Assembly: GCA_031287575.1 (NCBI GenBank)
Contig: JAITSV010000062.1
Location: 62,001 to 126,000 of the forward strand
DNA: 64,000 nucleotides
Direction: 5' to 3'
Source: Desulfovibrio sp.
Lineage (GTDB): Bacteria > Desulfobacterota > Desulfovibrionia > Desulfovibrionales > Desulfovibrionaceae
In this document: one piece after another, positions 1 to 64,000 of the stretch
Layout of the letters: the number at the start of each line of letters is the position of its first letter
How positions within the stretch are numbered: position 1 is the first letter of the stretch
Notes under the pieces: model-generated
Told to the model about the DNA's origin: nothing
Databases searched by the model: none
Seen by the model: only the letters and a program-made list of their open reading frames with translations
Program-made: the position numbers and the translations under genes

Positions 1-244
1 TGACACCAAAGACCAGCGTATAGACAGCCAGAACCAGCAGGGGGGTGACAAGCGCCCACACGCCCCCAAGGCAGGTTCCGCGATAGCGGGCGGCAGTGTC
101 GCGGCGCAGCAACTGGAGCAACAAGTCACGTCGCGCCATCAGGGTGCGCAGCAACGCCAGCGGATGGCTGGCCAACAGGCTGTCTCCACGGGCCGATATG
201 CAGCGGATATGAGCGGAATTGCGGTTTTGACTGGCTAGCGACAT
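1..244 (-). CDS. Polysaccharide ABC-2 export permease, N-terminal part (runs off the window)
   Basis: Reading leftward from an ATG at 244, the frame stays open to the window edge (81 codons). After about 35 residues it gives a segment with the order RRDLLLQLLRRD, then ARYRGTCLGGVWALVTPL, then a hydrophobic stretch ending LAVYTLVFGV. This is the usual start of Wzm/TagG-type ABC-2 permeases that export O-antigen or capsule: an amphipathic interface helix, the RYRGS-LG-W turn and the first membrane helix. The partner ATPase would lie to the left, outside the window. The neighbouring cysC, gmd and fcl genes fit a surface-polysaccharide locus. An in-frame GTG two codons upstream is an alternative start. 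Only the N-terminus is visible, so the substrate cannot be told. Confidence 0.75.
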   Translation of the reverse strand, partial: MSLASQNRNSAHIRCISARGDSLLASHPLALLRTLMARRDLLLQLLRRDTAARYRGTCLGGVWALVTPLLVLAVYTLVFGV

Positions 245-658
245 GAGCACATTCGCACTATACACTGGGATTGCATTTTCCAACATCTTCCTTTGGCAAA
301 CACTCAATTTACATAATGGATACATGATTTCCCGCACGCATGCAAACGCAATCCATGGCATGACTGTACCATGCAACACACCGACACAAAATAAAAAAAA
401 CGCCTTACAACACCATCTCGCGGCAAGATGAAGCCAAGGCTCGCCCCCGCCCCGCACGGCTGACCGCCGCGCACACCGGAGACTACCCGTCACCCTGTGT
501 TTACAAAAATACCCACCTCAGAGACCCTGAACCAAGGCTGCCGCCTCCTGCAAACAGCCAGCCGCAAGCCCTATGTGTTCATCTGGCGACACGTATGGAC
601 AGCCTTGCGGATTTATTCTAAAAATAACGTATATAATCGAAATTCGAAAAGGTCCGCA
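245..658. other. AT-richer intergenic region between divergent export and cysC genes
   Basis: This 414-bp stretch is clearly lower in GC than the rest of the window and separates the leftward permease from rightward cysC. A 62-codon frame at 243-431 has no Shine-Dalgarno, no family resemblance and odd composition, so I do not call it a gene. The region should hold the promoters for both flanking genes. The only box I can point to is the -10 at 632-637. Confidence 0.5.
632..637 (+). promoter_or_regulatory. Candidate -10 box for cysC
   Basis: A perfect TATAAT lies 22 bp before the cysC ATG in an AT-rich patch. No good -35 is present at 16-18 bp; the nearest resemblance, TTGCGG at 605-610, is 21 bp away. 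A purine-rich AAAAGG at about 647-652 would be the ribosome-binding site. Confidence 0.4.
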
Positions 659-1267
659 ATGAAGTCGTGCAATACGTTCCCCTGCAATGGAAAAATTGAC
701 CGCACATGCCGTGAACGGTTGAACTGCCATTCTGCCAAGGTCTTCTGGTTGACAGGTCTTCCAAGCTCCGGAAAATCCACGCTGGCGCATCTTGCAGAAG
801 AAACGTTGCATCTCCACGGTATCCACACCTACGTTTTCGACGGAGACAATGTACGGCATGGGCTATGTGGAGACCTAGGTTTCTCGCCGGTCGACCGCAG
901 TGAGAACATCCGACGTATTGCCGAAGTCGTCAGGTTGTTTCTGGACGCCGGCGTCGTATGTCTCTGCGCATTCGTGTCTCCTCTTGAAGCAAACAGGCAA
1001 AAGGTCCGCGAGGTCGTAGGAAGCAAGGACTACTCTGAAATTTTCATCAAATGCCCTGTCACGGTTTGTGAAACCCGCGACGTGAAGGGCCTATACGCCA
1101 AGGCCCGAAAGGGCCTCATCGAGGACTACACAGGCATCTCCGCTCCCTACGAAGAGCCTAAAGCCCCCGACCTCACTATAGACACCACCCAGAGCGCGCT
1201 GAGCGAAAGCGTCCGCACTCTCACCTCCTTCATCCTCAATACAATAGCTTATCAAAAAACGCGCTAG
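659..1267 (+). CDS. cysC: Adenylylsulfate (APS) kinase
   Basis: Phosphorylates APS to PAPS with ATP. The protein (202 aa from the ATG at 659) has the P-loop GLPSSGKST, the substrate-binding [16 protein letters not shown], and the CysC motifs [11 protein letters not shown] and [23 protein letters not shown]. The frame is open further upstream to 497, but 659 gives the normal family length and follows an AAAAGG site and a TATAAT box. In sulfate reducers APS is normally reduced directly by AprAB, so a PAPS-forming enzyme points to sulfate transfer or another side use. Its place beside an exporter and GDP-fucose genes suggests sulfation of a glycan (inference; no sulfotransferase is seen here). 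Base composition is less GC-rich than gmd next to it, which hints at separate acquisition. Confidence 0.93.
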
Positions 1268-1487
1268 AGGGACGTTTACAAATGTCCTGATGCAGACGCA
1301 CGGGCTGGCCATCAACGGCAAGCACCCTTGCACATTGCCATGTCCGGTTGATAAAGGCTTACGGACGAAGGACGCGGGCACCCGCCGCCACAGATCGCAA
1401 CCGTTCGAAATCGATCAAGCCGGCGGCTCCAATTGTTTCCGCCATACCCGCGTTCCCGTCCCAATGCACCAGAAGCCAGGAAGCACC

Positions 1488-2636
1488 ATGAAACGCGCGC
1501 TCATAACGGGCATCACCGGACAGGACGGCGCCTACCTTGCCGAACTGCTGCTGAAGAAAGGGTACGAGGTTCACGGCATCAAGCGCCGCGCATCCCTGTT
1601 CAACACCGACCGCATCGACCATCTGTACCAGGATCCGCACGTCGAGAACCGCAGGTTCATCCTCCACTACGGGGACATGTGCGACACCAGCAACCTGATC
1701 GGCATCGTCCAGAGCGTGCAGCCCGACGAGGTGTACAACCTTGCGGCGCAAAGCCACGTGAAGGTCTCGTTCGAACAGCCGGAATACACGGCCAACGTGG
1801 ATGCGCTTGGCGCGTTGCGCCTGCTGGAGGCCATCCGCACCCTGGGGCTGGAGCGCAAGACGCGCTACTACCAGGCCTCGACCTCCGAACTGTACGGACT
1901 GGTGCAGGAAACCCCGCAGACGGAAAAGACGCCCTTCTACCCCCGCTCGCCCTACGCCTGCGCCAAGCTGTATGCCTACTGGATAACGGTGAACTACCGC
2001 GAAGCCTACGGCATGTACGCCTGCAACGGCATCCTGTTCAACCACGAATCACCCGTGCGCGGCGAAACGTTCGTCACGCGCAAGATCACCCGCAGCCTTG
2101 CCCGCATCGCCCTTGGGCTTACCAGCGGCCTGCACCTCGGCAACCTCAACGCCCTGCGCGACTGGGGACACGCCAAGGACTACGTGGAGATGCAGTGGCT
2201 CATGCTCCAGCAGGACGCCCCCGAGGACTTCGTCATCGCCACCGGGCAACAGTTTTCGGTGCGCGACTTCGTCAATGCCGCAGCCGCGGAAATAGGCCTG
2301 ACCCTGGAATGGAAGGGCAAGGACCTGGACGAACAGGGCATCGCCGTCGCCGTGGACATGGAACGCTTCATGCTGGCCACTGGCCGACGCAACGGCGTTG
2401 CCTGCGCCATCAAGCCCGGTGACGTGGTGGTGCGTGTCGACCCGCGCTATTTCCGCCCCACCGAGGTGGAAACGCTGCTCGGCGACTGCACCAAGGCCAC
2501 GCAGCGCCTGGGCTGGCGGCCCCAGATCGGCTTCGGCGAGATGGTCGCCGAGATGGTCCGCGAAGACCTCAACCTTGCCATGCGCGACGCCGTCTGCACC
2601 GTGGCCGGGTTCAAGTCCTTCTCGTACAACGAATAG
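1488..2636 (+). CDS. gmd: GDP-mannose 4,6-dehydratase
   Basis: Converts GDP-D-mannose to GDP-4-keto-6-deoxy-D-mannose in the cytoplasm, using bound NADP. The 382-aa product is an extended SDR protein with N-terminal [14 protein letters not shown], the [14 protein letters not shown] segment typical of GMD, the STSELYG active-site stretch, and the catalytic [10 protein letters not shown] (Y-x3-K). [16 protein letters not shown] and the [15 protein letters not shown] block complete the family signature. The ATG at 1488 is chosen because it starts exactly at the conserved N-terminus and has CAGGAAG just upstream, although the frame is open from 1290. fcl follows 46 bp later, so both probably share an mRNA. 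Confidence 0.97.
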
Positions 2637-2642
2637 GCGCGA

Positions 2643-2663
2643 CCGGGTCCGTGCCGGACCCGG
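2643..2663 (+). other. Perfect 9-bp hairpin between gmd and fcl
   Basis: CCGGGTCCG (2643-2651) is the exact complement of CGGACCCGG (2655-2663) across a TGC loop. There is no U-run, so it is unlikely to be a full terminator. It lies seven bases after the gmd stop and 20 bp before the fcl ATG, so it may stabilise the upstream message or act as an attenuating or processing structure. Confidence 0.45.
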
Positions 2664-2682
2664 CGCCGCAAAGGCATCGCTC

Positions 2683-3615
2683 ATGGAAAAGGACGCTCGC
2701 ATCTACGTTGCCGGACACCGGGGGCTTGTGGGAAGCGCCATCGTGCGCGCCCTGCGGGCACGCGGCCACACCAGCCTGCTCATGCGCACCAGCGCCGAAC
2801 TGGACCTGCGGCGCCAGGCCGCCGTCGAGGATTTCTTCGCCGCCGAAAAGCCCGACTACGTGTTCCTGGCCGCCGCCAAGGTGGGGGGCATCCTCGCCAA
2901 CGACACCTACCCGGCGGACTTCATCCGCGACAACCTCCAGATCCAGGTCAACATCATCGATGCGGCCTGCCGGTCCGGCGCGCGCAAGCTGTGCTTTCTG
3001 GGGTCGTCGTGCATCTATCCCAAGTTCGCTCCCCAGCCCATGAAGGAGGGGCATCTGCTCACCGGCGCGCTGGAGCCGACCAACGAATGGTACGCCGTCG
3101 CCAAGATCGCCGGGATCAAGATGTGCCAGGCCTACCGGCGGCAGTACGGGTTCAGCGCCATTTCCGTCATGCCCACCAACCTCTACGGGCCGGGCGACAA
3201 CTTCGACCTCGCCAACTCGCACGTGCTGCCCGCGCTGCTGCGCAAGTTCCACGAGGCGAAGCTGGCGGGCGCACCCGAAGTGGTGGTGTGGGGGACAGGC
3301 ACGCCCCGGCGCGAATTCCTGCACGTGGACGACATGGCGGACGCCTGCGTCCACCTCATGGAAGCCTATGACGGCGAAGAGATCGTCAACGTGGGTGTGG
3401 GAGAAGATGTGAGCATCGCGGAGCTTGCCGCCATGGTCGGCCAGGCCGTGGGCTACACCGGCAACATCGTCTACGACGCCTCCAAGCCCGACGGCACGCC
3501 GCGCAAGCTGCTTGACGTGGCGAAGCTGACGGCCACGGGCTGGCGCGCCCGCATCGGGCTTGCCGAAGGCATCGCGGGCACCTATGCGTGGTATCTCGAC
3601 CAGATGAAGGCGTAA
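2683..3615 (+). CDS. fcl: GDP-L-fucose synthase (GDP-4-keto-6-deoxymannose 3,5-epimerase/4-reductase)
   Basis: Takes the Gmd product through two epimerisations and an NADPH reduction to GDP-L-fucose. The 310-aa SDR protein begins [15 protein letters not shown] (Rossmann GxxGxxG) and has the family active-site block [16 protein letters not shown] plus the catalytic [15 protein letters not shown]. The C-terminal half carries [14 protein letters not shown] and [11 protein letters not shown], as in WcaG/Fcl. The ATG at 2683 begins at the conserved N-terminus and has AAAGGC upstream. It forms a two-gene unit with gmd. The next gene is on the other strand and converges on it. Confidence 0.97.
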
Positions 3616-3663
3616 GGCGGATTCCGCATAGCGGCGCTGGCACCGGCCGACAGGTACGGCAGG

Positions 3664-4674
3664 CTACGCCCGGCCCACTTGCAGCAGTTCGTGCACGGCC
3701 CGCGACACCATTTCCGGGCTCAGTGCCTGCATGCACGGTGCCTCGGGGCAGGACGCATAGTCGCGCCCGTCATAACAGGGCACGCACGGCAGCGCGGCGG
3801 AGAGTACACGCGCCCGCGCATACGGCGGGACCTTTTCCGCGCCGAGCGTGGGTCCGAACAGGGCCACGGTGGGCGTGCCCGCAAGGCAGGCCAAGTGCAG
3901 CGGACCGGTATCGTGGGTAACGCAGACAGCCGCGCGCGCAAGCAAGGCAAGCAGCCCCGCGATATCCGTCCTGCCGATGCATGACGTGACCCCAAGCCCG
4001 GCAAAGGCGGATTCGACCCACCGGTCGCCTGCCCCTCCCACCAGCGTCACGGGCACCCCCTGCGCCAGCAGCGATGCGGCAAGTTCCCGATAGTGCCCGA
4101 CGGGCCAGCGGCGCTGGTCGTCGTCGCGCATGACGTTGCGGGCTCCCCCCGGCACCAGCAGGACCGGGGCGGGGGCTTCGTCCCTCATGGATGGACCCTG
4201 CGCAACCGCCCCCCGCAACGTGGCCAACGGTGCCGACGCCGTGAACGGGCCATCCTCGCCCAACGCCAGACGCCTGTATTCATCACCATGCCAGCGCCCG
4301 GGCACGGGACCGTTGCGCCCGCCCAGGGCCCGCACGGTGCGGCAGCGCGCCGCAAGCGGAATGAGCCGGTAGCGCCAGTCCTTGTGGGCCACAAGGCAAA
4401 GGTCGTACGCGCGCCCGGCAAGGCCTGTCATGGCAACGGCCAGGGTGGCGGCCCTGACGGGAAGCGAACCGGCCAGCAGCCGCCGTTCGTCAAGCGTCAC
4501 GACCTCGTCGATCCCCTCGAAGCAGTGGACCAGCGGGGCGATGCCCCGGCCGCACAGCCACGTGATGTGCGCATCGGGCCACCGTTCCCGCAACGCCGGC
4601 AGCATGGTGGACGCCATGACGGCATCGCCCAGCGCGGCAAGCTTGATGATGAGGATACGGTGCCTGTCCTTCAC
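3664..4674 (-). CDS. Glycosyltransferase family 9 (ADP-heptose:LPS heptosyltransferase-like)
   Basis: Predicted cytoplasmic GT-B transferase that adds heptose or a similar sugar to LPS core. The 336-aa product starts with RILIIKLAALGDAVMASTMLPAL, the GT9 N-terminal signature. It carries the C-terminal donor motif VTHDTGPLHLACLAGTPTVALFGPT and ends with the usual PC-x4-CP-type cysteine region. The start is a GTG at 4674 preceded by AGAGG; a nearby ATG is out of frame. It is the last gene of a four-gene minus-strand glycosyltransferase run, 14 bp after the GT2 gene. It could act on O-antigen rather than inner core; sequence alone does not decide this. Confidence 0.88.
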   Translation of the reverse strand: MKDRHRILIIKLAALGDAVMASTMLPALRERWPDAHITWLCGRGIAPLVHCFEGIDEVVTLDERRLLAGSLPVRAATLAVAMTGLAGRAYDLCLVAHKDWRYRLIPLAARCRTVRALGGRNGPVPGRWHGDEYRRLALGEDGPFTASAPLATLRGAVAQGPSMRDEAPAPVLLVPGGARNVMRDDDQRRWPVGHYRELAASLLAQGVPVTLVGGAGDRWVESAFAGLGVTSCIGRTDIAGLLALLARAAVCVTHDTGPLHLACLAGTPTVALFGPTLGAEKVPPYARARVLSAALPCVPCYDGRDYASCPEAPCMQALSPEMVSRAVHELLQVGRA

Positions 4675-4688
4675 GCCTGCATGTCCTC

Positions 4689-5678
4689 TTACTTGGGCGA
4701 ATGGGACGGATCGGGCCTGCCCATCCGCCCCGTCAGGCCATGCCACGCGGCGCGCGCCACCAGCCCCAGCCGGTCCGCCTGTCCGCGCCGCCAACGATTG
4801 ACGGCCACGCCCAGATAGGACGCCAGGACCAGCGGAAGGGCGAATGGATACGCCAAACGCATCAGCCACACCCTGTTGCGGAGCGTCAGGTAATCGATGA
4901 ACCTGCTGCGCACCGGCACGTTTCCTTCACGAGAGGAAGCCGCACCGGTGGAGCCGCCTTCCTTGTGGCGGACGACGCTGCCGGGCGCGTAGCCAAGGTC
5001 GAAGCCCGCCCGCCTCAGGCGAAGCCCCCACTCCACATCCTCGTAGTACAGGAAAAACGCCTCGTCGAGCAGACCGGCCCGCTCCACGGCCGAGCGCGCC
5101 ACAAGCAGCGAGGCCCCGCATATGTAGTCCAGCCGCGCCTCGACCTCTTTTGTGGACAACCGTTGTGCCGCATCCACCGCCAGCCCTTCTCCCAGGTGGC
5201 GGGCTGTGCCGAACAACCGGTTCAGCCTGCCGCCCCCGGTGCACTGTACCCTTCCCGCCCCGCCCATATGGACCAGCAGGGAACCGCAGGCCCCGGGCGT
5301 GGCCAGAGCGTTCAGGGTCTCGCACAAGGCGTCAAGGGCTGCGGGTTCCGGCTCGGCATCGTTGTTGAGCAGCCAGAAGGCCCGGCAGCCCTGGTCCCGC
5401 AACAGCAGGCGCAGGGCGGCGTTGTTGCCTCCCGCAAAGCCTTCGTTCCCCGGCAGTTCGAGCAGTTCCGCACACACCCCGGAACCACACCTGGCCAGTT
5501 CCATCCGCAGGGTATCAGCGGAACCGTCGCCGGAACCATTGTCCACCACGATGACGCGCCGTGGGGGCGTCCGCAGGTTGGCGACGGCTCCCAGGCAGGA
5601 CAGCGTGTCGCGCAGCCCCCGGAAATTGACCAGGACGATGCCGACATCCCCGGCCGTGATGCCGGTGGTGCGCATCAT
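4689..5678 (-). CDS. Glycosyltransferase family 2 (rhamnosyltransferase-like)
   Basis: A 329-aa GT-A transferase. The N-terminus shows GIVLVNFRG, VIVVDNGSGDGSAD and later NEGFAGGNNAALR and FWLLNNDAEPEP (the DxD-like metal site). The ED motif is FLYYEDVEWGLRLRRAGFDL. This layout is that of WcaA/GT2 rhamnosyltransferases acting on O-antigen. A hydrophobic segment near the end, about residues 270-290 (YPFALPLVLASYLGVAV), may anchor it at the inner membrane. The ATG at 5678 lies one base beyond the stop of the preceding gene, so translation is probably coupled. The sugar and acceptor are not predictable. Confidence 0.9.
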   Translation of the reverse strand: MMRTTGITAGDVGIVLVNFRGLRDTLSCLGAVANLRTPPRRVIVVDNGSGDGSADTLRMELARCGSGVCAELLELPGNEGFAGGNNAALRLLLRDQGCRAFWLLNNDAEPEPAALDALCETLNALATPGACGSLLVHMGGAGRVQCTGGGRLNRLFGTARHLGEGLAVDAAQRLSTKEVEARLDYICGASLLVARSAVERAGLLDEAFFLYYEDVEWGLRLRRAGFDLGYAPGSVVRHKEGGSTGAASSREGNVPVRSRFIDYLTLRNRVWLMRLAYPFALPLVLASYLGVAVNRWRRGQADRLGLVARAAWHGLTGRMGRPDPSHSPK

Positions 5679-5679
5679 G

Positions 5680-6519
5680 TCAGGCCCGCCCCAGCAGGCG
5701 CTTGACCATCTGCCGCGCCTTCCATTCCAGACGGAGCAGCGGGGCCGCCACGCGCCATGCCAGCAGGCATTCGCGTTGCGCCCGCTCCTCGTGCAGGCGG
5801 CGATAGGCCATGAAGAAGGCCTCCACATGCCGCGCGTACAGATCACGGTGGATGTTGAAGACGGCCAGGGCCGCGTCCTGTTCCCGGCCCTCGATGAACA
5901 GCCGGGCCGAGCGGGAACGACGCTTTATCCGATAGCGCAGAAACGCTTCCGGAATGTGGTGCGCCCGGTGCCCGCGCTCCAGCAGGGAAAGCCAGAACGA
6001 AAAATCCTCGAAGCCGTGCAGCAACGATTCGTCAAAGCCGCCGACGGCTTCCCAGTCGCGTTTGCGGAACATGGACGCGGAGGTGATGATCGTATCGCCA
6101 AGCAGGATGCTTGCAACGTCCTGCCTGCTGAAGCGCCACTCCCCCGTGCGCAGGCCGAACATGCGCACGTCGCAGAAGCAGACGCCCACGTCTGGCTCGG
6201 CGTCGAGCACGGAGGCCGCCATGGCCATGTACGCGGGCTCGATGAGATCGTCGGCATCAAGGGGCAGGATGTAGACACCCGACGCGGCGGCAATGCCGGT
6301 ATTGCGGGCCGCGGCCGGACCGGGCCCCCTGGAGGGCACGATGCGTACCCCTCGCTCCCGTAGCGCCTGGAACACGACGAGCGTGGCGGGATCGTCGGAA
6401 CGGTCGTCAACGACGATGACCTCCCGGTCCGCATGTGTCTGCGCGGCAACGGATCCCAGAGCCTCTTCGAGGTACGGTCCGTCGTTGTGGCAGGGAATGA
6501 CGACACTGACCCTTGTCAT
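5680..6519 (-). CDS. Glycosyltransferase family 2
   Basis: A 279-aa GT-A transferase with VSVVIPCHNDGPYLEEAL at the N-terminus, EVIVVDDRSDD, and the metal-binding ILPLDADDLIEPAYM. The domain ends with GGFDESLLHGFEDFSFWLSLLERG. A basic C-terminal tail (RLEWKARQMVKRLLGRA) may associate with the membrane. Its ATG at 6519 follows GAGGAG and overlaps the stop of the upstream GT2 gene in an ATGA arrangement, showing operon structure. It most likely builds an O-antigen or capsule repeat; the specificity is unknown. Confidence 0.9.
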   Translation of the reverse strand: MTRVSVVIPCHNDGPYLEEALGSVAAQTHADREVIVVDDRSDDPATLVVFQALRERGVRIVPSRGPGPAAARNTGIAAASGVYILPLDADDLIEPAYMAMAASVLDAEPDVGVCFCDVRMFGLRTGEWRFSRQDVASILLGDTIITSASMFRKRDWEAVGGFDESLLHGFEDFSFWLSLLERGHRAHHIPEAFLRYRIKRRSRSARLFIEGREQDAALAVFNIHRDLYARHVEAFFMAYRRLHEERAQRECLLAWRVAAPLLRLEWKARQMVKRLLGRA

Positions 6520-7379
6520 CCGTCGCTCCTCGTCGTGGTAGGTGTCTGGGTCGTCCAGCATGGGGGCAGCCCGCGCAACATCCGCAACCGGTCGAGCAGC
6601 GCGGGGCCGCGCTTTCCGGTGCACGCGCACACGCCCCAGAGCAGTACGGCCTTGAGCAGGGGAACCACGCGCCGTGCCGTGAACACGGGATACCCGTGCC
6701 GACGGGCAATGCGCGCGTTCTCCCACAAGGTGCGCAGGCGATGCCTGGGGTGCGAGGACAAGCCGCCCACGCCCATGCGCGTCACCGTGATGCCCAGCGT
6801 ATGCCCCACGCCGTCGTGCGGCCAGGTACGACAGATGAAGTCGTAGTCGGCCGCGATGCGGAACTCGGGGGCAAAGCGATGTTCGGCGAACAGGGTCGTC
6901 CTGTGCCACAACGACGAATGGCAGAACGGAACATGCTCGCCCATGCGCCCCAGCGCGCCTTCCGCGCGACCGGGGTAGGCCACCTCCGAACCGTCGGGGT
7001 ACACGTAGAGCACATCGCCGCACCCGTACAGCACCTGCCCGGAAAGCCCGGAAAGCACCGTGGCGCAACGCTCCAGCACATCCGGGCCGTCCAGCCTGTC
7101 GTCGCTGCCCAGAAACAGGGTCCAGGCCCCGCGCAGCCGGGGAAGCGCCTTGTTCCACGCGTCGTACACGCCACTGTCCGCCACGCTCTCCACGTCGAGC
7201 CGGGGCAGGGACGGGGCGAAGCTTGCGGCAAGGCCCACGGTATCATCCGTGGACGCCCCATCCTGAATGATCACTTCGAAATCGCGAAAGCGCTGTTCCG
7301 CCAGGCTCTCCAGACAACTCTGGAGCACAGCGGCGGAATTGCACGTGGCTATCACGATGCTCAGCAAAGGCTGCTTCAT
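6516..7379 (-). CDS. Glycosyltransferase family 2 (WcaA-like)
   Basis: First gene of the minus-strand glycosyltransferase run. The 287-aa product opens with LLSIVIATCNSAAVLQSCLES and has FEVIIQDGASTDDTV, the SGVYDAWNKAL motif of colanic-acid/WcaA-like GT2 enzymes, and the metal site LFLGSDDRLDGPDV. ADYDFICRTW is the acceptor-side ED-like motif. The ATG at 7379 was chosen because it begins at the conserved core; the frame is open upstream into the tRNA region but with no similarity. The start codon lacks an obvious strong Shine-Dalgarno. Roughly 350 bp upstream lies tRNA-Ser on the same strand. Confidence 0.88.
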   Translation of the reverse strand: MKQPLLSIVIATCNSAAVLQSCLESLAEQRFRDFEVIIQDGASTDDTVGLAASFAPSLPRLDVESVADSGVYDAWNKALPRLRGAWTLFLGSDDRLDGPDVLERCATVLSGLSGQVLYGCGDVLYVYPDGSEVAYPGRAEGALGRMGEHVPFCHSSLWHRTTLFAEHRFAPEFRIAADYDFICRTWPHDGVGHTLGITVTRMGVGGLSSHPRHRLRTLWENARIARRHGYPVFTARRVVPLLKAVLLWGVCACTGKRGPALLDRLRMLRGLPPCWTTQTPTTTRSDG

Positions 7380-7680
7380 GGCATATCGCTTGCGGCAATG
7401 GTCGGCAGCCCGCCATTGCATGTATTGTTGCGCCAACAGCGTCGCCGGGCAGGGCATGGGACCATAGCATGGCGCACGGCAACCGGAACGTCGGCCATTG
7501 CATGTGCCCCGGCATGCACAGCCATGCCAAATCGAGGCCCCGCCGTCGAGAGAAAATGCCCGGCGGGCCTTTTCCGCCTTACCGCAAGGATGCGGCGTCA
7601 TCCCGTCATATGGCGCACAGGTCGCGCCCCCCCGGACGACAACTCCCACCCGGCCGCGAGGCCCCCCCGAAAAGCGCATG
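7380..7680. other. Intergenic stretch without recognised gene
   Basis: About 300 bp between the glycosyltransferase run and the tRNA-Ser terminator. I see no gene or clear promoter. It must hold the promoter for the minus-strand glycosyltransferase operon. Open frames crossing it are extensions of neighbouring frames with no protein-like composition. Confidence 0.4.
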
Positions 7681-7709
7681 CCGTGCCTGTGACCGGGGCA
7701 CAGACACGG
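7681..7709 (-). terminator. Hairpin downstream of tRNA-Ser, probable terminator
   Basis: CCGTGCCTGTG (7681-7691) pairs with CACAGACACGG (7699-7709) with one mismatch, 20 bp past the tRNA 3' end in the direction of transcription. On the minus strand it is followed by a short CTTTTC stretch, giving a weak intrinsic terminator. Confidence 0.5.
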
Positions 7710-7728
7710 CATGTGATGGTACTTCTTC

Positions 7729-7820
7729 TGGCGGAAGGGGAGGGATTCGAACCCCCGGTGGGGTTCCCCCCACAACGGTTTTCAAGACCGCCGCAATAAA
7801 CCGGACTCTGCCACCCTTCC
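7729..7820 (-). tRNA. tRNA-Ser (anticodon TGA)
   Basis: The minus strand folds as a class II tRNA of 92 nt including an encoded CCA (7731-7729). The acceptor stem is GGAAGGG/CCCTTCC, with a long variable arm (TTGTGGGGGGAACCCCAC region) and the T-arm GGGGGTTCGAATCCC. The anticodon loop CTTGAAA places TGA at 7784-7782, which reads UCA and other UCN serine codons. The long variable arm and G discriminator fit serine. It stands alone, with no other tRNA next to it. Confidence 0.96.
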
Positions 7821-8029
7821 GAGATGTGCAGGGCGGGCCGCGCCAGAACCGATACGCCGCCGCCCTGCCTTGCCGGGCGGTTATGCCCTGACCGTCGGTG
7901 GCGGTCAAGCTGGAGTGGATCCGGGCGCATCCCGCCACGCGGCCATTGCCCGCGCCCGGTCGGCAGCGCGCCGTCCGCCGGCCTGATCCGGCCTACTCCA
8001 GTCTGTCGATACAACCGTCACACCACCTC

Positions 8030-8347
8030 TCAGCGCGGCTGAAACATGATGATGCCCATGCCCGCCAGGGCCACCAACACCCCGGCCACGTCCCAGTGCG
8101 TGGGACGCACGCCGTCCACCAGCCACAGCCAGCCGATGGCGACCCCGATGTACACGCCGCCGTACGCCGCGTACACGCGGCCCGCCGCCGTCTCGTGCAT
8201 GGTCAGCAGCCATGCGAACACCGCCAGGCTGGCGGCGGCCGGGGCCAGCAGCCACGCCGTCCTGCCGCCTTTCAGCCACAGGTAGGCAAGGTAGCACCCG
8301 GCAATTTCCGCGATGGCCGTGGCGAAATACAGAAGAAAGGTCTTCAC
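8030..8347 (-). CDS. YnfA/UPF0060 family small membrane protein
   Basis: The 105-aa product matches the YnfA pattern: four short membrane helices, starting [21 protein letters not shown], then LKGG, a second helix, and the family block [17 protein letters not shown]. It ends GVALVALAGM-like ([16 protein letters not shown]). YnfA proteins resemble half-size multidrug (SMR/EamA) exporters; the true substrate is unknown. The GTG at 8347 gives the usual length of about 105-110 aa. An ATG at 8374 would add nine residues that the family lacks. It is on the same strand as the hybrid kinase upstream but 120 bp away, so co-transcription is possible but not shown. Confidence 0.85.
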
Positions 8348-8467
8348 CCGGCCACCCGCTGCGTCCGGAGGCATTGCACATACACCGGGCGATCCCCGGT
8401 CCGGTTCACACCACGCACGGGACGCCGTCCGCACAACGACGGCGGAAGCATGACACGCCCGGCCACG

Positions 8468-10171
8468 CTACCCCGCCCCGCTGCCCGCACCCGTCGCCCC
8501 GCTTCTGCGGCACTTCTGGATGTGCTTCAGCAGCAGGCTGCGCAGGTTGTCGGAATTGATGGGCTTGCCGATGTAGTCGTCCATGCCCGCCGCCAGGAAC
8601 TGCTCGCGGTCGCCCTTCATGGCATGGGCGGTCATGGCGATGATGGGCACGCCGCTGCTGGTGGCCATGCCCTGGGCCTTGCGCACCATGCGCGTGGCCT
8701 CCATGCCGTCCATGACCGGCATGGCGATGTCCATCAGCACCAGGTCGAATTCCTGCTTGCGCAGCGCGGGCACCACTTCGCTGCCGTCCGTCACGGACTG
8801 CACCTCGTAGCCCTGCTTTTGCAGAAACTTTTCGATGAACATCAGGTTCATGGGGTGGTCTTCCGCCACCAGGATGCGCGCCCGGCATTCCGGCTCGGGC
8901 GTCTGCACCGGTGCGCGTGCGGCTTCTTCGCCTTCCAGGCGCGCCGTGTCGAAGCGGGCCGTGAAGTGGAAGGTGCTGCCCTGACCCGGCGCACTTTCCA
9001 CGCGAATGTCCCCGCCCATGAGCAGGGCCAGCCGCTTGCAGATGGCCAGCCCGAGGCCCGTACCCTTGTGGCGGCGCGACAGCGACCCATCCGCCTGCAC
9101 GAACCGCTCGAAGATGTGTTCGCGGTGCTTGTCCAGGATGCCGGGGCCGGAATCGGTGACGGAAAATTCCAGCAGCGTCGATTCCGGCGTGGCCTGCACG
9201 GCGCGCACGGCAAGCGAAACGCGACCCGCCTCGGTAAACTTCAGGGCGTTGTCCAGCAGGTTCACCAGCACCTGTCGCAGGCGCATGGGGTCGCCCACCA
9301 GGCCGTCGGGCACGTCTTCCGGCACCAGGAAGGCAAAGCCCAGCCCCTTTTCCTCGGCCCGGTGCACGAACATGGTGTGCAGCGTGGACAGGCGCTTGCG
9401 CAGGCGGAAAACCTGGCTGTCCAGTTCCACCATGCCCGCCTCGATCTTGGAAAAGTCGAGGATGTCGTTGATCAGCGCCAGCAGCGATTCGGCGGAATTC
9501 TGCGCCGCCTCCAGGTATTCGCGCTGCTCCTCGTCCAGCGGGGTGTCCAGCGCCAGGTCCAGCATGCCCAGCACGCCGTTCATGGGGGTGCGTATCTCGT
9601 GGCTCATGGAGGCCAGGAACTCGCTCTTGGCCTTGTCCGCCGCCTCGGCGGCCTCCTTGGCCACGCGCAGTTCGCGCTCCATGCGGCGGGTTTCGGTCAC
9701 GTCGCGCACGTATTCCGCCACCATGGCCACCTGACCGGCGGCATTGCGCACCGGAAACACGGTGATGGAGCGGAAGGTGCGCGAATCGGGGTTGTACAGT
9801 TCGATGATCTTCTGGCGTCCGGTATCGAACACCTCTGCTATCTGACAGGCATCGCAGGACTTCTCGCCGCGAAAGTAGCAGCCGAAGCAGCTTCTGCCGT
9901 GCTGGTCGCCGCCCTGCGTCTCCCAGCGGACATTGTCGCCCTGCCAGTTGCTGAACACCACCTGTTCCGCCCGGTCGTGCACGGTCAGCAGGTCGGGAAT
10001 CGAGGTCAGGATGTCGCGCAGGGTGCGTTCGGCCGCAAGCGCGGCGTCACGCTCATCCCGCAACCGCGCGATTTCCGCATCCAGCGCGGCCTCGCGTGCC
10101 GTTCCGGCATCTTCGAACACCATTCCCGTCCCCTGTGCGGGCGCCTTCCACGCCGTCTCTTGCTCGCTCAT
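8468..10171 (-). CDS. Hybrid sensor histidine kinase: Cys-rich PAS, HisKA, HATPase, receiver
   Basis: Cytoplasmic hybrid kinase of 567 aa with no membrane helix. Residues 30-55 form a charged coil, and 50-160 a PAS domain containing four cysteines at about 95, 98, 106 and 109 (SCFGCYF then SCDACQ). The HisKA H-box is [16 protein letters not shown] with phospho-His near 191. The ATPase domain has the N-box LVNLLDNALKF and the G-boxes DSGPGIL and KGTGLGLAI. The C-terminal receiver (about 435-555) has the phospho-acceptor in FDLVLMDIAMPVMDG and the conserved lysine in GKPI. There is no output domain, so phosphate should pass to a separate partner. The clustered cysteines suggest a redox, Fe-S or metal input (inference). 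The start is the ATG at 10171; an in-frame ATG at 10195 is possible. Confidence 0.92.
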   Translation of the reverse strand: MSEQETAWKAPAQGTGMVFEDAGTAREAALDAEIARLRDERDAALAAERTLRDILTSIPDLLTVHDRAEQVVFSNWQGDNVRWETQGGDQHGRSCFGCYFRGEKSCDACQIAEVFDTGRQKIIELYNPDSRTFRSITVFPVRNAAGQVAMVAEYVRDVTETRRMERELRVAKEAAEAADKAKSEFLASMSHEIRTPMNGVLGMLDLALDTPLDEEQREYLEAAQNSAESLLALINDILDFSKIEAGMVELDSQVFRLRKRLSTLHTMFVHRAEEKGLGFAFLVPEDVPDGLVGDPMRLRQVLVNLLDNALKFTEAGRVSLAVRAVQATPESTLLEFSVTDSGPGILDKHREHIFERFVQADGSLSRRHKGTGLGLAICKRLALLMGGDIRVESAPGQGSTFHFTARFDTARLEGEEAARAPVQTPEPECRARILVAEDHPMNLMFIEKFLQKQGYEVQSVTDGSEVVPALRKQEFDLVLMDIAMPVMDGMEATRMVRKAQGMATSSGVPIIAMTAHAMKGDREQFLAAGMDDYIGKPINSDNLRSLLLKHIQKCRRSGATGAGSGAG

Positions 10172-10295
10172 GGCATATCCATGGATAAAAAACACGAATT
10201 GCGAAGCTCACCACAATTGCGTTTCTGTATCCCAAATCCACGGGCATGGGCAACGGTTTTGACAATCCGCGCCCGACGCGGAATTGGCGCGCGCC

Positions 10296-10314
10296 GGGGC
10301 TTCAAAAAAGCCCC
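10296..10314. other. Small hairpin in the kinase/rfbC divergent region
   Basis: GGGGCTT (10296-10302) pairs with AAGCCCC (10308-10314) around an A-rich loop, 53 bp before the rfbC start. The 195-bp divergent region also contains TTGACA at 10259-10264, without a good -10 at the expected distance. The role of the hairpin is unknown; it could lie in the rfbC leader. Confidence 0.3.
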
Positions 10315-10366
10315 CCGATCGGGTAAGCGCTTTGGGGATTCCACATTCACAGGCACCGGAGGCCTC

Positions 10367-10957
10367 GTGCAGATCATCGAAACCGGCATTCCCGGCCTGC
10401 TCCGTATGGAACCGCGCGTATTCCGCGACGAACGCGGCTTCTTTCTCGAAACCTACCGCCGCGAACTGTTCGATCGCCTGGGCGTGTCCGCCGGGTTCGT
10501 GCAGGACAACCACGCCCGGTCGGAACAGCCCGGCGTGCTGCGCGGCCTGCACTTTCAGCTGCCCCCCGCCACCCAGGCCAAGCTGGTATGGGTTACCCGC
10601 GGCGCGGTCTTCGACGTGGCCGTGGACCTGCGTGCGGGCTCGCCCACATACGGGCAGTGGTACGGCTGCGAACTGAGCGAACGCAACTTCGCGCGGCTGT
10701 TCGTGCCGCGCGGCTTCGCCCACGGGTACATGACCCTGGAGCCGGGCACCGAGTTCCAGTACAAGGTCGACGCCTACTACTCGCCGGAACACGACGCGGG
10801 CATCGCCTGGGACGACCCGGACCTGGGCATCACCTGGCCGGACATCGCCCCCCTCCTGCCCATTCTTTCGGACAAGGACCGCAGCCTGCCCCGGCTGCGC
10901 GATTTCCAGTCGCCGTTCACCTTCGAACCCGCCTCCCAGGCAAAGGCCGACGCATGA
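10367..10957 (+). CDS. rfbC: dTDP-4-dehydrorhamnose 3,5-epimerase
   Basis: RmlC-type cupin that epimerises C3 and C5 of dTDP-4-keto-6-deoxyglucose on the way to dTDP-L-rhamnose. The 196-aa product has IPGLLRMEPRVFRDERGFFLETY, the active-site RGLHFQLPPATQAKLVWV with the catalytic His, and FVPRGFAHGYMTL. It ends with the usual WDDPDLGITWP and SDKDRSLPRL. The start is a GTG at 10367 preceded by GGAGG at ideal spacing; the frame is open far upstream only because it runs antisense through a GC-rich kinase gene. The next gene overlaps its stop by ATGA. rmlA, B and D are not in the window. Confidence 0.96.
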   Translation: MQIIETGIPGLLRMEPRVFRDERGFFLETYRRELFDRLGVSAGFVQDNHARSEQPGVLRGLHFQLPPATQAKLVWVTRGAVFDVAVDLRAGSPTYGQWYGCELSERNFARLFVPRGFAHGYMTLEPGTEFQYKVDAYYSPEHDAGIAWDDPDLGITWPDIAPLLPILSDKDRSLPRLRDFQSPFTFEPASQAKADA

Positions 10958-12459
10958 CCATATCCCCCGCCAACGCCGCCCTCACCCCGCTCGACCGCTG
11001 CCATGCCGTCATCCTGGCGGGCGGCTCCGGCACCCGGCTGTGGCCCCTTTCACGCGCGCTGTTTCCCAAACAGCTGCTGGCCCTGAACGGCGACCTTTCC
11101 CTGCTCCAGCAAACCGTGCGCCGCGTGCTTTCGCTGTTCCCGCCAGAGCGGGTGCACATCGTGACCAACGAGGAGCACGTGTTCGAAGTGCGCGCCCAGG
11201 CCCGCTCCCTGGACGAACGCCTGGACACCCAGGTGCTGGCCGAGCCGGTGGGCCGTAACACCCTGCCCGCCATCTTGCTGGGCCTGGATGCTGCCATGAA
11301 CGCCGCCATGGGTGATGCGGAAGCGGACGGCGCCGCCCTGCCCCCGCTGCTGGCGGTGTTCCCTTCCGACCACCAACTGCACGACGAGACCCGCTGGGGG
11401 GCCGCCGTCACGCGCGGTGCCGGTCTTGCCGCCGAGGGCTGGACCGTCACCTTCGGGGTGCCGCCCACCACGCCGGAAACGGGCTACGGCTACATTCGCC
11501 GGGGTGAACTTCTGTCAAACGCCGATGCCGCCCCGCAAGGCGCGGCCTTCGCCGTGGATGGCTTCGTCGAAAAGCCGGACCTGGAAACCGCGCGCGGCTT
11601 TCTGCGCCAGGGCATGCATTTCTGGAACAGCGGCATGTTCGTGTTCAACGGCGGCGTGCTGCTGGCGGCGGTGGAACGCTTTCAGCCAAAGCTCGCCGCC
11701 TGGTGGACCACCCGCACGGACACCACCCTGGCCCCCGGCATCCCGCTTACCCACGGCTACTCCACCCTGCCGTCCATATCCATAGACTACGGCATCATGG
11801 AGCACGTGGACCGCATCGCCGTGGTGGAGGCCGACTTCGGCTGGGACGACCTGGGCAGTTGGGAAGCGCTGTACCGCCTGGGCGCCAAGGACGAACGCGG
11901 CTGCGTGATCCAGGGCGACACCATGGCGCTGGACTGCGACGACTGCCTGCTGCTCTCGCGCGGGGGCAAGCTGGTGGCCATCGGACTTACGGACGTCATC
12001 GCCGTGCAGACCCGCGACGCCACCCTCATCTGCGCCAAGGACCAGGTGCAGCGGGTGAAGGACGTGGTGGAAAGGCTGAAGATCGAAAAAAGCCCGCTGG
12101 TGGACGTGCACCTTACCGTGCGCCGCCCCTGGGGCAACTACACGGTGCTCGACGAAGGGCCCGGCCGCAAGGTCAAGCGCATAGAGGTGAACCCCGGCGC
12201 GCGCCTGTCGCTGCAGATGCATCATCACCGCAGCGAACACTGGGTGGTGGCGAAAGGCGCCGCGCTTGTGCAGGTTGGCAACGAGGAACGCACCCTGACC
12301 GAGAATGAATGGGTGGACATCCCGAAAGCCACGCTTCACCGGTTGACCAACCCGGGGCGCATTCCTCTTGAACTCATTGAAATCCAAAGTGGTCCGTATT
12401 TGGGCGAAGACGACATCGTTCGCTTCGACGACGTGTACGGACGCCGCAAGGAGGGCTGA
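10954..12459 (+). CDS. Mannose-1-phosphate guanylyltransferase / mannose-6-phosphate isomerase (bifunctional)
   Basis: Makes GDP-mannose from mannose-1-P and GTP; the C-terminal cupin interconverts fructose-6-P and mannose-6-P (type II PMI, ManC/CpsB/AlgA family). The 501-aa protein has the nucleotidyltransferase signature VILAGGSGTRLWPLSR near residue 20 and FVEKPDLETA. The C-terminal isomerase domain (about 345-490) shows RPWGNYTVL and the metal-site LSLQMHHHRSEHWVV. Length and domain order are normal. It is translationally coupled to rfbC (ATGA) and supplies GDP-mannose for gmd and fcl at the left end. The qrc operon starts 165 bp downstream with its own promoter. Confidence 0.97.
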   Translation: MTISPANAALTPLDRCHAVILAGGSGTRLWPLSRALFPKQLLALNGDLSLLQQTVRRVLSLFPPERVHIVTNEEHVFEVRAQARSLDERLDTQVLAEPVGRNTLPAILLGLDAAMNAAMGDAEADGAALPPLLAVFPSDHQLHDETRWGAAVTRGAGLAAEGWTVTFGVPPTTPETGYGYIRRGELLSNADAAPQGAAFAVDGFVEKPDLETARGFLRQGMHFWNSGMFVFNGGVLLAAVERFQPKLAAWWTTRTDTTLAPGIPLTHGYSTLPSISIDYGIMEHVDRIAVVEADFGWDDLGSWEALYRLGAKDERGCVIQGDTMALDCDDCLLLSRGGKLVAIGLTDVIAVQTRDATLICAKDQVQRVKDVVERLKIEKSPLVDVHLTVRRPWGNYTVLDEGPGRKVKRIEVNPGARLSLQMHHHRSEHWVVAKGAALVQVGNEERTLTENEWVDIPKATLHRLTNPGRIPLELIEIQSGPYLGEDDIVRFDDVYGRRKEG

Positions 12460-12482
12460 GCGGCCGTTCAGGCGGCTCGTCA

Positions 12483-12560
12483 TTTCACCTAGTTGCGCGA
12501 AATGGAAGCGGATTCGTGAAATATTTCACCTTGACAGCCTTTCAAACTGTCGCCTAGTAA
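12483..12560 (+). promoter_or_regulatory. qrc promoter with palindromic operator
   Basis: The -35 box is a perfect TTGACA at 12531-12536. A candidate -10 is TAGTAA at 12555-12560 (18-bp spacer). One base upstream of the -35 lies the perfect 14-bp palindrome GTGAAATATTTCAC (12516-12529). TTTCACCT occurs at 12483-12490 and again at 12524-12531, 41 bp apart (four helical turns), and CATTTC/GAAATG flank 12481-12504. The palindrome core fits both the Rex operator core and a CRP/HcpR-type GTGA-N6-TCAC site; the sequence cannot separate these. Its position next to -35 suggests repression or class II-like control of qrc. Confidence 0.6.
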
Positions 12561-12624
12561 GGTTGTCGTGGCAAGTGTGGGCATTCGTTATTCATCTCTC
12601 AAATCAGCTAATGAGGCGAAGGGT

Positions 12625-13260
12625 ATGGAGGACAGGCAGTTAAACAGTTCAGGCTGCGCGACGGATGGCGGGAAGTGCTGCGGCGGCGGCATCACCCCGT
12701 TTCTCGTGGGCCTGGTCGTGTCGCTCATCTTCGGCTGGTGGGTGTTCCCGGACATGATCTACAGCAAGAAGGAACAACCGATACGCTTCAGCCATAAGGT
12801 GCACATGGAAAGCGCGGGCATGGAATGCAAGCAGTGTCACGTGCTGCGTGAGGACGGGACCTTCGCGGGTCTGCCCTCCACGGCCAGCTGTGCCGACTGT
12901 CATTCCGACGTCATGGGTTCCGACCCCGAGGAAGCCCGCTTCGTCAACGAGTACGTGAAAACCGGCAAGGAAGTTAAGTGGCTGGTCTACCAGATCCAGC
13001 CCGACAACGTCTTCTTCAGCCATGCCGCCCATTCCCTTGACGGCTGCAACCAGTGTCACGACTTCAAGGAGTCGGAACTGTGCGCCCAGTGCCACCCCGA
13101 CGTGGCCAACTCCGACAGCGCACCGACCCACTTCGAGAACAAGCTGACCGGTTACAGCAAGCAAACCATGAAGATGTGGCAATGCGAACGCTGTCACGCC
13201 AATGAGAACCACTACGGCGTGACGAATTCCAGCAATGCCTGCTTCGTCTGCCACAAGTAA
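12625..13260 (+). CDS. qrcA: Quinone reductase complex subunit QrcA, hexahaem cytochrome c
   Basis: Membrane-anchored periplasmic multihaem cytochrome that takes electrons from type I tetrahaem cytochrome c3 and feeds them into Qrc, which reduces menaquinone during sulfate respiration on H2 or formate. The 211-aa protein has one N-terminal membrane anchor (ITPFLVGLVVSLIFGWWVF, about residues 26-45) and six CxxCH haem motifs: CKQCH, CADCH, CNQCH, CAQCH, CERCH and CFVCH. Four cysteines before the anchor (GCATDGGKCCGG) are unusual. The ATG at 12625 is preceded by GAGGCGAAGGG. It is the first gene of qrcABCD, 12 bp before qrcB. Confidence 0.97.
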   Translation: MEDRQLNSSGCATDGGKCCGGGITPFLVGLVVSLIFGWWVFPDMIYSKKEQPIRFSHKVHMESAGMECKQCHVLREDGTFAGLPSTASCADCHSDVMGSDPEEARFVNEYVKTGKEVKWLVYQIQPDNVFFSHAAHSLDGCNQCHDFKESELCAQCHPDVANSDSAPTHFENKLTGYSKQTMKMWQCERCHANENHYGVTNSSNACFVCHK

Positions 13261-13272
13261 AGGGGTGGTGCT

Positions 13273-15348
13273 ATGGCTCTGGACAGAAGAGGTTTCCTGA
13301 AGTTCATCGGCGGCGCCACCGCGGGTATTCTCGCCACCCCCGTCGTCTGGAAAAGCCTGGACGACGTGTCCATCTGGACGCAGAACTGGTCGTGGATTCC
13401 CCGCAACATCGACGGCGCCAACTCGTACGTGCCCACCGTCAGCAAGCTGTGCCCGTCCGCCGTCGGCGTGAAGGTGCGGCTGGTGGACGGCCGCCCGGTG
13501 CGCGTGCTGACCAACAACGATCATCCCCTCGGCGGCGGGCTTTCGTCCATCGCCGCGGCGGAAGTGCAGCTGCTGTACAGCCCCTCCCGCATGAAACGCC
13601 CCCTCAAGCGTACCGCCGACGGAGCGTACGTGGGCATCACCTGGGAAGAGGCGGAAGCCATGCTGGTGGAAGGCCTGAAAAAGGCCAAGGGCGGCGACAA
13701 GCTTGCCGTCGTCTCCGGTGACGAAACCGGCACCATCAACGAGCTGTTCACGGCGCTGGCCGCCGAGATGGGCTCCAAGTCCTGCTTCCTCATGCCCGGC
13801 GAGGCCCAGTCCGCCGCCAAGGCGTGGGAACTGATGGGCGGCGAAGGCCAGGTGGGCTACGACATCGAGAAGAGCGACTACGTGCTCGCCATCGGTGCCA
13901 ACGTGCTCGAAACCTGGGGCCCGGTCATCCGCAACCGCCACGCCTTCCGGGTGGGCCGCCCCCATGGCGAAGCCCCGGCCGTGCGTTTCGCCTATGCGGG
14001 TCCGGTGCAGAACAACACCGCCGCCACCGCCGACGCGTGGCTGGCCATCCGCCCCGGCACCGAAGCGGTGCTGGCGCTGGGCCTGGCCAACCTGCTGATC
14101 AAGGCGGGCGCCACCAGCCCCGCCGCCGACTTCGCGGACTTCAAGGCCCTGGCCGCCAAGTTCACCCCCGAACAGGTGGCGGCGCAGACCGGCGTGGACG
14201 CCAAGCGCCTTGCCGCGGTTGCCCAGGAACTGGCCAAGGCCAAGCGGCCGCTGGTCATCGCCGGGTCCGAGTTCGGACAGGGCGGCGGCGCGGCCCCCGT
14301 GCTGGCCGGCCTTGCCCTGAACGCGCTGCTGGGCTCCATGAACCGCGAAGGCGGCATCCGTGCCCTGCCCTACGCCCGCAAGGTGGTGCCTGCCGCCATG
14401 GACCGCAAGGCCCTGCTGCAGAACGACCTGGTGGCGTGGCTCGGCAAGGTGGCCTCCGGCAAGTCCGCCGCCCCGCAGGCGGTGGTCTTCTACGAAGCCA
14501 ACCCCGTCTACGCGCTGCCCCAGGCCGACGCCATCAAGGCCACGCTGGCCAAGGTGCCCTTCAAGGTGGCCTTCACCAGCTTCCTCGATGAAACCGCCAT
14601 GGCCTGCGACCTCGTGCTGCCGGTGCCCATGGGTCTCGAACGCTTCGACGACGTGGACACCCCCTACGGCTGCGGCCAGGTGGTCTACGCCCTTGCCGTG
14701 CCCGCGCTGGCGCCCCTGGTGGACGCCCGCCCGGCCGGCGACGTGGTCATCGGCGTGGCGAAAAAGCTGGGCGCCGACCTTGGCGTTGCCGCCTTCGCCG
14801 ACGCCCTGAAGGCCAAGGCCGAAGCCCGCGGCGCGAGCTTCACCGAACCTTCGACCACCAACGCGCACGTGAGCGCAGCGGTGCTGCCGGCCAACGGCAT
14901 CGCCCTGCGCGCCGACGTACTTTCCAAGGCCATCGACGTGAAGGCCCCGGCCTTCCCCGTCGCCCTCGCCCCGGTCGCCAAGCTGAACGTGGGCACCAGC
15001 AAGACCGCCACCCCGCCCTTCAACACCAAGACCGTCCGGCGCTGGGAAATCCAGGGCACGGAACTCTACGTGATGATGAACGGGGCCACGGCCGCCAAGC
15101 TGGGCCTGCAGAAGCACGACCGCATCGAGCTCTCGAACCCCGCCGGAAAATTCACGGCGCGGGTGAACCTGTTCGAAGGCGTCATCAACGATACGGTGGC
15201 CGTCCCTGCCGGGCACGGGCACACCGCCTTCGACGAGTTCAGCAAGGGCAAGGGCGAAAACGTCATGCGCCTGCTCGCAGCTGGTGCGGAACCCGGCACG
15301 GGCCTTTCGGTCTGGACCAGCGCCGGCGTAAACATCGCCAAAGCATAA
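13273..15348 (+). CDS. qrcB: Quinone reductase complex subunit QrcB, molybdopterin-oxidoreductase-like protein
   Basis: Large periplasmic subunit of Qrc, 691 aa, related to molybdopterin oxidoreductases. The N-terminus has a Tat signal (DRRGFLKF, then a hydrophobic core) for folded export. Family members that carry an [4Fe-4S] cluster have four N-terminal cysteines; here the matching region, SKLCPSAVGVKV, keeps only one, so no such cluster can form. This matches published work describing QrcB as lacking the catalytic cofactor. The fold remains recognisable, including the C-terminal barrel region (HDRIELSNPAGKFTARV). It probably serves as a structural or electron-route subunit. An AAAGGGG site precedes the ATG; qrcC follows after 12 bp. 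Confidence 0.95.
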   Translation: MALDRRGFLKFIGGATAGILATPVVWKSLDDVSIWTQNWSWIPRNIDGANSYVPTVSKLCPSAVGVKVRLVDGRPVRVLTNNDHPLGGGLSSIAAAEVQLLYSPSRMKRPLKRTADGAYVGITWEEAEAMLVEGLKKAKGGDKLAVVSGDETGTINELFTALAAEMGSKSCFLMPGEAQSAAKAWELMGGEGQVGYDIEKSDYVLAIGANVLETWGPVIRNRHAFRVGRPHGEAPAVRFAYAGPVQNNTAATADAWLAIRPGTEAVLALGLANLLIKAGATSPAADFADFKALAAKFTPEQVAAQTGVDAKRLAAVAQELAKAKRPLVIAGSEFGQGGGAAPVLAGLALNALLGSMNREGGIRALPYARKVVPAAMDRKALLQNDLVAWLGKVASGKSAAPQAVVFYEANPVYALPQADAIKATLAKVPFKVAFTSFLDETAMACDLVLPVPMGLERFDDVDTPYGCGQVVYALAVPALAPLVDARPAGDVVIGVAKKLGADLGVAAFADALKAKAEARGASFTEPSTTNAHVSAAVLPANGIALRADVLSKAIDVKAPAFPVALAPVAKLNVGTSKTATPPFNTKTVRRWEIQGTELYVMMNGATAAKLGLQKHDRIELSNPAGKFTARVNLFEGVINDTVAVPAGHGHTAFDEFSKGKGENVMRLLAAGAEPGTGLSVWTSAGVNIAKA

Positions 15349-15360
15349 GGAACGTACGTC

Positions 15361-16128
<768 letters not shown>

Positions 16129-16137
16129 GGGGCGGCC

Positions 16138-17391
16138 ATGGATAAGAACTACGACCTTCCCATCGACGCCGCGCTGTTCCCCGAAGGCTGCACGCGCTGC
16201 TCGCTGTCCAAGTTCCTGGTCTGGATCACCATTGTCATGGCCGTGTTCGGTTGGGGCCTGTACGCCGCCTACCGGGTGCTGGCCGAAGGCCTGGGCGTGA
16301 CCGGCCTGGACGACTACTTCGGGTTCGGGCTGTGGATCACCTTCGACCTCGCGGTCATCGCGCTGGGCGCGGGGGCGTTCTTCACGGGCCTGCTCCGCTA
16401 CATCCTGAACATCGACCCGCTGAAGAACATCATCAATCTCACCGTAATAGTGGGCTTCCTGTGCTACTCGGGCGCCATGCTCGTCCTGGTGCTCGACGTG
16501 GGCCAGCCGCTGCGCGCATGGTTCGGCTACTGGCACGCCAACGTGCACTCCATGCTGACGGAAGTGATCTTCTGCATCACCTGCTACTGCCTCGTGCTGG
16601 TCATCGAGTACGTCCCGCTGATCCTCGAGCAGAAGCAGCTGAACAGCAACAAGCTGGTGCACGCCATTGCCCACAACTTCCACCTGATGATGCCGCTCTT
16701 CGCCGGCATCGGCGCCTTCCTGTCCACGTTCCACCAGGGGTCGCTGGGTGGCATGTACGGCGTGCTCTTCGCCCGCCCGTACGTGGCGCGCGACGGCTTC
16801 TTCATCTGGCCCTGGACCTTCTTCCTGTATGTCCTTTCCGCCGTGGGTTCCGGGCCGGTGTTCACCGTGCTCGTGTGCACCATCATGGAAAAGATGACCG
16901 GCAAGCAGCTGGTCAGCTGGGAAATCAAGAGCCTGATGGGCAAGATCGCCGGCACCATGCTGACCGTGTACATGGTCTTCAAGCTGGCGGACACCTGGGC
17001 GTGGGCCAACGGCATCCTGCCCCGCTCCGGCCTGACCTTCGACCAGGTCTTCTACGGCTGGATCTACGGCAAGTGGCTGCTGTGGGCGGAACTGTTCGCC
17101 TGCGGCGTGCTGCCCGCCATCATCCTGATCATCCCGTCCACGCGCAACAACCGCACGCTGTTCTACACGGCGGCGATCCTGGACTGCATCGGGGTGACCA
17201 TCAACCGCTACGTCATGACCGTGCAGGCCCTGGCCGCGCCGGTGATGCCCTTCGACAGCTGGGAAACCTACGCCCCCAACTGGGCGGAATGGGGCGCCAG
17301 CGCCATGATCATGGCCTACGCGGCACTGATCCTCAGCCTGTCGTACCGCTACCTGCCGGTGTTCCCGCAGGAAGTGAAGCTGAACAAGTAG
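16138..17391 (+). CDS. qrcD: Quinone reductase complex subunit QrcD, NrfD/PsrC-type membrane protein
   Basis: Integral membrane subunit of 417 aa that binds menaquinone. About ten hydrophobic helices can be counted, for example FLVWITIVMAVFGWGLY, the segment around LWITFDLAVIALGAGAFF, and a late one at IMAYAALILSLSYRYL. This is the NrfD/PsrC family pattern. It is the last gene of qrcABCD (nine bases after qrcC) and is followed by a strong terminator. Through it, periplasmic electrons enter the quinone pool that feeds Qmo and AprAB. Start ATG at 16138; the preceding GGGGGCGG could serve as the ribosome site. Confidence 0.97.
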   Translation: MDKNYDLPIDAALFPEGCTRCSLSKFLVWITIVMAVFGWGLYAAYRVLAEGLGVTGLDDYFGFGLWITFDLAVIALGAGAFFTGLLRYILNIDPLKNIINLTVIVGFLCYSGAMLVLVLDVGQPLRAWFGYWHANVHSMLTEVIFCITCYCLVLVIEYVPLILEQKQLNSNKLVHAIAHNFHLMMPLFAGIGAFLSTFHQGSLGGMYGVLFARPYVARDGFFIWPWTFFLYVLSAVGSGPVFTVLVCTIMEKMTGKQLVSWEIKSLMGKIAGTMLTVYMVFKLADTWAWANGILPRSGLTFDQVFYGWIYGKWLLWAELFACGVLPAIILIIPSTRNNRTLFYTAAILDCIGVTINRYVMTVQALAAPVMPFDSWETYAPNWAEWGASAMIMAYAALILSLSYRYLPVFPQEVKLNK

Positions 17392-17427
17392 GCTGACGGC
17401 CGCAAGGCCATACGCCACCGCCTTCCG

Positions 17428-17460
17428 GGGCGGGACAGGTTGCCCTGTCCCGCCCTTTTT
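17428..17460 (+). terminator. Intrinsic terminator of the qrc operon
   Basis: GGGCGGGACAGG (17428-17439) pairs perfectly with CCTGTCCCGCCC (17444-17455) over a four-base loop, followed by TTTTT. It lies 37 bp after the qrcD stop. Confidence 0.93.
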
Positions 17461-17582
17461 CATGGCAGGGGGCCCGGAAGGCAGGGCCTGTGCAGGCACG
17501 CCCTTTTTTCTCGCCCACCACCATCCCGTCCGCGCCGGGCACCTTGGCAGGGGGCGTGTTGCGGCGTATGCTGCGCCACAGA

Positions 17583-18500
17583 ATGGAAAATTCCCGACAT
17601 GGCCGGGACCGCTCGGCCCCTTCACACGCAACGGGGAACCGCTCAGCCCGCGACGCGTCCGGCTCCACGCCCCCGGCCTCTCAGGTCCCGCAGCCTCCTC
17701 CATCCCCGCCGAAAAGCCGCGCCCTGCTGGCCGTGCTCGGAGACGTGGCCCGGTACTGCGGCCTGATGGGGGCGCTGGCGTGGGTTACCCTGCGCGGCAC
17801 GGCGGCATCGGGCTACGACTGGCAATGGCACCGGCTGTGGCGGCACCTGTTCACGGCAGGGGGGGATGGCGGGTTCCGCGCCGGACCGCTGCTGGACGGC
17901 CTTGGCGTGACGTTGCAGGTGGTGGCGGCCAGCCTTGCACTGGCGCTGCTGGCCGGACTGCTGGCCGCCCTGCTGCGCCAGTCCGGTTCACGCGTGGGGC
18001 GCGCCCTGGCCGTGATCTATGTGGAAACGGTGCGCAACACCCCGCTGCTCATCCAGTTGTTCGTGGTCTATTTCGTGCTGGCGCCGGTGCTGGGCCTGGG
18101 CCGTTTTGCGGCCGGGGTGCTGGCCCTTTCGCTGTTCGAGGGGGCGTACATCGCCGAAATCCTGCGTGCGGGCATACTTTCCGTGCCCACTGGGCAGTGG
18201 GAAGCTTCGCGCAGCCTTGGCATGGACGTGCCCGGAACCTATATGGAGGTGGTGCTGCCCCAGGCGGCCCGCACCGCCCTGCCCCCCCTGACCGGGCAAC
18301 TGGTGTCCCTGGTCAAGGATTCTTCCCTGGTCAGCACCATCGCCCTGCACGACCTGGCCATGCAGGCCCAGGCGGTGGCCGCGGATACGTTCCTGGTGTT
18401 CGAGGTCTGGTTTCTCGTGGCGGGCATGTACCTTGCCCTCACGCTGTCCCTTTCGGCCCTGGCGCAGCTGCTGGAGCGGCGCCTGCGCTACGAATTCTGA
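17583..18500 (+). CDS. Polar amino acid ABC transporter permease (HisM/GlnP family)
   Basis: Inner-membrane permease of about 305 aa. It has a TM-rich core from about residue 45, and the ABC permease TMR domain contains VRNTPLLIQLFVVYFVL and the EAA loop SLFEGAYIAEILRAGIL...GQWEASRSLG. The motif order is that of His/Glu/Gln importers. The N-terminal 40 residues are proline- and serine-rich and the start is uncertain: ATG 17583 is used, while an ATG at 17568 and upstream codons are possible. It forms an importer with the binding protein (18653) and second permease (19625). No ATPase gene is present, so one must lie elsewhere. Confidence 0.88.
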   Translation: MENSRHGRDRSAPSHATGNRSARDASGSTPPASQVPQPPPSPPKSRALLAVLGDVARYCGLMGALAWVTLRGTAASGYDWQWHRLWRHLFTAGGDGGFRAGPLLDGLGVTLQVVAASLALALLAGLLAALLRQSGSRVGRALAVIYVETVRNTPLLIQLFVVYFVLAPVLGLGRFAAGVLALSLFEGAYIAEILRAGILSVPTGQWEASRSLGMDVPGTYMEVVLPQAARTALPPLTGQLVSLVKDSSLVSTIALHDLAMQAQAVAADTFLVFEVWFLVAGMYLALTLSLSALAQLLERRLRYEF

Positions 18501-18505
18501 TGCGC

Positions 18506-18561
18506 CCGGCATCACCGGCACCCGCCGGACACCACTGCCCGGCGGTAGCCGGTGATGCCGG
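18506..18561 (+). other. Long stem-loop between permease and binding-protein genes
   Basis: CCGGCATCACCGGC (18506-18519) pairs exactly with GCCGGTGATGCCGG (18548-18561), and inside it CCGCCGG (18522-18528) pairs with CCGGCGG (18539-18545). It starts five bases after the permease stop and has no U-run. Such structures often block 3' exonucleases and set unequal expression of transporter subunits. Here it would let the binding protein be made in excess if RNA cleavage occurs nearby (inference). Confidence 0.6.
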
Positions 18562-18652
18562 ACGCAGCCACCCCGCCGACCTGCGGCATCGCCATGCCGC
18601 AGGGGCGCAGCCCGCGCGCCGCAACCGCGCGCCACGCAACGGAGGCACTCTC

Positions 18653-19519
18653 ATGCATACCATCCACTCCCCTGCCCGCCGGCACGGCCCGGCCCTGCTG
18701 CTGGCCATCCTGCTGGTGCTTGCGGCGCTGCTGACGCCGCACGCCCCAGTTCATGCAGCAGACGCATCCGTACGCCAGAAACTGTCCGAGGAAAGCGTCA
18801 TCGCGGGCGTGCTGGAGCGCGGCGTGCTGCGGGTGGGCTTTTCCACTTTCGTGCCGTGGGCCATGCAGGACATCACCGGCAAGTTCATCGGCTTCGAGGT
18901 GGACGTGGCCACCCGCCTGGCGGAAGACCTGGGCGTGAAGGTGGAATTCGTGCCCACCAAGTGGTCGGGCATCATCCCCGCCCTGCTCACCGGCAAATTC
19001 GACGTGATCATCGGCGGCATGAGCGTGAAGCCTGACCGCAATCTGAAGGTCAACTTCACCATTCCCTACGATTACGCGGGAATGGCCCTGATGGCCAACC
19101 GCGCCACGGCCAAGGGCTTCACCTCTCTGGACGACTTCGACAAGCCCGAGGTGACCATAGCCGCGCGCACCGGCAGCACGGCGGCGGCGGCGGCGAAAAA
19201 ACGCTTGCCCCGGGCCACCCTGCGCCTGTTCGACGACGAGGCCCCGGCCATCCAGGAAGTGTTGTCCGGACGCGCCCACGCCATGGTTTCCAGTGCGCCG
19301 CTGCCTGCCTTCGAGGTGCTGAAGAACCCGGACAAGCTGTTCCTGCCGGTGACCGGCACCTTCACCAGCGAGCCGGTGGCCTTTGCCGTGCGCAAGGGCG
19401 ACGTGGACACCCTGAACGTCTTCGACAACTGGATCCGCCTGATGGATGCCGAGGGCTGGCTGAAGGAACGCAAGCACTACTGGTTCGAAACCAACGAGTG
19501 GGAGGCGCGGCTGAAGTAG
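18653..19519 (+). CDS. Periplasmic amino-acid-binding protein of the ABC importer
   Basis: Type II solute-binding protein of 288 aa. The N-terminal signal peptide has a hydrophobic core (ALLLAILLVLAALLTP) and a likely cleavage after HAPVHA, before ADAS. The mature part has VLERGVLRVGFSTFVPWAMQD, the signature IGFEVDVATRLAEDLGVKVEFV, and FDVIIGGMSVKPDRNLKVNFT, typical of GlnH/HisJ/FliY proteins. The ATG at 18653 has GGAGG eight bases upstream, stronger than the start of the flanking permeases. Lying between two permease genes, it defines the system as a polar amino-acid importer. The ligand cannot be read from sequence. Confidence 0.94.
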   Translation: MHTIHSPARRHGPALLLAILLVLAALLTPHAPVHAADASVRQKLSEESVIAGVLERGVLRVGFSTFVPWAMQDITGKFIGFEVDVATRLAEDLGVKVEFVPTKWSGIIPALLTGKFDVIIGGMSVKPDRNLKVNFTIPYDYAGMALMANRATAKGFTSLDDFDKPEVTIAARTGSTAAAAAKKRLPRATLRLFDDEAPAIQEVLSGRAHAMVSSAPLPAFEVLKNPDKLFLPVTGTFTSEPVAFAVRKGDVDTLNVFDNWIRLMDAEGWLKERKHYWFETNEWEARLK

Positions 19520-19624
19520 CCCGCCGCCCCCGCCACGCGACGCGCCGGGCCTGCGCATGCGGCCCGGCGCGCCGTGCGGCCTTTCATCCACCGCATCACG
19601 CCATCTGCCCCACCCCGGAGTGCC

Positions 19625-20728
19625 ATGCGTCCCCGTCCGTTCCCCGCCCTGCCGCCGGAGCACAACGTCCCGGCCTTTCCTCCGCGTCTGGCGCGTCTGG
19701 CGCGTCTTCCGCATCAGGAAGGCGGGGACGCTGGCGCGCGGCTTGGCCGCACGCCAGAAGCGCCCACCGCCGTGGAGGACTTTCTGTCCCCGCCTGCGGC
19801 GCGGCGGCTGGACGCGGCCCTGCTGGCCCTGCTGCTGACCGCCGGGGCATGGTTGTGCTGGAACGCGGCTGGCCGCCTGGACTACCAGTGGAACTGGGGG
19901 GCGGTGTGGCAGTTCCTGCTGCGGCACGACACGCAACAAGGGATACAGGGGGCGCAGGGGGCGGCAGGAAGCTGGGTGCCGGGCACGCTGGCCCAGGGGC
20001 TGCTGGTCACGCTGCGCCTGGGGGTGTGGTCCACCCTGCTGGCCCTGGGCATAGGCACGGGCATGGGCCTGTTGCGGGCCAGCCCGCGCCTGTTCCGGCG
20101 CATGGTGGCGCGCACCTATGTGGAAGGGGTGCGCAACCTGCCGCCGCTGGTGCTGGTATTCATCTTCCACTTCTTCGTGAGTTCGCAGTTCGCCCCGCTG
20201 CTGGCAGGGCTGTTCGCCCCCCTTGCCGACGGCGCGGCGGCCCTGCTGTTCCCCTTGCTGCCACCGGGCGCACCGGACTGGCTGGCACGGGCATCCGCCC
20301 TGCTGCTGGCGCCGCCCGGCCAATTGCCGGTGTTTCTTTCCGGGGTCGTCGTCCTTGGGCTGTACGAGGGCGCCTACATTACCGAAATCGTGCGCGCCGG
20401 GCTGGAGGGCGTGGGGCGCGGCCAATGGGAGGCATCGGCCTCCACCGGGCTGACCCGGCGGCAGCAACTGCGCCACGTCATCCTGCCGCAGGCCTTCCGG
20501 CTCATCGTGCCGCCGCTGGCCGGGCAGTTCATCTCCACCATCAAGGATTCCGCCATCCTGTCGGTGATCTCCATCCGCGAGCTGACCTTCCAGGGCATGG
20601 AACTGATGGCCGCCACCTACCTGACCTTCGAAATCTGGCTCACGGTGGCGGCCCTGTACCTGGTGCTGACCTTTTCCTGCTCGCTGGCGGCGCGCCACGT
20701 GGAACGGCGCCTGCGCCGGGCCATGTAG
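19625..20728 (+). CDS. Polar amino acid ABC transporter permease, second subunit
   Basis: Inner-membrane permease of 367 aa, longer than usual because of a proline/arginine-rich N-terminal extension of about 60 residues. That extension contains a triple ARL repeat from a 9-bp DNA repeat at 19684-19710. The TMR domain begins near LVTLRLGVWSTLLALGIGTGMG, with VEGVRNLPPLVLVFIFHF and the EAA loop LYEGAYITEIVRAGLEGV...GQWEASASTG. It is the heteromeric partner of the permease at 17583. The ATG at 19625 follows GGAG. A large insertion of about 50 residues between helices (QFAPLLAGLFAPLADG) distinguishes it from the first permease. Confidence 0.9.
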   Translation: MRPRPFPALPPEHNVPAFPPRLARLARLPHQEGGDAGARLGRTPEAPTAVEDFLSPPAARRLDAALLALLLTAGAWLCWNAAGRLDYQWNWGAVWQFLLRHDTQQGIQGAQGAAGSWVPGTLAQGLLVTLRLGVWSTLLALGIGTGMGLLRASPRLFRRMVARTYVEGVRNLPPLVLVFIFHFFVSSQFAPLLAGLFAPLADGAAALLFPLLPPGAPDWLARASALLLAPPGQLPVFLSGVVVLGLYEGAYITEIVRAGLEGVGRGQWEASASTGLTRRQQLRHVILPQAFRLIVPPLAGQFISTIKDSAILSVISIRELTFQGMELMAATYLTFEIWLTVAALYLVLTFSCSLAARHVERRLRRAM

Positions 20729-20757
20729 CCCGCACGCGGCGCCGCGCTGCCGCCCTG

Positions 20758-20772
20758 CCCGCCTCGGGCGGG
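20758..20772. terminator. Short GC hairpin in convergent gap
   Basis: CCCGCC (20758-20763) pairs with GGCGGG (20767-20772). It lies in the 59-bp gap between the convergent permease and hybrid kinase genes. There is no U-run on either side, so termination here is a guess. Confidence 0.3.
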
Positions 20773-20787
20773 GCCGTTCCCCCCTGC

Positions 20788-23700
20788 CTAGGAATTATCG
20801 GACTCGTCCGTCGTACGGGGCACACCGGAAGACGCCGGGGACTCAGGCTCGCCCACGAAACGGGACAACACCCGGCGCAGCGCCTGCACGTCCACCGGCT
20901 TCTCGATGTAGTCGTCCATGCCTGCCGCCAGCAGCCGTTCGCGGTCGCCCTCCATGGCGTAGGCGGTCAGGGCGATGACCGGAACCCTCGGCCCGCCCGG
21001 CAGGTCCGTGGCGTTACGGATGGCCGCCGTGGCCTGCAGGCCGTCCATGACCGGCATCTGCACGTCCATGAGCACCGCGTCGAAGCGCTCGTCCCGCAGC
21101 GCCTTCAGCGCCGCCACGCCATCGCCCACGGCCAGGGCCTCGTAGCCCAGCTTCTCCAGCATCCAGAGCACGGTCAGCCGGTTCACGTGATCGTCTTCCA
21201 CCAGCAGCAGGCGGCCCTGGCGCACGGGCGCCTCGGACAACCCGTTGTGCTCCGGTTCCGGTGCCGGCACCCGGTCCGTTTCGGCCGCAGGCAGACGCAA
21301 CGTCACGGTGGTGCCGCCCCCCTCCGTGCTGGTCATGGAGACCTCGCCAGCCATCAGATCCACGATGCGCCGCACGATGGACAACCCCAGACCGGCGCCG
21401 CCGTGCCTGCGCGACACGGCGTCCTCCACCTGGGTGAACGGCTCGAAGATGGTGTCCAGCATGTCGCCGGGGATGCCGATGCCGGTGTCCTCCACGTCGA
21501 TGCACAGCGTGCCCCGTCCGCCTGATGCGCCCGGCCGGGCAGACCCGGCTGGTTCGCCCCGCTCGTCGGGCCCGGCTGGCGGTTCAAACCTGGCCAGCAG
21601 TCGCACACGCCCCCGGTCGGTAAACTTCACCGCATTGCCCACGATGTTCAGCAGCATCTGGCGGATGCGCAGCGGATCACCCAGCAGGGCACGCGGCACG
21701 CCATCCGCCACGGCCTCCAGCACGATGGCCTTGCGATCCGATTCGGGCCGCAGCACGGCCAGCACCTCTTGTGCCAGCCCGGCGAAATCGAACGGTTCCT
21801 CGCGGATGGTCAGCCGCCCCGACTCCACCTTGGCCAGATCCAGCAGGTCGCCCAGAAGGCGCGTCAGATTACTGCCCGCCGCGTGGGCCACCTGCACGTA
21901 GCCGCGCTGCTCGGGGTCCAGGGGGGTGGCGTCCAGCAGTTGCAGCATGCCCAGCACGCCGTTCATGGGGGTGCGCAGTTCGTGGCTCATGTTGGCCAGG
22001 AAGGCACTTTTGGCCCTGGTGGCGGTTTCCGCCACTTCGCGCGCATTGATCAGCTCGCGTTCGGCGTTCTTCCGTTCGGTGATTTCCATGCCGTAGATGT
22101 TGGCGTAGCCGCCGTCGGCAATGGGGTTCACGGTCATGGCGTAAATGCGGTCGCAGCATTCGACCTCGAAGGTCTGCGCGGTCCACGTGCGCAAGGCCTC
22201 GGCCACCACCCCGGTGAACGATGCGGGGAAGGGGTCGCCCACCCGCGCGCCGAAGCAGTCGAGGAAAATGCCGCTGGACCGGTTGGCGTGCAGCAGCACC
22301 AGGTCTGGACTGACCCGCATGACCGGGTTGGGATTTTCGCCGGGAAAACGCGCGAGATCGCGTATTTCGCGTTCCGCCCGCAGCCGTTCGCTGATGTCGC
22401 GCACGAAGACCAGCGCGCCGTCGCGCACCCCCAGCCGGAAGGGCACGGCCGAGGTTTCCGCATCCACGACGGCGCCGTCCCGGCGCAGGATGCGCACGTG
22501 CCCACGGGGCACCGTGCGGCGCTCCTCGTTCAGTTGGCGAATGCGTCCAGCCACCATCTCCCGGTCGTCGGGATGGAAGAACTCCAGCACGCCTCGGCCC
22601 ATGATCTCCTTGGGATCATCGACGCCGAACAAAGCCCGCGCCGTGGGGTTGGCGTAGGCGAACCTGCCCTCCTTCTGCAGGAAGATGGCCTCCGGCGCGT
22701 GCTCCACCACCTGCCGGAAACGTTCCTCGCTTTCAGCCAGGCGCCGTTCGAAGGTCTTGCGCCGCTGGATGTCCTCCACCACCGAAATGAAGTAGTCGGG
22801 CGTGCCGTCGGCCTTGCGCACCAGGGCCACGGTCAGGTTCACCCACACCGGCTCGCCGCCCTTGCGCAGGTACTGCTTCTCCAGGCTGTAGCTGTCGATG
22901 GCTCCGGCCAGCACCCGGCGCATTTGCACAAGGTCGCTGTCGAGGTGTTCGGGATGGGTGATGTCCTGGAAGCGCAGTTCCACCAGTTCTTCCGGCAAAT
23001 ACCCCACGATGTCGCACAGCTTGCCGTTGACGCGCAGCCAGCTTCCGTCCGGGGCCACCATGGCAAGCCCCACCGCCGCCTGCTCGAAGGTGACGCGAAA
23101 GCGCGTCTCCTTTTCGTCCAGTTCGGCCTTGTGCCGGGCCCGATCCATGAGCTGCCCGTGCACGTTGGCCAGCAATTCCCCCGCCGTGAAGGGCTTCTGG
23201 ATGAAGCCCTGCACCGCGCCGCGCAGCAGATGCACGCGCAGATCGTCGTCGGCCTTGGCCGTCAGCATCAGCACGGGCACGTCGGCCATGCCGGGGTAGC
23301 GGCGCAACTGCTCCACCATGCGCTTGCCGTCCACGCGGGGCATCATCACGTCGCACACGATGAGATCGGGGCGCAGGTCCAGCGCCTTGCGCAGTCCCTC
23401 CTCGCCGTCGTAGGCCTTGGCCACGGCATATTGTGGCCGCAGGATGCCCGCGATGTGGTCGCTCATGTCGCGGTTGTCCTCGACCACCAGCACCAACGCG
23501 CCGCCGCGCTCGTCAGGAAGTTCGCCCGTCGTCCCCGTCGCCGCGCAGGCCCACCCCGCCACGGAGGAGCGCAGGGCCGCGGAGACGTCCGGCGAATCCG
23601 CAGCAGCCACCTCCGTGCCCGGCGGCGCGGCAAGGGGCAGCCGCACCCGGAACAGCGCCCCCCCTTCCGCCCCCTGGCCCACGCTTGCCTGCCCACCGTG

Positions 23701-24828
23701 CAATTCCGAAAACTCCTTCACGATGGCGAGCCCAAGCCCCGTGCCGCCATGCAACCCCCGCTCCCCCTCCCCACTCTGCTGAAACCTTTCGAAAACGGCG
23801 CCGCGCAGGCTCTCCGGGACCCCTGGCCCATCATCGCTCACGGCAAGCGTTGCGTGGCCGTCGCCCCCTTCAAGCGACACGGCCACGCTGCCCCCGTCCG
23901 GCGTGAACTTGAAGGCGTTGGCGAGCAGATTTAGCAGGATACGGCGAAACTTGTCCGGGTCCACCTGCGCCTGCAGGCGCAGTGGCACCTGCACCGCGTA
24001 TCGCATGCCCCGTTGCGCCGCCATGGTTTCGAAGTAGGCGCACGTGGCGCGCACCAGCGCCGCAAGATCGACCTCGGCATGGCACATCAACATGGAACCC
24101 GCGTCGACGCGCGACAGATCGAGCAAATCGTCCACGTGACGGTGCAGCAGCCGGGCGCTGCGCATCATGGAACCGAACACGTGCTGGCGGTCGTCGTCCT
24201 CGGGCGTTTCGCCCAGCAGGCGTTCCAGCGGCCCCAGCAACAGCGTGAGCGGCGTGCGCAATTCGTGGCTGATGTTGGCGAAGAAGCGGGTCTTCAACTC
24301 GTCGAGTTCACGCGTCTTCTCGTACAGGGCCGTCAGTTCGGCATTTGCCTCCACGAGCTTGGTGTTGGCCTCGCGGATGCGGGCGTGTGCGGCGCGTTGC
24401 GCCTCCAGGACCTTGGCGGCGCGATAGGTGGATTCGCGCAGGCGCTGATGCACCAGGCTGAACAGAAACCCCATGCCCAGAAACATGACCACCGAAACCA
24501 CGCTTGCCGGCTCCGCAACGGCAAAGGACAGGGCGGGGGGGATGAAGAAGAATACCACGAAACCAGCCGACAGCACCGTGGCCAGCAGGCCGCCGGCCAT
24601 GCCGCCCACCCAGGAACTGCAAAACACCGCAGGGTAGAACAGAAACCACACATAGGGGCGGATGTAACCCCACAGCACCCACTGCAACGCCAGCGCCACG
24701 GAGGGAATGACGAGTGCCCCAAGCAGGCCGTACGACGATACTGGGGGGGCCTTGCCGAATGACGGCGTGATGCCAGGTTCGGAGGAAGAATCGGGAACAG
24801 GCGGAACGACGGATGGGGTGGCGGACAT
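20788..24828 (-). CDS. Giant hybrid histidine kinase with two complete kinase cores and two receivers
   Basis: A 1346-aa inner-membrane sensor. Residues 33-128 are a DUF4118/KdpD-like module of about four helices with almost no periplasmic loop ([21 protein letters not shown]). A coiled stretch follows, then the first HisKA ([17 protein letters not shown], His near 188), an ATPase domain ([16 protein letters not shown]) and a receiver ([15 protein letters not shown]). Three to four PAS domains lead to a second HisKA ([16 protein letters not shown]), a second ATPase ([15 protein letters not shown]) and a C-terminal receiver ([15 protein letters not shown]). Both His and both Asp residues are present, so internal phosphorelay is possible. 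The ATG at 24828 follows AAGGAGG. No adjacent response regulator exists. Confidence 0.92.
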
Positions 24829-25032
24829 CAAGCCTCCTTCAGTCGGCAATGCCCGAAGCTAGCCCTCGGAAAATCCGCCCACAATTATTACTCTGCCGGT
24901 CCGGCCATGCCTGCCCGCATGACCGCGCAGACCGCATGGGCGATACAGGACGACGCAAAGGCAACAGGAGCGACCCAGAAGGGAGCACCGCCCATGAGCC
25001 CGGAACAAAGGGCATCCGAAGGCTGGCGGCGA

Positions 25033-26475
25033 TTATCTGGTGGCCGACACCGTGGGCGCGCTCGCCCCGGCGGCAGCCTTCCCGTCCGGGTGCTTGGCCC
25101 CGGTGGCATCGGCGGTACCGGGCCTGGCCGGTACGGTGGACTTCACGCGGGCCGACTGCGTCTTGGCGGAGGACGACTGCGTCTTGGCAGAGGGCGACTG
25201 CGTCTTGGCAGGGGGCGACTGCGTCTTGGCGGGGGCCGCCACCTTGTCCGCCAGGGCCAGGATGGTGTTGGCGTAGGCCGCGCTGTTGTTGTAGCGCTTC
25301 AGCACGTTGTAGCGCGCATCGCGCCGCATGCCGGGCTGCCAGCCGTGCCTGTCGAGGTAGTTGGACAGGCTGAACACCGCATCGCCCACCGTGTACAGGT
25401 CCACGCGGCCATCGCCGTCGCCGTCCACGCCGTAGGCCGGGATATTGGTGGGCATGAACTGGCAGATACCCACGGCCCCGTAGATGGAGCCGGGCATGGC
25501 CAGCGGGTCCTGTCCCAGTCCGTCGGCGTGGCGGATGAGGGCCTTCAGCTCCTGGTAGGCCCAGTCCGACTTCTGGCGCATGCGCAGCGAAATCCAGTCC
25601 AGGTTGCCATCCGCGCCGGGCAGCGCGGCAATGTAGCCGGGCACCATGTCCGGATTGTCCGCCGCGGCCATGGCGGCCAGATTGCGGAAGGCGTTGCCCT
25701 TGCCCAGGGCCGTGCCCAGGCGCGTTTCCACGAACAGCAGCGACACCGCCACCTCGCGCGGCACGCCGAAGCGCGATTCCGCCAGCGAGAACCAGCGGGC
25801 GTTTTCCGTCAGGAAGGCGCGGCATTTGGCCGCGTTCTCGTCGGTGACCACGCCGGGGTACATGGGCGGGCGCGCGGGCTTGGGCTTCTGGCCGGGCGGC
25901 GTGGGTTGCGGCTCTGGCCGCAGGAACTTGGTGGTGTACAGTTCCTTGACCTTGCGGCCCATGGGGTCTGGCGAAACCGCATCGCCCAGTTGGACGAACA
26001 GCGCGTCGATGCGCCCGCCGGACACGCCGTCGGCGGCCAGGCGGCCCCGCAGGGGGCTCCAGCAGGCGGCGGGCCTGCCGGATGCATGGGAATCGCCGGG
26101 GGTGGTCCCTGCTGATTCCACGCGCACCTCGCCGGGGGGCGGCGCTGCGGCCGCATCTGCCGGGGCGGCAGCCTGCCGGGTGCCGCTGCACCCGGTCAGC
26201 AGCAGGGCGCACAGCGCGGCGGATGCCAGCACGCGCCACAAGGCCGCGCGGCGGTACCCGGCGTCCTGATCCAAATGGTTCGGGCCTGGGCACTCCGGCC
26301 CGGAATATTCACGGACGGACGCCCCGTCCGCCCCGTCCGCCCCGTCCGCCCCGTCCGCCCCGTTCGAGCCGCTGGACTGCCCATCCGGCGCATGCGCGGC
26401 GTGGAGCGCGCACCGCGCCTGCGCCGCGTCATTGCCTGCATCGGTCCCGGTCTGATACGCTTGCATGGAATGCAT
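25033..26475 (-). CDS. Lytic murein transglycosylase, MltB-like lipoprotein
   Basis: Envelope enzyme that cleaves peptidoglycan with 1,6-anhydro product. The catalytic domain shows RFGVPREVAVSLLFVETRLG with the catalytic Glu, then GSIYGAVGICQFMPTNIPAY and DAVFSLSNYLDRHGWQPG, as in MltB/SltB. A lipoprotein signal sits unusually deep: RVLASAALCALLLTGC. From the ATG at 26475 there are about 68 residues before this signal, including a (GAD)n tract from 9-bp repeats. A TTG at 26274 would instead give an ordinary lipoprotein start, and I regard it as quite possible. The C-terminal tail has four 7-residue AKTQSxx repeats, probably a flexible linker in the wall. It is divergent from the YihY gene. 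Confidence 0.85.
   Translation of the reverse strand: MHSMQAYQTGTDAGNDAAQARCALHAAHAPDGQSSGSNGADGADGADGADGASVREYSGPECPGPNHLDQDAGYRRAALWRVLASAALCALLLTGCSGTRQAAAPADAAAAPPPGEVRVESAGTTPGDSHASGRPAACWSPLRGRLAADGVSGGRIDALFVQLGDAVSPDPMGRKVKELYTTKFLRPEPQPTPPGQKPKPARPPMYPGVVTDENAAKCRAFLTENARWFSLAESRFGVPREVAVSLLFVETRLGTALGKGNAFRNLAAMAAADNPDMVPGYIAALPGADGNLDWISLRMRQKSDWAYQELKALIRHADGLGQDPLAMPGSIYGAVGICQFMPTNIPAYGVDGDGDGRVDLYTVGDAVFSLSNYLDRHGWQPGMRRDARYNVLKRYNNSAAYANTILALADKVAAPAKTQSPPAKTQSPSAKTQSSSAKTQSARVKSTVPARPGTADATGAKHPDGKAAAGASAPTVSATR
26321..26365. repeat. 9-bp tandem repeat, five units
   Basis: Four exact copies of GCCCCGTCC and one variant (GCCCCGTTC) run head to tail. If the long start of the MltB-like gene is real, they encode (GAD)n. 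If the TTG start at 26274 is used, they lie in the divergent promoter region. Confidence 0.85.
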
Positions 26476-26564
26476 GGTACGAACAGACCCGGCCCATGGC
26501 AAGGGGCTGCCGTGCCCCAGCCCGCATTGCCTTCCTCCCCGTCCCCCCAACCCACGGAGGCCGG

Positions 26565-28160
26565 ATGCACGGACCCACCCTGCGCGACCGCGCCCGGCGC
26601 GTGCGCCGCTACGTGACCAGCGACGTATGGCTCGAGCGCGCCGAAACCGGCCCCCCCGCCCGGCGCGGCCTGGTCTGGCTGGTGCGGCGCGCCTTTCTGG
26701 CGGCGCTGGGCTTCGTGGACGACCAGTGCCTGTTGCGCGCATCCGCCCTGACCATGACCTTCGTGCTGTCCATGGTGCCCTTTCTGGCCGTGGTGTTTTC
26801 CATCACCAAGGGCCTCGGGGTGCACAACGCCGAGGTCACCCAGATGCTGCTGCTGCGCCTTGCCGCGGGCAACCCGGACACGGTGGCGCGCATCCTGGAA
26901 TACGTGGAACGCACCAGCGCGGGCCGCATGGGCGCGGTGAGCGCGGCCTTTCTGCTGGTGACGGCGGGCATGCTCATGACCAACATCGAGCGCTCGTTCA
27001 ACGCCATCTGGAAGGTGCGCCAGGGCCGCAGCCCGTGGCGCAAGTTCACCGACTTCTTTTCGGTGATGCTGGTCTGCCCCCTGCTGATGGGCACCGCCGT
27101 GACCCTGGGCGCCAGCCTGCGCAGCGGCAGGGTGCTGGGCAGGCTGCTGGAGGTGGCCCCGGTGGGCGCGGCCTACCTGTTGCTGCTCAAACTGGTGCCG
27201 CTGTTCATGGTCTTCGTGGTGCTGCTGTTCCTGTACTCGTACATTCCCAACACCAGGGTGCGCCCGCGCGCGGCCATGGCCGGGGCGCTGCTGGCGGCCA
27301 TGGCCTGGCAGGGCGCGGAATACGCCTACATGGTCTGGCAGGCCCGCTTCGCCAGCTACGGGCTGATCTACGGCAGCTTCGCGCAGGTGCCGCTGTTCCT
27401 GATGTGGCTGTATGTTTCGTGGGCGGTGGTGCTGTTCGGCGTGGAGGTGTGCCACGCGGTGCAGAACGCCCCCACCTTCGAAAAGCACCTGCGCGCCGGG
27501 CGGGTGAGCCGCCTTGAGCGCGACCGGCTGGCCGTGCTGGCCATGCTGCTGCTTACCCGCGCCTTCGTGCGTGGCACGGGCGCCGTGCCCGGCCACCGCA
27601 TGGCCGCCCTTCTGGATGCCCCGGACCACGTGCTGGACGACGTGCTGGACCGGCTGGCCCGCGAAGGCATGGTGGTGCGGGTGTGCGACGATGCCCCGGC
27701 CTGGGTGCTGGCCGCGCCGCCCGACGGGCTGCGCATCGCGGACGTGCTGCTGGCCCTCGCCGGACGTACCCGGGGCGAGGGCGAGGAGCGGGTGGCCACG
27801 TCCTTCGAATTCATCAACGACACCCTGACCCGGCTGGCCGGAGACATGGCCGCCAGCCCGGCCAACGCCACCCTGCGGGCCTACCACGACACCACCCTGC
27901 CCGACTGGTTCGACGCGGCCCCGGCCAGTGCACGCCAGGAGCCGGAAAACACACCGGAAGACGCGCCGGAAGATGCGCCGGAAGATGCCAATGACAACGC
28001 GCGGGACGGCGCAAGGCACCCGGAACCTCGGGCACCAACCCTGCGCGAGATGCTGCGTGGCGCCGTGAACGGGGGCTCCCCCGCCGCTGGCGACACCCCC
28101 GCTGCCGATGGTACTGGCGACGCCAACGCTGACGGTCCCCCCCGCAACGGCAGGGGGTGA
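26565..28160 (+). CDS. YihY/BrkB-family inner-membrane protein
   Basis: A 531-aa membrane protein. The family core starts at FVDDQCLLRASALTMTFVLSMVPFLAV and continues through about six helices, with the conserved stretches TNIERSFNAIWKV and YSYIPNTRVRPRAAMAGALLAAMAWQ (partial). YihY proteins were once called RNase BN; the modern view is a membrane protein of unclear role. After about residue 310 there is a cytoplasmic winged-helix-like region, and the tail is acidic with PEDA repeats (27955-27990). This C-terminal extension makes the protein longer than the usual 280-420 aa. The ATG at 26565 follows CGGAGG. Its promoter lies in the divergent gap. Confidence 0.88.
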   Translation: MHGPTLRDRARRVRRYVTSDVWLERAETGPPARRGLVWLVRRAFLAALGFVDDQCLLRASALTMTFVLSMVPFLAVVFSITKGLGVHNAEVTQMLLLRLAAGNPDTVARILEYVERTSAGRMGAVSAAFLLVTAGMLMTNIERSFNAIWKVRQGRSPWRKFTDFFSVMLVCPLLMGTAVTLGASLRSGRVLGRLLEVAPVGAAYLLLLKLVPLFMVFVVLLFLYSYIPNTRVRPRAAMAGALLAAMAWQGAEYAYMVWQARFASYGLIYGSFAQVPLFLMWLYVSWAVVLFGVEVCHAVQNAPTFEKHLRAGRVSRLERDRLAVLAMLLLTRAFVRGTGAVPGHRMAALLDAPDHVLDDVLDRLAREGMVVRVCDDAPAWVLAAPPDGLRIADVLLALAGRTRGEGEERVATSFEFINDTLTRLAGDMAASPANATLRAYHDTTLPDWFDAAPASARQEPENTPEDAPEDAPEDANDNARDGARHPEPRAPTLREMLRGAVNGGSPAAGDTPAADGTGDANADGPPRNGRG

Positions 28161-28178
28161 AAAGGGTACGACAAACGA

Positions 28179-28213
28179 CGACGGCGCGCCGGGATGTTCC
28201 CGCCGCGCCGTCG
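28179..28213 (+). terminator. Stem-loop after the YihY gene
   Basis: CGACGGCGCG (28179-28188) pairs with CGCGCCGTCG (28204-28213) over a 15-base loop, followed by GTTCATTCTGT with only scattered T residues. A moderate terminator candidate in the 244-bp convergent gap. Confidence 0.5.
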
Positions 28214-28404
28214 GTTCATTCTGTCGGCCACCCGGCGTTCCAGCCATTCCCGCCACCGTGCCTCTCCGCCGGGCGTCGCAGTCGCCGGGCGGATCGGAAT
28301 TCCGGCAGCCGGAGCCCCTCCCCTTGTCGCTGCCCGGACCCGGCGTCGCAGTCGCCGTAGCCCGGAAGAGCGGGGGGAAGGAAAGGCCGCAGCGCCCCGT
28401 GCCG

Positions 28405-29184
28405 TTACGCCATGGCCACCCCCTTGCGGGTGAACCCGTCAGGGCTTGTGACGGGGCTTGTGACGGGGCTCGTGCCAGCGTCATGCAGGGCGCGCCACCG
28501 GGCAAGGTCCTGCACGGTCAGCACGGGCATGTCCTGCCGCGCGCCAAAGGCCAGCACTTCCGGCAGGCGGGCCATGGTGCCGTCCGGGTTGGTCAGTTCG
28601 CACAGCACCCCGCAGGGCGAAAGGCCCGCAAGGCGCATCAGGTCCACGGTGGCCTCGGTGTGCCCCCGCCGTTCCAGCACGCCGCCGGGGCGGGCGCGCA
28701 ACGGAAAGACGTGGCCGGGGCGGCGCAGGTGTTCCGGCCGTGCGCCGCGCGCTGCCGCCGCCTTCACCGTGGCCACCCTGTCGGCGGCGGAAACGCCGGT
28801 GGTGACGCCCTCCGCCGCCTCGATGGTCACGGTGAATGCCGTACCGGTGCGGCTGGTGTTGCAGGCCACCATGGGCGGCAGCTCCAGCGCGTCGGCATGG
28901 GCGTCGGTAAGGCACAGGCAGACGATGCCGCTGCCCTCGCGGATCAGCAGGGCCATCTGCGCCTCGGTCAGGGTTTCGGCGGCGAAGATCATGTCGCCTT
29001 CGTTCTCGCGGTCCTCGTCGTCCACGACAAGGATGCCGCGTCCCGCGCGCAGGGCGTCCAGGGCCTGCTCGACCGTAGCCAGATCCGGCCGAGGGGCCGG
29101 CCCGACCTGTGGCACGGGCATGACGGAATGCATGGGGGGGCCGGTGGTTCCGGCCTGAACGGGAGTGGGGGACGGCTGATTCAT
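28405..29184 (-). CDS. ribB: 3,4-dihydroxy-2-butanone 4-phosphate synthase
   Basis: Makes the four-carbon precursor of riboflavin from ribulose-5-phosphate. The 259-aa protein contains the Mg-binding [16 protein letters not shown] and the downstream motifs [38 protein letters not shown] and [14 protein letters not shown]. It is a stand-alone RibB, not fused to GTP cyclohydrolase II. About 35 extra N-terminal residues (proline-rich) precede the enzyme core. The C-terminus carries a SPVTSPVTS repeat. The ATG at 29184 is preceded by AAGGAG. Control is by the FMN riboswitch about 220 bp upstream in its leader. Confidence 0.96.
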
Positions 29185-29408
29185 GGCGCATCTCCTTGGC
29201 TGGAGGTCCAGAATCAGGGCGTGTGGAAACGCGGCGGGACGGAACACCCCCAGGCAACGCGCCGGGATGGGATCCGGAGCACACGTCGCAGCCGCGCCCG
29301 CCGGAAGGCCATGCACCGGCACGCCGCACCGGCGGCCATGCCGTCACGCACTACGCCACGCCCCCTGTCGGGCAGGAACTGCCCACGGGGTCGGCTGGCG
29401 TTGCGCCG

Positions 29409-29562
29409 CGTCCTCTTTCATCCGGACTGTTACCGTCGGCCCCGGCATCTCACCGGGTCTGCTGACCCCGTTCCACGACGGAACGGGCGCTCGCGGGCTC
29501 TCCGGCGCAGCGTGCCGCGCGGGAATACCGCCGGTGGGGACTTTCACCCCGCCCTGAGGATT
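29409..29562 (-). promoter_or_regulatory. FMN riboswitch (RFN element) upstream of ribB
   Basis: The minus strand carries the conserved RFN blocks in order: CAGGGCGGGGTGAAAGTCCC, ACCGGCGGTA, GCCCGCGAGCG, GGTCAGCAGACCCGGTGAGA, GGCCGACGGTAACAGTCCGG and ATGAAAGAGGA. These form the six-arm FMN aptamer. The expression platform must lie in 29185-29408. When FMN is abundant, ribB expression should be switched off. Confidence 0.97.
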
Positions 29563-29719
29563 CGGGCCGGATGCTACATCCACCGGGCACGCGATGCAAG
29601 CGCGGCCTTGGAAGGGGGGAAAGGGAGACGAAGGATGAGGGACCACGCGGGACGGCGCCGTGTGTGATGGTGGCGGACGGGGAGAGCGGCACGCGAAGGC
29701 GATGCCACCACCAGGCGCG

Positions 29720-29915
29720 GAAAAGTCGAAAGCCTCCTGCGGGACGGGGGGGGTGTCCATACAGAAGGCTTCCGAAAGGGGGGGATCTGAAGTAACACCC
29801 CGGACCTTGGGCGGATGGGGGGGGGATATCCGCCAGGGACCGGGCACATCAGAGCCTGTGTCGACTGCGGGGGTCGGGGGGGGGACCGCCGATATGGCTT
29901 GTGTCCCGCAGTCTC
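29720..29915 (-). ncRNA. Candidate sigma-54-dependent small RNA with poly-C loops
   Basis: Predicted transcript of about 195 nt starting near 29915, about 12 nt past the sigma-54 -12 element. Hairpin 1: outer stem GACTGCGGG (29913-29905) with CCCGCAGTC (29871-29863), enclosing GGTC-(C)8-GACC (29887-29872). Hairpin 2: GGCGGAT (29834-29828) with ATCCGCC (29816-29810), loop AT plus nine C. A seven-C run follows at 29784-29778. Hairpin 3: AGCCTTCTG (29770-29762) with CAGGAGGCT (29739-29731, one G-U pair), enclosing GGAC-A(C)8-GTCC, then a T-rich stretch (29730-29721) as a terminator. No convincing frame is encoded. Exposed C8-C9 loops could pair with G-rich Shine-Dalgarno sites (inference). It lies just downstream of an NtrC-type regulator, as CrcZ does after CbrB. 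Confidence 0.65.
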
Positions 29916-29925
29916 CTCCTTATTT

Positions 29926-29941
29926 AGCAAGCTGCGTGCCA
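29926..29941 (-). promoter_or_regulatory. Sigma-54 promoter
   Basis: On the minus strand, TGGCACGCAGCTTGCT matches the -24/-12 consensus (TGGCAC-N5-TTGCW) without mismatch. It fires leftward into the poly-C-loop RNA region. A purine-rich AAGGAGGAG follows around +1. The neighbouring activator gene (30156-31616) is a sigma-54 enhancer-binding protein. Confidence 0.85.
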
Positions 29942-30047
29942 CAATGTGAGCAACCACTAGCCTCAATCATTTCCCTGTAAAAACATACTTATACGGAAAA
30001 TACTGAGACCCGCCCAGAAAGCGGAGGCCTTGTTTCAACGCCCCGCC

Positions 30048-30075
30048 GTGCGAAATCGCACGTGCTATTTCGCAC
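30048..30075. promoter_or_regulatory. Tandem palindromic activator sites
   Basis: Two abutting 14-mers: GTGCGAAATCGCAC (30048-30061, perfect GTGCG-N4-CGCAC) and GTGCTATTTCGCAC (30062-30075, one change). The outer arms GTGCGAAAT and ATTTCGCAC also form a 9-bp inverted repeat. The centre is about 147 bp upstream of the predicted sigma-54 start, a normal distance for an enhancer-type site. A third copy occurs at 34225-34238. Confidence 0.7.
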
Positions 30076-30155
30076 AGTAGGGCGATCCCGCACATCTTCA
30101 TGCTGCACCTATTGTATGGGTAGGGAAATCCCTAATCCATGCAAGGCCGCCCCGG

Positions 30156-31616
30156 TTACTTGGCCAACCGCCGGTGCAGCGCGAACCGTGAAATGCCCAA
30201 ATGTGCCGCGGCACGGCTCTTGTTGCCGCCGAACCGCTCCACTGCCTTGCGCACCAGGCCGTCCACCAGCGCTTCCACGTCGAAGGGGGCATCGGGCAGC
30301 GTCAGGTTGTCCGGGTCCAGCCGCCACGGGCCGGGCTGACCGGCGGTGCCCGGCACCGACACCTCGGCGACACCGTGTTCGTCCAGAAAGCTCAGGTGCC
30401 GGGCGGTGAGGGCGGGGCCGTCGTGCAGCAGCACGGCGCGCTCCACGGCATTTTCCAGTTCGCGCACGTTGCCCGTCCACGGGTGGCGGCCCAGCAGGCG
30501 CAGGGCGTCGGGCGAAAGCGCGGTGAAGCGCTTCTTCTTGCGCACCGCCTCGCGTTGCAGGAACAGCCCGGCCAGCACGGGAATGTCCTCCGGCCGTTCG
30601 CGCAGCGGGGGGATGCGCAGATGTCCCACCCGCAGCCGGTGGTACAGGTCGCGCCGGAATTGCCCGGCTTCCACCATGGCCGAAAGGTCGCGGTTGCCCG
30701 CGCAGACCACCCGGGCCTTGAATTCGCGGCGCTTCACCCCGCCCAGGCGGTAGAAGCAGCGTTCCTCCAGCACCCGCAGCAGCTTGGGCTGCAAGGAAAG
30801 GGGCATTTCCGCCACTTCGTCCAGGAACAGGGTGCCCCCGCCCGCCAGTTCCAGCTTGCCGGGGGAGCCCCCGGCGCGGCTGCCGGTGTAGGCCCCCGGC
30901 TCGTGGCCGAACAGTTCCGCCTCGAACAATTCGTGCGGGATGGCCGCGCAGTTCAGGGCGATGAACGGGGTGTCGTTGCCCGATTCTCCGTAGTGGATAA
31001 GCCGGGCCACCACTTCCTTGCCGGTGCCCGTTTCACCCTCGATGAGCACGGGCACGGACGGTTCGGCATGGAACACCCGCGTTTCGTCCAGCAGCCCGGA
31101 CATGGCGGGCGATGCCGCCACCACTTCGCCGATGCCGGTCACCTGGCGCAGCCGGGTGCGGGCCGATTCCAGTTCGCGGCGCAGGGTGTCGGCCCGTTCC
31201 TCCACGGCCTCGTCAAGGTGTTCGCGCAGTTCCCGGTTTTCCATGAGCAGCGCCTGATGCTCGGCGCAACGCTCCACCACCGCCGCCAGCTCACGGGCGT
31301 TGATGGGCTTGTTCAGGTAGTCGTAGGCCCCGCGCCGCAGCGCCTCGACGGCGGTTTCCATGTCGCCGTGGCCGGTGATCAGCACCACGTCGGCCTCTGC
31401 GGTGGAGGGATCTTCCTTCAGGTGCGAAAGCAGCGTCAGGCCGTCCATGCCGGGCATGCGGATATCGGTGATGATCAACGGAAACCAGGTGGTGCGGGCC
31501 TCCGCCAGCGCGGCCACGGGGTCTTCGAAGGGTGTCGGTTCGTACCCCAGGTCGTGCAGGACGAGGCTGAGGCTCTGGAGGCTCGGCAGGTTGTCATCGA
31601 CGATGAGTATGCGCAT
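30156..31616 (-). CDS. NtrC-family sigma-54-dependent response regulator
   Basis: A 486-aa cytoplasmic activator. The receiver (residues 2-118) has ILIVDDN, phospho-Asp in LIITDIRMPGMDG and lysine in YLNKPI. The AAA+ domain (about 155-390) has the Walker A GETGTGKE, the sigma-54 contact loop GAYTGS in place of the usual GAFTGA, and the Walker B GGGTLFLDE. The C-terminus is a Fis-type helix-turn-helix (NKSRAAAHLGISRFALHRRLAK). The ATG at 31616 follows AAAGGA. Its kinase gene lies 231 bp upstream on the same strand. Downstream are palindromes, a sigma-54 promoter and the candidate RNA, so it probably activates that RNA (inference). Confidence 0.95.
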   Translation of the reverse strand: MRILIVDDNLPSLQSLSLVLHDLGYEPTPFEDPVAALAEARTTWFPLIITDIRMPGMDGLTLLSHLKEDPSTAEADVVLITGHGDMETAVEALRRGAYDYLNKPINARELAAVVERCAEHQALLMENRELREHLDEAVEERADTLRRELESARTRLRQVTGIGEVVAASPAMSGLLDETRVFHAEPSVPVLIEGETGTGKEVVARLIHYGESGNDTPFIALNCAAIPHELFEAELFGHEPGAYTGSRAGGSPGKLELAGGGTLFLDEVAEMPLSLQPKLLRVLEERCFYRLGGVKRREFKARVVCAGNRDLSAMVEAGQFRRDLYHRLRVGHLRIPPLRERPEDIPVLAGLFLQREAVRKKKRFTALSPDALRLLGRHPWTGNVRELENAVERAVLLHDGPALTARHLSFLDEHGVAEVSVPGTAGQPGPWRLDPDNLTLPDAPFDVEALVDGLVRKAVERFGGNKSRAAAHLGISRFALHRRLAK

Positions 31617-31847
31617 GTGAATGTCCTTTGGGCATCGTGAAGGCGTCAGGGTGGCAGCATCTTTCGCACTTGGCCGCGCACCGGCGCATGCGCCGTGGCG
31701 CGGGGGCATCCCCCCCAGTCAGCAGTCCGTGGCAGTCCGTCCGGCAGCCAGTCCCGATGGCTCATCCCGACGGGCTGGTCCGGCGACATGGCATTATCCG
31801 GGCGACCATCAGCGCATCGCGTCCTCCCACACATGGGGACGGTGCAC

Positions 31848-34160
31848 CTACCTGCCGGTGTCGGGCTCCGGCGGCGAGGCCTGGCGCAAGGCCAGGGTGA
31901 ACGCGGCGCCGGTCATGGGCGGTTCGCCGCCGGACACGGAAATCTCGCCGCCCCATGATTCCACGAAGCTGTGCACGATGGCGAGGCCAAGACCCAACCC
32001 CTTGTGCGGGTCCTTGGTGGTGAAGAAGGGGTCGAACACCCGGTCCTCCAGGCCTTGCAGCCCCGGCCCGTTGTCGGCCACGGTCAGCAGCACGCGGCCC
32101 GCCGGAGCTTCGCCGTCCGCCGGGCTTCCCCCCTGCCCGTCGCCCGAGTCCAGCCGGTCCTGCCTGTCCGGCCTGTCCTGCCTGTCCGAAATCTCCGGCC
32201 TGTCCGAAATCTCCGCCCTGTCCGCCCTGTCTGGCCTGTCTGGCCTGTCTGGCCTCTCGGCACCGTCGCGCCGCGCGGGCCGGTACGCGGCTTCGATGCG
32301 AATGCGCCGGTCCTGCCCGTCCGCCGGTTCCCGGGCATCCAGCGCGTGCATGGCATTGACCACCAGATTGATCACGACCTGCTCCAACTGCACCGGGTTG
32401 GCGCGCACGGCCGGCAGATCCGGCGGCAGCACGCGCTCCACGGTCACCCGGTGGGCGCGCAACTGCGCCCCCACCAGCCCCAGCGCCCGGTCAACCGCCG
32501 CCTCGACCAGGGTGGGCGAAAGGGCCGTGTCGCCGTGGGCCACCAGCGCCCGCATGTGGTCGATGATGTCACGGATGCGCGCCGTCTCGCCAAGAATCAG
32601 CGAAAGACGGGCCAGCAGGGTTTCCCGGTCCGGCGGCCGGTCCTTTTCGGCCAGCATCTCCAGGCTGCCCGCATACAGTTGCAGGGCCGACAGGGGCTGG
32701 TTGATCTCGTGGGCGATGCCCGTGGCCAGGGTTCCCATGGCCTCCAGCTTGCGGGCGCGCTGCAATCGTTCCTCCACGCGCAGGCGGTCGGTCTCGTCCT
32801 CCAGCATGACGATGACCGAATCCACCCCTCCGTCGCCCGCCAGGATGGGGCACGACGTCAGGCGGTACGACCGGCGCCCCCCGGAACGGGCCGCTGTCTC
32901 CAGTCGCCATTCGTGGGTCTGCCCGTCGCGGAAGGTGGCCAGGCAGGCGCAGCCGGGACAGCGGGTGTTGTCCTCGCCGCAGTGCTCGGCCAGCATGCGG
33001 CACAGCAGCCCGCCGGGCGCCGCCGCCTCGCCGAACCATTCGCGCAGGCGGGGGTTGGACGCGGTGATGCCCAGGGCCCTGTCCAGCACGGCAATGCCGA
33101 GGGTGAGGTTGTCGGTGATGGAGCGGTAGCGGCCCTCGCTGATGGACAGGGCTTCCTGCGCGCGCACCCCGGAGGTGATGTCGATGCCCAGCTTGAGCAC
33201 CAGGGGCGATCCGTCCACGTCCTCGAAGGGATAGGAATAGATGCGGAAGGCGGAGCGGCGTTCCGGGCAGGCCCATTCGCACACGCACAGGGTGCGCGAA
33301 TCGAACACGTCGAAGGGCGGGCACAGCGCGCAGGGCTGGTTCTGGCCCCGGATCACCTCGTAGCAGGGGCGGCCCACGCCGGGGCCGAACAACTGGCGAA
33401 AGCCCCGATTTTCGTAGCGGATGGAATAGTCAGGTCCCAGCAGCACCACGTAGGCGGGCAGCCGGTCCAGCAGGTTGAGCAGCCGGGTTCGTTCGCTCCA
33501 GGCCGGGGCGGGCCCCTCGCTGGACAGGCTGGACAGCGGGGTTGCCGTCAGGGTGGCGCAAAGCACCGGCCCCTCGTCGCCAGCTCCGGAACATCCTGAT
33601 GCCCCGGGCGCAACGCCGCGCAGGGGGCGCGGGGTGACCAGCAGTTCCACCGGGGTGCCGGTTTCTCCACGCAGGGACAGGGAATACGGCGTGGGCGCAC
33701 CGGCCGCCTGACGGTGCATCTCGCGTTCGAGCACGGAAAGGTTGCCGGGGGAGGAGAGTTCACCCACCAGGCGCGGCAGGAATTCCGACGCGGACCAGCC
33801 GGTCTGGGGCAGGATGACCGAGGCCGCATAACTGAAGCCGCCCATGGACGTCGCCTCGTGCGGCGCCTGCGGGACAGGGGAACCAGAGGGGCTCGTGGAC
33901 ACGGAAGGAGCGGACTGATCGGGCGCGTTCCTTGGCGCGGTGTACGGCACGCCGGGAACATCGGCGATCTGGGACAGCAGCGCGGCCACGGGCGAGGGCA
34001 AACGGCGCGGCAGGCGCATCACCCGGTCCGCACCAGTCAACCCACCGGGAAAGCCGTCCCCGGCGGGTGCGGATGCAAGGCGGGATGCGTCCGGTGTACG
34101 AGAGGCGTCATCCCCCTCGGATGGGACGGGCTGTGCCGCGTGGTCGTCCGATGCGTGCAT
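31848..34160 (-). CDS. Sensor histidine kinase with Cys-rich PAS domains, partner of the NtrC-type regulator
   Basis: A 770-aa protein with no clear membrane helix. A low-complexity N-terminus is followed by PAS domains. One (about 225-330) has cysteines near 266, 277, 280, 292, 294 and 298 (PCYEVIRGQNQPCALC); the next (about 345-460) has cysteines near 387, 394, 401, 404 and 406 (CPGCACL). HisKA: GIAHEINQPLSALQL, His near 484. The ATPase N-box is VVINLVVNAMHAL and the G-boxes are DNGPGL and GLGLGLAI. Between them is an inserted low-complexity segment of about 60 residues built from RPD-type repeats. The cysteine groups suggest Fe-S, haem or thiol sensing (inference). Start: ATG 34160; a GTG at 34190 is possible. 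Confidence 0.9.
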   Translation of the reverse strand: MHASDDHAAQPVPSEGDDASRTPDASRLASAPAGDGFPGGLTGADRVMRLPRRLPSPVAALLSQIADVPGVPYTAPRNAPDQSAPSVSTSPSGSPVPQAPHEATSMGGFSYAASVILPQTGWSASEFLPRLVGELSSPGNLSVLEREMHRQAAGAPTPYSLSLRGETGTPVELLVTPRPLRGVAPGASGCSGAGDEGPVLCATLTATPLSSLSSEGPAPAWSERTRLLNLLDRLPAYVVLLGPDYSIRYENRGFRQLFGPGVGRPCYEVIRGQNQPCALCPPFDVFDSRTLCVCEWACPERRSAFRIYSYPFEDVDGSPLVLKLGIDITSGVRAQEALSISEGRYRSITDNLTLGIAVLDRALGITASNPRLREWFGEAAAPGGLLCRMLAEHCGEDNTRCPGCACLATFRDGQTHEWRLETAARSGGRRSYRLTSCPILAGDGGVDSVIVMLEDETDRLRVEERLQRARKLEAMGTLATGIAHEINQPLSALQLYAGSLEMLAEKDRPPDRETLLARLSLILGETARIRDIIDHMRALVAHGDTALSPTLVEAAVDRALGLVGAQLRAHRVTVERVLPPDLPAVRANPVQLEQVVINLVVNAMHALDAREPADGQDRRIRIEAAYRPARRDGAERPDRPDRPDRADRAEISDRPEISDRQDRPDRQDRLDSGDGQGGSPADGEAPAGRVLLTVADNGPGLQGLEDRVFDPFFTTKDPHKGLGLGLAIVHSFVESWGGEISVSGGEPPMTGAAFTLALRQASPPEPDTGR
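32150..32262. repeat. 9-bp-period repeat tract inside the kinase gene
   Basis: Degenerate copies of a TGTCYGGCC-type 9-mer run through this stretch, ending in three near-perfect units at 32224-32253. That 30-bp block is identical to 47627-47656 in an unrelated gene. Here it is read on the minus strand as AGG-CCA-GAC (Arg-Pro-Asp). Confidence 0.85.
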
Positions 34161-34224
34161 GATGATGACGCATAGTGTTCTTTTTCGCACACAGCGTCAA
34201 AAGCTGATTTTTCAGGGCAAAACA

Positions 34225-34238
34225 GTGCGATTACGCAC
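34225..34238. promoter_or_regulatory. GTGCG-N4-CGCAC palindrome upstream of the kinase gene
   Basis: GTGCGATTACGCAC is the same 14-bp palindrome type as at 30048-30061. It lies 65 bp upstream of the kinase ATG. A related but one-base-longer dyad, GTGC-N7-GCAC, is at 34280-34294. On the minus strand TTTGACG (34204-34198) with CACTAT about 17 bp on could be the sigma-70 promoter. The arrangement suggests autoregulation of the kinase-regulator pair. Confidence 0.6.
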
Positions 34239-34366
34239 ACCCCTGTTGCCCGCACACCAGGCGCTAAGCCACGTAATACGTGCAAAATCCGCACGTTGAA
34301 AGAATTCCGGACTGGAGGAAGAAAAGGGGAACCCGGCACAGGAAGAAGACGTCGCCATGCGGCGGA

Positions 34367-36289
34367 TCAGCCCTGCCGCACCAGCCCGGCCAGGCGCGCC
34401 ACCCGCTCGATCTCCTCGTGAAAGGCGGCGGGCTGGATGGGTTTGGCCACATAACCGTCCATGCCCGCGGCCAGCATGCGGTCACGGTCGCCCGCAAGGG
34501 CATGCGCCGTCATGGCCACCACGGGCAAGGCCGGGCTGACGCCTGGGTGCAGGGAATTACGGATGCGGCGCAGGGTTTCGAACCCGTTCATGCGCGGCAT
34601 CTCCATGTTCAGCAGCACCAGGTCGAAGCGTTCCGCCGCAAGCCGGGTCAGCGCCTCCACCCCGTCCTGGGCCGTGGCGCAGGTATGTCCGCGCCGTTGC
34701 AGCAGGCGCGCGGCAATGGTGCGGGCCACCTCGCTGTCGTCGGCCACCAGCACGTGCAGCGAGCGGGCCGCCGATTCGTCGGGATGGGGTCCGGCATGGT
34801 GGGAGACGGGATGGGGCGCGGGCCGCGCGGCAGGCCCGGCGGGTTCGGCCTGCCCGGCTGGTTCGACTGATCCAACGGGCCGCGCCCCCGAAGACGGTAC
34901 CGGCTGAAGCGGCTCTGCCGATGGAGCCGGGTCGAGCAGGCGGGCCAACGCGCCAGGCATGGCGGCAGCCCCGCGTCCCACCGTGGAACGCGGCCCGGTC
35001 CCGACCGTCCCTCCCGGTGCGGAGACACCGGGCGAACGCAACGTACCGGGAACGGGAAACGCATCGGATGCGCCCCGCCGCAACGTGGGCACCGCTTCGG
35101 CCTGGGGGGTGGGCGCGGGGCGCAGGCGGCAGGTGAAGTGGAACGAACTGCCCACACCCGGCGTGCTGCGCGCCCAGATGCTGCCGCCCATCATGCCCAC
35201 CAACTGGCGACAGATGGACAGGCCAAGTCCGGAACCGCCATATGTGGCTCCGGTATCGTCGGACGCCTGGGTGTACAGTTCGAAAATGGATTCCAGACGG
35301 TCTTCGGCAATGCCGATGCCGGTATCGCGCACGGTGAACAGCAGGGTGGCCCCGCCCGGCTCGCCCGGAGGAAACAGCGACTCGAACAGGCTCGGCGGCG
35401 AGGGCACCGGCGCGACCTCCACCGAGACCACGCCCGCATGGGTGAACTTCACCGCGTTGCCCACCAGATTGGCCAGCACCTGGGTCAGCCGCACCTGGTC
35501 ACCCGCCAGCACGGGGGGAATCTCCGGCGCCACCCGCCACGACAGGGCAAGGCCGCGCCGTGCCGCCTCCGACTGCACCGAGCGCATCACCTTGCGCACC
35601 ACGGCGGCGGGCTCGAAGGGGCGCTCCACCAGGCGGATCTGCCGTGCCTCCAGCCGCGAGAAGTCCAGTACGTCGTTGAGCAGGGCCAGCAGCGTCTCCG
35701 CCGATTCCAGCACGGTGACAAGATGGTCGCGCTGCTCCTCGTCCTCGGCCGACTCCAGGGCAAGGTCGGTCATGCCCAGGATGCCGTTGAGCGAATTGCG
35801 TATCTCGTGGCTCATGCCCGCCAGGAAGGCGCTCTTGGCGATGCTGGCGTTCTCGGCGGTGCGCCGGGCCTCGTCCAGGTCGCGCACGGCGCGGTGCTTC
35901 AGCAGGGCCACCTCGATGGTGGAATGCAGTTCGCGCTCTTCGAAGGGTTTCACCAGAAAGCCGAACGGGCCGCACGCCTTGGCCCGCTCCAGGGTGGCCG
36001 CATCGGAAAAGGCCGTCAGGAACACCACGGGCACCCCGTGCTGCCCGGCGATGCGCGCCGCCGCCTCTACGCCGTCCATGGGACCACGCAGCCGGATGTC
36101 CATCAGCACGAGGTCGGGCCGCAACTCTCCCGCCATGCGCACGGCCTCTTCCCCGTCGGCGGCCATGGCGGGCACGGCATACCCCAGCCGTTCCAGGGTG
36201 CGCCGGATGTCCAGGGCCACGATCTGCTCGTCATCGACGATGACCACCGAAGGTCGGGGCGATTCCGGAAGAGGCTGCTGTTGCATCAT
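34367..36289 (-). CDS. Hybrid kinase: receiver, HisKA, HATPase, degenerate receiver
   Basis: A 640-aa cytoplasmic protein. The N-terminal receiver (about 14-128) is intact: IVDDEQ, phospho-Asp 64 in LVLMDIRLRG, Lys in LVKPF. HisKA: GMSHEIRNSLNGILGM, His near 161. ATPase domain: NLVGNAVKF, DTGIGIA, GSGLGLSI. A proline-rich linker of about 90 residues follows. The C-terminal receiver keeps ADDSEV and AKPI, but its acceptor motif reads FDLVLLNMEMPRMNG, with Asn replacing the phospho-Asp, so it should not be phosphorylated. The start is the ATG-ATG pair at 36289; the upstream GGACA is a weak site. No partner regulator is adjacent. Confidence 0.9.
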   Translation of the reverse strand: MMQQQPLPESPRPSVVIVDDEQIVALDIRRTLERLGYAVPAMAADGEEAVRMAGELRPDLVLMDIRLRGPMDGVEAAARIAGQHGVPVVFLTAFSDAATLERAKACGPFGFLVKPFEERELHSTIEVALLKHRAVRDLDEARRTAENASIAKSAFLAGMSHEIRNSLNGILGMTDLALESAEDEEQRDHLVTVLESAETLLALLNDVLDFSRLEARQIRLVERPFEPAAVVRKVMRSVQSEAARRGLALSWRVAPEIPPVLAGDQVRLTQVLANLVGNAVKFTHAGVVSVEVAPVPSPPSLFESLFPPGEPGGATLLFTVRDTGIGIAEDRLESIFELYTQASDDTGATYGGSGLGLSICRQLVGMMGGSIWARSTPGVGSSFHFTCRLRPAPTPQAEAVPTLRRGASDAFPVPGTLRSPGVSAPGGTVGTGPRSTVGRGAAAMPGALARLLDPAPSAEPLQPVPSSGARPVGSVEPAGQAEPAGPAARPAPHPVSHHAGPHPDESAARSLHVLVADDSEVARTIAARLLQRRGHTCATAQDGVEALTRLAAERFDLVLLNMEMPRMNGFETLRRIRNSLHPGVSPALPVVAMTAHALAGDRDRMLAAGMDGYVAKPIQPAAFHEEIERVARLAGLVRQG

Positions 36290-36454
36290 GGGCACTGTCC
36301 GCGACGGTGAGGTGTTTGCGGCGGAACCGAAGGCGAAAGCGGGGAACTGGCCGCCGGGCATATATGCGACAGCATATGACGCGTTTCCGCACTCAACGCA
36401 AGACATCCGGCGTGCGGCGCCCCCCCGTACCGGTTTTCCCCCATTCCGGAACGG

Positions 36455-36490
36455 AAAAGGGCCGCGCCGCTTTCGCGGCACGACCCTTTC
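36455..36490 (-). terminator. Terminator of the S24-type repressor gene
   Basis: On the minus strand GAAAGGG, an inner GCCGC-GAAA-GCGGC hairpin, and CCCTTTTC form a branched stem ending in TTTTCC. It lies about 60 bp downstream of the repressor stop. Confidence 0.65.
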
Positions 36491-36548
36491 GGAGTGGCCT
36501 TGTCATGTTTCGCCGTCGCGCATCTCGCGCAGGCGCGGAAAAAGGCGA

Positions 36549-37244
36549 TCAGAAGCGCTGCAGCACCCAGGCCACGCGGCCCACGATGCGTTCCGCATGC
36601 TTGTCCACCGGCAGGTATTGTTCAGGGTGGGCGGGATTTTCGGAACGCAGCACGAAACGGGCCTTTTCCGCATCGAGAAAGATGCGTTTCAGCGCCACGC
36701 CCTCGTAAGGGACGTACACGCCGTACAACTCGCCGGACACCACGTTCTTCTGCGCCGTATCGATGCCCACGTAGGCACCCTTGCGCACCAGCGGCTCCAT
36801 GCTCGAAGCGTCCATGCGCACCACCTGTACGGAGGGGCCGGAGTACGACTGCGGCACGGACAGCTTGCCGATGGCCTTCAACGGGCCGCCGCCCTGTTCC
36901 GTGACCTCGCAATGCATGGAATGCACGGTCACCACGCTGCTCTTGGCATCCGGGTCGCCGTAGCGGGCCGGATCTTCCAGCACCATGCCCGCTGCCGGAG
37001 CATCCAGGGGCTGGTAGCCCTGCTCGGTGCGCAGGTACATGGGGCCAGAGGCCTTCTTGAGCCAGTCGGGGTTCAGGCCGAACTTCTCGAACAGCTTCAT
37101 GTACCAGTCGGAGGGCACCGAATTGCGGCGTTTGGCGTCGGAAATGCTGGACTGCCGGATGTCGAGCACCTCGGCAAGCTCCACCTGCGTACGCGTATTG
37201 GTGGCCAGCTTGATGCGTTCAAAAACTTCTTCAAAGGTGGACAC
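36549..37244 (-). CDS. CI-like repressor with S24 (LexA-type) peptidase domain
   Basis: A 231-aa regulator. The N-terminal helix-turn-helix (about 1-70) is of the phage CI type: ERIKLATNTRTQVELAEVLDIRQSSISDAKRR. The C-terminal S24 domain has the catalytic serine in MDASSMEPLVRKGAYVGID and the lysine in EGVALKRIF. The known family behaviour is self-cleavage or dimer control in response to a signal. The GTG at 37244 is preceded by GGGAG and gives the conserved start. No phage genes are nearby, so it is probably a domesticated regulator. Palindromes about 340-390 bp upstream (37584-37630) are candidate operators. It differs from RecA-dependent LexA in that no clear Ala-Gly cleavage site is visible. 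Confidence 0.88.
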   Translation of the reverse strand: MSTFEEVFERIKLATNTRTQVELAEVLDIRQSSISDAKRRNSVPSDWYMKLFEKFGLNPDWLKKASGPMYLRTEQGYQPLDAPAAGMVLEDPARYGDPDAKSSVVTVHSMHCEVTEQGGGPLKAIGKLSVPQSYSGPSVQVVRMDASSMEPLVRKGAYVGIDTAQKNVVSGELYGVYVPYEGVALKRIFLDAEKARFVLRSENPAHPEQYLPVDKHAERIVGRVAWVLQRF

Positions 37245-37583
37245 GGTGTTCTCCCATTCAAGAATTACGGCCCCACGGCCGCGACCCGGCGCGGCGGAAA
37301 CCGGTCCCCGGTGCGTGCGCGCTCCGCTTTCCAAGCGGTTGCGGTGCGCCTTTGCAGTGCTGCCTCGCACGGAACGAGCGACACGTCAATGCCGTGACGC
37401 AGGCACTCGCCATCAAAAGGCTGCACCGCTTCGGCAACGTTGCGTCGCTCCCTGCCGCCCGCGTTCCGGGCCGTTACGCCCATGGCAATACAAGAACGGT
37501 GCCACCAATGGATAGAGTCCATGATTTCCGGTGGTAGCATCCTGTATAGCGCAACGCGCTTTCCAGTATCAGGACGACGGCAC
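37245..37583. other. Upstream region of the repressor gene
   Basis: About 340 bp with no supported gene. A 91-codon minus frame at 37265-37540 has arginine-rich shadow composition and no ribosome site. On the minus strand TATACA (37548-37543) could be a -10 for the repressor gene, which would give a long leader of about 300 nt. Confidence 0.35.
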
Positions 37584-37630
37584 GTAACATGTTACACCGT
37601 GACCACACAGGAAGTGTAACAATGTTACAC
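37584..37630. promoter_or_regulatory. Two related palindromic operators
   Basis: GTAACATGTTAC (37584-37595) and GTGTAACAATGTTACAC (37614-37630) are perfect dyads sharing GTAACA/TGTTAC arms, with centres about 33 bp apart (three helical turns). The second touches the hflC stop codon. They lie upstream of the repressor gene and are the best candidates for its own binding sites. Confidence 0.65.
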
Positions 37631-38484
37631 TAGCGCCCCTGGAACTGTTTCAGGAACGGATCGTTGGGAGTGAGAATGATGCGCGTGTTGTCGCGGAACA
37701 CCTTGCGGTAGGCATCCAGGCTGCGCTGGAAGTCGTAGAACTCCGGCGACTGCGTAAGCGCCTCGGAGAATATCCGGGCGGCATCGGCGTCGCCTTCGCC
37801 CCGCAGCATCTCGGACTTGCGGGTGGCCTCGGCCATCAGCACGGTCCGCTCGCGGTCGGCGGCCGACCGGATCTTGGTCGATTCCTCCTGGCCTTCCGAG
37901 CGATACTGCTTGGCCTGGCGCTCGCGTTCGGCGCGCATGCGTCCGAAAATGGCGCGCTGGTTCTCCGTGGGCAGGTCGGTGCGCTTGATGCGCACGTCGA
38001 TGATCTCCATGCCGTATTCGCGCAGTAACTCCGAGGTGCGGGCCGTCACCGCGCCCATGATCTCGGCGCGCTTGGACGAAACCACCTCGGTCAGGGTGTT
38101 GCGCCCCACGAAGACGCGCAACTGCGAATACACGGTGTCGTCCAGGCGGGCCTGGGCACCGGGAATGGTGCGCACGGTACGGTAGAAGGTCAGCGGGTCG
38201 GTGATGCGCCAGCGGGCGTAGTTGTCCAGCACGATGGCCTTCTTGTCGCTGGTCAGGGCCTCGGCGGAGCGGGCGTCGTAGTCCAGGATGCGCGCGTCGA
38301 AGTACACCACGTTCTGGATGAACGGCAGCTTGAAGTGCAGGCCCGGCAGCACCACGCCGCCCACGGGCTCGCCCAGTTGCAGCACGATGGCCTTCTGGGT
38401 CTGGTGCACGCTGTACATGCACTGGCTGCCCATGACCAGCAGCGCGGCAAGGGCGATGAGTATGGTTATGGTACGGCGTTCCAT
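37630..38484 (-). CDS. hflC: HflC, SPFH-domain regulator of FtsH
   Basis: A 284-aa SPFH (band 7) protein anchored by one N-terminal helix (TITILIALAALLVMGSQCMY), with the bulk facing the periplasm. With HflK it forms a cage around FtsH protease that limits degradation of membrane proteins. It has VVLPGLHFKLPFIQNVVYFDARI, GMEIIDVRIKRTDLP, and a charged coiled-coil ending in the typical LTPNDPFLKQFQ. The ATG at 38484 follows AAGGGGAG and starts one base beyond the hflK stop, so translation is coupled. Confidence 0.96.
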   Translation of the reverse strand: MERRTITILIALAALLVMGSQCMYSVHQTQKAIVLQLGEPVGGVVLPGLHFKLPFIQNVVYFDARILDYDARSAEALTSDKKAIVLDNYARWRITDPLTFYRTVRTIPGAQARLDDTVYSQLRVFVGRNTLTEVVSSKRAEIMGAVTARTSELLREYGMEIIDVRIKRTDLPTENQRAIFGRMRAERERQAKQYRSEGQEESTKIRSAADRERTVLMAEATRKSEMLRGEGDADAARIFSEALTQSPEFYDFQRSLDAYRKVFRDNTRIILTPNDPFLKQFQGR

Positions 38485-38485
38485 G

Positions 38486-39679
38486 CTATTCGCTCCCCTT
38501 GCGGGCCGCGCCCGCGTCGCCACGGGGCCGCGCCCCGTCCAGCGGCAGGTAGGGCAGCATGCGCGCCCCCGCCTCGCCGGGGATGACGATCTTTTCCATG
38601 CCGGGCGCGGAAAGCACCTCTTCCATGGCCTCCAGGTACAGGCGCTTGCGGGTCACGTCCTTGGCCTTGTTGTATTCCTTCAGCACGGCCAGAAAACGGT
38701 TGGCCTGGCCTTCCGCCTCGCGCACGCGGGCCTGCCGGTACGCTTCGGCCTGGTTGATCACCTCCGCGGCAAGGCCGCGGGTGCGGGGAAGAATCTCGTT
38801 CTGGTAGGCCTCGGCTTCATTGATGATGCGGCTCTTGTCCTCGCGGGCACTGGCCACGTCCTTGAAGGCGTCGATGACCTCTTTCGGCGGATGCACGTCC
38901 TGCATCTGCACGGCCAGCACGCGCACGCCCACCTGGTAGATGTCCAGGATGTCCTGCAACAGCGTGAGGGTTTCGTTCTGGATGAGCTGCTTGCCGTCGG
39001 TGAGCGCGGCGTCGATGCGGCTGTTGCCGATGACCTCGCGCATGGCGGCCTCGCCCGCGCTGCGCACCACGGCGGCGGGGTTGGTGACGTTGAACAGGTA
39101 CTGGACGGGGTCCTTGATCTGGAACTGGATGCTGAACTGCACGTTGACGATGTTCTCGTCACCCGTGAGCATGGCGGCTTCCTCGGGCACGATGCGCCCG
39201 CCGCCCTGCTGGAACGACGCCCCCTGCGCCAGCGAGCGGAAGCCCACCTCGGCGCGCTGCACCTGGGTCACCTTGGGGGTGTACACCGATTCCACGGGGA
39301 ACGGCAGATGGTAGTGCGGGCCGGATTCCACGGTGCGGTCGTAGCGGCCGAAGCGCAACACCACCCCCAGTTCGTCCGGTTCGACGATGTAGATGCCCGA
39401 CGCCGCCCACAACAGGACGAAGACGAGCGCCACCAGCTTCCCCGCGGGGAAGGGGTATTCGCGGAACTTGCGGAAGGTCTCGCCAAGCTTCTCGAAGTCC
39501 GGTCCGGAGGGGTCGTCCCAACCGCCGGGTCCGCCGGGGCCGCCAGAGCCACCGGAACCGCCCGAACCGCCGGAGCCACCTTCGTCCCCGTCGCCGGAGC
39601 CGCCGGAACCACCGGAGCCTCCGCGCCACCCGGAGTGCCGCTGCCGTTTTTCTTGCAGTTTTTCCCAATCCCAGTTCAT
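38486..39679 (-). CDS. hflK: HflK, SPFH-domain partner of HflC
   Basis: A 397-aa membrane protein. The cytoplasmic N-terminus (residues 1-55) is a long glycine/serine-rich tract of SGG units, as in other HflK proteins but more repetitive. One membrane helix follows (KLVALVFVLLWAASGIYIV), then the SPFH domain (VVLRFGRYDRTVESGPHYHLP, GVRVLAVQMQDVHPPKEV) and a coiled-coil. It forms the HflKC complex with FtsH. Start ATG at 39679, divergent from pmm 83 bp away; both promoters must lie in that short gap. Confidence 0.95.
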   Translation of the reverse strand: MNWDWEKLQEKRQRHSGWRGGSGGSGGSGDGDEGGSGGSGGSGGSGGPGGPGGWDDPSGPDFEKLGETFRKFREYPFPAGKLVALVFVLLWAASGIYIVEPDELGVVLRFGRYDRTVESGPHYHLPFPVESVYTPKVTQVQRAEVGFRSLAQGASFQQGGGRIVPEEAAMLTGDENIVNVQFSIQFQIKDPVQYLFNVTNPAAVVRSAGEAAMREVIGNSRIDAALTDGKQLIQNETLTLLQDILDIYQVGVRVLAVQMQDVHPPKEVIDAFKDVASAREDKSRIINEAEAYQNEILPRTRGLAAEVINQAEAYRQARVREAEGQANRFLAVLKEYNKAKDVTRKRLYLEAMEEVLSAPGMEKIVIPGEAGARMLPYLPLDGARPRGDAGAARKGSE

Positions 39680-39762
39680 AATGCCTCAAAAATAGGGCAG
39701 ATGTGGAGTGCGGTCAAGGCATGACGCCGATTCGCGCCCCTGCCCCGCCTGCCGGAGCAGCC

Positions 39763-41157
39763 ATGAAACCGATTTCCGACCGCCCGTTCCGGGCCTATGA
39801 CATACGCGGCATCGTCGATGCCGACTTCGACGTGGAATGGGTGGAGCGCCTGGGCCGCGCCTGCGGCACCTACCTGCTGGAACGCGGCATCAACGCCGCC
39901 GTGGTGGGGCACGACTGCCGCCACAGCTCCCCCGCCTACCACGATGCGCTCACCGCCGGGCTCATCGCCTGCGGCATCGATGTCGTCAGCGTGGGCATGG
40001 TGCCCACCCCCCTGTTGTACTTTGCCGTGCGCCACCTGGACCGCCAGGGCGGCATCATGATCACCGCCAGCCACAATCCGCCGGAATACAACGGCTTCAA
40101 GGTATGGGCCGGGCAGACCACCATCCACACCACCGAAATCCGGCGCATCCACGAAATCTTCGCCGCCGGGCGCTTCGCCTCGGGCAAGGGCGTGGGCTGC
40201 ACCATGGACATCGTCCCCGCCTACATGGAGGCGGTGACGCAGCGGGTGCAACTGGCCCCGCGCGCCTCCGGCCCCCTCAGGGTGGTGGTGGACGGCGGCA
40301 ACGGCGCGGGCGGCGAGATATGCGCCGACCTGTTGCGCCGCCTGGGCGCGGACGTCATCGAGCAGTACTGCGATCCGGACGGGGCCTTTCCCAACCACCA
40401 CCCCGACCCGGTGGTGGAAGCCAACATGCGCGACCTGATCGCCCGCGTGGCCCGCGAGGGCGCGGACCTGGGTATTGGGCTGGACGGCGACGCCGACCGG
40501 TTGGGCGTGGTGGACGCGCAGGGCCGCCTGTTGTTCGGCGACGAATTGCTCTCGCTCTTCGCGCGCGACCTGCTGGCCCGCACGCCGGGGGGCGAGGTGA
40601 TGGGCGACGTGAAGTGCTCGCACCGCCTGTTCCGCGACATCGAAGCCCACGGCGGCAAGCCCACCATGTGGATCACCGGCCATTCGGTGATGAAGGCCCG
40701 CATGCTGGAGGTGAACGCGCCGCTGGCCGGCGAGATGAGCGGGCACATGTTCTTCAACGAAGGCTGGTACGGCTTCGACGACGCCATCTACGCCGCCGCC
40801 CTGCTGCTGCGCATCCTGTCCGCGTCCGGCGTGCCGCTGACGGCGCTGCCCGGCTGGCCACCCTCGCACGCCACGCCCGAACTGCACATGCCCTGCCCGG
40901 ACGATCTGAAGTTCGACGTGGTGCGCCGCGCGCGGGAACACTTCCGCGCGCTGTACGACGTCAACGAGATCGACGGCGCGCGCATCACCTGGCCCGACGG
41001 CTGGGCCCTGGTGCGCGCATCCAACACCCAGCCGGTGCTGGTGCTGCGCTTCGAGGCGGAAACGCCGGAGCGCCTGGCCGAAATCCGCGCCCTGGTGGAA
41101 ACGCCGCTCACCGCCTGGATAGCCGAGGCCCGCGCGGCCACGGGCGCCACCGCGTGA
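39763..41157 (+). CDS. Phosphomannomutase/phosphoglucomutase (AlgC/ManB type)
   Basis: Converts mannose-6-P to mannose-1-P (and probably glucose-6-P to glucose-1-P) in the cytoplasm, feeding the guanylyltransferase at 10954. The 464-aa protein shows FRAYDIRGIVD, the phosphoserine loop MITASHNPPEYNGFKV, the Mg loop GLDGDADRLGVVD, the sugar loop GEMSGHMFF, and the phosphate loop VRASNTQPVLVLRFEA. The order and spacing are standard for AlgC-like enzymes. The ATG at 39763 follows CCGGAG; the frame is open 60 bp further upstream without similarity. Confidence 0.96.
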   Translation: MKPISDRPFRAYDIRGIVDADFDVEWVERLGRACGTYLLERGINAAVVGHDCRHSSPAYHDALTAGLIACGIDVVSVGMVPTPLLYFAVRHLDRQGGIMITASHNPPEYNGFKVWAGQTTIHTTEIRRIHEIFAAGRFASGKGVGCTMDIVPAYMEAVTQRVQLAPRASGPLRVVVDGGNGAGGEICADLLRRLGADVIEQYCDPDGAFPNHHPDPVVEANMRDLIARVAREGADLGIGLDGDADRLGVVDAQGRLLFGDELLSLFARDLLARTPGGEVMGDVKCSHRLFRDIEAHGGKPTMWITGHSVMKARMLEVNAPLAGEMSGHMFFNEGWYGFDDAIYAAALLLRILSASGVPLTALPGWPPSHATPELHMPCPDDLKFDVVRRAREHFRALYDVNEIDGARITWPDGWALVRASNTQPVLVLRFEAETPERLAEIRALVETPLTAWIAEARAATGATA

Positions 41158-41176
41158 TCCGGGTCCATCCGGTCGC

Positions 41177-41218
41177 CCTTGCCGGGCGGACCAACGACCT
41201 TGCCGGGCGGGCCAACCG
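41177..41218. repeat. 21-bp direct repeat, two units
   Basis: CCTTGCCGGGCGG followed by (A/G)CCAAC occurs twice in a row in the gap between pmm and the TPM-like gene. It belongs with the other short repeats of the window but has a 21-bp period. Confidence 0.6.
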
Positions 41219-41258
41219 GTCGGGCGGACAGGCCTGTCGGCCCAGAGGGGCCTGACCC

Positions 41259-41780
41259 ATGTTTCTCCGGTTTCCCAAGCGCGAACGCGGCGAACCGCGC
41301 CTGCCGCTGGTCAACGCCGACACGCCGGGCCAGTTCTTTCTGCGCACCATGCTGCTTCTCGCCGTGTTCGCATTGACGGCGTGGGCCTTCTGGGCCAACA
41401 CCGAACGCCGCATGGCCGACGTGCGCGCCGCATCCGCCGTGTGGGACGAAGCGGATCTGCTGACCGACGCGCAGGAAAAGTCCCTGCGCGAACTGGTGGA
41501 CGCCTTCCGCGAGGTGCATGGGGTAAAGCTGCTCATCCACATCCGGCGCGATACCCCCGAATTGCCCAGGCTGGACGCCCAGACCCTGTTCGTGGGACTG
41601 TGCCCGGCCAAGGGGCAGGCCATCGTGGAACTGCCCCCGCTGCTGCGCAAGGCCTACGGCGAAACCCTGGCCCAGACGCTGGAGAACGACTGGCTGCGCC
41701 CCGCCCTGACTTCCGGCCAGTGGGCCGAGGGGCTGGTGCGCACCCTGAAATACCTGTGGGACCGCCTGGGCGAAAACTGA
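41259..41780 (+). CDS. TPM-domain-like membrane-anchored protein
   Basis: A 173-aa protein with a basic N-terminus, one membrane helix (about 30-47, TMLLLAVFALTAWAFWA) and a periplasmic or outer-facing domain. The domain reads VWDEADLLTDAQEKSLRELV, GVKLLIHIRR, LFVGLCPAKGQAIVELPPLLRK and LTSGQWAEGLVRTL. This resembles the TPM (YgcG/Psb32) fold: D-LL-turn, an early strand, a GVGI-like strand and the final GL-R helix, but the similarity is distant. TPM domains are found in membrane proteins linked to photosystem repair or redox; here the function is unknown. Start ATG at 41259 with AGAGGGG upstream. It may share an mRNA with pmm and rnhA. Confidence 0.6.
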   Translation: MFLRFPKRERGEPRLPLVNADTPGQFFLRTMLLLAVFALTAWAFWANTERRMADVRAASAVWDEADLLTDAQEKSLRELVDAFREVHGVKLLIHIRRDTPELPRLDAQTLFVGLCPAKGQAIVELPPLLRKAYGETLAQTLENDWLRPALTSGQWAEGLVRTLKYLWDRLGEN

Positions 41781-41914
41781 CCGGCAATGGACCCGGTCCG
41801 GCCAGCCCATGATCTGGCCCGGCACCTTATCCGGCCTGTTGGCGGCCTGGCCCGTGTGCCCGCCCCGGCCCATTCCGCATCCGCATCACCTGCAACCCCA
41901 TACCGGACCATTCC

Positions 41915-42385
41915 ATGACCATGAAGAACGTCCAGGCCTTCACCGACGGCTCGTGCCTCGGCAATCCCGGCCCCGGCGGCTGGGCCGCCGTGCTGCGCTG
42001 CAACGGTTCCGAACGCGAACTTTCGGGGGGCTTTGCCCTTACCACCAACAACCGCATGGAAATCCTGGCGGTGATCGAGGCGCTGGCCCTGCTCAAGGAG
42101 CCGTGCGGCGTGGATCTCTATACCGACTCGCAGTACGTGCGCAACGCGGTGGAAAAAAAGTGGCTGGCGGGCTGGCGCCGCAACGGCTGGAAGACCAGCG
42201 ACAAGAAGCCGGTGAAGAACCGCGACCTGTGGGAACGGCTGCAACCCCTGCTGGACCTGCACCAGGTGCGCTTTCACTGGGTGCGCGGCCATTCCGGCCA
42301 CCCGGAAAACGAACGTTGCGACGTGCTGGCCCGCACCCAGGCATCGTCGCGCGGGCTGCCGCCCGATACGGGCTACCGGGAATAG
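41915..42385 (+). CDS. rnhA: Ribonuclease HI
   Basis: Degrades RNA in RNA-DNA hybrids. The 156-aa protein has all catalytic acids: [14 protein letters not shown] (Asp), [13 protein letters not shown] (Glu), [10 protein letters not shown] (Asp) and [14 protein letters not shown] (His and Asp). The basic handle [20 protein letters not shown] is present, as in E. coli RNase HI. An in-frame ATG two codons downstream (41921) is equally likely as the start. It is a single-gene function with no special link to its neighbours. Confidence 0.97.
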
Positions 42386-42491
42386 GCCGGGGGCTCGCAG
42401 CACACGCGGACATCCGTTTTTTCGATGGAGGAGCGACCCCGGTAGGGTTCACCCCCATTCTTTTTTTCCGTGAATCCGGCTAGAAACGGCC

Positions 42492-43202
42492 ATGTCCCAC
42501 CGCACCGCCACCACCGAACGCCCCGCCGAGCGGGCCACGGAGCGCGCTATGGTCACCCGCACCCGCAACAGCCATGCCCTCGAGCTGCCCCTTGGCACGC
42601 GCATGTTGCTGAACATCGCGGGCACCAAGGAAAACCTGTCCAGCGAACTGGTGGGGTTGCAGCACTTCGAATACCTGATCCTGAAAATGCCGCTGGTGCC
42701 CGGCATCCGGGCGCGCCTGCTGAACGGAGAGATGGTGACCCTGCGCTACATAGCCGGGGGCACCATCTTCGGTTTCAAGAGCCAGGTGCTGAACCACATC
42801 GTCAAGCCGGGCTTTCTGCTGTTCGTGGACTACCCGGACGCCATGGAACAGGTGGACCTGCGCCGGCACCGCCGGGTCAACTGCCTGCTGCCCGCTGCCC
42901 TGCACGGCCGCCACGGCGTGTACAAGTGCATCCTGCTCGACCTCAGCGAGGGCGGCTGCAAGGTCTCGCTGGAATTGCAGCGTGACGACCCCTTCCGCGA
43001 AACCGCCGTGGAGGACATGCTGGTGTTGCAGTGCGGCTTTTTCGCCGCCGAGGGGGCGGCCCAGACCACTCTTTCGTGTCTGGTGAAAAGCATTTCCATG
43101 GATGGCAACCGCATGCAGCTGGGCCTGAAATTCAGCGACCTCAGCACGGACACCCAACTGGAGCTTTCCAGCTACCTCGACAACGTGTCCTGCCTGATCT
43201 GA
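42492..43202 (+). CDS. PilZ-domain protein with YcgR-like N-terminal domain
   Basis: A 236-aa cytoplasmic c-di-GMP effector. The N-terminal half (about 30-115) is a YcgR-N/PilZN-like beta domain (LPLGTRMLLNI, YLILKMPLVPGIRARLLNGEM). The C-terminal PilZ domain has the c-di-GMP switch LRRHRRVNCLLPA (RxxxR) and LDLSEGGCKVSLE (DxSxxG). In other bacteria such proteins brake flagella or control exopolysaccharide. The two HD-GYP genes near 60 kb supply the matching hydrolase function. The ATG at 42492 has only a weak upstream AGAAACGG. A short 4-bp hairpin with T6 (around 42411-42422) ends the preceding rnhA transcript at best weakly. Confidence 0.88.
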   Translation: MSHRTATTERPAERATERAMVTRTRNSHALELPLGTRMLLNIAGTKENLSSELVGLQHFEYLILKMPLVPGIRARLLNGEMVTLRYIAGGTIFGFKSQVLNHIVKPGFLLFVDYPDAMEQVDLRRHRRVNCLLPAALHGRHGVYKCILLDLSEGGCKVSLELQRDDPFRETAVEDMLVLQCGFFAAEGAAQTTLSCLVKSISMDGNRMQLGLKFSDLSTDTQLELSSYLDNVSCLI

Positions 43203-43205
43203 GCG

Positions 43206-43241
43206 GCCTGCCTGATCTGGGCGGCTTGCCTGATCTGGGCG
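43206..43241. repeat. 18-bp tandem repeat, two units
   Basis: GC(C/T)TGCCTGATCTGGGCG occurs twice head to tail, immediately after the PilZ stop codon. The first bases copy the end of the PilZ coding sequence (TGCCTGATCTGAGCGG), so the repeat may have grown from it. Confidence 0.75.
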
Positions 43242-43442
43242 ATTCGGGCGGGCCTGCGTGCGCCCGCTCCCGACACATCCTCCCGGCATCCGCGCATCCC
43301 TCCCGGCATCCGGCCACGCCCACATGCTCCGGCAGCGACGCTTGACGCCCCCCGGCCCCGCCACTACCTGATGCCTCATGCGTGCGCGGCCACCGGTCCG
43401 CGCGCCGCATCGCCTGGCCGCATCCCCCGCACGGAGTCCCGC

Positions 43443-44414
43443 ATGACCGACGCGCAGACCACATGGCACCTCTGGGACGGCCTTGGCCGTCCCCTGCTGC
43501 GTCTGGTGCTGTCCATGTCCGTCGGGCTGTTCGTGGCCAACTGCATCGAATCGCTGAACTGGACACGCGGAGTGGCCCGCCTGGCCGCGCCGCTGGTGCG
43601 CCTGGGGCACCTGCGCGACGTGGCCGGGGCCTCGTTCTCGCTGGCGTTCTTCTCGTCCGTGGCCTCCAACTCGCTGCTGGCCGAAAGCTACGAGAAGGGC
43701 GAACTGTCCCGGCGAGAACTGCGCTTCGCCAACCTGTTCAACAGCCTGCCCAGCTATTTCGTGCACCTGCCGACGCTGTTCTTCATCACCTGGCCGGTGC
43801 TGGGCTTTCCCGCCGTGGTCTACGTGGGGCTGACCCTGCTGGCCGCCTTTCTGCGCACCGCGCTGACGGTGGCCTGCGGCCGGATGCTGCTGCCCCCGCT
43901 GCCCGAAGGCTGCGTCTCCTGCCGCCTGGACGGGCACGAATCCAAGGGCTGGCGGGCCGGGCTGCGCACGGCGTGGGCGCGCTTTCGCAAGCGCATGCCC
44001 CGGGTGATCTTTTTCACCGTGCCCACCTACGCGGCCATGTACTTCATGCAGCAGGCGGGCTGGTTCGAACTGGCGGAGGCATGGATGACCCGGCACATGG
44101 GCGCGCTGTCCTTTCTGCGGCCAGAGGCGCTGGGCATCGTGCTGCTGCACCTGGCGGCGGAATTCGGCGCGGCGGTGTCCGCCGCCGGGGCCGTGCTGGG
44201 CGGCGGGGCCCTGACGGAGCGGGAAATCGTGCTGGCCCTGCTGGCGGGCAACGTGCTGTCCACGCCCATGCGGGCCTTCCGCCACCAGTTTCCGTCCTAT
44301 GCCGGGTACTTCAAGCCCGCGCTGGCGGCGGAGCTGATCGTGGTCAACCAAGCCCTGCGCGCCGCGTCCATCACGCTGGTGGGAATGGGATACTACTGGC
44401 TGAGTCTTCCCTGA
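43443..44414 (+). CDS. Nucleoside-recognition (Gate) domain membrane protein
   Basis: A 323-aa inner-membrane protein with about eight helices. It has two Gate-type halves: SLAFFSSVASNSLLAESYEKGELS in the first, and LAAEFGAAVSAAGAVLGGGALTEREIVLALLAGN in the second. The stretch MRAFRHQFPSYAGYF is typical of the small SpmA/YjiH-like archaeal and deltaproteobacterial members. These proteins are assumed to transport or sense a small solute; no substrate is established. The ATG at 43443 follows CGGAG. It is convergent with yjbQ. Confidence 0.82.
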   Translation: MTDAQTTWHLWDGLGRPLLRLVLSMSVGLFVANCIESLNWTRGVARLAAPLVRLGHLRDVAGASFSLAFFSSVASNSLLAESYEKGELSRRELRFANLFNSLPSYFVHLPTLFFITWPVLGFPAVVYVGLTLLAAFLRTALTVACGRMLLPPLPEGCVSCRLDGHESKGWRAGLRTAWARFRKRMPRVIFFTVPTYAAMYFMQQAGWFELAEAWMTRHMGALSFLRPEALGIVLLHLAAEFGAAVSAAGAVLGGGALTEREIVLALLAGNVLSTPMRAFRHQFPSYAGYFKPALAAELIVVNQALRAASITLVGMGYYWLSLP

Positions 44415-44470
44415 AGCAGCCCCTCCCCCCCAACGCACGGTCTTCCCGGGTGCTTCATCACCCTGCCGCG

Positions 44471-44887
44471 TCATTCACCGATGATCTTCACCAGCACCCG
44501 CTTGCGCCGCCCGCCGTCGAACTCTCCATAGAACACCTGCTCCCACGGCCCCAGGTCCAGCTTGCCTTCGGTCACGGCCACCACCACCTCGCGGCCCATG
44601 ATCTGGCGCTTCATGTGCGCGTCGGCGTTGTCCTCGCCCACGTTGTGGCGGTACTGGCGCACCGGCTCGTGCGGGGCCAGCCGTTCCAGCCACTGTTCGT
44701 AGTCGTGGTGCAGGCCGCTTTCGTCGTCGTTGATGAACACGCTGGCGGTGATGTGCATGGCGTTGACCAGGCACAGCCCCTCGCGGATCCCGCTTTCCGC
44801 CAGTTCCGCGTCCACCTGCGGGGTGATGTTGATGAACGCCCGCCGGGTGGGTACGTTGAACCACAATTCCTTGCGCCACGATTTCAT
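44471..44887 (-). CDS. YjbQ/UPF0047 family protein
   Basis: A 138-aa protein matching the YjbQ family across its length: [31 protein letters not shown] (partial), [20 protein letters not shown], and the C-terminal [22 protein letters not shown]. The family has a trimeric fold with a His/metal-like site and weak thiamine-phosphate synthase activity has been reported; the physiological role is not settled. The ATG at 44887 follows GGAGGAG. Upstream are 9-bp repeats. Confidence 0.92.
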
Positions 44888-44928
44888 GCCGTCTCTCCTC
44901 CGGTGCCAATTCCGCCTGCCACCCCGTC

Positions 44929-44972
44929 GCGCCAGTCACGGCAGTCACGCCAGTCGCGCCAGTCACGGCAGG
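44929..44972. repeat. 9-bp tandem repeat, five units
   Basis: Units of the type CRCGSCAGT (CGCGCCAGT, CACGGCAGT, CACGCCAGT, CGCGCCAGT, CACGGCAGG) follow each other, 42 bp upstream of the yjbQ start. They could modulate yjbQ transcription or simply be slippage products. Confidence 0.8.
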
Positions 44973-45103
44973 TTTCATTTTTTGCGAATTTATACATTCT
45001 GGTCATAAATTTATTTTCCTCGATCGTCCGCGCCATCCCCCCTCAGAGCCCGCCATCTCCGGGCATGGCTGTGTGCCATGCCAATTTTTTGATACAAAAT
45101 TGA

Positions 45104-45136
45104 TATAATCACCACTTTTTTGCGACAAAAATGTCG
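45104..45136 (+). promoter_or_regulatory. Candidate -10 box and dyad operator before the glutamate-synthase-like gene
   Basis: A perfect TATAAT (45104-45109) is followed 13 bp later by the dyad CGACA-AAAA-TGTCG (45123-45136), in a clearly AT-rich island (about 44975-45160). No good -35 is visible. If this is the promoter, the dyad overlaps the start of transcription and would suit a repressor. Confidence 0.45.
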
Positions 45137-45506
45137 TATATCGAAATTGTAAAAAACATGCATTCCCGTGCACGCTCTCGAATATACCGGCACGCGCACC
45201 ACTGCAACGGCCTCCCACCCTCACTGTCGCCTGCACGGCGGAAACACCGCGCACACCCATATTCCCCACCACGGCATGCCCGTGCACGCACGATGCGGCC
45301 CCTGTCGCCGCACCCGCCGTACTGCCCTGCGGGTATTGCATGAACGTTCCGCCGGACTCGCCGCGCCCTGCCGCACACCCGTCGGAAACACCCCCTGCAC
45401 CACATGCGCTCGTGCATGCATGGTCGCGTTGCCTTGCCCGGTGCCGGGCGGTATGCCCCGTTTTCCAGCATCTGGAATATCACGGACCATCCCGGAGGAA
45501 GGCAGC
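45137..45506 (+). other. Long leader before the glutamate-synthase-like gene
   Basis: About 370 bp between the AT-rich promoter island and the ATG at 45507. It is CG-rich and C-biased on the + strand. I recognise no riboswitch class and no credible gene. The length leaves room for leader control. Confidence 0.35.
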
Positions 45507-47141
45507 ATGTCCCAGTGGCTCAAGAGCAATGACGTCCTTGGCACCACCAACCGCGGCAACACGGCGGAATCCGGCCTGTGCACCCTGTGCCGCGCCGACT
45601 GCATGGGCAAGTGCGAAACCTGGCTTTCGTGCATGAAGGGCCGCGAAACCCTGTACCCGCGCGACTTCGGCATCGTCACCGCAGGCAGCGGCAACACCAC
45701 CCACGTGGGCGTATCGTACAATTCGCTGCGCATCCAGGGCTACAACTACGGGGCCTGCGGCGCGGGCGAAAAGGCCGCCACCGGCGACGCCCTGTTCACC
45801 GATGTGTCCCTTGCCGCCTCCTTCGGCGCCCGGCACAAGACCACCTGCCGCTACCCGCTGATGACCGGCGCCCTCGGCTCCACCTTCGTGGCCGCCAAGT
45901 ACTGGGACGCCTTTGCCACCGGCTGCGCCATCTGTGGCGTGCCCATCGTGGTGGGCGAAAACGTGGTGGGCATCGACCGCGAGGCGGTGCTGGAAAACGG
46001 GCGCATCACCCGCGCCCCCGAACTGGAACGCCGCATCGACAACTACCTGCGCTACTACGACGGGCACGGCGCCATCATCGTGCAGCTGAACGTGGAGGAC
46101 ACCCGCAACGGCGTGGCCGAATACGTGGCGGGCAAGTACGGCGACAAGGTGATCATCGAGCTGAAGTGGGGCCAGGGCGCCAAGGACATCGGCGGCGAAA
46201 TCGAGGTGAAGAGCCTGGAGTACGCCCAGTTCCTGAAGCAGCGCGGCTACCTGGTGGACCCCGACCCCACCCGCCCCGAAGTGCAGGAAGGCTACCGCAC
46301 CGGCGCGGTGAAGGGCTTCGCCCGGCACAGCCGCCTGGGCTACACCGACCTTTCCGGCTACGAGCAGGTGCGCGAAAACTTCATGACCCAGGTGGCCTAC
46401 CTGCGCTCGCTGGGCTTCGGCCGCATCTCGCTGAAGACCGGCGCCTACGGCATGGAGGCGCTGGCCATGTCCATCCGCCTGGCCTCGGAGTGCGAACTGG
46501 ACCTGCTGACCATCGACGGCGCGGGCGGCGGCACCGGCATGAGCCCGTGGGACATGATGGAGACCTGGGGCGTGCCCTCCATCCTGCTGCACGCCAAGGC
46601 CGCAGAATACGCGGCCCTGCTGGCCGCCAGCGGCCGCCGGGTGGTGGACATGTCCTTCGCGGGCGGCTTCGCCAGGCCCAGCCAGATATTCAAGGGGCTG
46701 GCCCTTGGCGCGCCCTACGTGAAGATGATCTGCATGGGCCGGGCCATGATGATTCCCGGCTTCCTCGGCTCCAACATCGAAGGCGTGCTGAAGCCGGAAA
46801 ACCGCGCCCGCGTTAACGGCAACTGGGACACCCTGCCCAAGACCGTGGCCGAGCACGGCGCCACGGCGGAAGAAATCTTCGCCGGGTACCATGACGTGCA
46901 GGCGAAGATAGGGCGCGACGGCATGAAGGACCTGCCCTACGGGGCCATCGCCATGTGGACCCTGCTGGACAAGCTGGGCGCGGGCGTGCAGCAGCTGATG
47001 GCGGGCGCGCGCCGCTTCTCGCTGGACCAGATCCGGCGCGAGGACATCGCCTCCGGCAACCGCGAGACCGAACGCGAGACCGGCATTCCGTTCATCACCG
47101 ACGTGCAGGACGAGTTCGCGCGGGCCATCCTGAAGGCATAG
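45507..47141 (+). CDS. FMN-binding glutamate synthase-like protein (GltB central domain)
   Basis: A 544-aa protein of the archaeal-type glutamate synthase domain family. It starts with a cysteine-rich segment (CTLCRADCMGKCETWLSC, about residues 24-42), possibly Fe-S or zinc binding. The FMN-binding (beta/alpha)8 core has the motifs IELKWGQGAKDIGGEIEVK, LLTIDGAGGGTGMSPWDMME and VKMICMGRAMMIPGFLG. There is no glutaminase domain, so it would depend on ammonia or on separate subunits; it could instead be a related FMN oxidoreductase. The ATG at 45507 follows GGAGGAAGG. It stands alone behind a long leader. Confidence 0.88.
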   Translation: MSQWLKSNDVLGTTNRGNTAESGLCTLCRADCMGKCETWLSCMKGRETLYPRDFGIVTAGSGNTTHVGVSYNSLRIQGYNYGACGAGEKAATGDALFTDVSLAASFGARHKTTCRYPLMTGALGSTFVAAKYWDAFATGCAICGVPIVVGENVVGIDREAVLENGRITRAPELERRIDNYLRYYDGHGAIIVQLNVEDTRNGVAEYVAGKYGDKVIIELKWGQGAKDIGGEIEVKSLEYAQFLKQRGYLVDPDPTRPEVQEGYRTGAVKGFARHSRLGYTDLSGYEQVRENFMTQVAYLRSLGFGRISLKTGAYGMEALAMSIRLASECELDLLTIDGAGGGTGMSPWDMMETWGVPSILLHAKAAEYAALLAASGRRVVDMSFAGGFARPSQIFKGLALGAPYVKMICMGRAMMIPGFLGSNIEGVLKPENRARVNGNWDTLPKTVAEHGATAEEIFAGYHDVQAKIGRDGMKDLPYGAIAMWTLLDKLGAGVQQLMAGARRFSLDQIRREDIASGNRETERETGIPFITDVQDEFARAILKA

Positions 47142-47173
47142 GGGCACAGCCCGCTGCAGCACACCAGATGAAA

Positions 47174-47206
47174 ACGGGGCGGAAACCTGCATGGTTTCCG
47201 CCCCGT
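47174..47206. terminator. Perfect 14-bp terminator hairpin in convergent gap
   Basis: ACGGGGCGGAAACC (47174-47187) pairs fully with GGTTTCCGCCCCGT (47193-47206). On the minus strand it runs into TTTTC, so it best terminates the leftward PDZ-lipoprotein gene. On the + strand it lies 32 bp past the stop of the glutamate-synthase-like gene. Confidence 0.85.
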
Positions 47207-47270
47207 ACGTGTTTGCAATCGGCGCAACGTCAGTCAACGCCCCCCCCTGCGGCCTGCGGCTCCAGGGGAC

Positions 47271-48452
47271 CTACGGAATGAGCGGCTGCCCCTGGGCCAA
47301 CCGACCGTCGATCTCCGCCACGGCCATGGCCAGCCGGGCGGCGCGCGCCTGCGCGTCGGCCTGAGCCGGAGCGACTTCGCCCTGCAGCACGGCCCGCCGC
47401 GACGGCGGCAGTTGCGCCAAGGCTTCGAACATGGGCGCGGCCCGGCGATGGTCGTACCCCGCGCGGGCCATGCAGAACAGGGCCATGCGGTCCATGTCGG
47501 GGCTGCCGGTCTGGCGGTCCGCCTCGGCGGCTTCGGGCTTCACCAGCCCGCCCGCCGGGGGCATGCCGTAATAGCCGCGCACGCCGGGCTTGTCCGTTGC
47601 GGACGATACCGCCCCGGCTTTGGGCTGCCCTGTCTGGCCTGTCTGGCCTGTCTGGCGAACATGCCTGGCCATCTCGCGTCCCAGCACGGCGGCCAGTTCA
47701 TCATCGTCGGAAAAACGCTCCAGCAGACCGATGGTCACGTGGATGGACTGGCCGGAGGAAAAGGCGTCCACGGTGTCGCGCACCTCCACGTCCATGGCGG
47801 TGTCGCACACCCGGTGAAAGCGCACCGGCACGTCCATGCGCAGGCCGTCGCGCTGCACGGTGTAGGATACGGTATCGCCCGCGCCCAAGGCCTTGGTGAC
47901 CTGCCAGCGCAGGGTGCGCGCGGCCAGCTTGCCGGTGGGCATGGGCTGCCCGTTCACCGCCACCAGCACGTCTCCGGGGCGGATGCCCGCCGCTTCGCCG
48001 CCGCTGCCGCGCAGCACGCTGATCACCCGGTGACGCCCGTCCAGCCCGTACTCGCGCACGTAGGCCTCGCGCCAGCGGCGCATTTCGACGAAGGCGCCCA
48101 GGTCTCCCCAGCGCACAGTTGAAAGCATGTCGTCCAGGGTGTCGGTGCTGACCACCACCACGCCGTCGTCCAGCACGGTGCGCCCACCGCACAGCGGGGC
48201 GTTGGCCTCGCGCAGGGCATACCCCACGTTCCATAGCCGTTCGCGCTGGCACATCCGCCGCTCCACCGTGGCGACCGGCTGGGGACAATGTTCCTTTCTT
48301 GCCTCGACAACGGGGGTCGGCGCCACGGCCTTGCGGCCACATCCGACCAGAGCCAGGGACAGCGTCAGGACCAGCAGGAGGGCCACGAAGGCCACCGGGT
48401 ACGGCGCCATGCCGCCCCGGTTCCACTGCATCCTTCCCCGAACTATCGCCAT
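47271..48452 (-). CDS. PDZ-domain lipoprotein with degenerate M48-like peptidase domain
   Basis: A 393-aa envelope protein. The N-terminus has a lipobox (LVLTLSLALVGC, Cys near 37). A PDZ domain (about 145-215) shows SGGEAAGIRPGDVLVAVNGQ. The following region aligns by eye with M48 metallopeptidases: DDELAAVLGREMARHV stands where LGHEIAHH is expected, and MALFCMARAGYDHRRAAPMFEALAQL matches the downstream AGYD helix. The HExxH zinc motif is therefore lost (REMAR), so catalysis is unlikely. A QTG triple repeat sits right after the dead motif. The ATG at 48452 follows GGAGG. It is probably a scaffold or an envelope stress accessory protein (inference). Confidence 0.78.
   Translation of the reverse strand: MAIVRGRMQWNRGGMAPYPVAFVALLLVLTLSLALVGCGRKAVAPTPVVEARKEHCPQPVATVERRMCQRERLWNVGYALREANAPLCGGRTVLDDGVVVVSTDTLDDMLSTVRWGDLGAFVEMRRWREAYVREYGLDGRHRVISVLRGSGGEAAGIRPGDVLVAVNGQPMPTGKLAARTLRWQVTKALGAGDTVSYTVQRDGLRMDVPVRFHRVCDTAMDVEVRDTVDAFSSGQSIHVTIGLLERFSDDDELAAVLGREMARHVRQTGQTGQTGQPKAGAVSSATDKPGVRGYYGMPPAGGLVKPEAAEADRQTGSPDMDRMALFCMARAGYDHRRAAPMFEALAQLPPSRRAVLQGEVAPAQADAQARAARLAMAVAEIDGRLAQGQPLIP
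47627..47656. repeat. 9-bp tandem repeat identical to one in the kinase gene
   Basis: GCCC followed by TGTCTGGCC, TGTCTGGCC and TGTCTGGC. The same 30 bp occur at 32224-32253. Here the minus strand is read CAG-ACA-GGC (Gln-Thr-Gly), a different frame from the kinase. Confidence 0.9.
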
Positions 48453-49134
48453 GCCACCTCCATTCCGGTGCATCGCCCCGCGCGGGCGTCTTTCTCCCCT
48501 CACCCGGCGCGGGCCTTTCCCTTGCGCGAACAAGTGCTCCGCCAAGTGTCCCGCTATCGCCGCATACCGTGCCGCGAAAGTTCATGCAAGCATTCCGTGA
48601 AACATCGGATTGCATGGCGGCATCACACCATGGCATCACATCGTAATACGGCAGAACATGCCGTTGCGGCGCATTCCTGAATGCAAAGCAAACACCGTGC
48701 CTTGCAAGTGCGCACTGCAACACGTGCATGCGCCCGCCCTGGCGCGTCGCCACATGACGCGTTGCATTCCACCCCATCTGCCGCGTGATCCGGCAACGCC
48801 CGCTCCGTGTCGCAACGGCGACAGGCGGTGCCGCACCGGCGCGGCAAGGCCGGGCAAAGGCCCCGCGCCCGCGAAAAGGGCATGCGCGCGCCCCGTCATG
48901 CAAACGTAACCTTCGGAATATCATTGTAACGTTGCCGCCACCGTCCAGCCATCAAGGAAAGGCGTGGCCGCGTGTACATGACCGGAACGTCACGTTCCGC
49001 AACCGCCGTACGGGGTGAAAGCATCAGGTCCCGCCATGCCTGGACGGATGTGACGGCAGGCGCCGGGACACGGCGGGGCACGGCAACGGCCCGCCACGGA
49101 CGGCCGCAAGCGACACAGCATCGGGGTACGCATC
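48453..49134. other. 680-bp divergent intergenic region
   Basis: Lies between the leftward PDZ lipoprotein and the rightward GAK cassette. No gene or known RNA is recognised. GGCATCACA occurs twice at 48619-48627 and 48632-48640 (13-bp period), and several TGCATG/GTGCA dyads lie around 48585-48735. It must carry the cassette promoter, but I cannot locate one with confidence. Confidence 0.4.
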
Positions 49135-49827
49135 ATGGGCAGCAGAAAGACCTCGTTTTCCATCACCCGGCAGGAACTGCCCGTCGTGCTGCGGCGCATC
49201 GCCGACGCCCTGGAGCGGGGCGACACCGTCGGGACGCCGGGTGCCGCCACGCCGGAGGGCGACACGGACCCGCTGCTGGCCGAGGGGCTGGGAAATTTCC
49301 GCAAGCTCAAGCTCAACGCCAAGCACGCCTTCGGCCAGATGCAGGTGGTGCTCAAGGTCAAGACGCCCGACGCGGCTGCCGCCACTGCCGACGGAACGGC
49401 GGGCACCGGGGCGGGGGCGCGCCATTCCGCCCGTCCGGTCCACTCGGCCCGCCCCGCAGGCCGCCCCTCGTACAAGTCGCTGAAAAAGCGGATGCGCACG
49501 TCGTTCAAGGCGTTGCGCCAGGCCGTGCAGGCCGGGGCGATGCCCCCGCCGCGGGCCGCCGCCTCGTTTTTGTCCGATTCGCTGCTGATGGTGGAATACC
49601 CCGGCTACGGCGACGAGCATTACGCGGCATACCGCACGGCCACAGAGGCCCTGCGCACGGCGCTGGAGGCCGTGGGCACGGACGACACGCCCGCCGACAC
49701 GGCATATCCCGCCCCCGCCCCGGCCGGGGCTGGCCTTCCCGTGGCGTTGCCCGTCACGCCGGAAATCCGCCACGCCGTGGAAGAACTCTACCGGCTCATG
49801 GTGCTGTGCCATGACCGCTACAAATAG
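49135..49827 (+). CDS. GAK-system XXXCH-type protein
   Basis: A 230-aa protein, first gene of the cassette. The N-terminal part (RKTSFSITRQELPVVLRRIADALE, then GNFRKLKLNAKHAFGQMQVVLKVK) resembles an amphi-Trp-like strand-helix arrangement. A linker rich in Ala, Gly and Arg follows. The C-terminal half is helical and ends in LYRLMVLCHDRYK, the CH motif near the C-terminus that gives the NCBIfam family its name. The Cys-His pair may bind a metal or cofactor, but this is unproven. No enzyme motif is visible. The start at 49135 has GGGG upstream. The next gene begins ten bases after its stop. Confidence 0.7.
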   Translation: MGSRKTSFSITRQELPVVLRRIADALERGDTVGTPGAATPEGDTDPLLAEGLGNFRKLKLNAKHAFGQMQVVLKVKTPDAAAATADGTAGTGAGARHSARPVHSARPAGRPSYKSLKKRMRTSFKALRQAVQAGAMPPPRAAASFLSDSLLMVEYPGYGDEHYAAYRTATEALRTALEAVGTDDTPADTAYPAPAPAGAGLPVALPVTPEIRHAVEELYRLMVLCHDRYK

Positions 49828-49837
49828 GCCGTCCGCC

Positions 49838-51184
49838 ATGAAGATCGTCAAGCCCGTGGCGCGCCAGTGCGCCGATCTGGAAGCCCGGTTGCGGGACCTG
49901 TCGGAAGACGTCACCGAGCAGGAGGACGCCCTGTTCCGCTCGCTGATCGTCACCGACCTGGCCCCCTGGCAGGCGGAGCAGGTAACCATGCCCCCGTCCG
50001 TGCACGAGTCCCAGCGCGAGGTGCTGGCCACGCACTGGCACCCGGAATTCGTGCCCATGGGGCTGATCCGCCAACGCATCGAGGCCATGTTTCCGGGGCG
50101 CGAGGACCAGTTGATCATTCCCACCCAGCACAATGAGTTGACCAGCTGGGACGGCTACACCGGCGTGGAGGTGGACTGCTACTCCAGCGGCTTCAACCAG
50201 AAGGTGCAACTGCTGCTGCATTTCGAAAGCCGCCGCGTGGCCTCCGCTCCAGCGAACGCGCCAGCGGTCCCGATCCCGCCAGCCGCGCAGGTGGCGCACA
50301 GCCACCCGAGCGCGACTGACCTCACCGGCACCACCGGTTCCACCGGTCCCGCGCCCGGTGGCGCCCCGCAGCCCGCCTCTTCCCTGCTGTCCGGCGACGG
50401 GGCGCACGACAGGGCTCACACCGGGGCGCACACCCTGCGTTCCATGCTGGCCCACACCCGCAAGTACCGCGCCTCGCAACTGTACGACTACGTGCGCGCC
50501 GTGGTGCACCCCGACGACAACGTGGCCGGACCCGCCGTGCGCGAAACCGGCGCCGACGACGACGTGCTGGCCTTCGCCCGGCTGATGACCGGCAAGTTCG
50601 CCCGCCTGCTGGAAACGCACGGGGCGGCCCTGCCCGAGGACATGATCAAGAACAAGCTGCTGCGCAACTTCATCGACGGGCTGCGCGGCGACTGGGAAGA
50701 CACCTTCATCGACCGGGTGCAGGCCTACCTGAAGGCGGTGAAGGAACAGGTGAAGCGGCGCTTTCCGCTCGACTACTTCTACCGGGCCACGGAATTCATC
50801 GAGGAAGCGCACGGCCTTGGCGGATGCGTGGTCATTCCCCACCCGGAGCAGTTCTGGCCCATCCTGCTCGCGGAATACGACGTGGACGGCTACGAGGTAT
50901 GGAACCCCCAGTCCAGCCGGTACACCGAATTCCTCATTTCCGTGGTCAACCGCAAGAACCGGGGGCCGGGCCTTTCGCGCCGCGAAATCCTGGTGTTCAT
51001 GGGCGACGATTGCCACCTGGGCGAAAAGACCCGCCCGCGCGACCAGCAGGACACGGAAAAGGCCGCCCGCGAGGTGGGCCTGCAACCGGCCTGGGACGAC
51101 CCCGCCGTGCGCAAGCGCCTTTCGTTGACCGGGGTGAGCCGCGCCAGCGTCATCCGCGATTACCGGGCGCGCCTGGCGGGTTAG
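49838..51184 (+). CDS. PHP-like metal-dependent protein of the GAK cassette
   Basis: A 448-aa protein. Motifs consistent with a PHP-type phosphoesterase fold are present in order. They are THWHPEF (about residue 65), PTQHNEL (about 95), GGCVVIPHPEQFW (about 330), VDGYEVWNP (about 350), and FMGDDCHLGEK (about 388), which resembles the final D-x-H of PHP domains. The middle has a variable Pro/Thr-rich linker (about 140-205) and a helical region. This assignment is by eye and rests on motif order rather than close similarity. The start is the ATG at 49838; an in-frame ATG at 49811 would overlap the upstream gene. A 176-bp gap separates it from the amphi-Trp gene. Confidence 0.6.
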   Translation: MKIVKPVARQCADLEARLRDLSEDVTEQEDALFRSLIVTDLAPWQAEQVTMPPSVHESQREVLATHWHPEFVPMGLIRQRIEAMFPGREDQLIIPTQHNELTSWDGYTGVEVDCYSSGFNQKVQLLLHFESRRVASAPANAPAVPIPPAAQVAHSHPSATDLTGTTGSTGPAPGGAPQPASSLLSGDGAHDRAHTGAHTLRSMLAHTRKYRASQLYDYVRAVVHPDDNVAGPAVRETGADDDVLAFARLMTGKFARLLETHGAALPEDMIKNKLLRNFIDGLRGDWEDTFIDRVQAYLKAVKEQVKRRFPLDYFYRATEFIEEAHGLGGCVVIPHPEQFWPILLAEYDVDGYEVWNPQSSRYTEFLISVVNRKNRGPGLSRREILVFMGDDCHLGEKTRPRDQQDTEKAAREVGLQPAWDDPAVRKRLSLTGVSRASVIRDYRARLAG

Positions 51185-51360
51185 GTCCAACTCGTCCTTT
51201 CGCCCGTTGGCGTTGGGAACAGCCCGCGCAGGGGGGAAAAGCCGCCGCGCGCGCATCCCCACCCCGGCCCCCAACGCCCCCCGTCGTCACCCGACCTTCA
51301 CCCGCGCGGCACGCCGCCGCCCCCGGCGGACGGCATACACGAAGCAGACAGGAGACACCC

Positions 51361-51633
51361 ATGAGCTCGGAAGAAAAGTTCGTCTTCGAATCGTTGCAGG
51401 ACTGCGAATCCATCCGCGCCTTTCTGGAGGCTCTCACCGAGGGAGTGGGCAGCAAGCATCTGGTGCTGTCCTCCGGCGGCGAGCGCATCGAACTGTACCC
51501 GCAAGGCCTCTTGCAGGTGGAAGTGAAGGCCCGGCGCAAGGGCGGGTCGAGCAAGGTCAGCCTGAAGCTGGAATGGAAGGACGCCCCCCGCGTGGAAACC
51601 ACCGACAGGACGCTGTCCGTCAGCAGCAACTGA
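51361..51633 (+). CDS. Amphi-Trp domain protein, first copy
   Basis: A 90-aa protein consisting of one amphi-Trp domain. It has a helix (CESIRAFLEALTEGVGS), two strands (HLVLSSGGERIELYP), then VEVKARRKG and KVSLKLEW, where the Trp marks an amphipathic strand. The second copy at 56917 shares the helix-EALxxG, ARRKG and LEW pattern, so the two form a paralogous pair within one cassette. The start at 51361 follows AGGAGA. No enzymatic residue is seen; a binding or adaptor role for the cassette enzymes is plausible (inference). Confidence 0.88.
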   Translation: MSSEEKFVFESLQDCESIRAFLEALTEGVGSKHLVLSSGGERIELYPQGLLQVEVKARRKGGSSKVSLKLEWKDAPRVETTDRTLSVSSN

Positions 51634-51690
51634 TGCCCACGGCATGACCGGGGCCGCAGCGCCACGCCCGGCGAGTGCCGGGGCGACACC

Positions 51691-51753
51691 GGCCCGGCTG
51701 GCCCGGCTGGCACGGCTGGCGCGACTGGCAACACTGGCCCGGCTGGCACGGCC
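51691..51753. repeat. 9-bp tandem repeat, seven units
   Basis: Units of GGCNCGGCT (variants GGCGCGACT and GGCAACACT) run seven times in the 209-bp gap between the first amphi-Trp gene and the PhoU-kinase gene. Confidence 0.85.
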
Positions 51754-51842
51754 AACGGCGCGGGCGAAGCCGGCAACGCCGGCCTGACGGCCACGGCCCC
51801 GCATTCTTCAACGGACAGTTCCAAAGGCGAGATGCTGCGCAC

Positions 51843-53564
51843 ATGATCACCTTCGAAGGACTGAGCGAAAACTTCAGGTTCCTGGTGCTCGAGGTTTCGG
51901 GCCAGCTGCGCGCCACGCACGAATTCATGCGTGCCCCCACGCGCGAGCTGTTCGACCGCATCACCGGGCGCGACGACTACATCGACAACCTGAAGACCAT
52001 CATCGAGAACAAGTGCTTCTCGCGCATCCACACGGACAACTCGCTGGACCGGCGCGAGATACACCGCATCCGGGCCATCCACACCATTGCCGTGAACCTG
52101 GAGCGCATCGCCGACTTCTGCGTGAACATCCTGGGGCAGATGGCCCACCTTTCCGACCCCGGCAGGCTGCGGGCCGACGAATACGACCCCATCTTCGCGG
52201 AGATAGCGGCCAGCCTGAACCGCATCATTCCCGCCCTGGAAAAGGAAGACCTGCCCGCCGCGCTGGCCATCTGCCGCAGCGAATACGAGCTGGACCGGCT
52301 GTACGAGGCGGTGTTCCACCGCACCCTGGCCGAAATGTCCGACGGCCGCAGCGTGCACGACCGCATCACCACCATCTTCATCTTCCGGTACCTGGAGCGC
52401 ATCGGCGACAGCCTGCTGAACGTGGGCGAGGCGCTGATCTTCAGCGTGCTGGGTGAAAAGATAAAGATCAAGCAGTTCGAAGCGTTGCAAAAAACGCTGT
52501 CCACGTCCGGCTTTGGCGATTCGCTGTCGGACATCGACTTTCGCTCCATCTGGGGCACCCGGTCCGGCTGCCGCATAGGCCGGGTGGAACGGGTGCGCAA
52601 TGCGCGCAGCTCCACCGGCGACGCGGAAGGCGGGGGCGCCCCCGGCGGGCTTGGCTCCATCTACAAGCAGGGCAACAAGAAAAAGATCCTCAAGGAGCGG
52701 GACAACATCGCCCGCTGGTCCACCCTGTTCCCCAACCTGGTGCCGGAAATCTTCGGCTACCACGAGGACGACGATTCCGCCGCGCTGCTGGTGGAGTTCC
52801 TGCAGGGGTGTACCCTGGACGAAATCGTCCTGACTGGCGACGTGGAGATATTGCAGAACGCCATGTTCGTGCTGCTGCAAACCCTGCACGAAATCTGGGA
52901 AAAGACGGCCACGCCCGGCCCGGTGGCCACCGACTTCATGCGCCAGATGCGTTCGCGCATGGAGGCCGTGTTGCAGGTGCACCCCGGCCTGCGGCGCGAG
53001 GGGGTGGACCTGTGCGGCGCGGGGGCCCTGTCCACCGAGCAGCTCATCGACCGCTGCGAGGCCATCGAAAAGACCCTGCCCGCGCCGTTCACCGTGTTCA
53101 TCCACGGCGACTTCAACGTGAACAACCTGGTCTACGACCATGCCCGGCAGGCCGTGCGGTTCATCGACCTGTACCGCTCGCGCGACTGTGACTACGTGCA
53201 GGACATTTCGGTGTTCCTGGTCTCCAACTATCGGCTGCCGGTGTTCGAACCCGCCCTGCGCGAGCGCATCCGCTGGGTGATGCGCGAATTCATGCTGTTC
53301 GCCACCGGGGTGGCCGCCGCGCGCGGCGACGCCACCTTCCAGGCGCGGCTGGCCCTGGCGCTGGCCCGCTCGCTGTACACATCCACGCGGTTCGAACTGA
53401 ACCACCACTTCGCCAAGGACATGTACCTGCGCTCGCACTACCTGATGGAGCGCATCGTGGCCCATCGCGGCCCGTGGGAAAACTTCCGCCTGCCGGTAGA
53501 GGTGCTGGACTGCGGCTGCAACGCCATCATGAGGGAGGAAACGCCGTGCGCATTGGCGTCGTAG
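51843..53564 (+). CDS. PhoU-like / aminoglycoside-phosphotransferase-like kinase fusion
   Basis: A 573-aa two-domain protein. Residues 1-215 are a PhoU-like helical bundle (HRIRAIHTIAVNLERIADFCVNI, later FRYLERIGDSLLNVGEALIF). After a Gly-rich linker, residues about 270-560 form an APH/choline-kinase-like domain with the catalytic HGDFNVNNLVY and the metal-binding FIDLYRSRDCDYVQDI. PhoU domains usually bind metal clusters or sense phosphate-transport complexes, and APH domains phosphorylate small molecules. Such a fusion suggests a phosphate- or metal-responsive small-molecule kinase. The ATG at 51843 has a weak upstream GGCGAGAT. The downstream ATP-grasp gene overlaps its end by 19 bp. Confidence 0.85.
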   Translation: MITFEGLSENFRFLVLEVSGQLRATHEFMRAPTRELFDRITGRDDYIDNLKTIIENKCFSRIHTDNSLDRREIHRIRAIHTIAVNLERIADFCVNILGQMAHLSDPGRLRADEYDPIFAEIAASLNRIIPALEKEDLPAALAICRSEYELDRLYEAVFHRTLAEMSDGRSVHDRITTIFIFRYLERIGDSLLNVGEALIFSVLGEKIKIKQFEALQKTLSTSGFGDSLSDIDFRSIWGTRSGCRIGRVERVRNARSSTGDAEGGGAPGGLGSIYKQGNKKKILKERDNIARWSTLFPNLVPEIFGYHEDDDSAALLVEFLQGCTLDEIVLTGDVEILQNAMFVLLQTLHEIWEKTATPGPVATDFMRQMRSRMEAVLQVHPGLRREGVDLCGAGALSTEQLIDRCEAIEKTLPAPFTVFIHGDFNVNNLVYDHARQAVRFIDLYRSRDCDYVQDISVFLVSNYRLPVFEPALRERIRWVMREFMLFATGVAAARGDATFQARLALALARSLYTSTRFELNHHFAKDMYLRSHYLMERIVAHRGPWENFRLPVEVLDCGCNAIMREETPCALAS

Positions 53565-54487
53565 GGACAAAGGGCGGCTGGTCGTCGGAGTTGCTGGCCG
53601 ACACCGTGGGCAGGGCCACCGGGCACCGCCTGCTCATCGAAATGGACAAGGTGCGGCTGGACCTACCGTCGGGCCGCTGCCTGTACGAAGGCACCGACCT
53701 TTCCACGCTGGATGCGCTGATCATCAAGAAGATCGGCGCGTGGTACTCGCCCGACCTGCTGGACCGGCTGGAAATGCTGCGTCTGCTCAACGAGCGCGGC
53801 CTGCCCGTGTTCTCGGCCCCGCTGCGGGTGCTGCGGGTGCTGGACCGGCTGAGCTGCACCATCACCCTGCAGTCGGGGGGCATCCCCATGCCGCCCACCA
53901 CCATCACCGAAGACGTGGACCACGCCGTGCAGGCCGTGCGCGAATACGGCCGGGCCGTGTTCAAGCCGCTGTACTCCACCAAGGCGCGGGGCATGACCAT
54001 CATGGAGGACGGCCCCGGCCTGCGCGAGAGGGTGGCGGCCTACAAGGCCGACCATTCCATCCTGTACATCCAGAAGACCATCGAGCTGGAAGGCGGGCAG
54101 GACCTGGGCGTGGTGTTTCTGGGCGGCAGGTACCTGACCACCTACGCCCGCTGCAGCACCAACGGCAGCTGGAACACCACCACGATCAACGGCGGCAAGT
54201 ACGCCGCCTTCGAGCCCCCGGCGGAGGTCATCGCCATGGCCCAGCGGGCGCAGGCCCTGTTCGGGCTGGACTTCACCTGCGTGGACGTGGCCCTGACCGC
54301 ATCCGGCCCGTACGTTTTCGAGGTGTCGGCCTTCGGCGGGTTCCGGGGTATTCTGGAAACCAGCGGGCTGGACGCCGCGCAACTGCTGCTGGAACACGTG
54401 CAGCGCTGCCTGGCGGGCGGCGGCTGCGGAGGCGCCCCGGCCATCTCGTCCCCCATCCCGCCCGCCGCCATGGAGCCCGCCGCATGA
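53546..54487 (+). CDS. GAK-system ATP-grasp enzyme
   Basis: A 313-aa ATP-grasp ligase of the RimK/glutathione-synthase class, expected to join a carboxylate to an amine through an acyl phosphate. The N-terminal domain is VRIGVVGTKGGWSSELLADTV. The central domain shows AVFKPLYSTKARGMTIM (ATP-binding lysine and Gly-loop) and LYIQKTIELEGGQDLGVVFLGGRYL. The C-terminal VDVALTASGPYVFEVSAFGGFRG holds the metal-binding E-x-N/S site. The start is a GTG at 53546 with GGGAGGAA upstream, inside the end of the kinase gene. It ends coupled (ATGA) to the HprK-like gene. The substrate is unknown. Confidence 0.88.
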   Translation: MRIGVVGTKGGWSSELLADTVGRATGHRLLIEMDKVRLDLPSGRCLYEGTDLSTLDALIIKKIGAWYSPDLLDRLEMLRLLNERGLPVFSAPLRVLRVLDRLSCTITLQSGGIPMPPTTITEDVDHAVQAVREYGRAVFKPLYSTKARGMTIMEDGPGLRERVAAYKADHSILYIQKTIELEGGQDLGVVFLGGRYLTTYARCSTNGSWNTTTINGGKYAAFEPPAEVIAMAQRAQALFGLDFTCVDVALTASGPYVFEVSAFGGFRGILETSGLDAAQLLLEHVQRCLAGGGCGGAPAISSPIPPAAMEPAA

Positions 54488-55623
54488 GCGCCACCGCCGC
54501 CCGTACCCTGGCCCCGCACCTGACGCGCGCCGCACTGGCCGCCGACGTGCGCGGCTGGTACCCCGCCAGCCACGAACTGGCCCTGCGCATCAACGACGTG
54601 TACGTGCGCGTGGCCACCAACGCGCCGGAACTGCACGCTAAACTGGTCCGCTACTTCGGCGAGTTCCTGGCGCCGGACGTGCCGGAACACGGCGTGCCCG
54701 CCGGGGCGGAGGTCATCCGCGTCACCGCGCACGAGGCCCCGCGCCGCGACTGGGGGCTGCCCTTTACCGCCAGGCAGCCCGACGCGGGCAAGCGCAAGAT
54801 CAAGGAAGAATGCCTGGACCTGCCGGACGGACGCCTGGTGCACAAGCGCCTGACGGGCATGCTCTTCGCCTTTGGCGGGGGCGACAACGTGGCCGTGGGC
54901 CCTTGCACCGCCAACGACAATCAGGTGGTCAACTTCATCAACAATCGCTACCTGGAACTGATGCTGAACCGGGGCTGTCTGCTGGGGCACGCCGCCGCCG
55001 TGTCCCACGCCGGGCGCGGCCTTGCCGTGGCGGGATTCTCCGGCATGGGCAAGTCCACACTGTCCCTGCGGCTGATGAGCCGGGGCGCCACCTTCGTCAG
55101 CAACGACCGGGTGCTGGTGGCGAGCAACGGCAACGACGCCCCGCGCTGCCTGGGCATTCCCAAGCAGCCGCGCATCAACCCCGGCACCATCCTGGCCAAC
55201 CCGGACCTTGACCCGGTGCTGACCGAAGAAGAGCGCATCACCCTGTCCGCCCTGCCCCCCGACGACCTGTGGCACCTGGAACGCAAGTACGACGCCATCA
55301 TCGCCGACTGCTTCGGGCCGGGGCGGTTCATCCCGCAGGCGCCGCTGGACGCGCTGGTGATCCTGAACTGGCGCCGCAACACCGGCGAGCCGCTGCGGGT
55401 GCGCATGGACAAGGCGCAGGACCGGCCCGATCTCTTGCCCGCGTTCATGAAGTCCACCGGGGCATTCTATCTGCCCGCTCCCGGTGGCTGGCAGCAGGAC
55501 CCCGGCCTTGCGGAGTACGCGCGCGGGCTGGCCGGGGTGCCGGTCATCGAGCTGTCCGGCGGGGTGGACTTCGACGCGGCGGCGGATGCCTGCATGCACT
55601 TCCTGTCCACCGGTACGCTGTAG
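54484..55623 (+). CDS. HprK-related kinase B
   Basis: A 379-aa protein with a C-terminal HPr-kinase-like P-loop domain. The nucleotide motif is VAGFSGMGKSTLSLRLMSRG, preceded by LLGHAAAVSHAGRG and followed by FVSNDRVLV (Walker B/catalytic Asp region) and later GIPKQPRINPG. The N-terminal 150 residues are family-specific. It lacks the HPr kinase signature of true HprK and is known from GAK cassettes rather than from PTS loci. It overlaps the ATP-grasp gene by four bases, so the two are co-translated. It probably phosphorylates a serine or a small-molecule hydroxyl in the pathway (inference). Confidence 0.88.
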   Translation: MSATAARTLAPHLTRAALAADVRGWYPASHELALRINDVYVRVATNAPELHAKLVRYFGEFLAPDVPEHGVPAGAEVIRVTAHEAPRRDWGLPFTARQPDAGKRKIKEECLDLPDGRLVHKRLTGMLFAFGGGDNVAVGPCTANDNQVVNFINNRYLELMLNRGCLLGHAAAVSHAGRGLAVAGFSGMGKSTLSLRLMSRGATFVSNDRVLVASNGNDAPRCLGIPKQPRINPGTILANPDLDPVLTEEERITLSALPPDDLWHLERKYDAIIADCFGPGRFIPQAPLDALVILNWRRNTGEPLRVRMDKAQDRPDLLPAFMKSTGAFYLPAPGGWQQDPGLAEYARGLAGVPVIELSGGVDFDAAADACMHFLSTGTL

Positions 55624-55634
55624 GGCGGGCGCGC

Positions 55635-56852
55635 ATGGCCCGGCTGCTGCTGACCCGGCAGGTCACCCTGCCCGACCCGGTGAAGGTGGAACGCTTTACC
55701 CGCGCGCCCGACCTTGGGCCGCGCGTGCTGTTCTTCAGCGGGGGCACGGCCCTGCGCGACGCCTCCACCGACCTCGCGCGGTACACCCACAACTCGGTGC
55801 ACCTGATCACCCCGTTCGACTCGGGCGGCAGTTCCGCCCGGCTGCGCCAGGCCTTCGCCATGCCCGCCGTGGGCGACCTGCGCAACCGGCTGATGGCCCT
55901 GGCCGACCGCAGCCTGCATGGCAACCCCGCCGTGTTCCGGCTGTTCGCCTTTCGCCTGCCCCCGGAAGGTGACCGGGCGGAGCTGGCCGACACCCTCACC
56001 GCGCTGGCCCAGGGCAGGCACCCCCTCGTCCGGGCCATACCCGACCCGCTGCGCAAGATCGTGCGTTCGCACATCGGCGCGTTCATCGACCACGCCGGAC
56101 TGGACAAGGACGGCGGCTTCGACCCGCGCGGGGCAAGTCTTGGCAACATCGTGTTGGCTTCCGGCTACTTGCAGAACCGCCGTCACCTGGACCCGGTGAT
56201 CTTCATCTTTTCCAAGCTGGTGCAGGTACGCGGGGTGGTGCGGCCCATCGCCAACGCCGACCTGCACCTGGCCGTGAAACTGGCGGATGGCCGGATCATC
56301 GGCGGGCAGCACCGCTTTACCGGCAAGAACGGCGCGCCGCCGCTCACCGCCCGCATCGACGATATCTGGCTGTGCAAATCGCCCGACGACACCGCCCCGG
56401 CGGACCTGCGCCTGCGGGCCAAGGTGCGCGAACTCATCGCCACCGCCGAACTGGTGTGCTACCCGGTGGGCAGCTTCTATTCCAGCGTCATCGCCAACCT
56501 GCTGCCCTCGGGCGTGGGCGCGGCGCTGGCCGCCACCCGCTGCCCCAAGGTCTTCGTGCCCAACACCGGCAACGACCCGGAACTGCTGGGCCACACCCTG
56601 GAATTGCAGGTGGATCGGCTGCTGCGCCACCTGCGCAACGACGCGCCGGACGCCATAACCCCGCGCGACGTGCTGGACTTCGTGCTGGTGGACGGCAAGG
56701 GGGGCCGCTACCCCGGCGGCGTGCCCAAAAGCCTGACCCAGCGCCTGGCCGGGCTGGGCATCCGCGTGCTGGACTGCCCGCTGGTGAGCCGCCAGTCGGC
56801 CCCGTACCTCGACGAACGCCTGCTCAATCCGGTGCTGCTCTCGCTGTGCTGA
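55635..56852 (+). CDS. GAK-system CofD-like protein
   Basis: A 405-aa protein of the CofD/YvcK superfamily. It has the N-terminal LFFSGGTALRDASTDLARYTHNSVHLITPFDSGGSS (partial; the nucleotide/phosphate loop of CofD), GDLRNRLMALADR, ASLGNIVLASGYL, PIANADLHLAVKLADGRIIGG, and the C-terminal VCYPVGSFYSSVIANLLPSGVG. CofD transfers lactyl phosphate to the F420 precursor, and YvcK-type homologues bind UDP-sugars. Which activity applies here is unknown. No F420 genes are in the window. The ATG at 55635 is 11 bases after the kinase stop. Confidence 0.87.
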   Translation: MARLLLTRQVTLPDPVKVERFTRAPDLGPRVLFFSGGTALRDASTDLARYTHNSVHLITPFDSGGSSARLRQAFAMPAVGDLRNRLMALADRSLHGNPAVFRLFAFRLPPEGDRAELADTLTALAQGRHPLVRAIPDPLRKIVRSHIGAFIDHAGLDKDGGFDPRGASLGNIVLASGYLQNRRHLDPVIFIFSKLVQVRGVVRPIANADLHLAVKLADGRIIGGQHRFTGKNGAPPLTARIDDIWLCKSPDDTAPADLRLRAKVRELIATAELVCYPVGSFYSSVIANLLPSGVGAALAATRCPKVFVPNTGNDPELLGHTLELQVDRLLRHLRNDAPDAITPRDVLDFVLVDGKGGRYPGGVPKSLTQRLAGLGIRVLDCPLVSRQSAPYLDERLLNPVLLSLC

Positions 56853-56916
56853 CGCCCCACGGGGCACCACGCGCCGCCGCACCGGCAACAACCGCTACCA
56901 ACCGATGGAGGTTCCC

Positions 56917-57399
56917 ATGGACGGTGAAAAGCAGAAGGTGAGCATCGAACAGCACATGGCCTATGCCGACGCGGTGGCCTACCTGGAAGCACTGCTCAAG
57001 GGCTTCAAGGAAGGACGCATCGTGGTGGAGCGCGGCGGCGAGTCCGTTGTGCTCACCCCGCCCCAGAACGTGAACGTGGAAATCGAGGCCCGCCGCAAGG
57101 GCGACAAGCAGAAGTTCTCGCTGGAACTGGAATGGAACGCGGCCCCCGTCGTGGCGGAAGACCCGCTGACCATCTCCGCCGACCTGCCCAAGACAGACGC
57201 CGCGAAGCCCTGCGACAAGGGCTGCCCCACCGCAGCGGCCCCGGCGGGAGCGGCCAGGCCCGCCGAAGCCAAGCCTGCCGCACCTGCGCCTGCCGCCAGC
57301 CAGCCCAAGCCTGAATCCGCCAAGCCCACCGAACCGGCCAAGCCCACCGAACCGGCCAAGCCAGCTCCCAAGGACGCGCCCAAGCCCGGCGGCAAGTAG
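56917..57399 (+). CDS. Amphi-Trp domain protein, second copy, with Pro/Ala/Lys-rich tail
   Basis: A 160-aa protein. Residues 1-85 are the amphi-Trp domain (AVAYLEALLKGFKEGRIVVE, IEARRKGDKQKFSLELEW). The tail begins with CDKGC, a short Cys pair, and continues with about 60 residues rich in Pro, Ala and Lys, including the repeated KPTEPA. The tail looks like a flexible or cell-wall-spanning linker or a tether to other cassette proteins. The ATG at 56917 is chosen over one four codons upstream because GGAGG sits just before it. It is the last gene before the cassette terminator. Confidence 0.87.
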   Translation: MDGEKQKVSIEQHMAYADAVAYLEALLKGFKEGRIVVERGGESVVLTPPQNVNVEIEARRKGDKQKFSLELEWNAAPVVAEDPLTISADLPKTDAAKPCDKGCPTAAAPAGAARPAEAKPAAPAPAASQPKPESAKPTEPAKPTEPAKPAPKDAPKPGGK

Positions 57400-57429
57400 C
57401 CCCGCGTCAAACCGGACGGAACAGACACG

Positions 57430-57467
57430 AAGGCCGCCCGCCGGAACATTCCGACGGGCGGCCTTTT
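57430..57467 (+). terminator. Intrinsic terminator of the GAK cassette
   Basis: AAGGCCGCCCG (57430-57440) pairs perfectly with CGGGCGGCCTT (57455-57465), followed by TTTCATTTC. It lies 31 bp after the last cassette gene. Confidence 0.92.
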
Positions 57468-57511
57468 CATTTCGAATCGAAGCGTTGACCTGCGACGCCT
57501 CAAGGGCTGTG

Positions 57512-57664
57512 CCCAAATGAGGATTTTCGTTCGTTGGCAAGGAAAACAAGCCCGCCATGACGGGAGTATGCCTCAGCCGTTAGGCGAGCTAGCCGTACGG
57601 ATGAGGACCGCAGCGCATGGCAGGCGAAGTTTGACGTAGCCAACGGGCGAAAGGACCATTTGGG
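57512..57664. ncRNA. Highly structured 153-bp element (MITE-like or structured RNA)
   Basis: Terminal CCCAAATG (57512-57519) pairs with CATTTGGG (57657-57664). After a small internal loop there is a second, 14-bp stem: TTTCGTTCGTTGGC against GCCAACGGGCGAAA (up to 57651), with two adjacent G-U pairs on one strand. Inside, GCCATG (57554-57559) pairs with CATGGC (57616-57621), and small hairpins such as GCCT/AGGC and CCGTACGG fill the centre. No protein is encoded. The base is less GC-rich than its neighbours. It ends six bases before the MCP stop codon. It may be a repeated mobile mini-element or an RNA in the MCP 3' region. Confidence 0.5.
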
Positions 57665-57670
57665 TGCGTC

Positions 57671-59254
57671 CTATGCGGTCATGTCGTGAATAATCCCCCG
57701 CAACTGCCCGGCCATGTCGGCCAGCGCGCTCACCGCCCGCCCGGCCTGTTCCACCTCGGAGGTGACCTTGCCCGAAATGTCGCGCACCTCGGCCACGGAG
57801 CCGCTGATGTGCTCGCTGGTGGACGACTGCTGTTCCGCCGCCGTGGCGATGGCGTGCACCTGGTCGTTGGTGGCCACCACCAGGGTGACGATTTCCGCCA
57901 GGGCCGCGCCCGATTCGGCGGACAGCCCGCGCGAGCGCTCCACGGCATGCACCGCCGCCTCCATGCCTGCCACCGAATCGCGGGTACCTTCCTGAATGGC
58001 CCGGATGGCCTCGCCCACCTCGCGGGTGGCGTTCATGGTCTTTTCGGCCAGCTTGCGCACCTCGTCGGCCACCACGGCGAATCCGCGCCCGGCGTCACCC
58101 GCGCGGGCCGCCTCGATGGCGGCGTTCAGCGCCAGCAGGTTGGTCTGGTCGGCAATGTCGCTGATGACCTCCATGACCCGGCCGATACCCTCGGCCCGGG
58201 TGCCCAGCGCGCCAAGGTCGGCTTTCAGCCGGGCGGCCATGGTGCTCACCTCGTCGATGGCGGCCATGGCCTTTTCCACCACGCCCGCCCCGGCTTCCGC
58301 CTTGGCGCGGGCGTCGGTGGCCTGGCGGGCGGCGTCGGAGGCGTTGCGGGCCACCGCCAGCACGGCGCCGTTCATCTCGTCCATGGCGGCGGCGGTCTCG
58401 CCGATGCGGCTTGCCTGCCTGTCGGTCAGGGTGCCCGCGTTGCGCATCTGCCCGGCCAGGGTGGCGGAAGTACGGGCCACCTCGCCGGAAATTTCCTCCG
58501 ACTGGCGGGCCGCTTCGGCAATGCGCCTGTTGGTGGCTTCCAGTTCGGCCTCGCGGGCGCGCAGGTCGGTGAGGTCCTGATAGATGCACAGCGCGCCCAT
58601 CAGCTTGCCCTCTATGTCGTACAGGGGCGAGGCGTTGATGAAAATGCGCCGCTTGCCGCCCTTGCGGCCGGTCAGGTCCACCTCGCGCCGGGCGATGGTG
58701 CCGTTTTCGATACAGTCGCGCAGCACCGTGCGGCGGGTGGCGTCGCCGTAGAAGAACTGGGCCACGTTCTGGCCGTAGAAGCTTTCCGGCTTGCCGTCAT
58801 GCTCCAGGATGTGCAGCAGGTTGGTGTTGGTGTAGGTGAGCACCTCCTTGGGGTCCACCACCACGAAGGGGGTATCGATGCCCTTCAGCACGCCCTGCGC
58901 GAAGGAAAGGTTTCTGCGCAACTGGCCGATAAGCCCATCAAGGGCGATGCGCATCTCGACAAGTTCGTCGCCGCCGTCGCAGGCGAAACAGACGGAATGG
59001 TCACCGGACTTCAGCCGGTCGAGCCGCCAGGTGATCTCGCCCAGCGGCTTGACCACCTTGGCGTGCAGCAGAAAGGACAGGGCAACGGCCAGGATCACCG
59101 CGCACCCCACGGTGATGCCCCCGGCCAGCCAGATGGTGCCGGGGGTGATGGAGCCCGCGCCCACGGAACCGAGCCAGGCGAAACCGCCCAGGCAGACCAG
59201 GGGAACGAGTGCGAGCAGGAAGATAAGCGTCCGGATGCGCAACCCTTGCATCAT
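57671..59254 (-). CDS. Methyl-accepting chemotaxis protein with HAMP and PAS
   Basis: A 527-aa receptor. Two helices at the N-terminus ([20 protein letters not shown] and [19 protein letters not shown]) leave a periplasmic loop of only about 15 residues, so ligand sensing is probably cytoplasmic. HAMP (about 60-115) contains a Cys pair ([10 protein letters not shown]), and a PAS domain (about 115-235) has [12 protein letters not shown] and a PAC-type end. The signalling domain has the conserved tip [20 protein letters not shown] and [20 protein letters not shown]. No clear C-terminal CheR tether is present. The ATG at 59254 follows AAGGAG. Confidence 0.95.
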
Positions 59255-59491
59255 CGAGGCATCTCCTTATGTCACGGGACACGGCAAAATGGCGGTTCAC
59301 GTCTGGCGGCGCCGCCCCGCGCCGGGAGCATGTGCTGCGTGCGCCCGCAACGGATGCATTTGGCGGCATGCATCACGTTACTGCCTATCGGCGCAATCGG
59401 AATAAATGTTAGCCGAGCGAGCGTGGCCTTTCAAGAAAATCCCCACGGTTTCCAGTCTTGTCCGACCGCATGCACAAGGCCCTTTCCTTCA
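59255..59491. other. Divergent region between MCP and HD-GYP genes
   Basis: Together with 59492-59569 this makes a 315-bp divergent gap. I see no gene in it. It should carry the MCP promoter on the minus strand; no box is strong enough to name. Confidence 0.4.
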
Positions 59492-59525
59492 CCGCGCGAC
59501 AACGGTATGCTCGCCGCGCGACAAC
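59492..59525 (+). repeat. 12-bp direct repeat, 22 bp apart
   Basis: CCGCGCGACAAC occurs at 59492-59503 and 59514-59525, i.e. two helical turns apart and 45 bp before the HD-GYP ATG. The same-face spacing suits a regulator binding as a pair. Confidence 0.55.
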
Positions 59526-59569
59526 ACACTCCTTTCCGGACAACTTTCACGTCCGTTGCGTAACATCCC

Positions 59570-60586
59570 ATGAAAGAAACCATTCCTTCACATACTCCGG
59601 CGGGCGACCCGCGCTTCTTCCCCGTATCGCCCCTGATGATCTTTCCCAAGGCCGTCGGGTCGTTCAGCGTGTACCTGCGGCAGGGCAACACCCTGGTGTT
59701 GTATGCCGCGGCGGGCGAGGCCTTCACCGAACGACATCGTACCAACCTGTTCGAGAACGGCGTGCGTGAAGTGTACGTGCGCCTTGAACAGCGTGAAAAC
59801 TACACCCGCTACGTGGAAGAGAACCTGGGCGCCATATTGCAGGACGAATCCATTCCGCTGCCGGAACGGGCGGGCACCTTCTACCGGGCCTCCACCGAAA
59901 TCCTGCGCGACGCCTTCGAGGCGCGCATGCCCGTGCCCCTGGACAGCGAAACCTTCCGCAGGCTGCACTACTTCGTCACCCAGTCCATCCGCTTCCTGAC
60001 CAGCGCCGATTCGCTGCGGGCCCTCGGCGAATTCATCGGGCACGACTACAGGACCTACACCCATTCCATCCACGTGCTCATCTACACCATGCCCCTGGCG
60101 CAAACCCTGGGGCTGGACGATGCGGCGCTGATCCGCGTGGGCATAGGCACCCTGCTGCACGACGTGGGCATGACCCGCGTGCCGAAAAGCATCATCGAGC
60201 GCGCCGGGCGCCTGCTTCCGGACGAAGAGACCGTGTACCGCACCCACCCCGCGCAGGGCGTGGCCACCATCGCCCAGGTGCCCCTGTCGCAGGAGGCCAT
60301 CAACTGCATCCTGTTCCACCACGAGCGCATGGACGGTTCCGGCTACCCCACGGGACTTTCCGGCGACCAGATTCCCCCCGTGGTGCGCGCCCTGGCCGTG
60401 GCCGACACCTTCGACACGCTCACCTCCACGCGCGGGGGACCGCCCACGGCCACCTCCGCCTTCGAGGTGCTGAACCGCATGCGCTCGGAAATGGCATCGA
60501 CCCTGGACATGGAAATGTTCCGGCGCTTCGTGCTGGTGCTGTCCGGGGCCATGCTTGACGGCGGCTTCGGTGCCGAAATGGACTGA
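59570..60586 (+). CDS. HD-GYP domain phosphodiesterase-like protein, first paralogue
   Basis: A 338-aa cytoplasmic protein. Residues 1-150 are a family-specific N-terminal domain (VGSFSVYLRQGNTLVLYAA, GVREVYVRLEQRENYTRYVEENL). The HD-GYP domain (about 165-320) has the metal ligands in GHDYRTYTHSIHV, LLHDVGMTRVP, HPAQGV and ILFHHERMDGSGYPTGL, so the c-di-GMP hydrolase residues including GYP are intact. It has no receiver and no membrane helix. A second, similar gene follows 264 bp later; duplication is evident from the shared PLSQEAINCILFHHE block. The ATG at 59570 has no clear Shine-Dalgarno. Confidence 0.9.
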   Translation: MKETIPSHTPAGDPRFFPVSPLMIFPKAVGSFSVYLRQGNTLVLYAAAGEAFTERHRTNLFENGVREVYVRLEQRENYTRYVEENLGAILQDESIPLPERAGTFYRASTEILRDAFEARMPVPLDSETFRRLHYFVTQSIRFLTSADSLRALGEFIGHDYRTYTHSIHVLIYTMPLAQTLGLDDAALIRVGIGTLLHDVGMTRVPKSIIERAGRLLPDEETVYRTHPAQGVATIAQVPLSQEAINCILFHHERMDGSGYPTGLSGDQIPPVVRALAVADTFDTLTSTRGGPPTATSAFEVLNRMRSEMASTLDMEMFRRFVLVLSGAMLDGGFGAEMD

Positions 60587-60850
60587 TCCCGTACAAGCTG
60601 TGCCGGCCGGCCCAAACAGGACCAGACCAGGCCAGACCGATCGGGCCGGGCCGCCCGCATGCGCGCGTTTGCGCACGTTCCACGGCCCTGCCAACCGGCG
60701 CGAAGGCCCGCCAGCCCCGCGATCCCCACACGTTGCAGAGAAAGTCTAGAAAAAGTTGACAATGCCTGTGCTTTCCGTCATGCCTTTGCGAGGGGAGAGG
60801 TGCGTCCATAACGGCCCGGCACCACTGCAACATCCAGGAAATTCTTGGAA

Positions 60851-61834
60851 ATGACACAGGCAACGGCTGCGCAACAGGACCCCTCGGAATTCTTCGCGGT
60901 GCCCACCACGATGCTTTTGCCTGACATGTCGGGTTCTTTCGGCGTGTACATCAGGCAGGAGAAGGGGTTTGTCCTTTACGCCCACGAAGGCGAACAGTTC
61001 ACGCCGCGCCACCGCCTGCAACTGCGCGCGCACGGGGTGGAACACATCTACGTGCACCAGGCGCAGCACCCCCTGTACCGCGAACACCGCGAACAGTATC
61101 TGGGGCGCATTCTTTCCGACGAAACCATCCCCCTGCCCGAACGGGCGCGCCTGTTCTACGCCACCTCCACCGAAATCGTGCAGGAGGTGTTCGAGCGCAA
61201 GCTGCCCCGCAGCCTGAAACGCGCCACCTTCGACCGCATCCTGGCCCTGGTCACCGAAGGCATCAGCTTCCTGACGCTGGAAAACTCGCTGAAGACCGTG
61301 GCCTCGCTGGTGGCGCACGACTACCACACCTACTCCCACTCGCTGCACGTCTTCGTGTATTCGCAGGCCATCCTGCAAAGCTACGGCTTCGACGAGGAAA
61401 GCCTGGTGCAGTTCGGCCTGGGGGCCATGCTGCACGACATCGGCAAGACCTTCGTGAACCCGGACATCCTGGCCAAGCCCGGCGCGCTGTCACTGGAAGA
61501 ACGCATCGAGGTCAACCGCCATCCGGTGTTCGGCGTGGGCGCGTGCACGCTGATGCCCCTGTCGCAGGACGCCATCAACTGCATTCTGTTCCACCACGAG
61601 AAACTGGACGGCACCGGCTACCCCTGCGGCCTCACCAGCGGCGAAATCCCCCTGCCGGTGCGGGCCATCACCATTGCCGACATCTACGACGCGCTGACGT
61701 CCAACCGCCCCTATGCTCCCGCCATGAACGCCTTTCAGGTGCTGCGCCTGATGATGAACGAGATGCGCGAACAGATCGACCTCGACATCTTCAAGCGCTT
61801 CGTGATGATTCTGTCCGGCGCCAACGTGGTGTAG
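60851..61834 (+). CDS. HD-GYP domain phosphodiesterase-like protein, second paralogue
   Basis: A 327-aa paralogue of the preceding gene, with the same N-terminal domain (SGSFGVYIRQEKGFVLYAHEGE, HIYVHQAQHPLYREH) and an intact HD-GYP domain. Its motifs are AHDYHTYSHSLHV, MLHDIGKTFVNPDIL, NRHPVFGV and FHHEKLDGTGYPCGL. The HD-GYP core is closer to consensus (HDIGK) than in the first copy (HDVGM). The ATG at 60851 lies ten bases after CAGGAA; a TTG at 60845 is an alternative. TTGACA at 60756-60761 could be its own -35, without a good -10, suggesting separate transcription from the first copy. Confidence 0.9.
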   Translation: MTQATAAQQDPSEFFAVPTTMLLPDMSGSFGVYIRQEKGFVLYAHEGEQFTPRHRLQLRAHGVEHIYVHQAQHPLYREHREQYLGRILSDETIPLPERARLFYATSTEIVQEVFERKLPRSLKRATFDRILALVTEGISFLTLENSLKTVASLVAHDYHTYSHSLHVFVYSQAILQSYGFDEESLVQFGLGAMLHDIGKTFVNPDILAKPGALSLEERIEVNRHPVFGVGACTLMPLSQDAINCILFHHEKLDGTGYPCGLTSGEIPLPVRAITIADIYDALTSNRPYAPAMNAFQVLRLMMNEMREQIDLDIFKRFVMILSGANVV

Positions 61835-62066
61835 CGCGCTCCTTGCGTCGAGAGCGCCCCCTTCCGCGCCCCGTGCACAGCCGGTTCGACGGTTGCCGCA
61901 CCGCCCTTCACCCCCTGGTGCCCCTGCATGTCCCTGCGGACATGACAAACGCAGTCTCTTCCAGTACAAGCCATGGCCGCAGACGGCCCCATGTGACAGC
62001 CGTCCGCCAGCCTGACGCATCGCCGGGCCTGCCGCACCCCTCACGACACCCGATCGAGCACCATCG

Positions 62067-62909
62067 ATGGATATCAAGATCTTTGCCTGCTACCACAAGG
62101 CAGCCCAGGCCATCCACAGCGACATCATCCGGCCCCTGCATGTCGGCAAGGCCCTCTCCACGACCGATCTCGGCTTTCCCGGCGACGACACCGGCGACAA
62201 CATATCCGCCAGGAACCCGCATTACTGCGAGCTGACGGCCACCTACTGGATATGGAAGAACGTGCAGGCCGACGTCGTGGGGCTGTTCCACTACAGGCGG
62301 CTGCTGAACCTCGCCGACACGCACACCAAGGTACACAAGACCGACGCCGCGTCCCTTGCCGCACATGGACTGACCGCGGAAAACATCAGGTCGCTGCTCG
62401 ACCGGTACGACGCGCTGCTGCCGCATGAGTGCACCTTTGACGAAACCATCCACGAACAGTACCGCAGGGCGCACGTCGCGTCCGACATCGACACCGCCCT
62501 TGCCGTCATCGATGAAAAATATCCGCACATGTCGCACGCTGCCGACGCCGTCATCCGCAATGGCTCGCGCATGTACGGCACCAACATGCTCGTTGCCCCA
62601 AAACCCCTGTTCGACGAATACGCCAGCTGGCTTTTCGACATCCTTTTCGAAGTCGAACGGCGCGTGCATGCCAGCGTGCACGGCAGGGCCGCATACCAGC
62701 AGCGGGTATACGGCTTTCTCTCGGAACGGCTGATGGGTGTCTTCATCGCATACAAGCAGCAGGTGGACGGGCTGAAATTCATGACGTTCCCCGCCCTGTG
62801 CATTGAAGAAGACGAACGGAAATGGAACCGATACAGGTTCCGCTTCTTCAGGCGCAAGTTGCTGAGCGCGCTGGGCCTTGGCAAGAAGCGCTGGCAACGG
62901 CAGATGTAG
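62067..62909 (+). CDS. DUF4422-family glycosyltransferase-like protein
   Basis: A 280-aa cytoplasmic protein with the DUF4422 pattern. It opens IKIFACYHK, and has GDDTGDNISARNPHYCELTA, TYWIWKN, VVGLFHYRRLL, and NMLVAPKPLFDEYASWLFDILFEVE. A basic C-terminus (RYRFRFFRRKLL) may touch the membrane. DUF4422 proteins occur in capsule and exopolysaccharide loci and are regarded as glycosyltransferases. Here it stands apart from other sugar genes, 232 bp after the HD-GYP pair. The ATG at 62067 lacks a Shine-Dalgarno but marks the conserved N-terminus. The base composition is slightly lower in GC than its neighbours. Confidence 0.85.
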   Translation: MDIKIFACYHKAAQAIHSDIIRPLHVGKALSTTDLGFPGDDTGDNISARNPHYCELTATYWIWKNVQADVVGLFHYRRLLNLADTHTKVHKTDAASLAAHGLTAENIRSLLDRYDALLPHECTFDETIHEQYRRAHVASDIDTALAVIDEKYPHMSHAADAVIRNGSRMYGTNMLVAPKPLFDEYASWLFDILFEVERRVHASVHGRAAYQQRVYGFLSERLMGVFIAYKQQVDGLKFMTFPALCIEEDERKWNRYRFRFFRRKLLSALGLGKKRWQRQM

Positions 62910-63135
62910 CGGCCCCATCACGGTCACAACCGACCACGACCCCACGCGTCGCGGCCTTCCGGCCCGCCCTGTTCGATCACACAATCCCGACCGAAAAAAT
63001 CCGCTCCGCCCCTTCCCCGGCCGGACGTGCGTTGTTATATGCCCAATAATGACGCGCCGTGCCCTGCCCAGTGCTCAGCCCAATGCTCTGCCCGTGCTCA
63101 GCCGACCGCGCTAACGCCCCCCGGAGGAACGCAAC

Positions 63136-63981
63136 ATGTGGGAGTATACCGACAAGGTACGAGAGCACTTCCTGAACCCGCGCAACGTGGGCTCCCTTGA
63201 CGACGCCAACGCCATCGGCGAGGTCGGCAGCCTTGCCTGCGGCGACGCCCTCAAGCTCTATCTCAAGATCGACGGCGACCGCATCGTGGACGCCAGATTC
63301 CAGACCTTTGGCTGCGCCAGCGCCATCGCCTCCAGTTCGGCGCTGACCGAACTGATCAAGGGCATGACGGTGGAAGAAGCCCTGAAGCTGACCAACCGCG
63401 ACATCGCCGAATTTCTGGGCGGCCTGCCCAAGGAAAAGATGCACTGCTCGGTCATGGGGCAGGAAGCGCTGGAGGCCGCCATCCGCAACTGGCGCGGCGA
63501 ACCCGCCGTGGAACACAGCCACGAGGGCCAGCTGGTCTGCAAGTGCTTTGGCGTGACCGACGAACAGATCGTGCGCGCCATCCGCGAGAACGGCCTGAAG
63601 AGCGTGGAGGAAATCACCCACTACACCAAGGCCGGCGGCGGCTGCGGCGAATGCGTGGGTGAACTGCAGAAGCTGCTGGACGCGGAACTGGGCAAGACCC
63701 CGGTGTGTGAAACGCCCCTTGCCGCCGCGCCGAAAAAGCTCTCCAACGTGCAGCGCATGCAACTGGTCATGAAGGTGCTGGAAGGTGAAATCCGCCCCCG
63801 CCTGCAACAGGACGGCGGCGACATCGAACTCGTGGACATGGACGGCACCACCGTTTACGTGGCCCTGCGCGGCATGTGTACCAGTTGCCCCTCCAGCCGC
63901 CTGACGCTGGAAGGCTTCGTGGAAAAGACCCTGCGCGACCATGTGGACGAGAACATCGTGGTCAAGGAGGCGGCAGCGTGA
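63136..63981 (+). CDS. nifU: NifU, Fe-S cluster scaffold (three-domain form)
   Basis: A 281-aa scaffold that receives sulfur from NifS and passes [Fe-S] clusters to apoproteins. The N-terminal IscU-like domain (1-125) has its three cysteines in SLACGDALKL, TFGCASAIAS and MHCSVMGQE. The central domain binds a permanent [2Fe-2S] cluster (LVCKCFGV and GGGCGECVGE, BFD-like). The C-terminal Nfu domain has GMCTSCPSS (CxxC). No other nitrogenase genes are visible; in sulfate reducers this NifU-NifS pair often serves as the general Fe-S system. The ATG at 63136 follows GGAGG. It overlaps nifS by GTGA. Confidence 0.97.
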   Translation: MWEYTDKVREHFLNPRNVGSLDDANAIGEVGSLACGDALKLYLKIDGDRIVDARFQTFGCASAIASSSALTELIKGMTVEEALKLTNRDIAEFLGGLPKEKMHCSVMGQEALEAAIRNWRGEPAVEHSHEGQLVCKCFGVTDEQIVRAIRENGLKSVEEITHYTKAGGGCGECVGELQKLLDAELGKTPVCETPLAAAPKKLSNVQRMQLVMKVLEGEIRPRLQQDGGDIELVDMDGTTVYVALRGMCTSCPSSRLTLEGFVEKTLRDHVDENIVVKEAAA

Positions 63982-64000
63982 ACACCGTATACTTCGACAA
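63978..64000 (+). CDS. nifS: Cysteine desulfurase NifS, first codons only (runs off the window)
   Basis: A GTG at 63978 overlaps the nifU stop and opens a frame giving MNTVYFD, the usual beginning of NifS-type cysteine desulfurases (VYFDNNATT). AAGGAGG at 63964-63970 precedes it. Only seven codons are in the window, so the assignment leans on gene order. Confidence 0.75.

Follow-up and report, generated by a model that had tools for sequence, protein, structure and literature searches.

A predicted sigma-54-dependent small RNA with conserved C-loops beside an NtrC-class response regulator in Desulfovibrio, very probably the ortholog of Dv_sRNA2

Our analysis of a 64 kb stretch of DNA from Desulfovibrio sp. 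(the window) revealed a putative small RNA that is preceded by a sigma-54 promoter and is predicted to display long runs of cytosine in the loops of successive hairpins. Comparison of sequences suggests that it belongs to an RNA family in which the C-runs are the main primary sequence conserved across genera and the stems covary or are replaced. Judged by regulator motif and synteny, the RNA is very probably the ortholog of Dv_sRNA2 from Desulfovibrio vulgaris. The C-loop architecture and its conservation are new here, as are the tandem copies in one genus and the candidate targets; the RNA itself was already catalogued. The promoter and the parts of the transcript are as follows:

29926..29941, minus strand: sigma-54 promoter TGGCACGCAGCTTGCT (-24/-12), zero mismatches to the consensus
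29721..29915, minus strand: C-loop small RNA, ~195 nt, predicted 5' end ~29915 and 3' end ~29721
29863..29913, minus strand: stem-loop 1, with outer helix GACUGCGGG/CCCGCAGUC, a small GCC-GGC hairpin and the C9 loop 29876-29884
29783..29856, minus strand: stem-loop 2, with the C9 loop 29817-29825 and an invariant closing helix UCUGA/UCAGA
29778..29784, minus strand: C7 linker between stem-loops 2 and 3, mostly unpaired
29726..29775, minus strand: stem-loop 3, a terminator-like hairpin with the C8 loop 29746-29753 and covarying pairs, then CTTTT

A first-pass annotation of the window had placed a consensus sigma-54 promoter at 29941-29926, followed by about 195 nt without a gene that folds into three stems with loops of 8-9 C and contains a further C7 run. 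Each of these points was borne out. The promoter TGGCACGCAGCTTGCT is the sole zero-mismatch match to the sigma-54 consensus in the 64 kb, and the RNA (29925-29720) folds with an MFE of -92.9 kcal/mol (z = -6.5), a stability equalled by none of 200 shuffles. The C-runs are C9 at 29876-29884, C9 at 29817-29825, C7 at 29778-29784 and C8 at 29746-29753; in the predicted fold the C9, C9 and C8 runs are hairpin loops, with the C7 run left unpaired as a linker. The three long C-runs of this RNA account for five of the six C8 words found across the window. The RNA sequence contains no A-rich repeats, and repeated GGA is absent from its hairpin loops, which are C-runs. Rfam matches at the gathering score were confined to FMN and tRNA families within the window, with none over 29721-29915, and the best sub-threshold match to the RNA was BjrC80 (23.1 against a cutoff of 80).

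At the 3' end, the hairpin of the earlier annotation is present, but the T-rich tail amounts to only TTTT in the window RNA; the last hairpin and the CTTTT after it make a weak terminator, which was missed in a simple terminator scan. The homologs in Halodesulfovibrio end in a last hairpin with a better T-rich terminator than that of the window RNA. Two features lie downstream, neither of them noted in the first-pass annotation:

29406-29565, minus strand: FMN riboswitch (RFN element), in the same orientation as the RNA
28405-29322, minus strand: ribB, likewise in the orientation of the RNA

The four T are followed by ~150 nt before the riboswitch, and sigma-54 read-through into ribB is conceivable in the genus.

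Upstream of the promoter are three palindromic sites, a regulator gene and a kinase gene:

30048..30061, minus strand: activator site C GTGCGATTTCGCAC, 10/10 to GTGCG-N4-CGCAC, conserved spacing
30062..30075, minus strand: activator site B GTGCGAAATAGCAC, 9/10 to GTGCG-N4-CGCAC
30080..30093, minus strand: activator site A GTGCGGGATCGCCC, 9/10 to GTGCG-N4-CGCAC
30156..31709, minus strand: response regulator of the DVU0679 type with a GAYTGS loop (PF00072, PF00158, PF25601, PF02954)
31848..34190, minus strand: PAS-domain sensor histidine kinase (PF02518, PF00512, PF08448)

The upstream gene had been read as a sigma-54 activator, and Pfam agrees: the product of 30156..31709 combines a receiver, a sigma-54 activator domain and a Fis-type HTH and is of the NtrC class, with its likely start at MRILIVDD near 31616. 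The kinase encoded at 31848..34190 is presumed to be the partner of this adjacent regulator. In Nitratidesulfovibrio, Halodesulfovibrio and two further genera, kinase homologs are found at the equivalent place next to the regulator, and the kinase adjoins the regulator wherever there is enough sequence to judge. A low-complexity repeat, DRPDRPDRADRAEISDRPEISDRQDRPDRQDRLD, lies in the kinase (31848-34190, minus strand) between the dimerisation and ATPase domains. The tandem palindromes described upstream of the promoter are real, but they number three UAS-like sites (30093-30080, 30075-30062 and 30061-30048) rather than two, and sites B and C together form an inverted repeat. The three copies are spaced 17-18 and 14 nt apart in both Nitratidesulfovibrio and Halodesulfovibrio. 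This UAS trio accompanies the regulator orthologs that have the RNA and, one weak match excepted, was absent in the ~20 orthologs and paralogs without the RNA that were checked. Regulator-like genes having neither UAS nor RNA (g3, g5, g8, g29, g46 and most of g31) were set aside, and several of them, lying beside an unrelated gene, probably represent a different paralog. A match in G013 (L008) was rejected as a chance likeness to part of the palindrome.

The D. vulgaris Hildenborough regulator DVU0679 binds upstream of a small RNA, Dv_sRNA2, that lies downstream of its own gene and was mapped in 2011; Dv_sRNA2 is expressed on tiling arrays, its function is unknown, and orthologs were predicted in two further species (PMC3333781). 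A list from 2015 gives DVU0679 with the motif GAYTGS and the target 'ncRNA downstream' (PMC4641369). This motif occurs in one of 37 D. vulgaris EBPs, namely DVU0679 (PMC4641369 Table 1), and the regulator of the window, which has the same motif, is almost certainly its ortholog. Like the window RNA, Dv_sRNA2 is a non-coding RNA of the sigma-54 regulon just downstream of a GAYTGS EBP response regulator. The statement in the first-pass annotation that no Desulfovibrio RNA of this kind had been described was therefore mistaken, given that DVU0679 and Dv_sRNA2 were mapped in 2011 and relisted in 2015 (PMC3333781, PMC4641369). The published accounts searched yielded nothing about C-loops in Dv_sRNA2, or about its structure, breadth or targets. 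Three further D. vulgaris activators, DVU0653, DVU1419 and DVU2359, are also listed with ncRNA targets, of unknown structure (PMC4641369 Table 1).

Within the genus, the RNA interval was found in seven of eight genomes, among them Nitratidesulfovibrio liaohensis, N. oxamicus and Desulfovibrio sp. A2; the remaining genome has its regulator gene at the edge of a contig. The sigma-54 promoter is kept in all seven members that have the RNA, and the promoter, the C-loops and the GACTTTT end are nearly invariant. The C-runs vary in length from 6 to 9 and differ among species. The linker is C6-C7 in all genus members, with ACCAACC instead in Halodesulfovibrio. In the single-contig genome G007 (L003/L146), a frame break splits the regulator gene, either an assembly error or a recent pseudogene, and leaves the RNA, its promoter and the activator sites intact.

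Outside the genus, divergent homologs of the RNA were recovered in Halodesulfovibrio with a covariance model. Counting Halodesulfovibrio, five other genera have the RNA next to the orthologous regulator, which makes six genera in all. In the two-genus alignment (Nitratidesulfovibrio and Halodesulfovibrio), both sides had changed in 12 of 23 pairs, 96.4% of cells were paired against 35-44% with slid partners, and the covariation exceeded that of all 500 shuffles. The outer helix of stem-loop 1 alone had both sides changed in 7 of its 9 pairs across the two genera, and the cores of the three loop C-runs were invariant. Comparison with relatives, as had been proposed from the window, revealed covarying stems and constant C-run cores.

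Four further genera display the same architecture with unrelated stems downstream of their regulator orthologs. In G021, four hairpins carry loops of 10, 10, 10 and 7 C, and two genomes, G015 (L124) and G071 (L120), carry three and two tandem RNAs, respectively, with C5-C6 loops. These tandem RNAs are ~130 nt each and have their own sigma-54 promoter per copy; activator-like sites lie before the first copy and partly between copies, and the copies of one genome mostly resemble each other closely. In G022/G077 (L145/L133) and G073/G017 (L135/L136), a short open frame precedes four to five C-runs. That frame, of ~110-130 codons, separates the regulator from the RNA and has a sigma-54-like promoter upstream of it, and the RNA in these genomes may be cut from, or form the 3' end of, a coding transcript. 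Across 27 RNAs from 24 genomes in six genera, 76 of 102 C-runs fell in hairpin loops against 25 expected with flanks shuffled, a count that is descriptive and no strict test because the 27 RNAs are related.

By analogy, the closest mechanistic relatives of the window RNA would be 6C/B11 and RepG, rather than CrcZ. The locus had been said to mirror CbrB-CrcZ of Pseudomonas, and this likeness stands as far as the regulation goes: in both, an NtrC-family regulator acts on an adjacent ncRNA through a sigma-54 promoter, with several copies in some species. CrcZ differs, however, in its A-rich Hfq/Crc sites, and no Hfq gene was found in the window organism. Hfq (PF17209) was absent in all 13 genomes searched, the window organism included, with positive controls, and a CrcZ-like reading was rejected on this ground. 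CsrB/RsmZ resemble the window RNA in their two-component control and in repeated identical loop motifs on variable stems, but their loop motif is GGA, for CsrA, whereas the loops here are C-runs; the lack of GGA loops led us to reject a CsrA sponge as well. RepG has a single C/U-rich loop. It differs from the window RNA in its unrelated sequence and other promoter control. In Helicobacter pylori, the target of RepG is a homopolymeric G-repeat within a chemoreceptor mRNA leader (PMC8295292), and in mycobacterial B11 (6C) the terminator C-loop pairs with G-tracts beside ribosome-binding sites without Hfq (PMC12395582, PMC10470900). The 6C/B11 family (RF01066; Actinobacteria) shares with the window RNA loops of at least 6 C, one of them in the terminator, and an Hfq-less host. 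It belongs to another phylum and usually has two C-loops, compared to three to five here, and, unlike the window RNA, it has no sigma-54 promoter and no paired regulator. The window RNA scored 15.8 bits against the 6C model (cutoff 47), which is below threshold and indicates no sequence homology.

Candidate targets were sought by scanning genome-wide for the pattern G7-N3-10-ATG. This pattern outnumbered its reverse by 826 to 257 in the genus (3.2-fold) and by 328 to 201 in ten Halodesulfovibrio genomes (1.6-fold), against a control that ignores ATG abundance and Shine-Dalgarno sequences in both cases. Because the reversed control leaves these two factors uncorrected, no global G7-ATG effect is shown, and we found no clear genome-wide enrichment of G7 before ATG in the genus or in the ten Halodesulfovibrio genomes. 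A second, ATG-first control had to begin with ATGC and was not equivalent to the target pattern. When sites were read one by one, most matches were not gene starts and real G7 starts were few. The earlier suggestion that exposed C-runs sequester G-rich Shine-Dalgarno sequences is plausible as a mode of action, but its extension to many mRNAs is not supported by these counts.

Among the real starts, a giant BapA-type adhesin has G7 right before the ATG, at the position of the ribosome-binding site, in four Halodesulfovibrio species; at these loci (L227, L242, L218 and L271), G7-G8 replaces the normal Shine-Dalgarno sequence. VCBS/cadherin repeats were seen in one of the four adhesins, and the N-termini of two of them are merely 32% identical. 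A membrane sensor-like gene has G7 in two Halodesulfovibrio species, with N-termini 70% identical. In N. liaohensis, a type III restriction enzyme and a NuoH/EchB-like gene are among the G7 starts, and an adhesin G7 was not among the sites read in this one Nitratidesulfovibrio genome. Duplexes between C-loop and G7 were predicted at -18.6 to -25 kcal/mol. The G7-G8 run of the adhesins is possibly a C-loop target or a slippage-prone tract for phase variation.

On the analogy with 6C/B11, we consider it rather probable that the C-loops pair with G-tracts at translation starts. We infer both the target pairing and its effect, and propose action of the RNA on the candidate messages. In this model, the adjacent kinase and response regulator would activate the sigma-54-dependent RNA through the three palindromic sites, so that the RNA would accumulate once the kinase is triggered. 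The RNA would serve as a scaffold of independently folding hairpins presenting single-stranded runs of 5-10 C, and these would pair, without Hfq, with G-runs at or next to ribosome-binding sites. Such pairing would block translation and probably destabilise the messages, as with 6C/B11 and RepG. Having several equivalent loops in each RNA, and in one genus tandem RNAs as well, would give more capacity for a small set of targets, of which the giant adhesin would be the best candidate in Halodesulfovibrio.

The C-loops might instead be repeated sites that titrate a protein binding C-runs (e.g. Rho, or one of KH or cold-shock type), much as CsrA is titrated by CsrB/RsmZ and Hfq-Crc by CrcZ. Such a sponge would fit the three to five equivalent loops that each RNA carries on otherwise interchangeable stems, and the two or three tandem RNAs of a single genus, each with its own sigma-54 promoter; sponge RNAs under two-component systems are well known, and Rho prefers C-rich RNA. 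We nevertheless regard this as unlikely, as no candidate protein has been identified, the G7 at adhesin starts would be a coincidence, and the C-loop RNAs studied by experiment act through pairing. Much less probable is a leader of ribB, in which sigma-54 transcription would continue past the weak terminator through the riboswitch to ribB, with the hairpins as a long 5' UTR. In the Nitratidesulfovibrio members checked, the RFN element and ribB do lie downstream in the same orientation, and only four T come after the last hairpin. However, ribB was not found adjoining the RNA in Halodesulfovibrio and the other loci searched, where RNA and promoter persist and the terminator is better, and a leader was rejected as a general explanation because ribB is not beside the RNA outside the genus.

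That the interval encodes a small protein is hardly credible. Open frames of 130-167 aa do cross it on both strands, but none of the seven genus members has a closed reading frame within the RNA, shifts of 1-2 nt in C-run length between species break the frame, and selection acts on pairing; this reading was rejected on these grounds. We attach a similarly negligible probability to an element acting as DNA, such as a G-rich strand or slippage-prone repeat. The homopolymer tracts lie on one strand and vary in length among species, as such an element would have it, whereas compensatory changes in the stems, a dedicated promoter and terminator, a fixed strand and distance, and the expression reported for the D. 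vulgaris ortholog all speak for an RNA.

Returning to action as an RNA, it is quite possible, though we stop short of calling it probable, that in sulfate reducers lacking Hfq a regulated, multivalent display of C-runs silences adhesin and sensory genes with G-tract ribosome-binding sites, or titrates a poly-C-binding protein, as an independent second invention of the 6C principle.

In summary, our study offers a testable function for an orphan RNA known since 2011 in a model sulfate reducer, and indicates that RNAs with C-loops like those of 6C also occur beyond the Actinobacteria, under two-component and sigma-54 control. With loops conserved and stems not, this class of RNA is hard to find by sequence search. 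If the link to the adhesin is true, attachment to surfaces would be tied to an environmental sensor in bacteria relevant to biofilm corrosion.

Follow-up and report, generated by a model that had tools for sequence, protein, structure and literature searches.

The GAK cassette of Desulfovibrio, a co-inherited gene set with a possible role in phosphate homeostasis

The GAK cassette carried by the window (the whole stretch of Desulfovibrio sp. DNA analysed, 64,000 nucleotides) is a real co-inherited unit, common as a group of neighbouring genes to many sulfate-reducing bacteria. We tentatively propose that it is a phosphate-homeostasis system, in which two kinases and a phosphoesterase would act on a phosphate-rich product, perhaps a reserve or signal compound that is made or recycled, a reading that in our judgement falls a little short of an even chance. 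Within the Desulfovibrionaceae the cassette occurs only in genomes lacking polyphosphate kinase (PPK). The phosphate link is new here, having been missed by the sequence-only reading of the same DNA.

Organization of the locus and family assignment

The genes form a run from 49135 to 57399, closed by a strong terminator (Table 1), which bears out the earlier description of eight same-strand genes ending at one terminator. Three core genes were also described as overlapping or nearly abutting; we find overlaps of 19 nt (PhoU-kinase/ATP-grasp) and 4 nt (ATP-grasp/HprK-B) and a gap of 11 nt from HprK-B to CofD. XXXCH and PHP overlap by 17 nt, and spacing is uneven elsewhere, with gaps of 176 nt between PHP and the first amphi-Trp gene and 209 nt between the latter and the PhoU-kinase.

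Table 1. Features of the GAK cassette, in positions of the window
Feature	Position	Strand	Basis or details
Conserved upstream footprint with PhoB-type half-sites	48894..48930	+	CGTCAT-N5-CGTAAC 48894-48910; TGTAAC 48925-48930
XXXCH protein, amphi-Trp-like N-terminal and cytochrome c'-like four-helix domain (predicted)	49135..49827	+	TIGR04358
PHP-fold metal-dependent phosphoesterase with helical insertion (predicted)	49811..51184	+	predicted fold, metal ligands
amphi-Trp protein 1	51361..51633	+	TIGR04354, PF20068
PhoU domain fused to aminoglycoside-phosphotransferase-like kinase	51843..53564	+	PF01895 (PhoU), PF01636 (APH)
GAK ATP-grasp enzyme, GTG start	53546..54487	+	TIGR04356
HprK-related kinase B (HprK-B)	54484..55623	+	TIGR04355
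CofD/YvcK-like GAK protein	55635..56852	+	TIGR04357
amphi-Trp protein 2, Pro/Lys/Glu-rich tail	56905..57399	+	TIGR04354
Intrinsic terminator	57430..57465	+	16-pair stem, T-rich tail; also matches on - strand

Seven of the eight proteins match known families, through five NCBIfam GAK/amphi-Trp models and the Pfam PhoU and APH domains. The GAK name given previously is correct, since all models from TIGR04354 to TIGR04358 are passed above their curated cut-offs (bits/cut-off: XXXCH 71/40, amphi-Trp 72 and 82/31, ATP-grasp 441/300, HprK-B 557/200, CofD 520/340). The window is thus a full member of the NCBIfam GAK system, sharing its protein families and gene order. Those models give names without function, and the five matched by the window extend neither to the PhoU-kinase and PHP enzyme nor to the phosphate context. 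No paper on the GAK system was found in the open-access PMC literature, including by the amphi-Trp, XXXCH and TIGR names. The "nitrate cluster" of PMC4001038, which surfaced via its ATP-grasp, is a different locus of PEP-synthase type. A role in defence was discarded, PADLOC giving one weak match (E 0.054).

Conservation and co-inheritance

For locus comparison 80 of 519 relatives were retained, and a family missing from VIA-align rows was not counted as absent. Fifty of 81 loci had 5.5 kb or more of sequence on each side and were taken as well covered, all of them picked by similarity to the ATP-grasp of the window. Of these, 49 carry the PhoU-kinase, 46 carry HprK-B and 45 carry PHP, and an amphi-Trp gene lies near 48. 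The order X-P-a-U-G-K-D-a recurs across loci, hence the clustering is not due to chance, and is kept across phyla. In a phylum sample of 297 genomes, the GAK ATP-grasp and HprK-B are each over cut-off in 20, disagreeing only in two (G118 and G078), and with so nearly identical a distribution the families cannot be said to occur mostly separately. The claim of one co-inherited system therefore stands, whereas that of eight genes as an obligate core does not: certain lineages have lost CofD, XXXCH or PHP or have substitutes for them, and CofD and XXXCH are dispensable. Some genomes carry the cassette split in two (L145/L147 versus L146/L148), as would be expected if the genes were neighbours by history with separate jobs, but the almost perfect co-occurrence and the order kept across phyla make this highly improbable.

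Active sites, folds and small proteins

Gene 4 matches PhoU and APH(3') structures by its sequence profile, and the catalytic residues H421, D423, N428 and D442 are invariant in 25 of 25 sequences, so that the APH-type kinase half of the fusion is intact. The P-loop of HprK-B, GxSGxGKST, is invariant in 24 sequences, and by their conserved residues the active sites of both kinases are intact.

For the PHP-like protein neither NCBIfam nor Pfam gives a match, and Foldseek alone yields none at E <= 0.001. Its predicted structure (model mf83601c294e4) nevertheless superimposes on 3o0f with Z 15.0 and rmsd 3.5 over 242 residues and on 2yb1 with Z 13.7 and rmsd 3.6 over 240, against Z 4.3 and below for unrelated structures. 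The metal ligands H75, H77, H107, E120, H344, D399, D400 and H402 (the set HxH, H, E, H, D, H) are invariant in 26 of 26 sequences. Predicted fold and invariant ligands together identify the eighth protein as a PHP phosphoesterase with an intact active site; the enzymes closest to it in fold work on nucleotides or RNA. The gene is absent from alpha- and gamma-proteobacterial operons, which have Nudix, SixA-Nudix, histidine phosphatase or ApaH-like phosphoesterase genes instead.

Concerning HprK-B, the likeness to HPr kinase/phosphorylase comprises the P-loop region and the presence of a small partner protein; however, only 50-60 residues align (E 2e-5 to 2e-3), the window protein fails the curated HprK model TIGR00679 (30 bits against a cut-off of 240) and the cassette holds no HPr. 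This kinship, together with the size of amphi-Trp (about 90 residues, as HPr) and its occurrence near nearly all covered loci, would suit a protein-phosphorylation switch, where HprK-B phosphorylates amphi-Trp in the manner of HPr kinase and HPr, PHP reverses the reaction and the PhoU-kinase tunes its extent according to phosphate status, with no small-molecule product. We regard such a switch as rather unlikely, because in 45 amphi-Trp sequences S11 is the only Ser that comes close to invariance and no His is invariant, and because the Nudix, ApaH-like and SixA-Nudix enzymes of other lineages fit phosphoanhydrides more than phosphoserine.

The ATP-grasp protein passes PF08443, and its nearest solved relatives are RimK and LysX. 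The MptN model scores 129 bits on it, second to the GAK model among those of NCBIfam. Fold and overall sequence are shared with the ligases RimK, LysX and MptN, but in GAK the Asn of the Mg site is replaced by Ser (E-x-N to E-x-S) and the Arg of RGG is gone, both in 20 of 20 sequences. E-x-N and the RGG Arg have a role in RimK-type carboxylate-amine ligases, and such an activity is doubtful for the GAK enzyme on the strength of these substitutions. Of the enzyme set proposed earlier, the two kinase-type enzymes, the phosphoesterase and the small binding-type proteins are retained, while the ligase is doubtful. Gene 7 has the CofD fold by Pfam, with YvcK/UPF0052 as nearest solved relatives. A cofactor pathway, in which an MptN-like ATP-grasp would attach an amino acid and a CofD-like protein would move a phospho group, as in tetrahydromethanopterin or F420 biosynthesis, would draw on the MptN score and this fold; given the altered ligase motifs, and a CofD-GAK protein that is closer to YvcK than to CofD and missing from several cassette carriers, we consider it very unlikely. 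PPIP5K and DIPP are enzymes of eukaryotic inositol pyrophosphate metabolism, which resembles alpha/gamma GAK in combining an ATP-grasp with histidine-phosphatase and Nudix partners and in its phosphate tie; the GAK ATP-grasp is nonetheless RimK/LysX-like by sequence, and an inositol substrate is not indicated. An ATP-grasp kinase of the inositol-pyrophosphate type was discarded, ITPK and PPIP5K being absent among 14 solved relatives.

The N-terminal domain of XXXCH aligns to amphi-Trp (hhalign, 89%), while the XXXCH profile matches cytochrome c' (E 0.002), also the best Foldseek match for the model of a relative (E 0.01). Against 2j9b that model gives Z 11.5 and rmsd 3.3 over 100 aligned residues, values in a range common to helical bundles. 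We describe the modelled protein as an amphi-Trp-like domain followed by a predicted helical bundle resembling cytochrome c'. A CxxCH haem site is not found: the first Cys is absent in 38 of 38 sequences, with Lys there in 33, whereas His is kept in all 38 and the second Cys in 37 (motif KxxCH). Six conserved basic positions lie on the last strands of amphi-Trp. A net positive charge was considered and dropped, as mean charges of amphi-Trp and XXXCH are near zero (-0.2 and +0.9) and only local conserved basic clusters appear.

Phosphate context and proposed function

Genes of the pst/phoU type occur near 12 of 108 loci, and in Desulfovibrio gigas pstB-phoU lies immediately upstream of the cassette, in the same orientation. 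Genes for a CHAD protein and a ParA ATPase border two HprK-B loci; CHAD binds polyphosphate (PMC6537752) and was found in 0 of 159 genomes of the window's family. The OlsF ornithine-lipid synthase adjoins 7 of 81 loci, and a PHP-glycosyltransferase is found in 16 of 108. These two, with pst, could indicate a phosphate-starvation economy, which at low phosphate would recover phosphate from phosphorylated metabolites or head groups of lipids, or reroute these compounds, rather than store it, and OlsF mutants of D. alaskensis G20 are impaired under phosphate limitation (PMC5193443). Two or three kinases suggest net phosphorylation, however, and the operon is also found without OlsF-type lipid genes, hence we take this to be distinctly unlikely.

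Regulation was analyzed in upstream regions of at least 150 nt free of N runs. The perfect box (C/T)GTNAC-N5-(C/T)GTNAC, built on the half-site type of the D. vulgaris PhoB consensus (PMC3333781), is present in 13 of 53 regions, where the remaining sequence of these loci predicts 0.49 (Poisson P ~1e-14), the 13 loci making up about five groups by judgement and those within a genus not being independent. Among the repeat periods tried (10, 11, 20 and 22) a broad signal appears only at 11 (11 of 42 perfect, where shuffled sequences would give 0.1), although the spacer in PMC3333781 is 4 bp long. Under a stricter gene-by-gene control, boxes number 10 of 52 versus 16 of 246 (P 0.006), several controls sharing the GAK or pst promoter. 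The period-11 box also precedes pstS/phoB at three loci (L092, L101 and L100), while none of the 17 upstream regions in a second set contains a perfect box and 9 alpha/gamma operons show no clear PHO box. The classical E. coli PHO box (CTGTCAT repeats) gives no signal in Desulfobacterota (mean best score 9.3 versus 8.8 shuffled) and is weak at best in the 9 alpha/gamma operons. The window's own pair at period 11 reaches 9 of 10 and is thus not a perfect box; the footprint is near-invariant across 4 Nitratidesulfovibrio loci. PhoB-type control, putative on the strength of these boxes, would apply in several lineages.

PPK1 and PPK2 are found neither in the cassette nor in genome G000. A sample of 159 genomes from the window's family contains 76 with GAK, 29 with PPK1, none with both and 54 with neither; PPK2 occurs in 19, all with PPK1. 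At genus level the exclusion has P 0.014, and it could be a clade or lifestyle effect. A further co-occurrence search covered 80 of the 100 genomes first chosen, 20 GAK-negative controls being left out; there PPK1 stands alongside GAK in 7 of 8 alpha/gamma carriers, and also in G304. GAK as a replacement for PPK1 everywhere fails on this coexistence. The two share a phosphate-linked context, including the CHAD neighbour, but the cassette is without a PPK domain.

In the phosphate-homeostasis system we propose, the PhoU half of gene 4 would tie the cassette to phosphate status, while the kinase domain of the same protein, together with the HprK-like kinase and perhaps the ATP-grasp, would build a densely phosphorylated anionic product, probably containing a phosphoanhydride. 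The PHP enzyme would strip phosphate off it, a role that Nudix, histidine-phosphatase and ApaH-like enzymes may take in alpha- and gamma-proteobacteria, and amphi-Trp and XXXCH might bind or scaffold it via conserved basic surfaces. In favour of the proposal we count the PhoU-kinase fusion, the pst/phoU and OlsF neighbours, the boxes, the exclusion of PPK1 within the family, the phosphoesterases of the alpha/gamma operons and the CHAD neighbour. Against it we count the genomes with both GAK and PPK1, the family members with neither, the upstream regions lacking a perfect or clear box, an ATP-grasp of RimK/LysX rather than inositol-kinase kind, a PHP enzyme closest in fold to those for nucleotides or RNA, and the absence of CHAD from the family sample. 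Glucose pentakis(diphosphate) was reportedly described in electron-dense granules of D. gigas by Hensgens in 1996, and we know of no biosynthetic genes for it. A more specific version, that GAK makes and remobilises a non-polyphosphate phosphoanhydride store, a sugar or polyol densely decorated with pyrophosphate, in PPK-less bacteria, being the glucose pentakis(diphosphate) pathway in D. gigas, appears to us unlikely.

The GAK families have so far been names without function. Phosphate-replete D. alaskensis G20 contains phosphorus-rich, DAPI-positive granules (PMC5193443). Should the phosphate reading be true, the cassette would be a candidate for phosphorus-rich granule formation in PPK-less Desulfovibrio, and would represent a second bacterial route to phosphate reserves or signals outside PPK, lying in a gene set common among sulfate reducers.

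Gene layout and core of the GAK cassette

The eight same-strand genes ending at one terminator, as described in the sequence-only reading, are borne out, with a 16-pair stem closing the cassette (see the table), and so are its tightly packed core genes: XXXCH/PHP, PhoU-kinase/ATP-grasp and ATP-grasp/HprK overlap, and 11 nt separate HprK from CofD. NCBIfam or Pfam models match seven of the eight proteins. As a whole the cassette is a typical example of the GAK system, which is named but uncharacterised.

Positions of the cassette and of features discussed in the text (L-numbers denote compared GAK loci)
Feature	Location	Strand	Content
GAK cassette	window 49135-57399	+	5' to 3': XXXCH, PHP-like, amphi-Trp, PhoU-kinase, ATP-grasp, HprK-B, CofD-like, amphi-Trp
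Stem	window 57430-57465		16 pairs
Conserved footprint	window 48894-48930		9-of-10 version of the box
N stretch, D. gigas	L164:13220-14296		between amphi-Trp and PhoU-kinase
Glycosyltransferase	L069:3734-6151		PHP-like N-terminus
SixA-Nudix fusion	L110:12045-13064		inside GAK operon
CHAD protein	L144:4149-5741		beside HprK-B
ParA-type ATPase	L144:3405-4142		beside HprK-B
CHAD protein	L140:4187-5764		beside HprK-B
ParA-type ATPase	L140:5782-6534		beside HprK-B

Among 297 Desulfobacterota genomes, the GAK ATP-grasp and HprK-B each exceed the cut-off in 20, and the two sets differ only by G118, with ATP-grasp and without HprK-B, and G078, whose fragmentary ATP-grasp falls below the cut-off. HprK-B is absent from all 14 control genomes, and occurs in 6/229 and 2/240 genomes from the classes of an Onishia and a Tropicimonas genome, respectively. 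One scan of named genomes yielded at least 80 GAK loci, the full gene order recurring in Desulfovibrio and as far away as bins of Zixibacteria and Eisenbacteria. Fifty loci, all selected by ATP-grasp similarity to the window, have sequence coverage on either side; PhoU-kinase is present in 49 of them, amphi-Trp in 48, HprK-B in 46, PHP in 45, CofD in 41 and XXXCH in 33. CofD-GAK scores above the cut-off in 4 of the 10 carriers examined. The core therefore consists of PhoU-kinase, ATP-grasp, HprK-B and amphi-Trp. The proposed mapping thus shows the families to be co-inherited but not all eight obligate, all seven families occurring together in 32 of the 50 loci. Two genomes (G213, G277) split the cassette over two loci (L145/L147, L146/L148) with an HprK-B paralogue in each, one locus holding ATP-grasp and CofD and the other XXXCH, PHP, amphi-Trp and PhoU-kinase, without ATP-grasp.

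Active sites and folds

The enzyme set suggested earlier stands in part. Both kinases have intact sites, the APH catalytic residues H421, D423, N428 and D442 of PhoU-kinase being kept in 25/25 sequences and the HprK-B P-loop in 24/24. The ATP-grasp enzyme has RimK and LysX as nearest relatives but differs from them by two hallmark residues, altered in 20/20 sequences, and for this reason is not called a ligase. CofD-GAK has YvcK as its nearest relative. For the PHP-like protein, profiles of NCBIfam, Pfam and PDB yielded nothing, and Foldseek with its model (mean pLDDT 81.7) gave no significant match; VIA-align places this model on PHP enzymes (3o0f, Z 15.0; 2yb1, Z 13.7; RNase AM, Z 13.6), with all metal ligands invariant (26/26), which supports the predicted PHP-fold phosphoesterase.

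The model of an XXXCH relative (mean pLDDT 88.6) combines a small amphi-Trp-related alpha/beta domain with a four-helix bundle that may be of the cytochrome c' kind. XXXCH proteins lack the first Cys of CxxCH (Lys in 33/38, Cys in 0/38), and the family owes its odd name to this. Lys/Arg clusters are conserved in amphi-Trp and XXXCH alike, although the net charge of both is near zero.

Phosphate-related neighbours and PhoB-type boxes

Of 108 GAK loci, 12 contain pst genes or a stand-alone phoU; assuming one pst operon per ~4 Mb, the neutral expectation is well under 1%. In Desulfovibrio gigas (G788), whose genome also gives a 100% match to desulforedoxin, pstB and phoU precede the cassette on the same strand. 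The D. vulgaris PhoB half-site is reported as (c/t)GT(n)AC (PMC3333781). Two perfect half-sites at an 11-bp period stand ahead of 13 of 53 GAK operons, versus 0.49 expected from their density in the rest of those loci (26 sites in 981,298 bases), and the same box before pstS and phoB in L092, L101 and L100 serves as positive control. It is absent from 17/17 further GAK upstream regions, and the window has the 9-of-10 version only. Gene by gene, boxes precede 10/52 GAK versus 16/246 control genes (P 0.006), several of these 16 sharing a GAK or pst promoter. The ornithine-lipid synthase OlsF, whose mutants in D. alaskensis G20 are reported as impaired at low phosphate (PMC5193443), is encoded next to GAK in 7 of 81 loci.

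A conserved glycosyltransferase of ~800 residues lies near GAK in L069 and 15 other loci, other phyla included, and a low-molecular-weight phosphatase/arsenate-reductase-type gene is often nearby (L054, L061, L071, L076, L077, L083, L045). Alpha- and gammaproteobacterial operons lack PHP and gain genes for Nudix, SixA-Nudix, histidine phosphatase and ApaH-like proteins, all from families with phosphoanhydride substrates. The SixA-like histidine phosphatase fused to Nudix in L110 and relatives has the reverse domain order of mycobacterial MutT1. Two HprK-B loci, one from each class, adjoin a ParA-type ATPase and a protein with CHAD, described as a polyphosphate-binding domain (PMC6537752), a pair that perhaps positions polyphosphate granules.

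Polyphosphate kinases and proposed role

Among 159 Desulfovibrionaceae genomes, HprK-B occurs in 76, PPK1 in 29 (8 of 44 genera) and PPK2 in 19, always alongside PPK1; none has GAK plus either kinase (Fisher P 4e-10 by genome, 0.014 by genus), and 54 have neither GAK nor PPK1. The single genus with both GAK and PPK1 carries them in different species. Lifestyle may be the true cause of this exclusion, since PPK1 bearers in the family are often small-genomed. Elsewhere in Desulfobacterota PPK1 is rare with or without GAK, so that set cannot test the exclusion. GAK is no general PPK substitute, since PPK1 is also present in G304 and in 7 of the 8 alpha- and gammaproteobacterial carriers.

The two kinases and the phosphoesterase would form a build-and-remove pair, whose product would be phosphate-rich, anionic and controlled by phosphate status; this specific mechanism is a tentative proposal, with somewhat less than even chances. 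D. gigas granules were reportedly described as polyphosphate by Jones and Chambers in 1975, to go by their title, and later work is said to have identified the substance as glucose pentakis(diphosphate). With GAK beside pst, and PPK1 and PPK2 not found in that genome, the cassette is a candidate for the glucose pentakis(diphosphate) pathway; as GAK occurs in 48% of the family, its presence alone in D. gigas argues only weakly for this. What is new is the placement of the GAK cassette in phosphate physiology, where it probably belongs.
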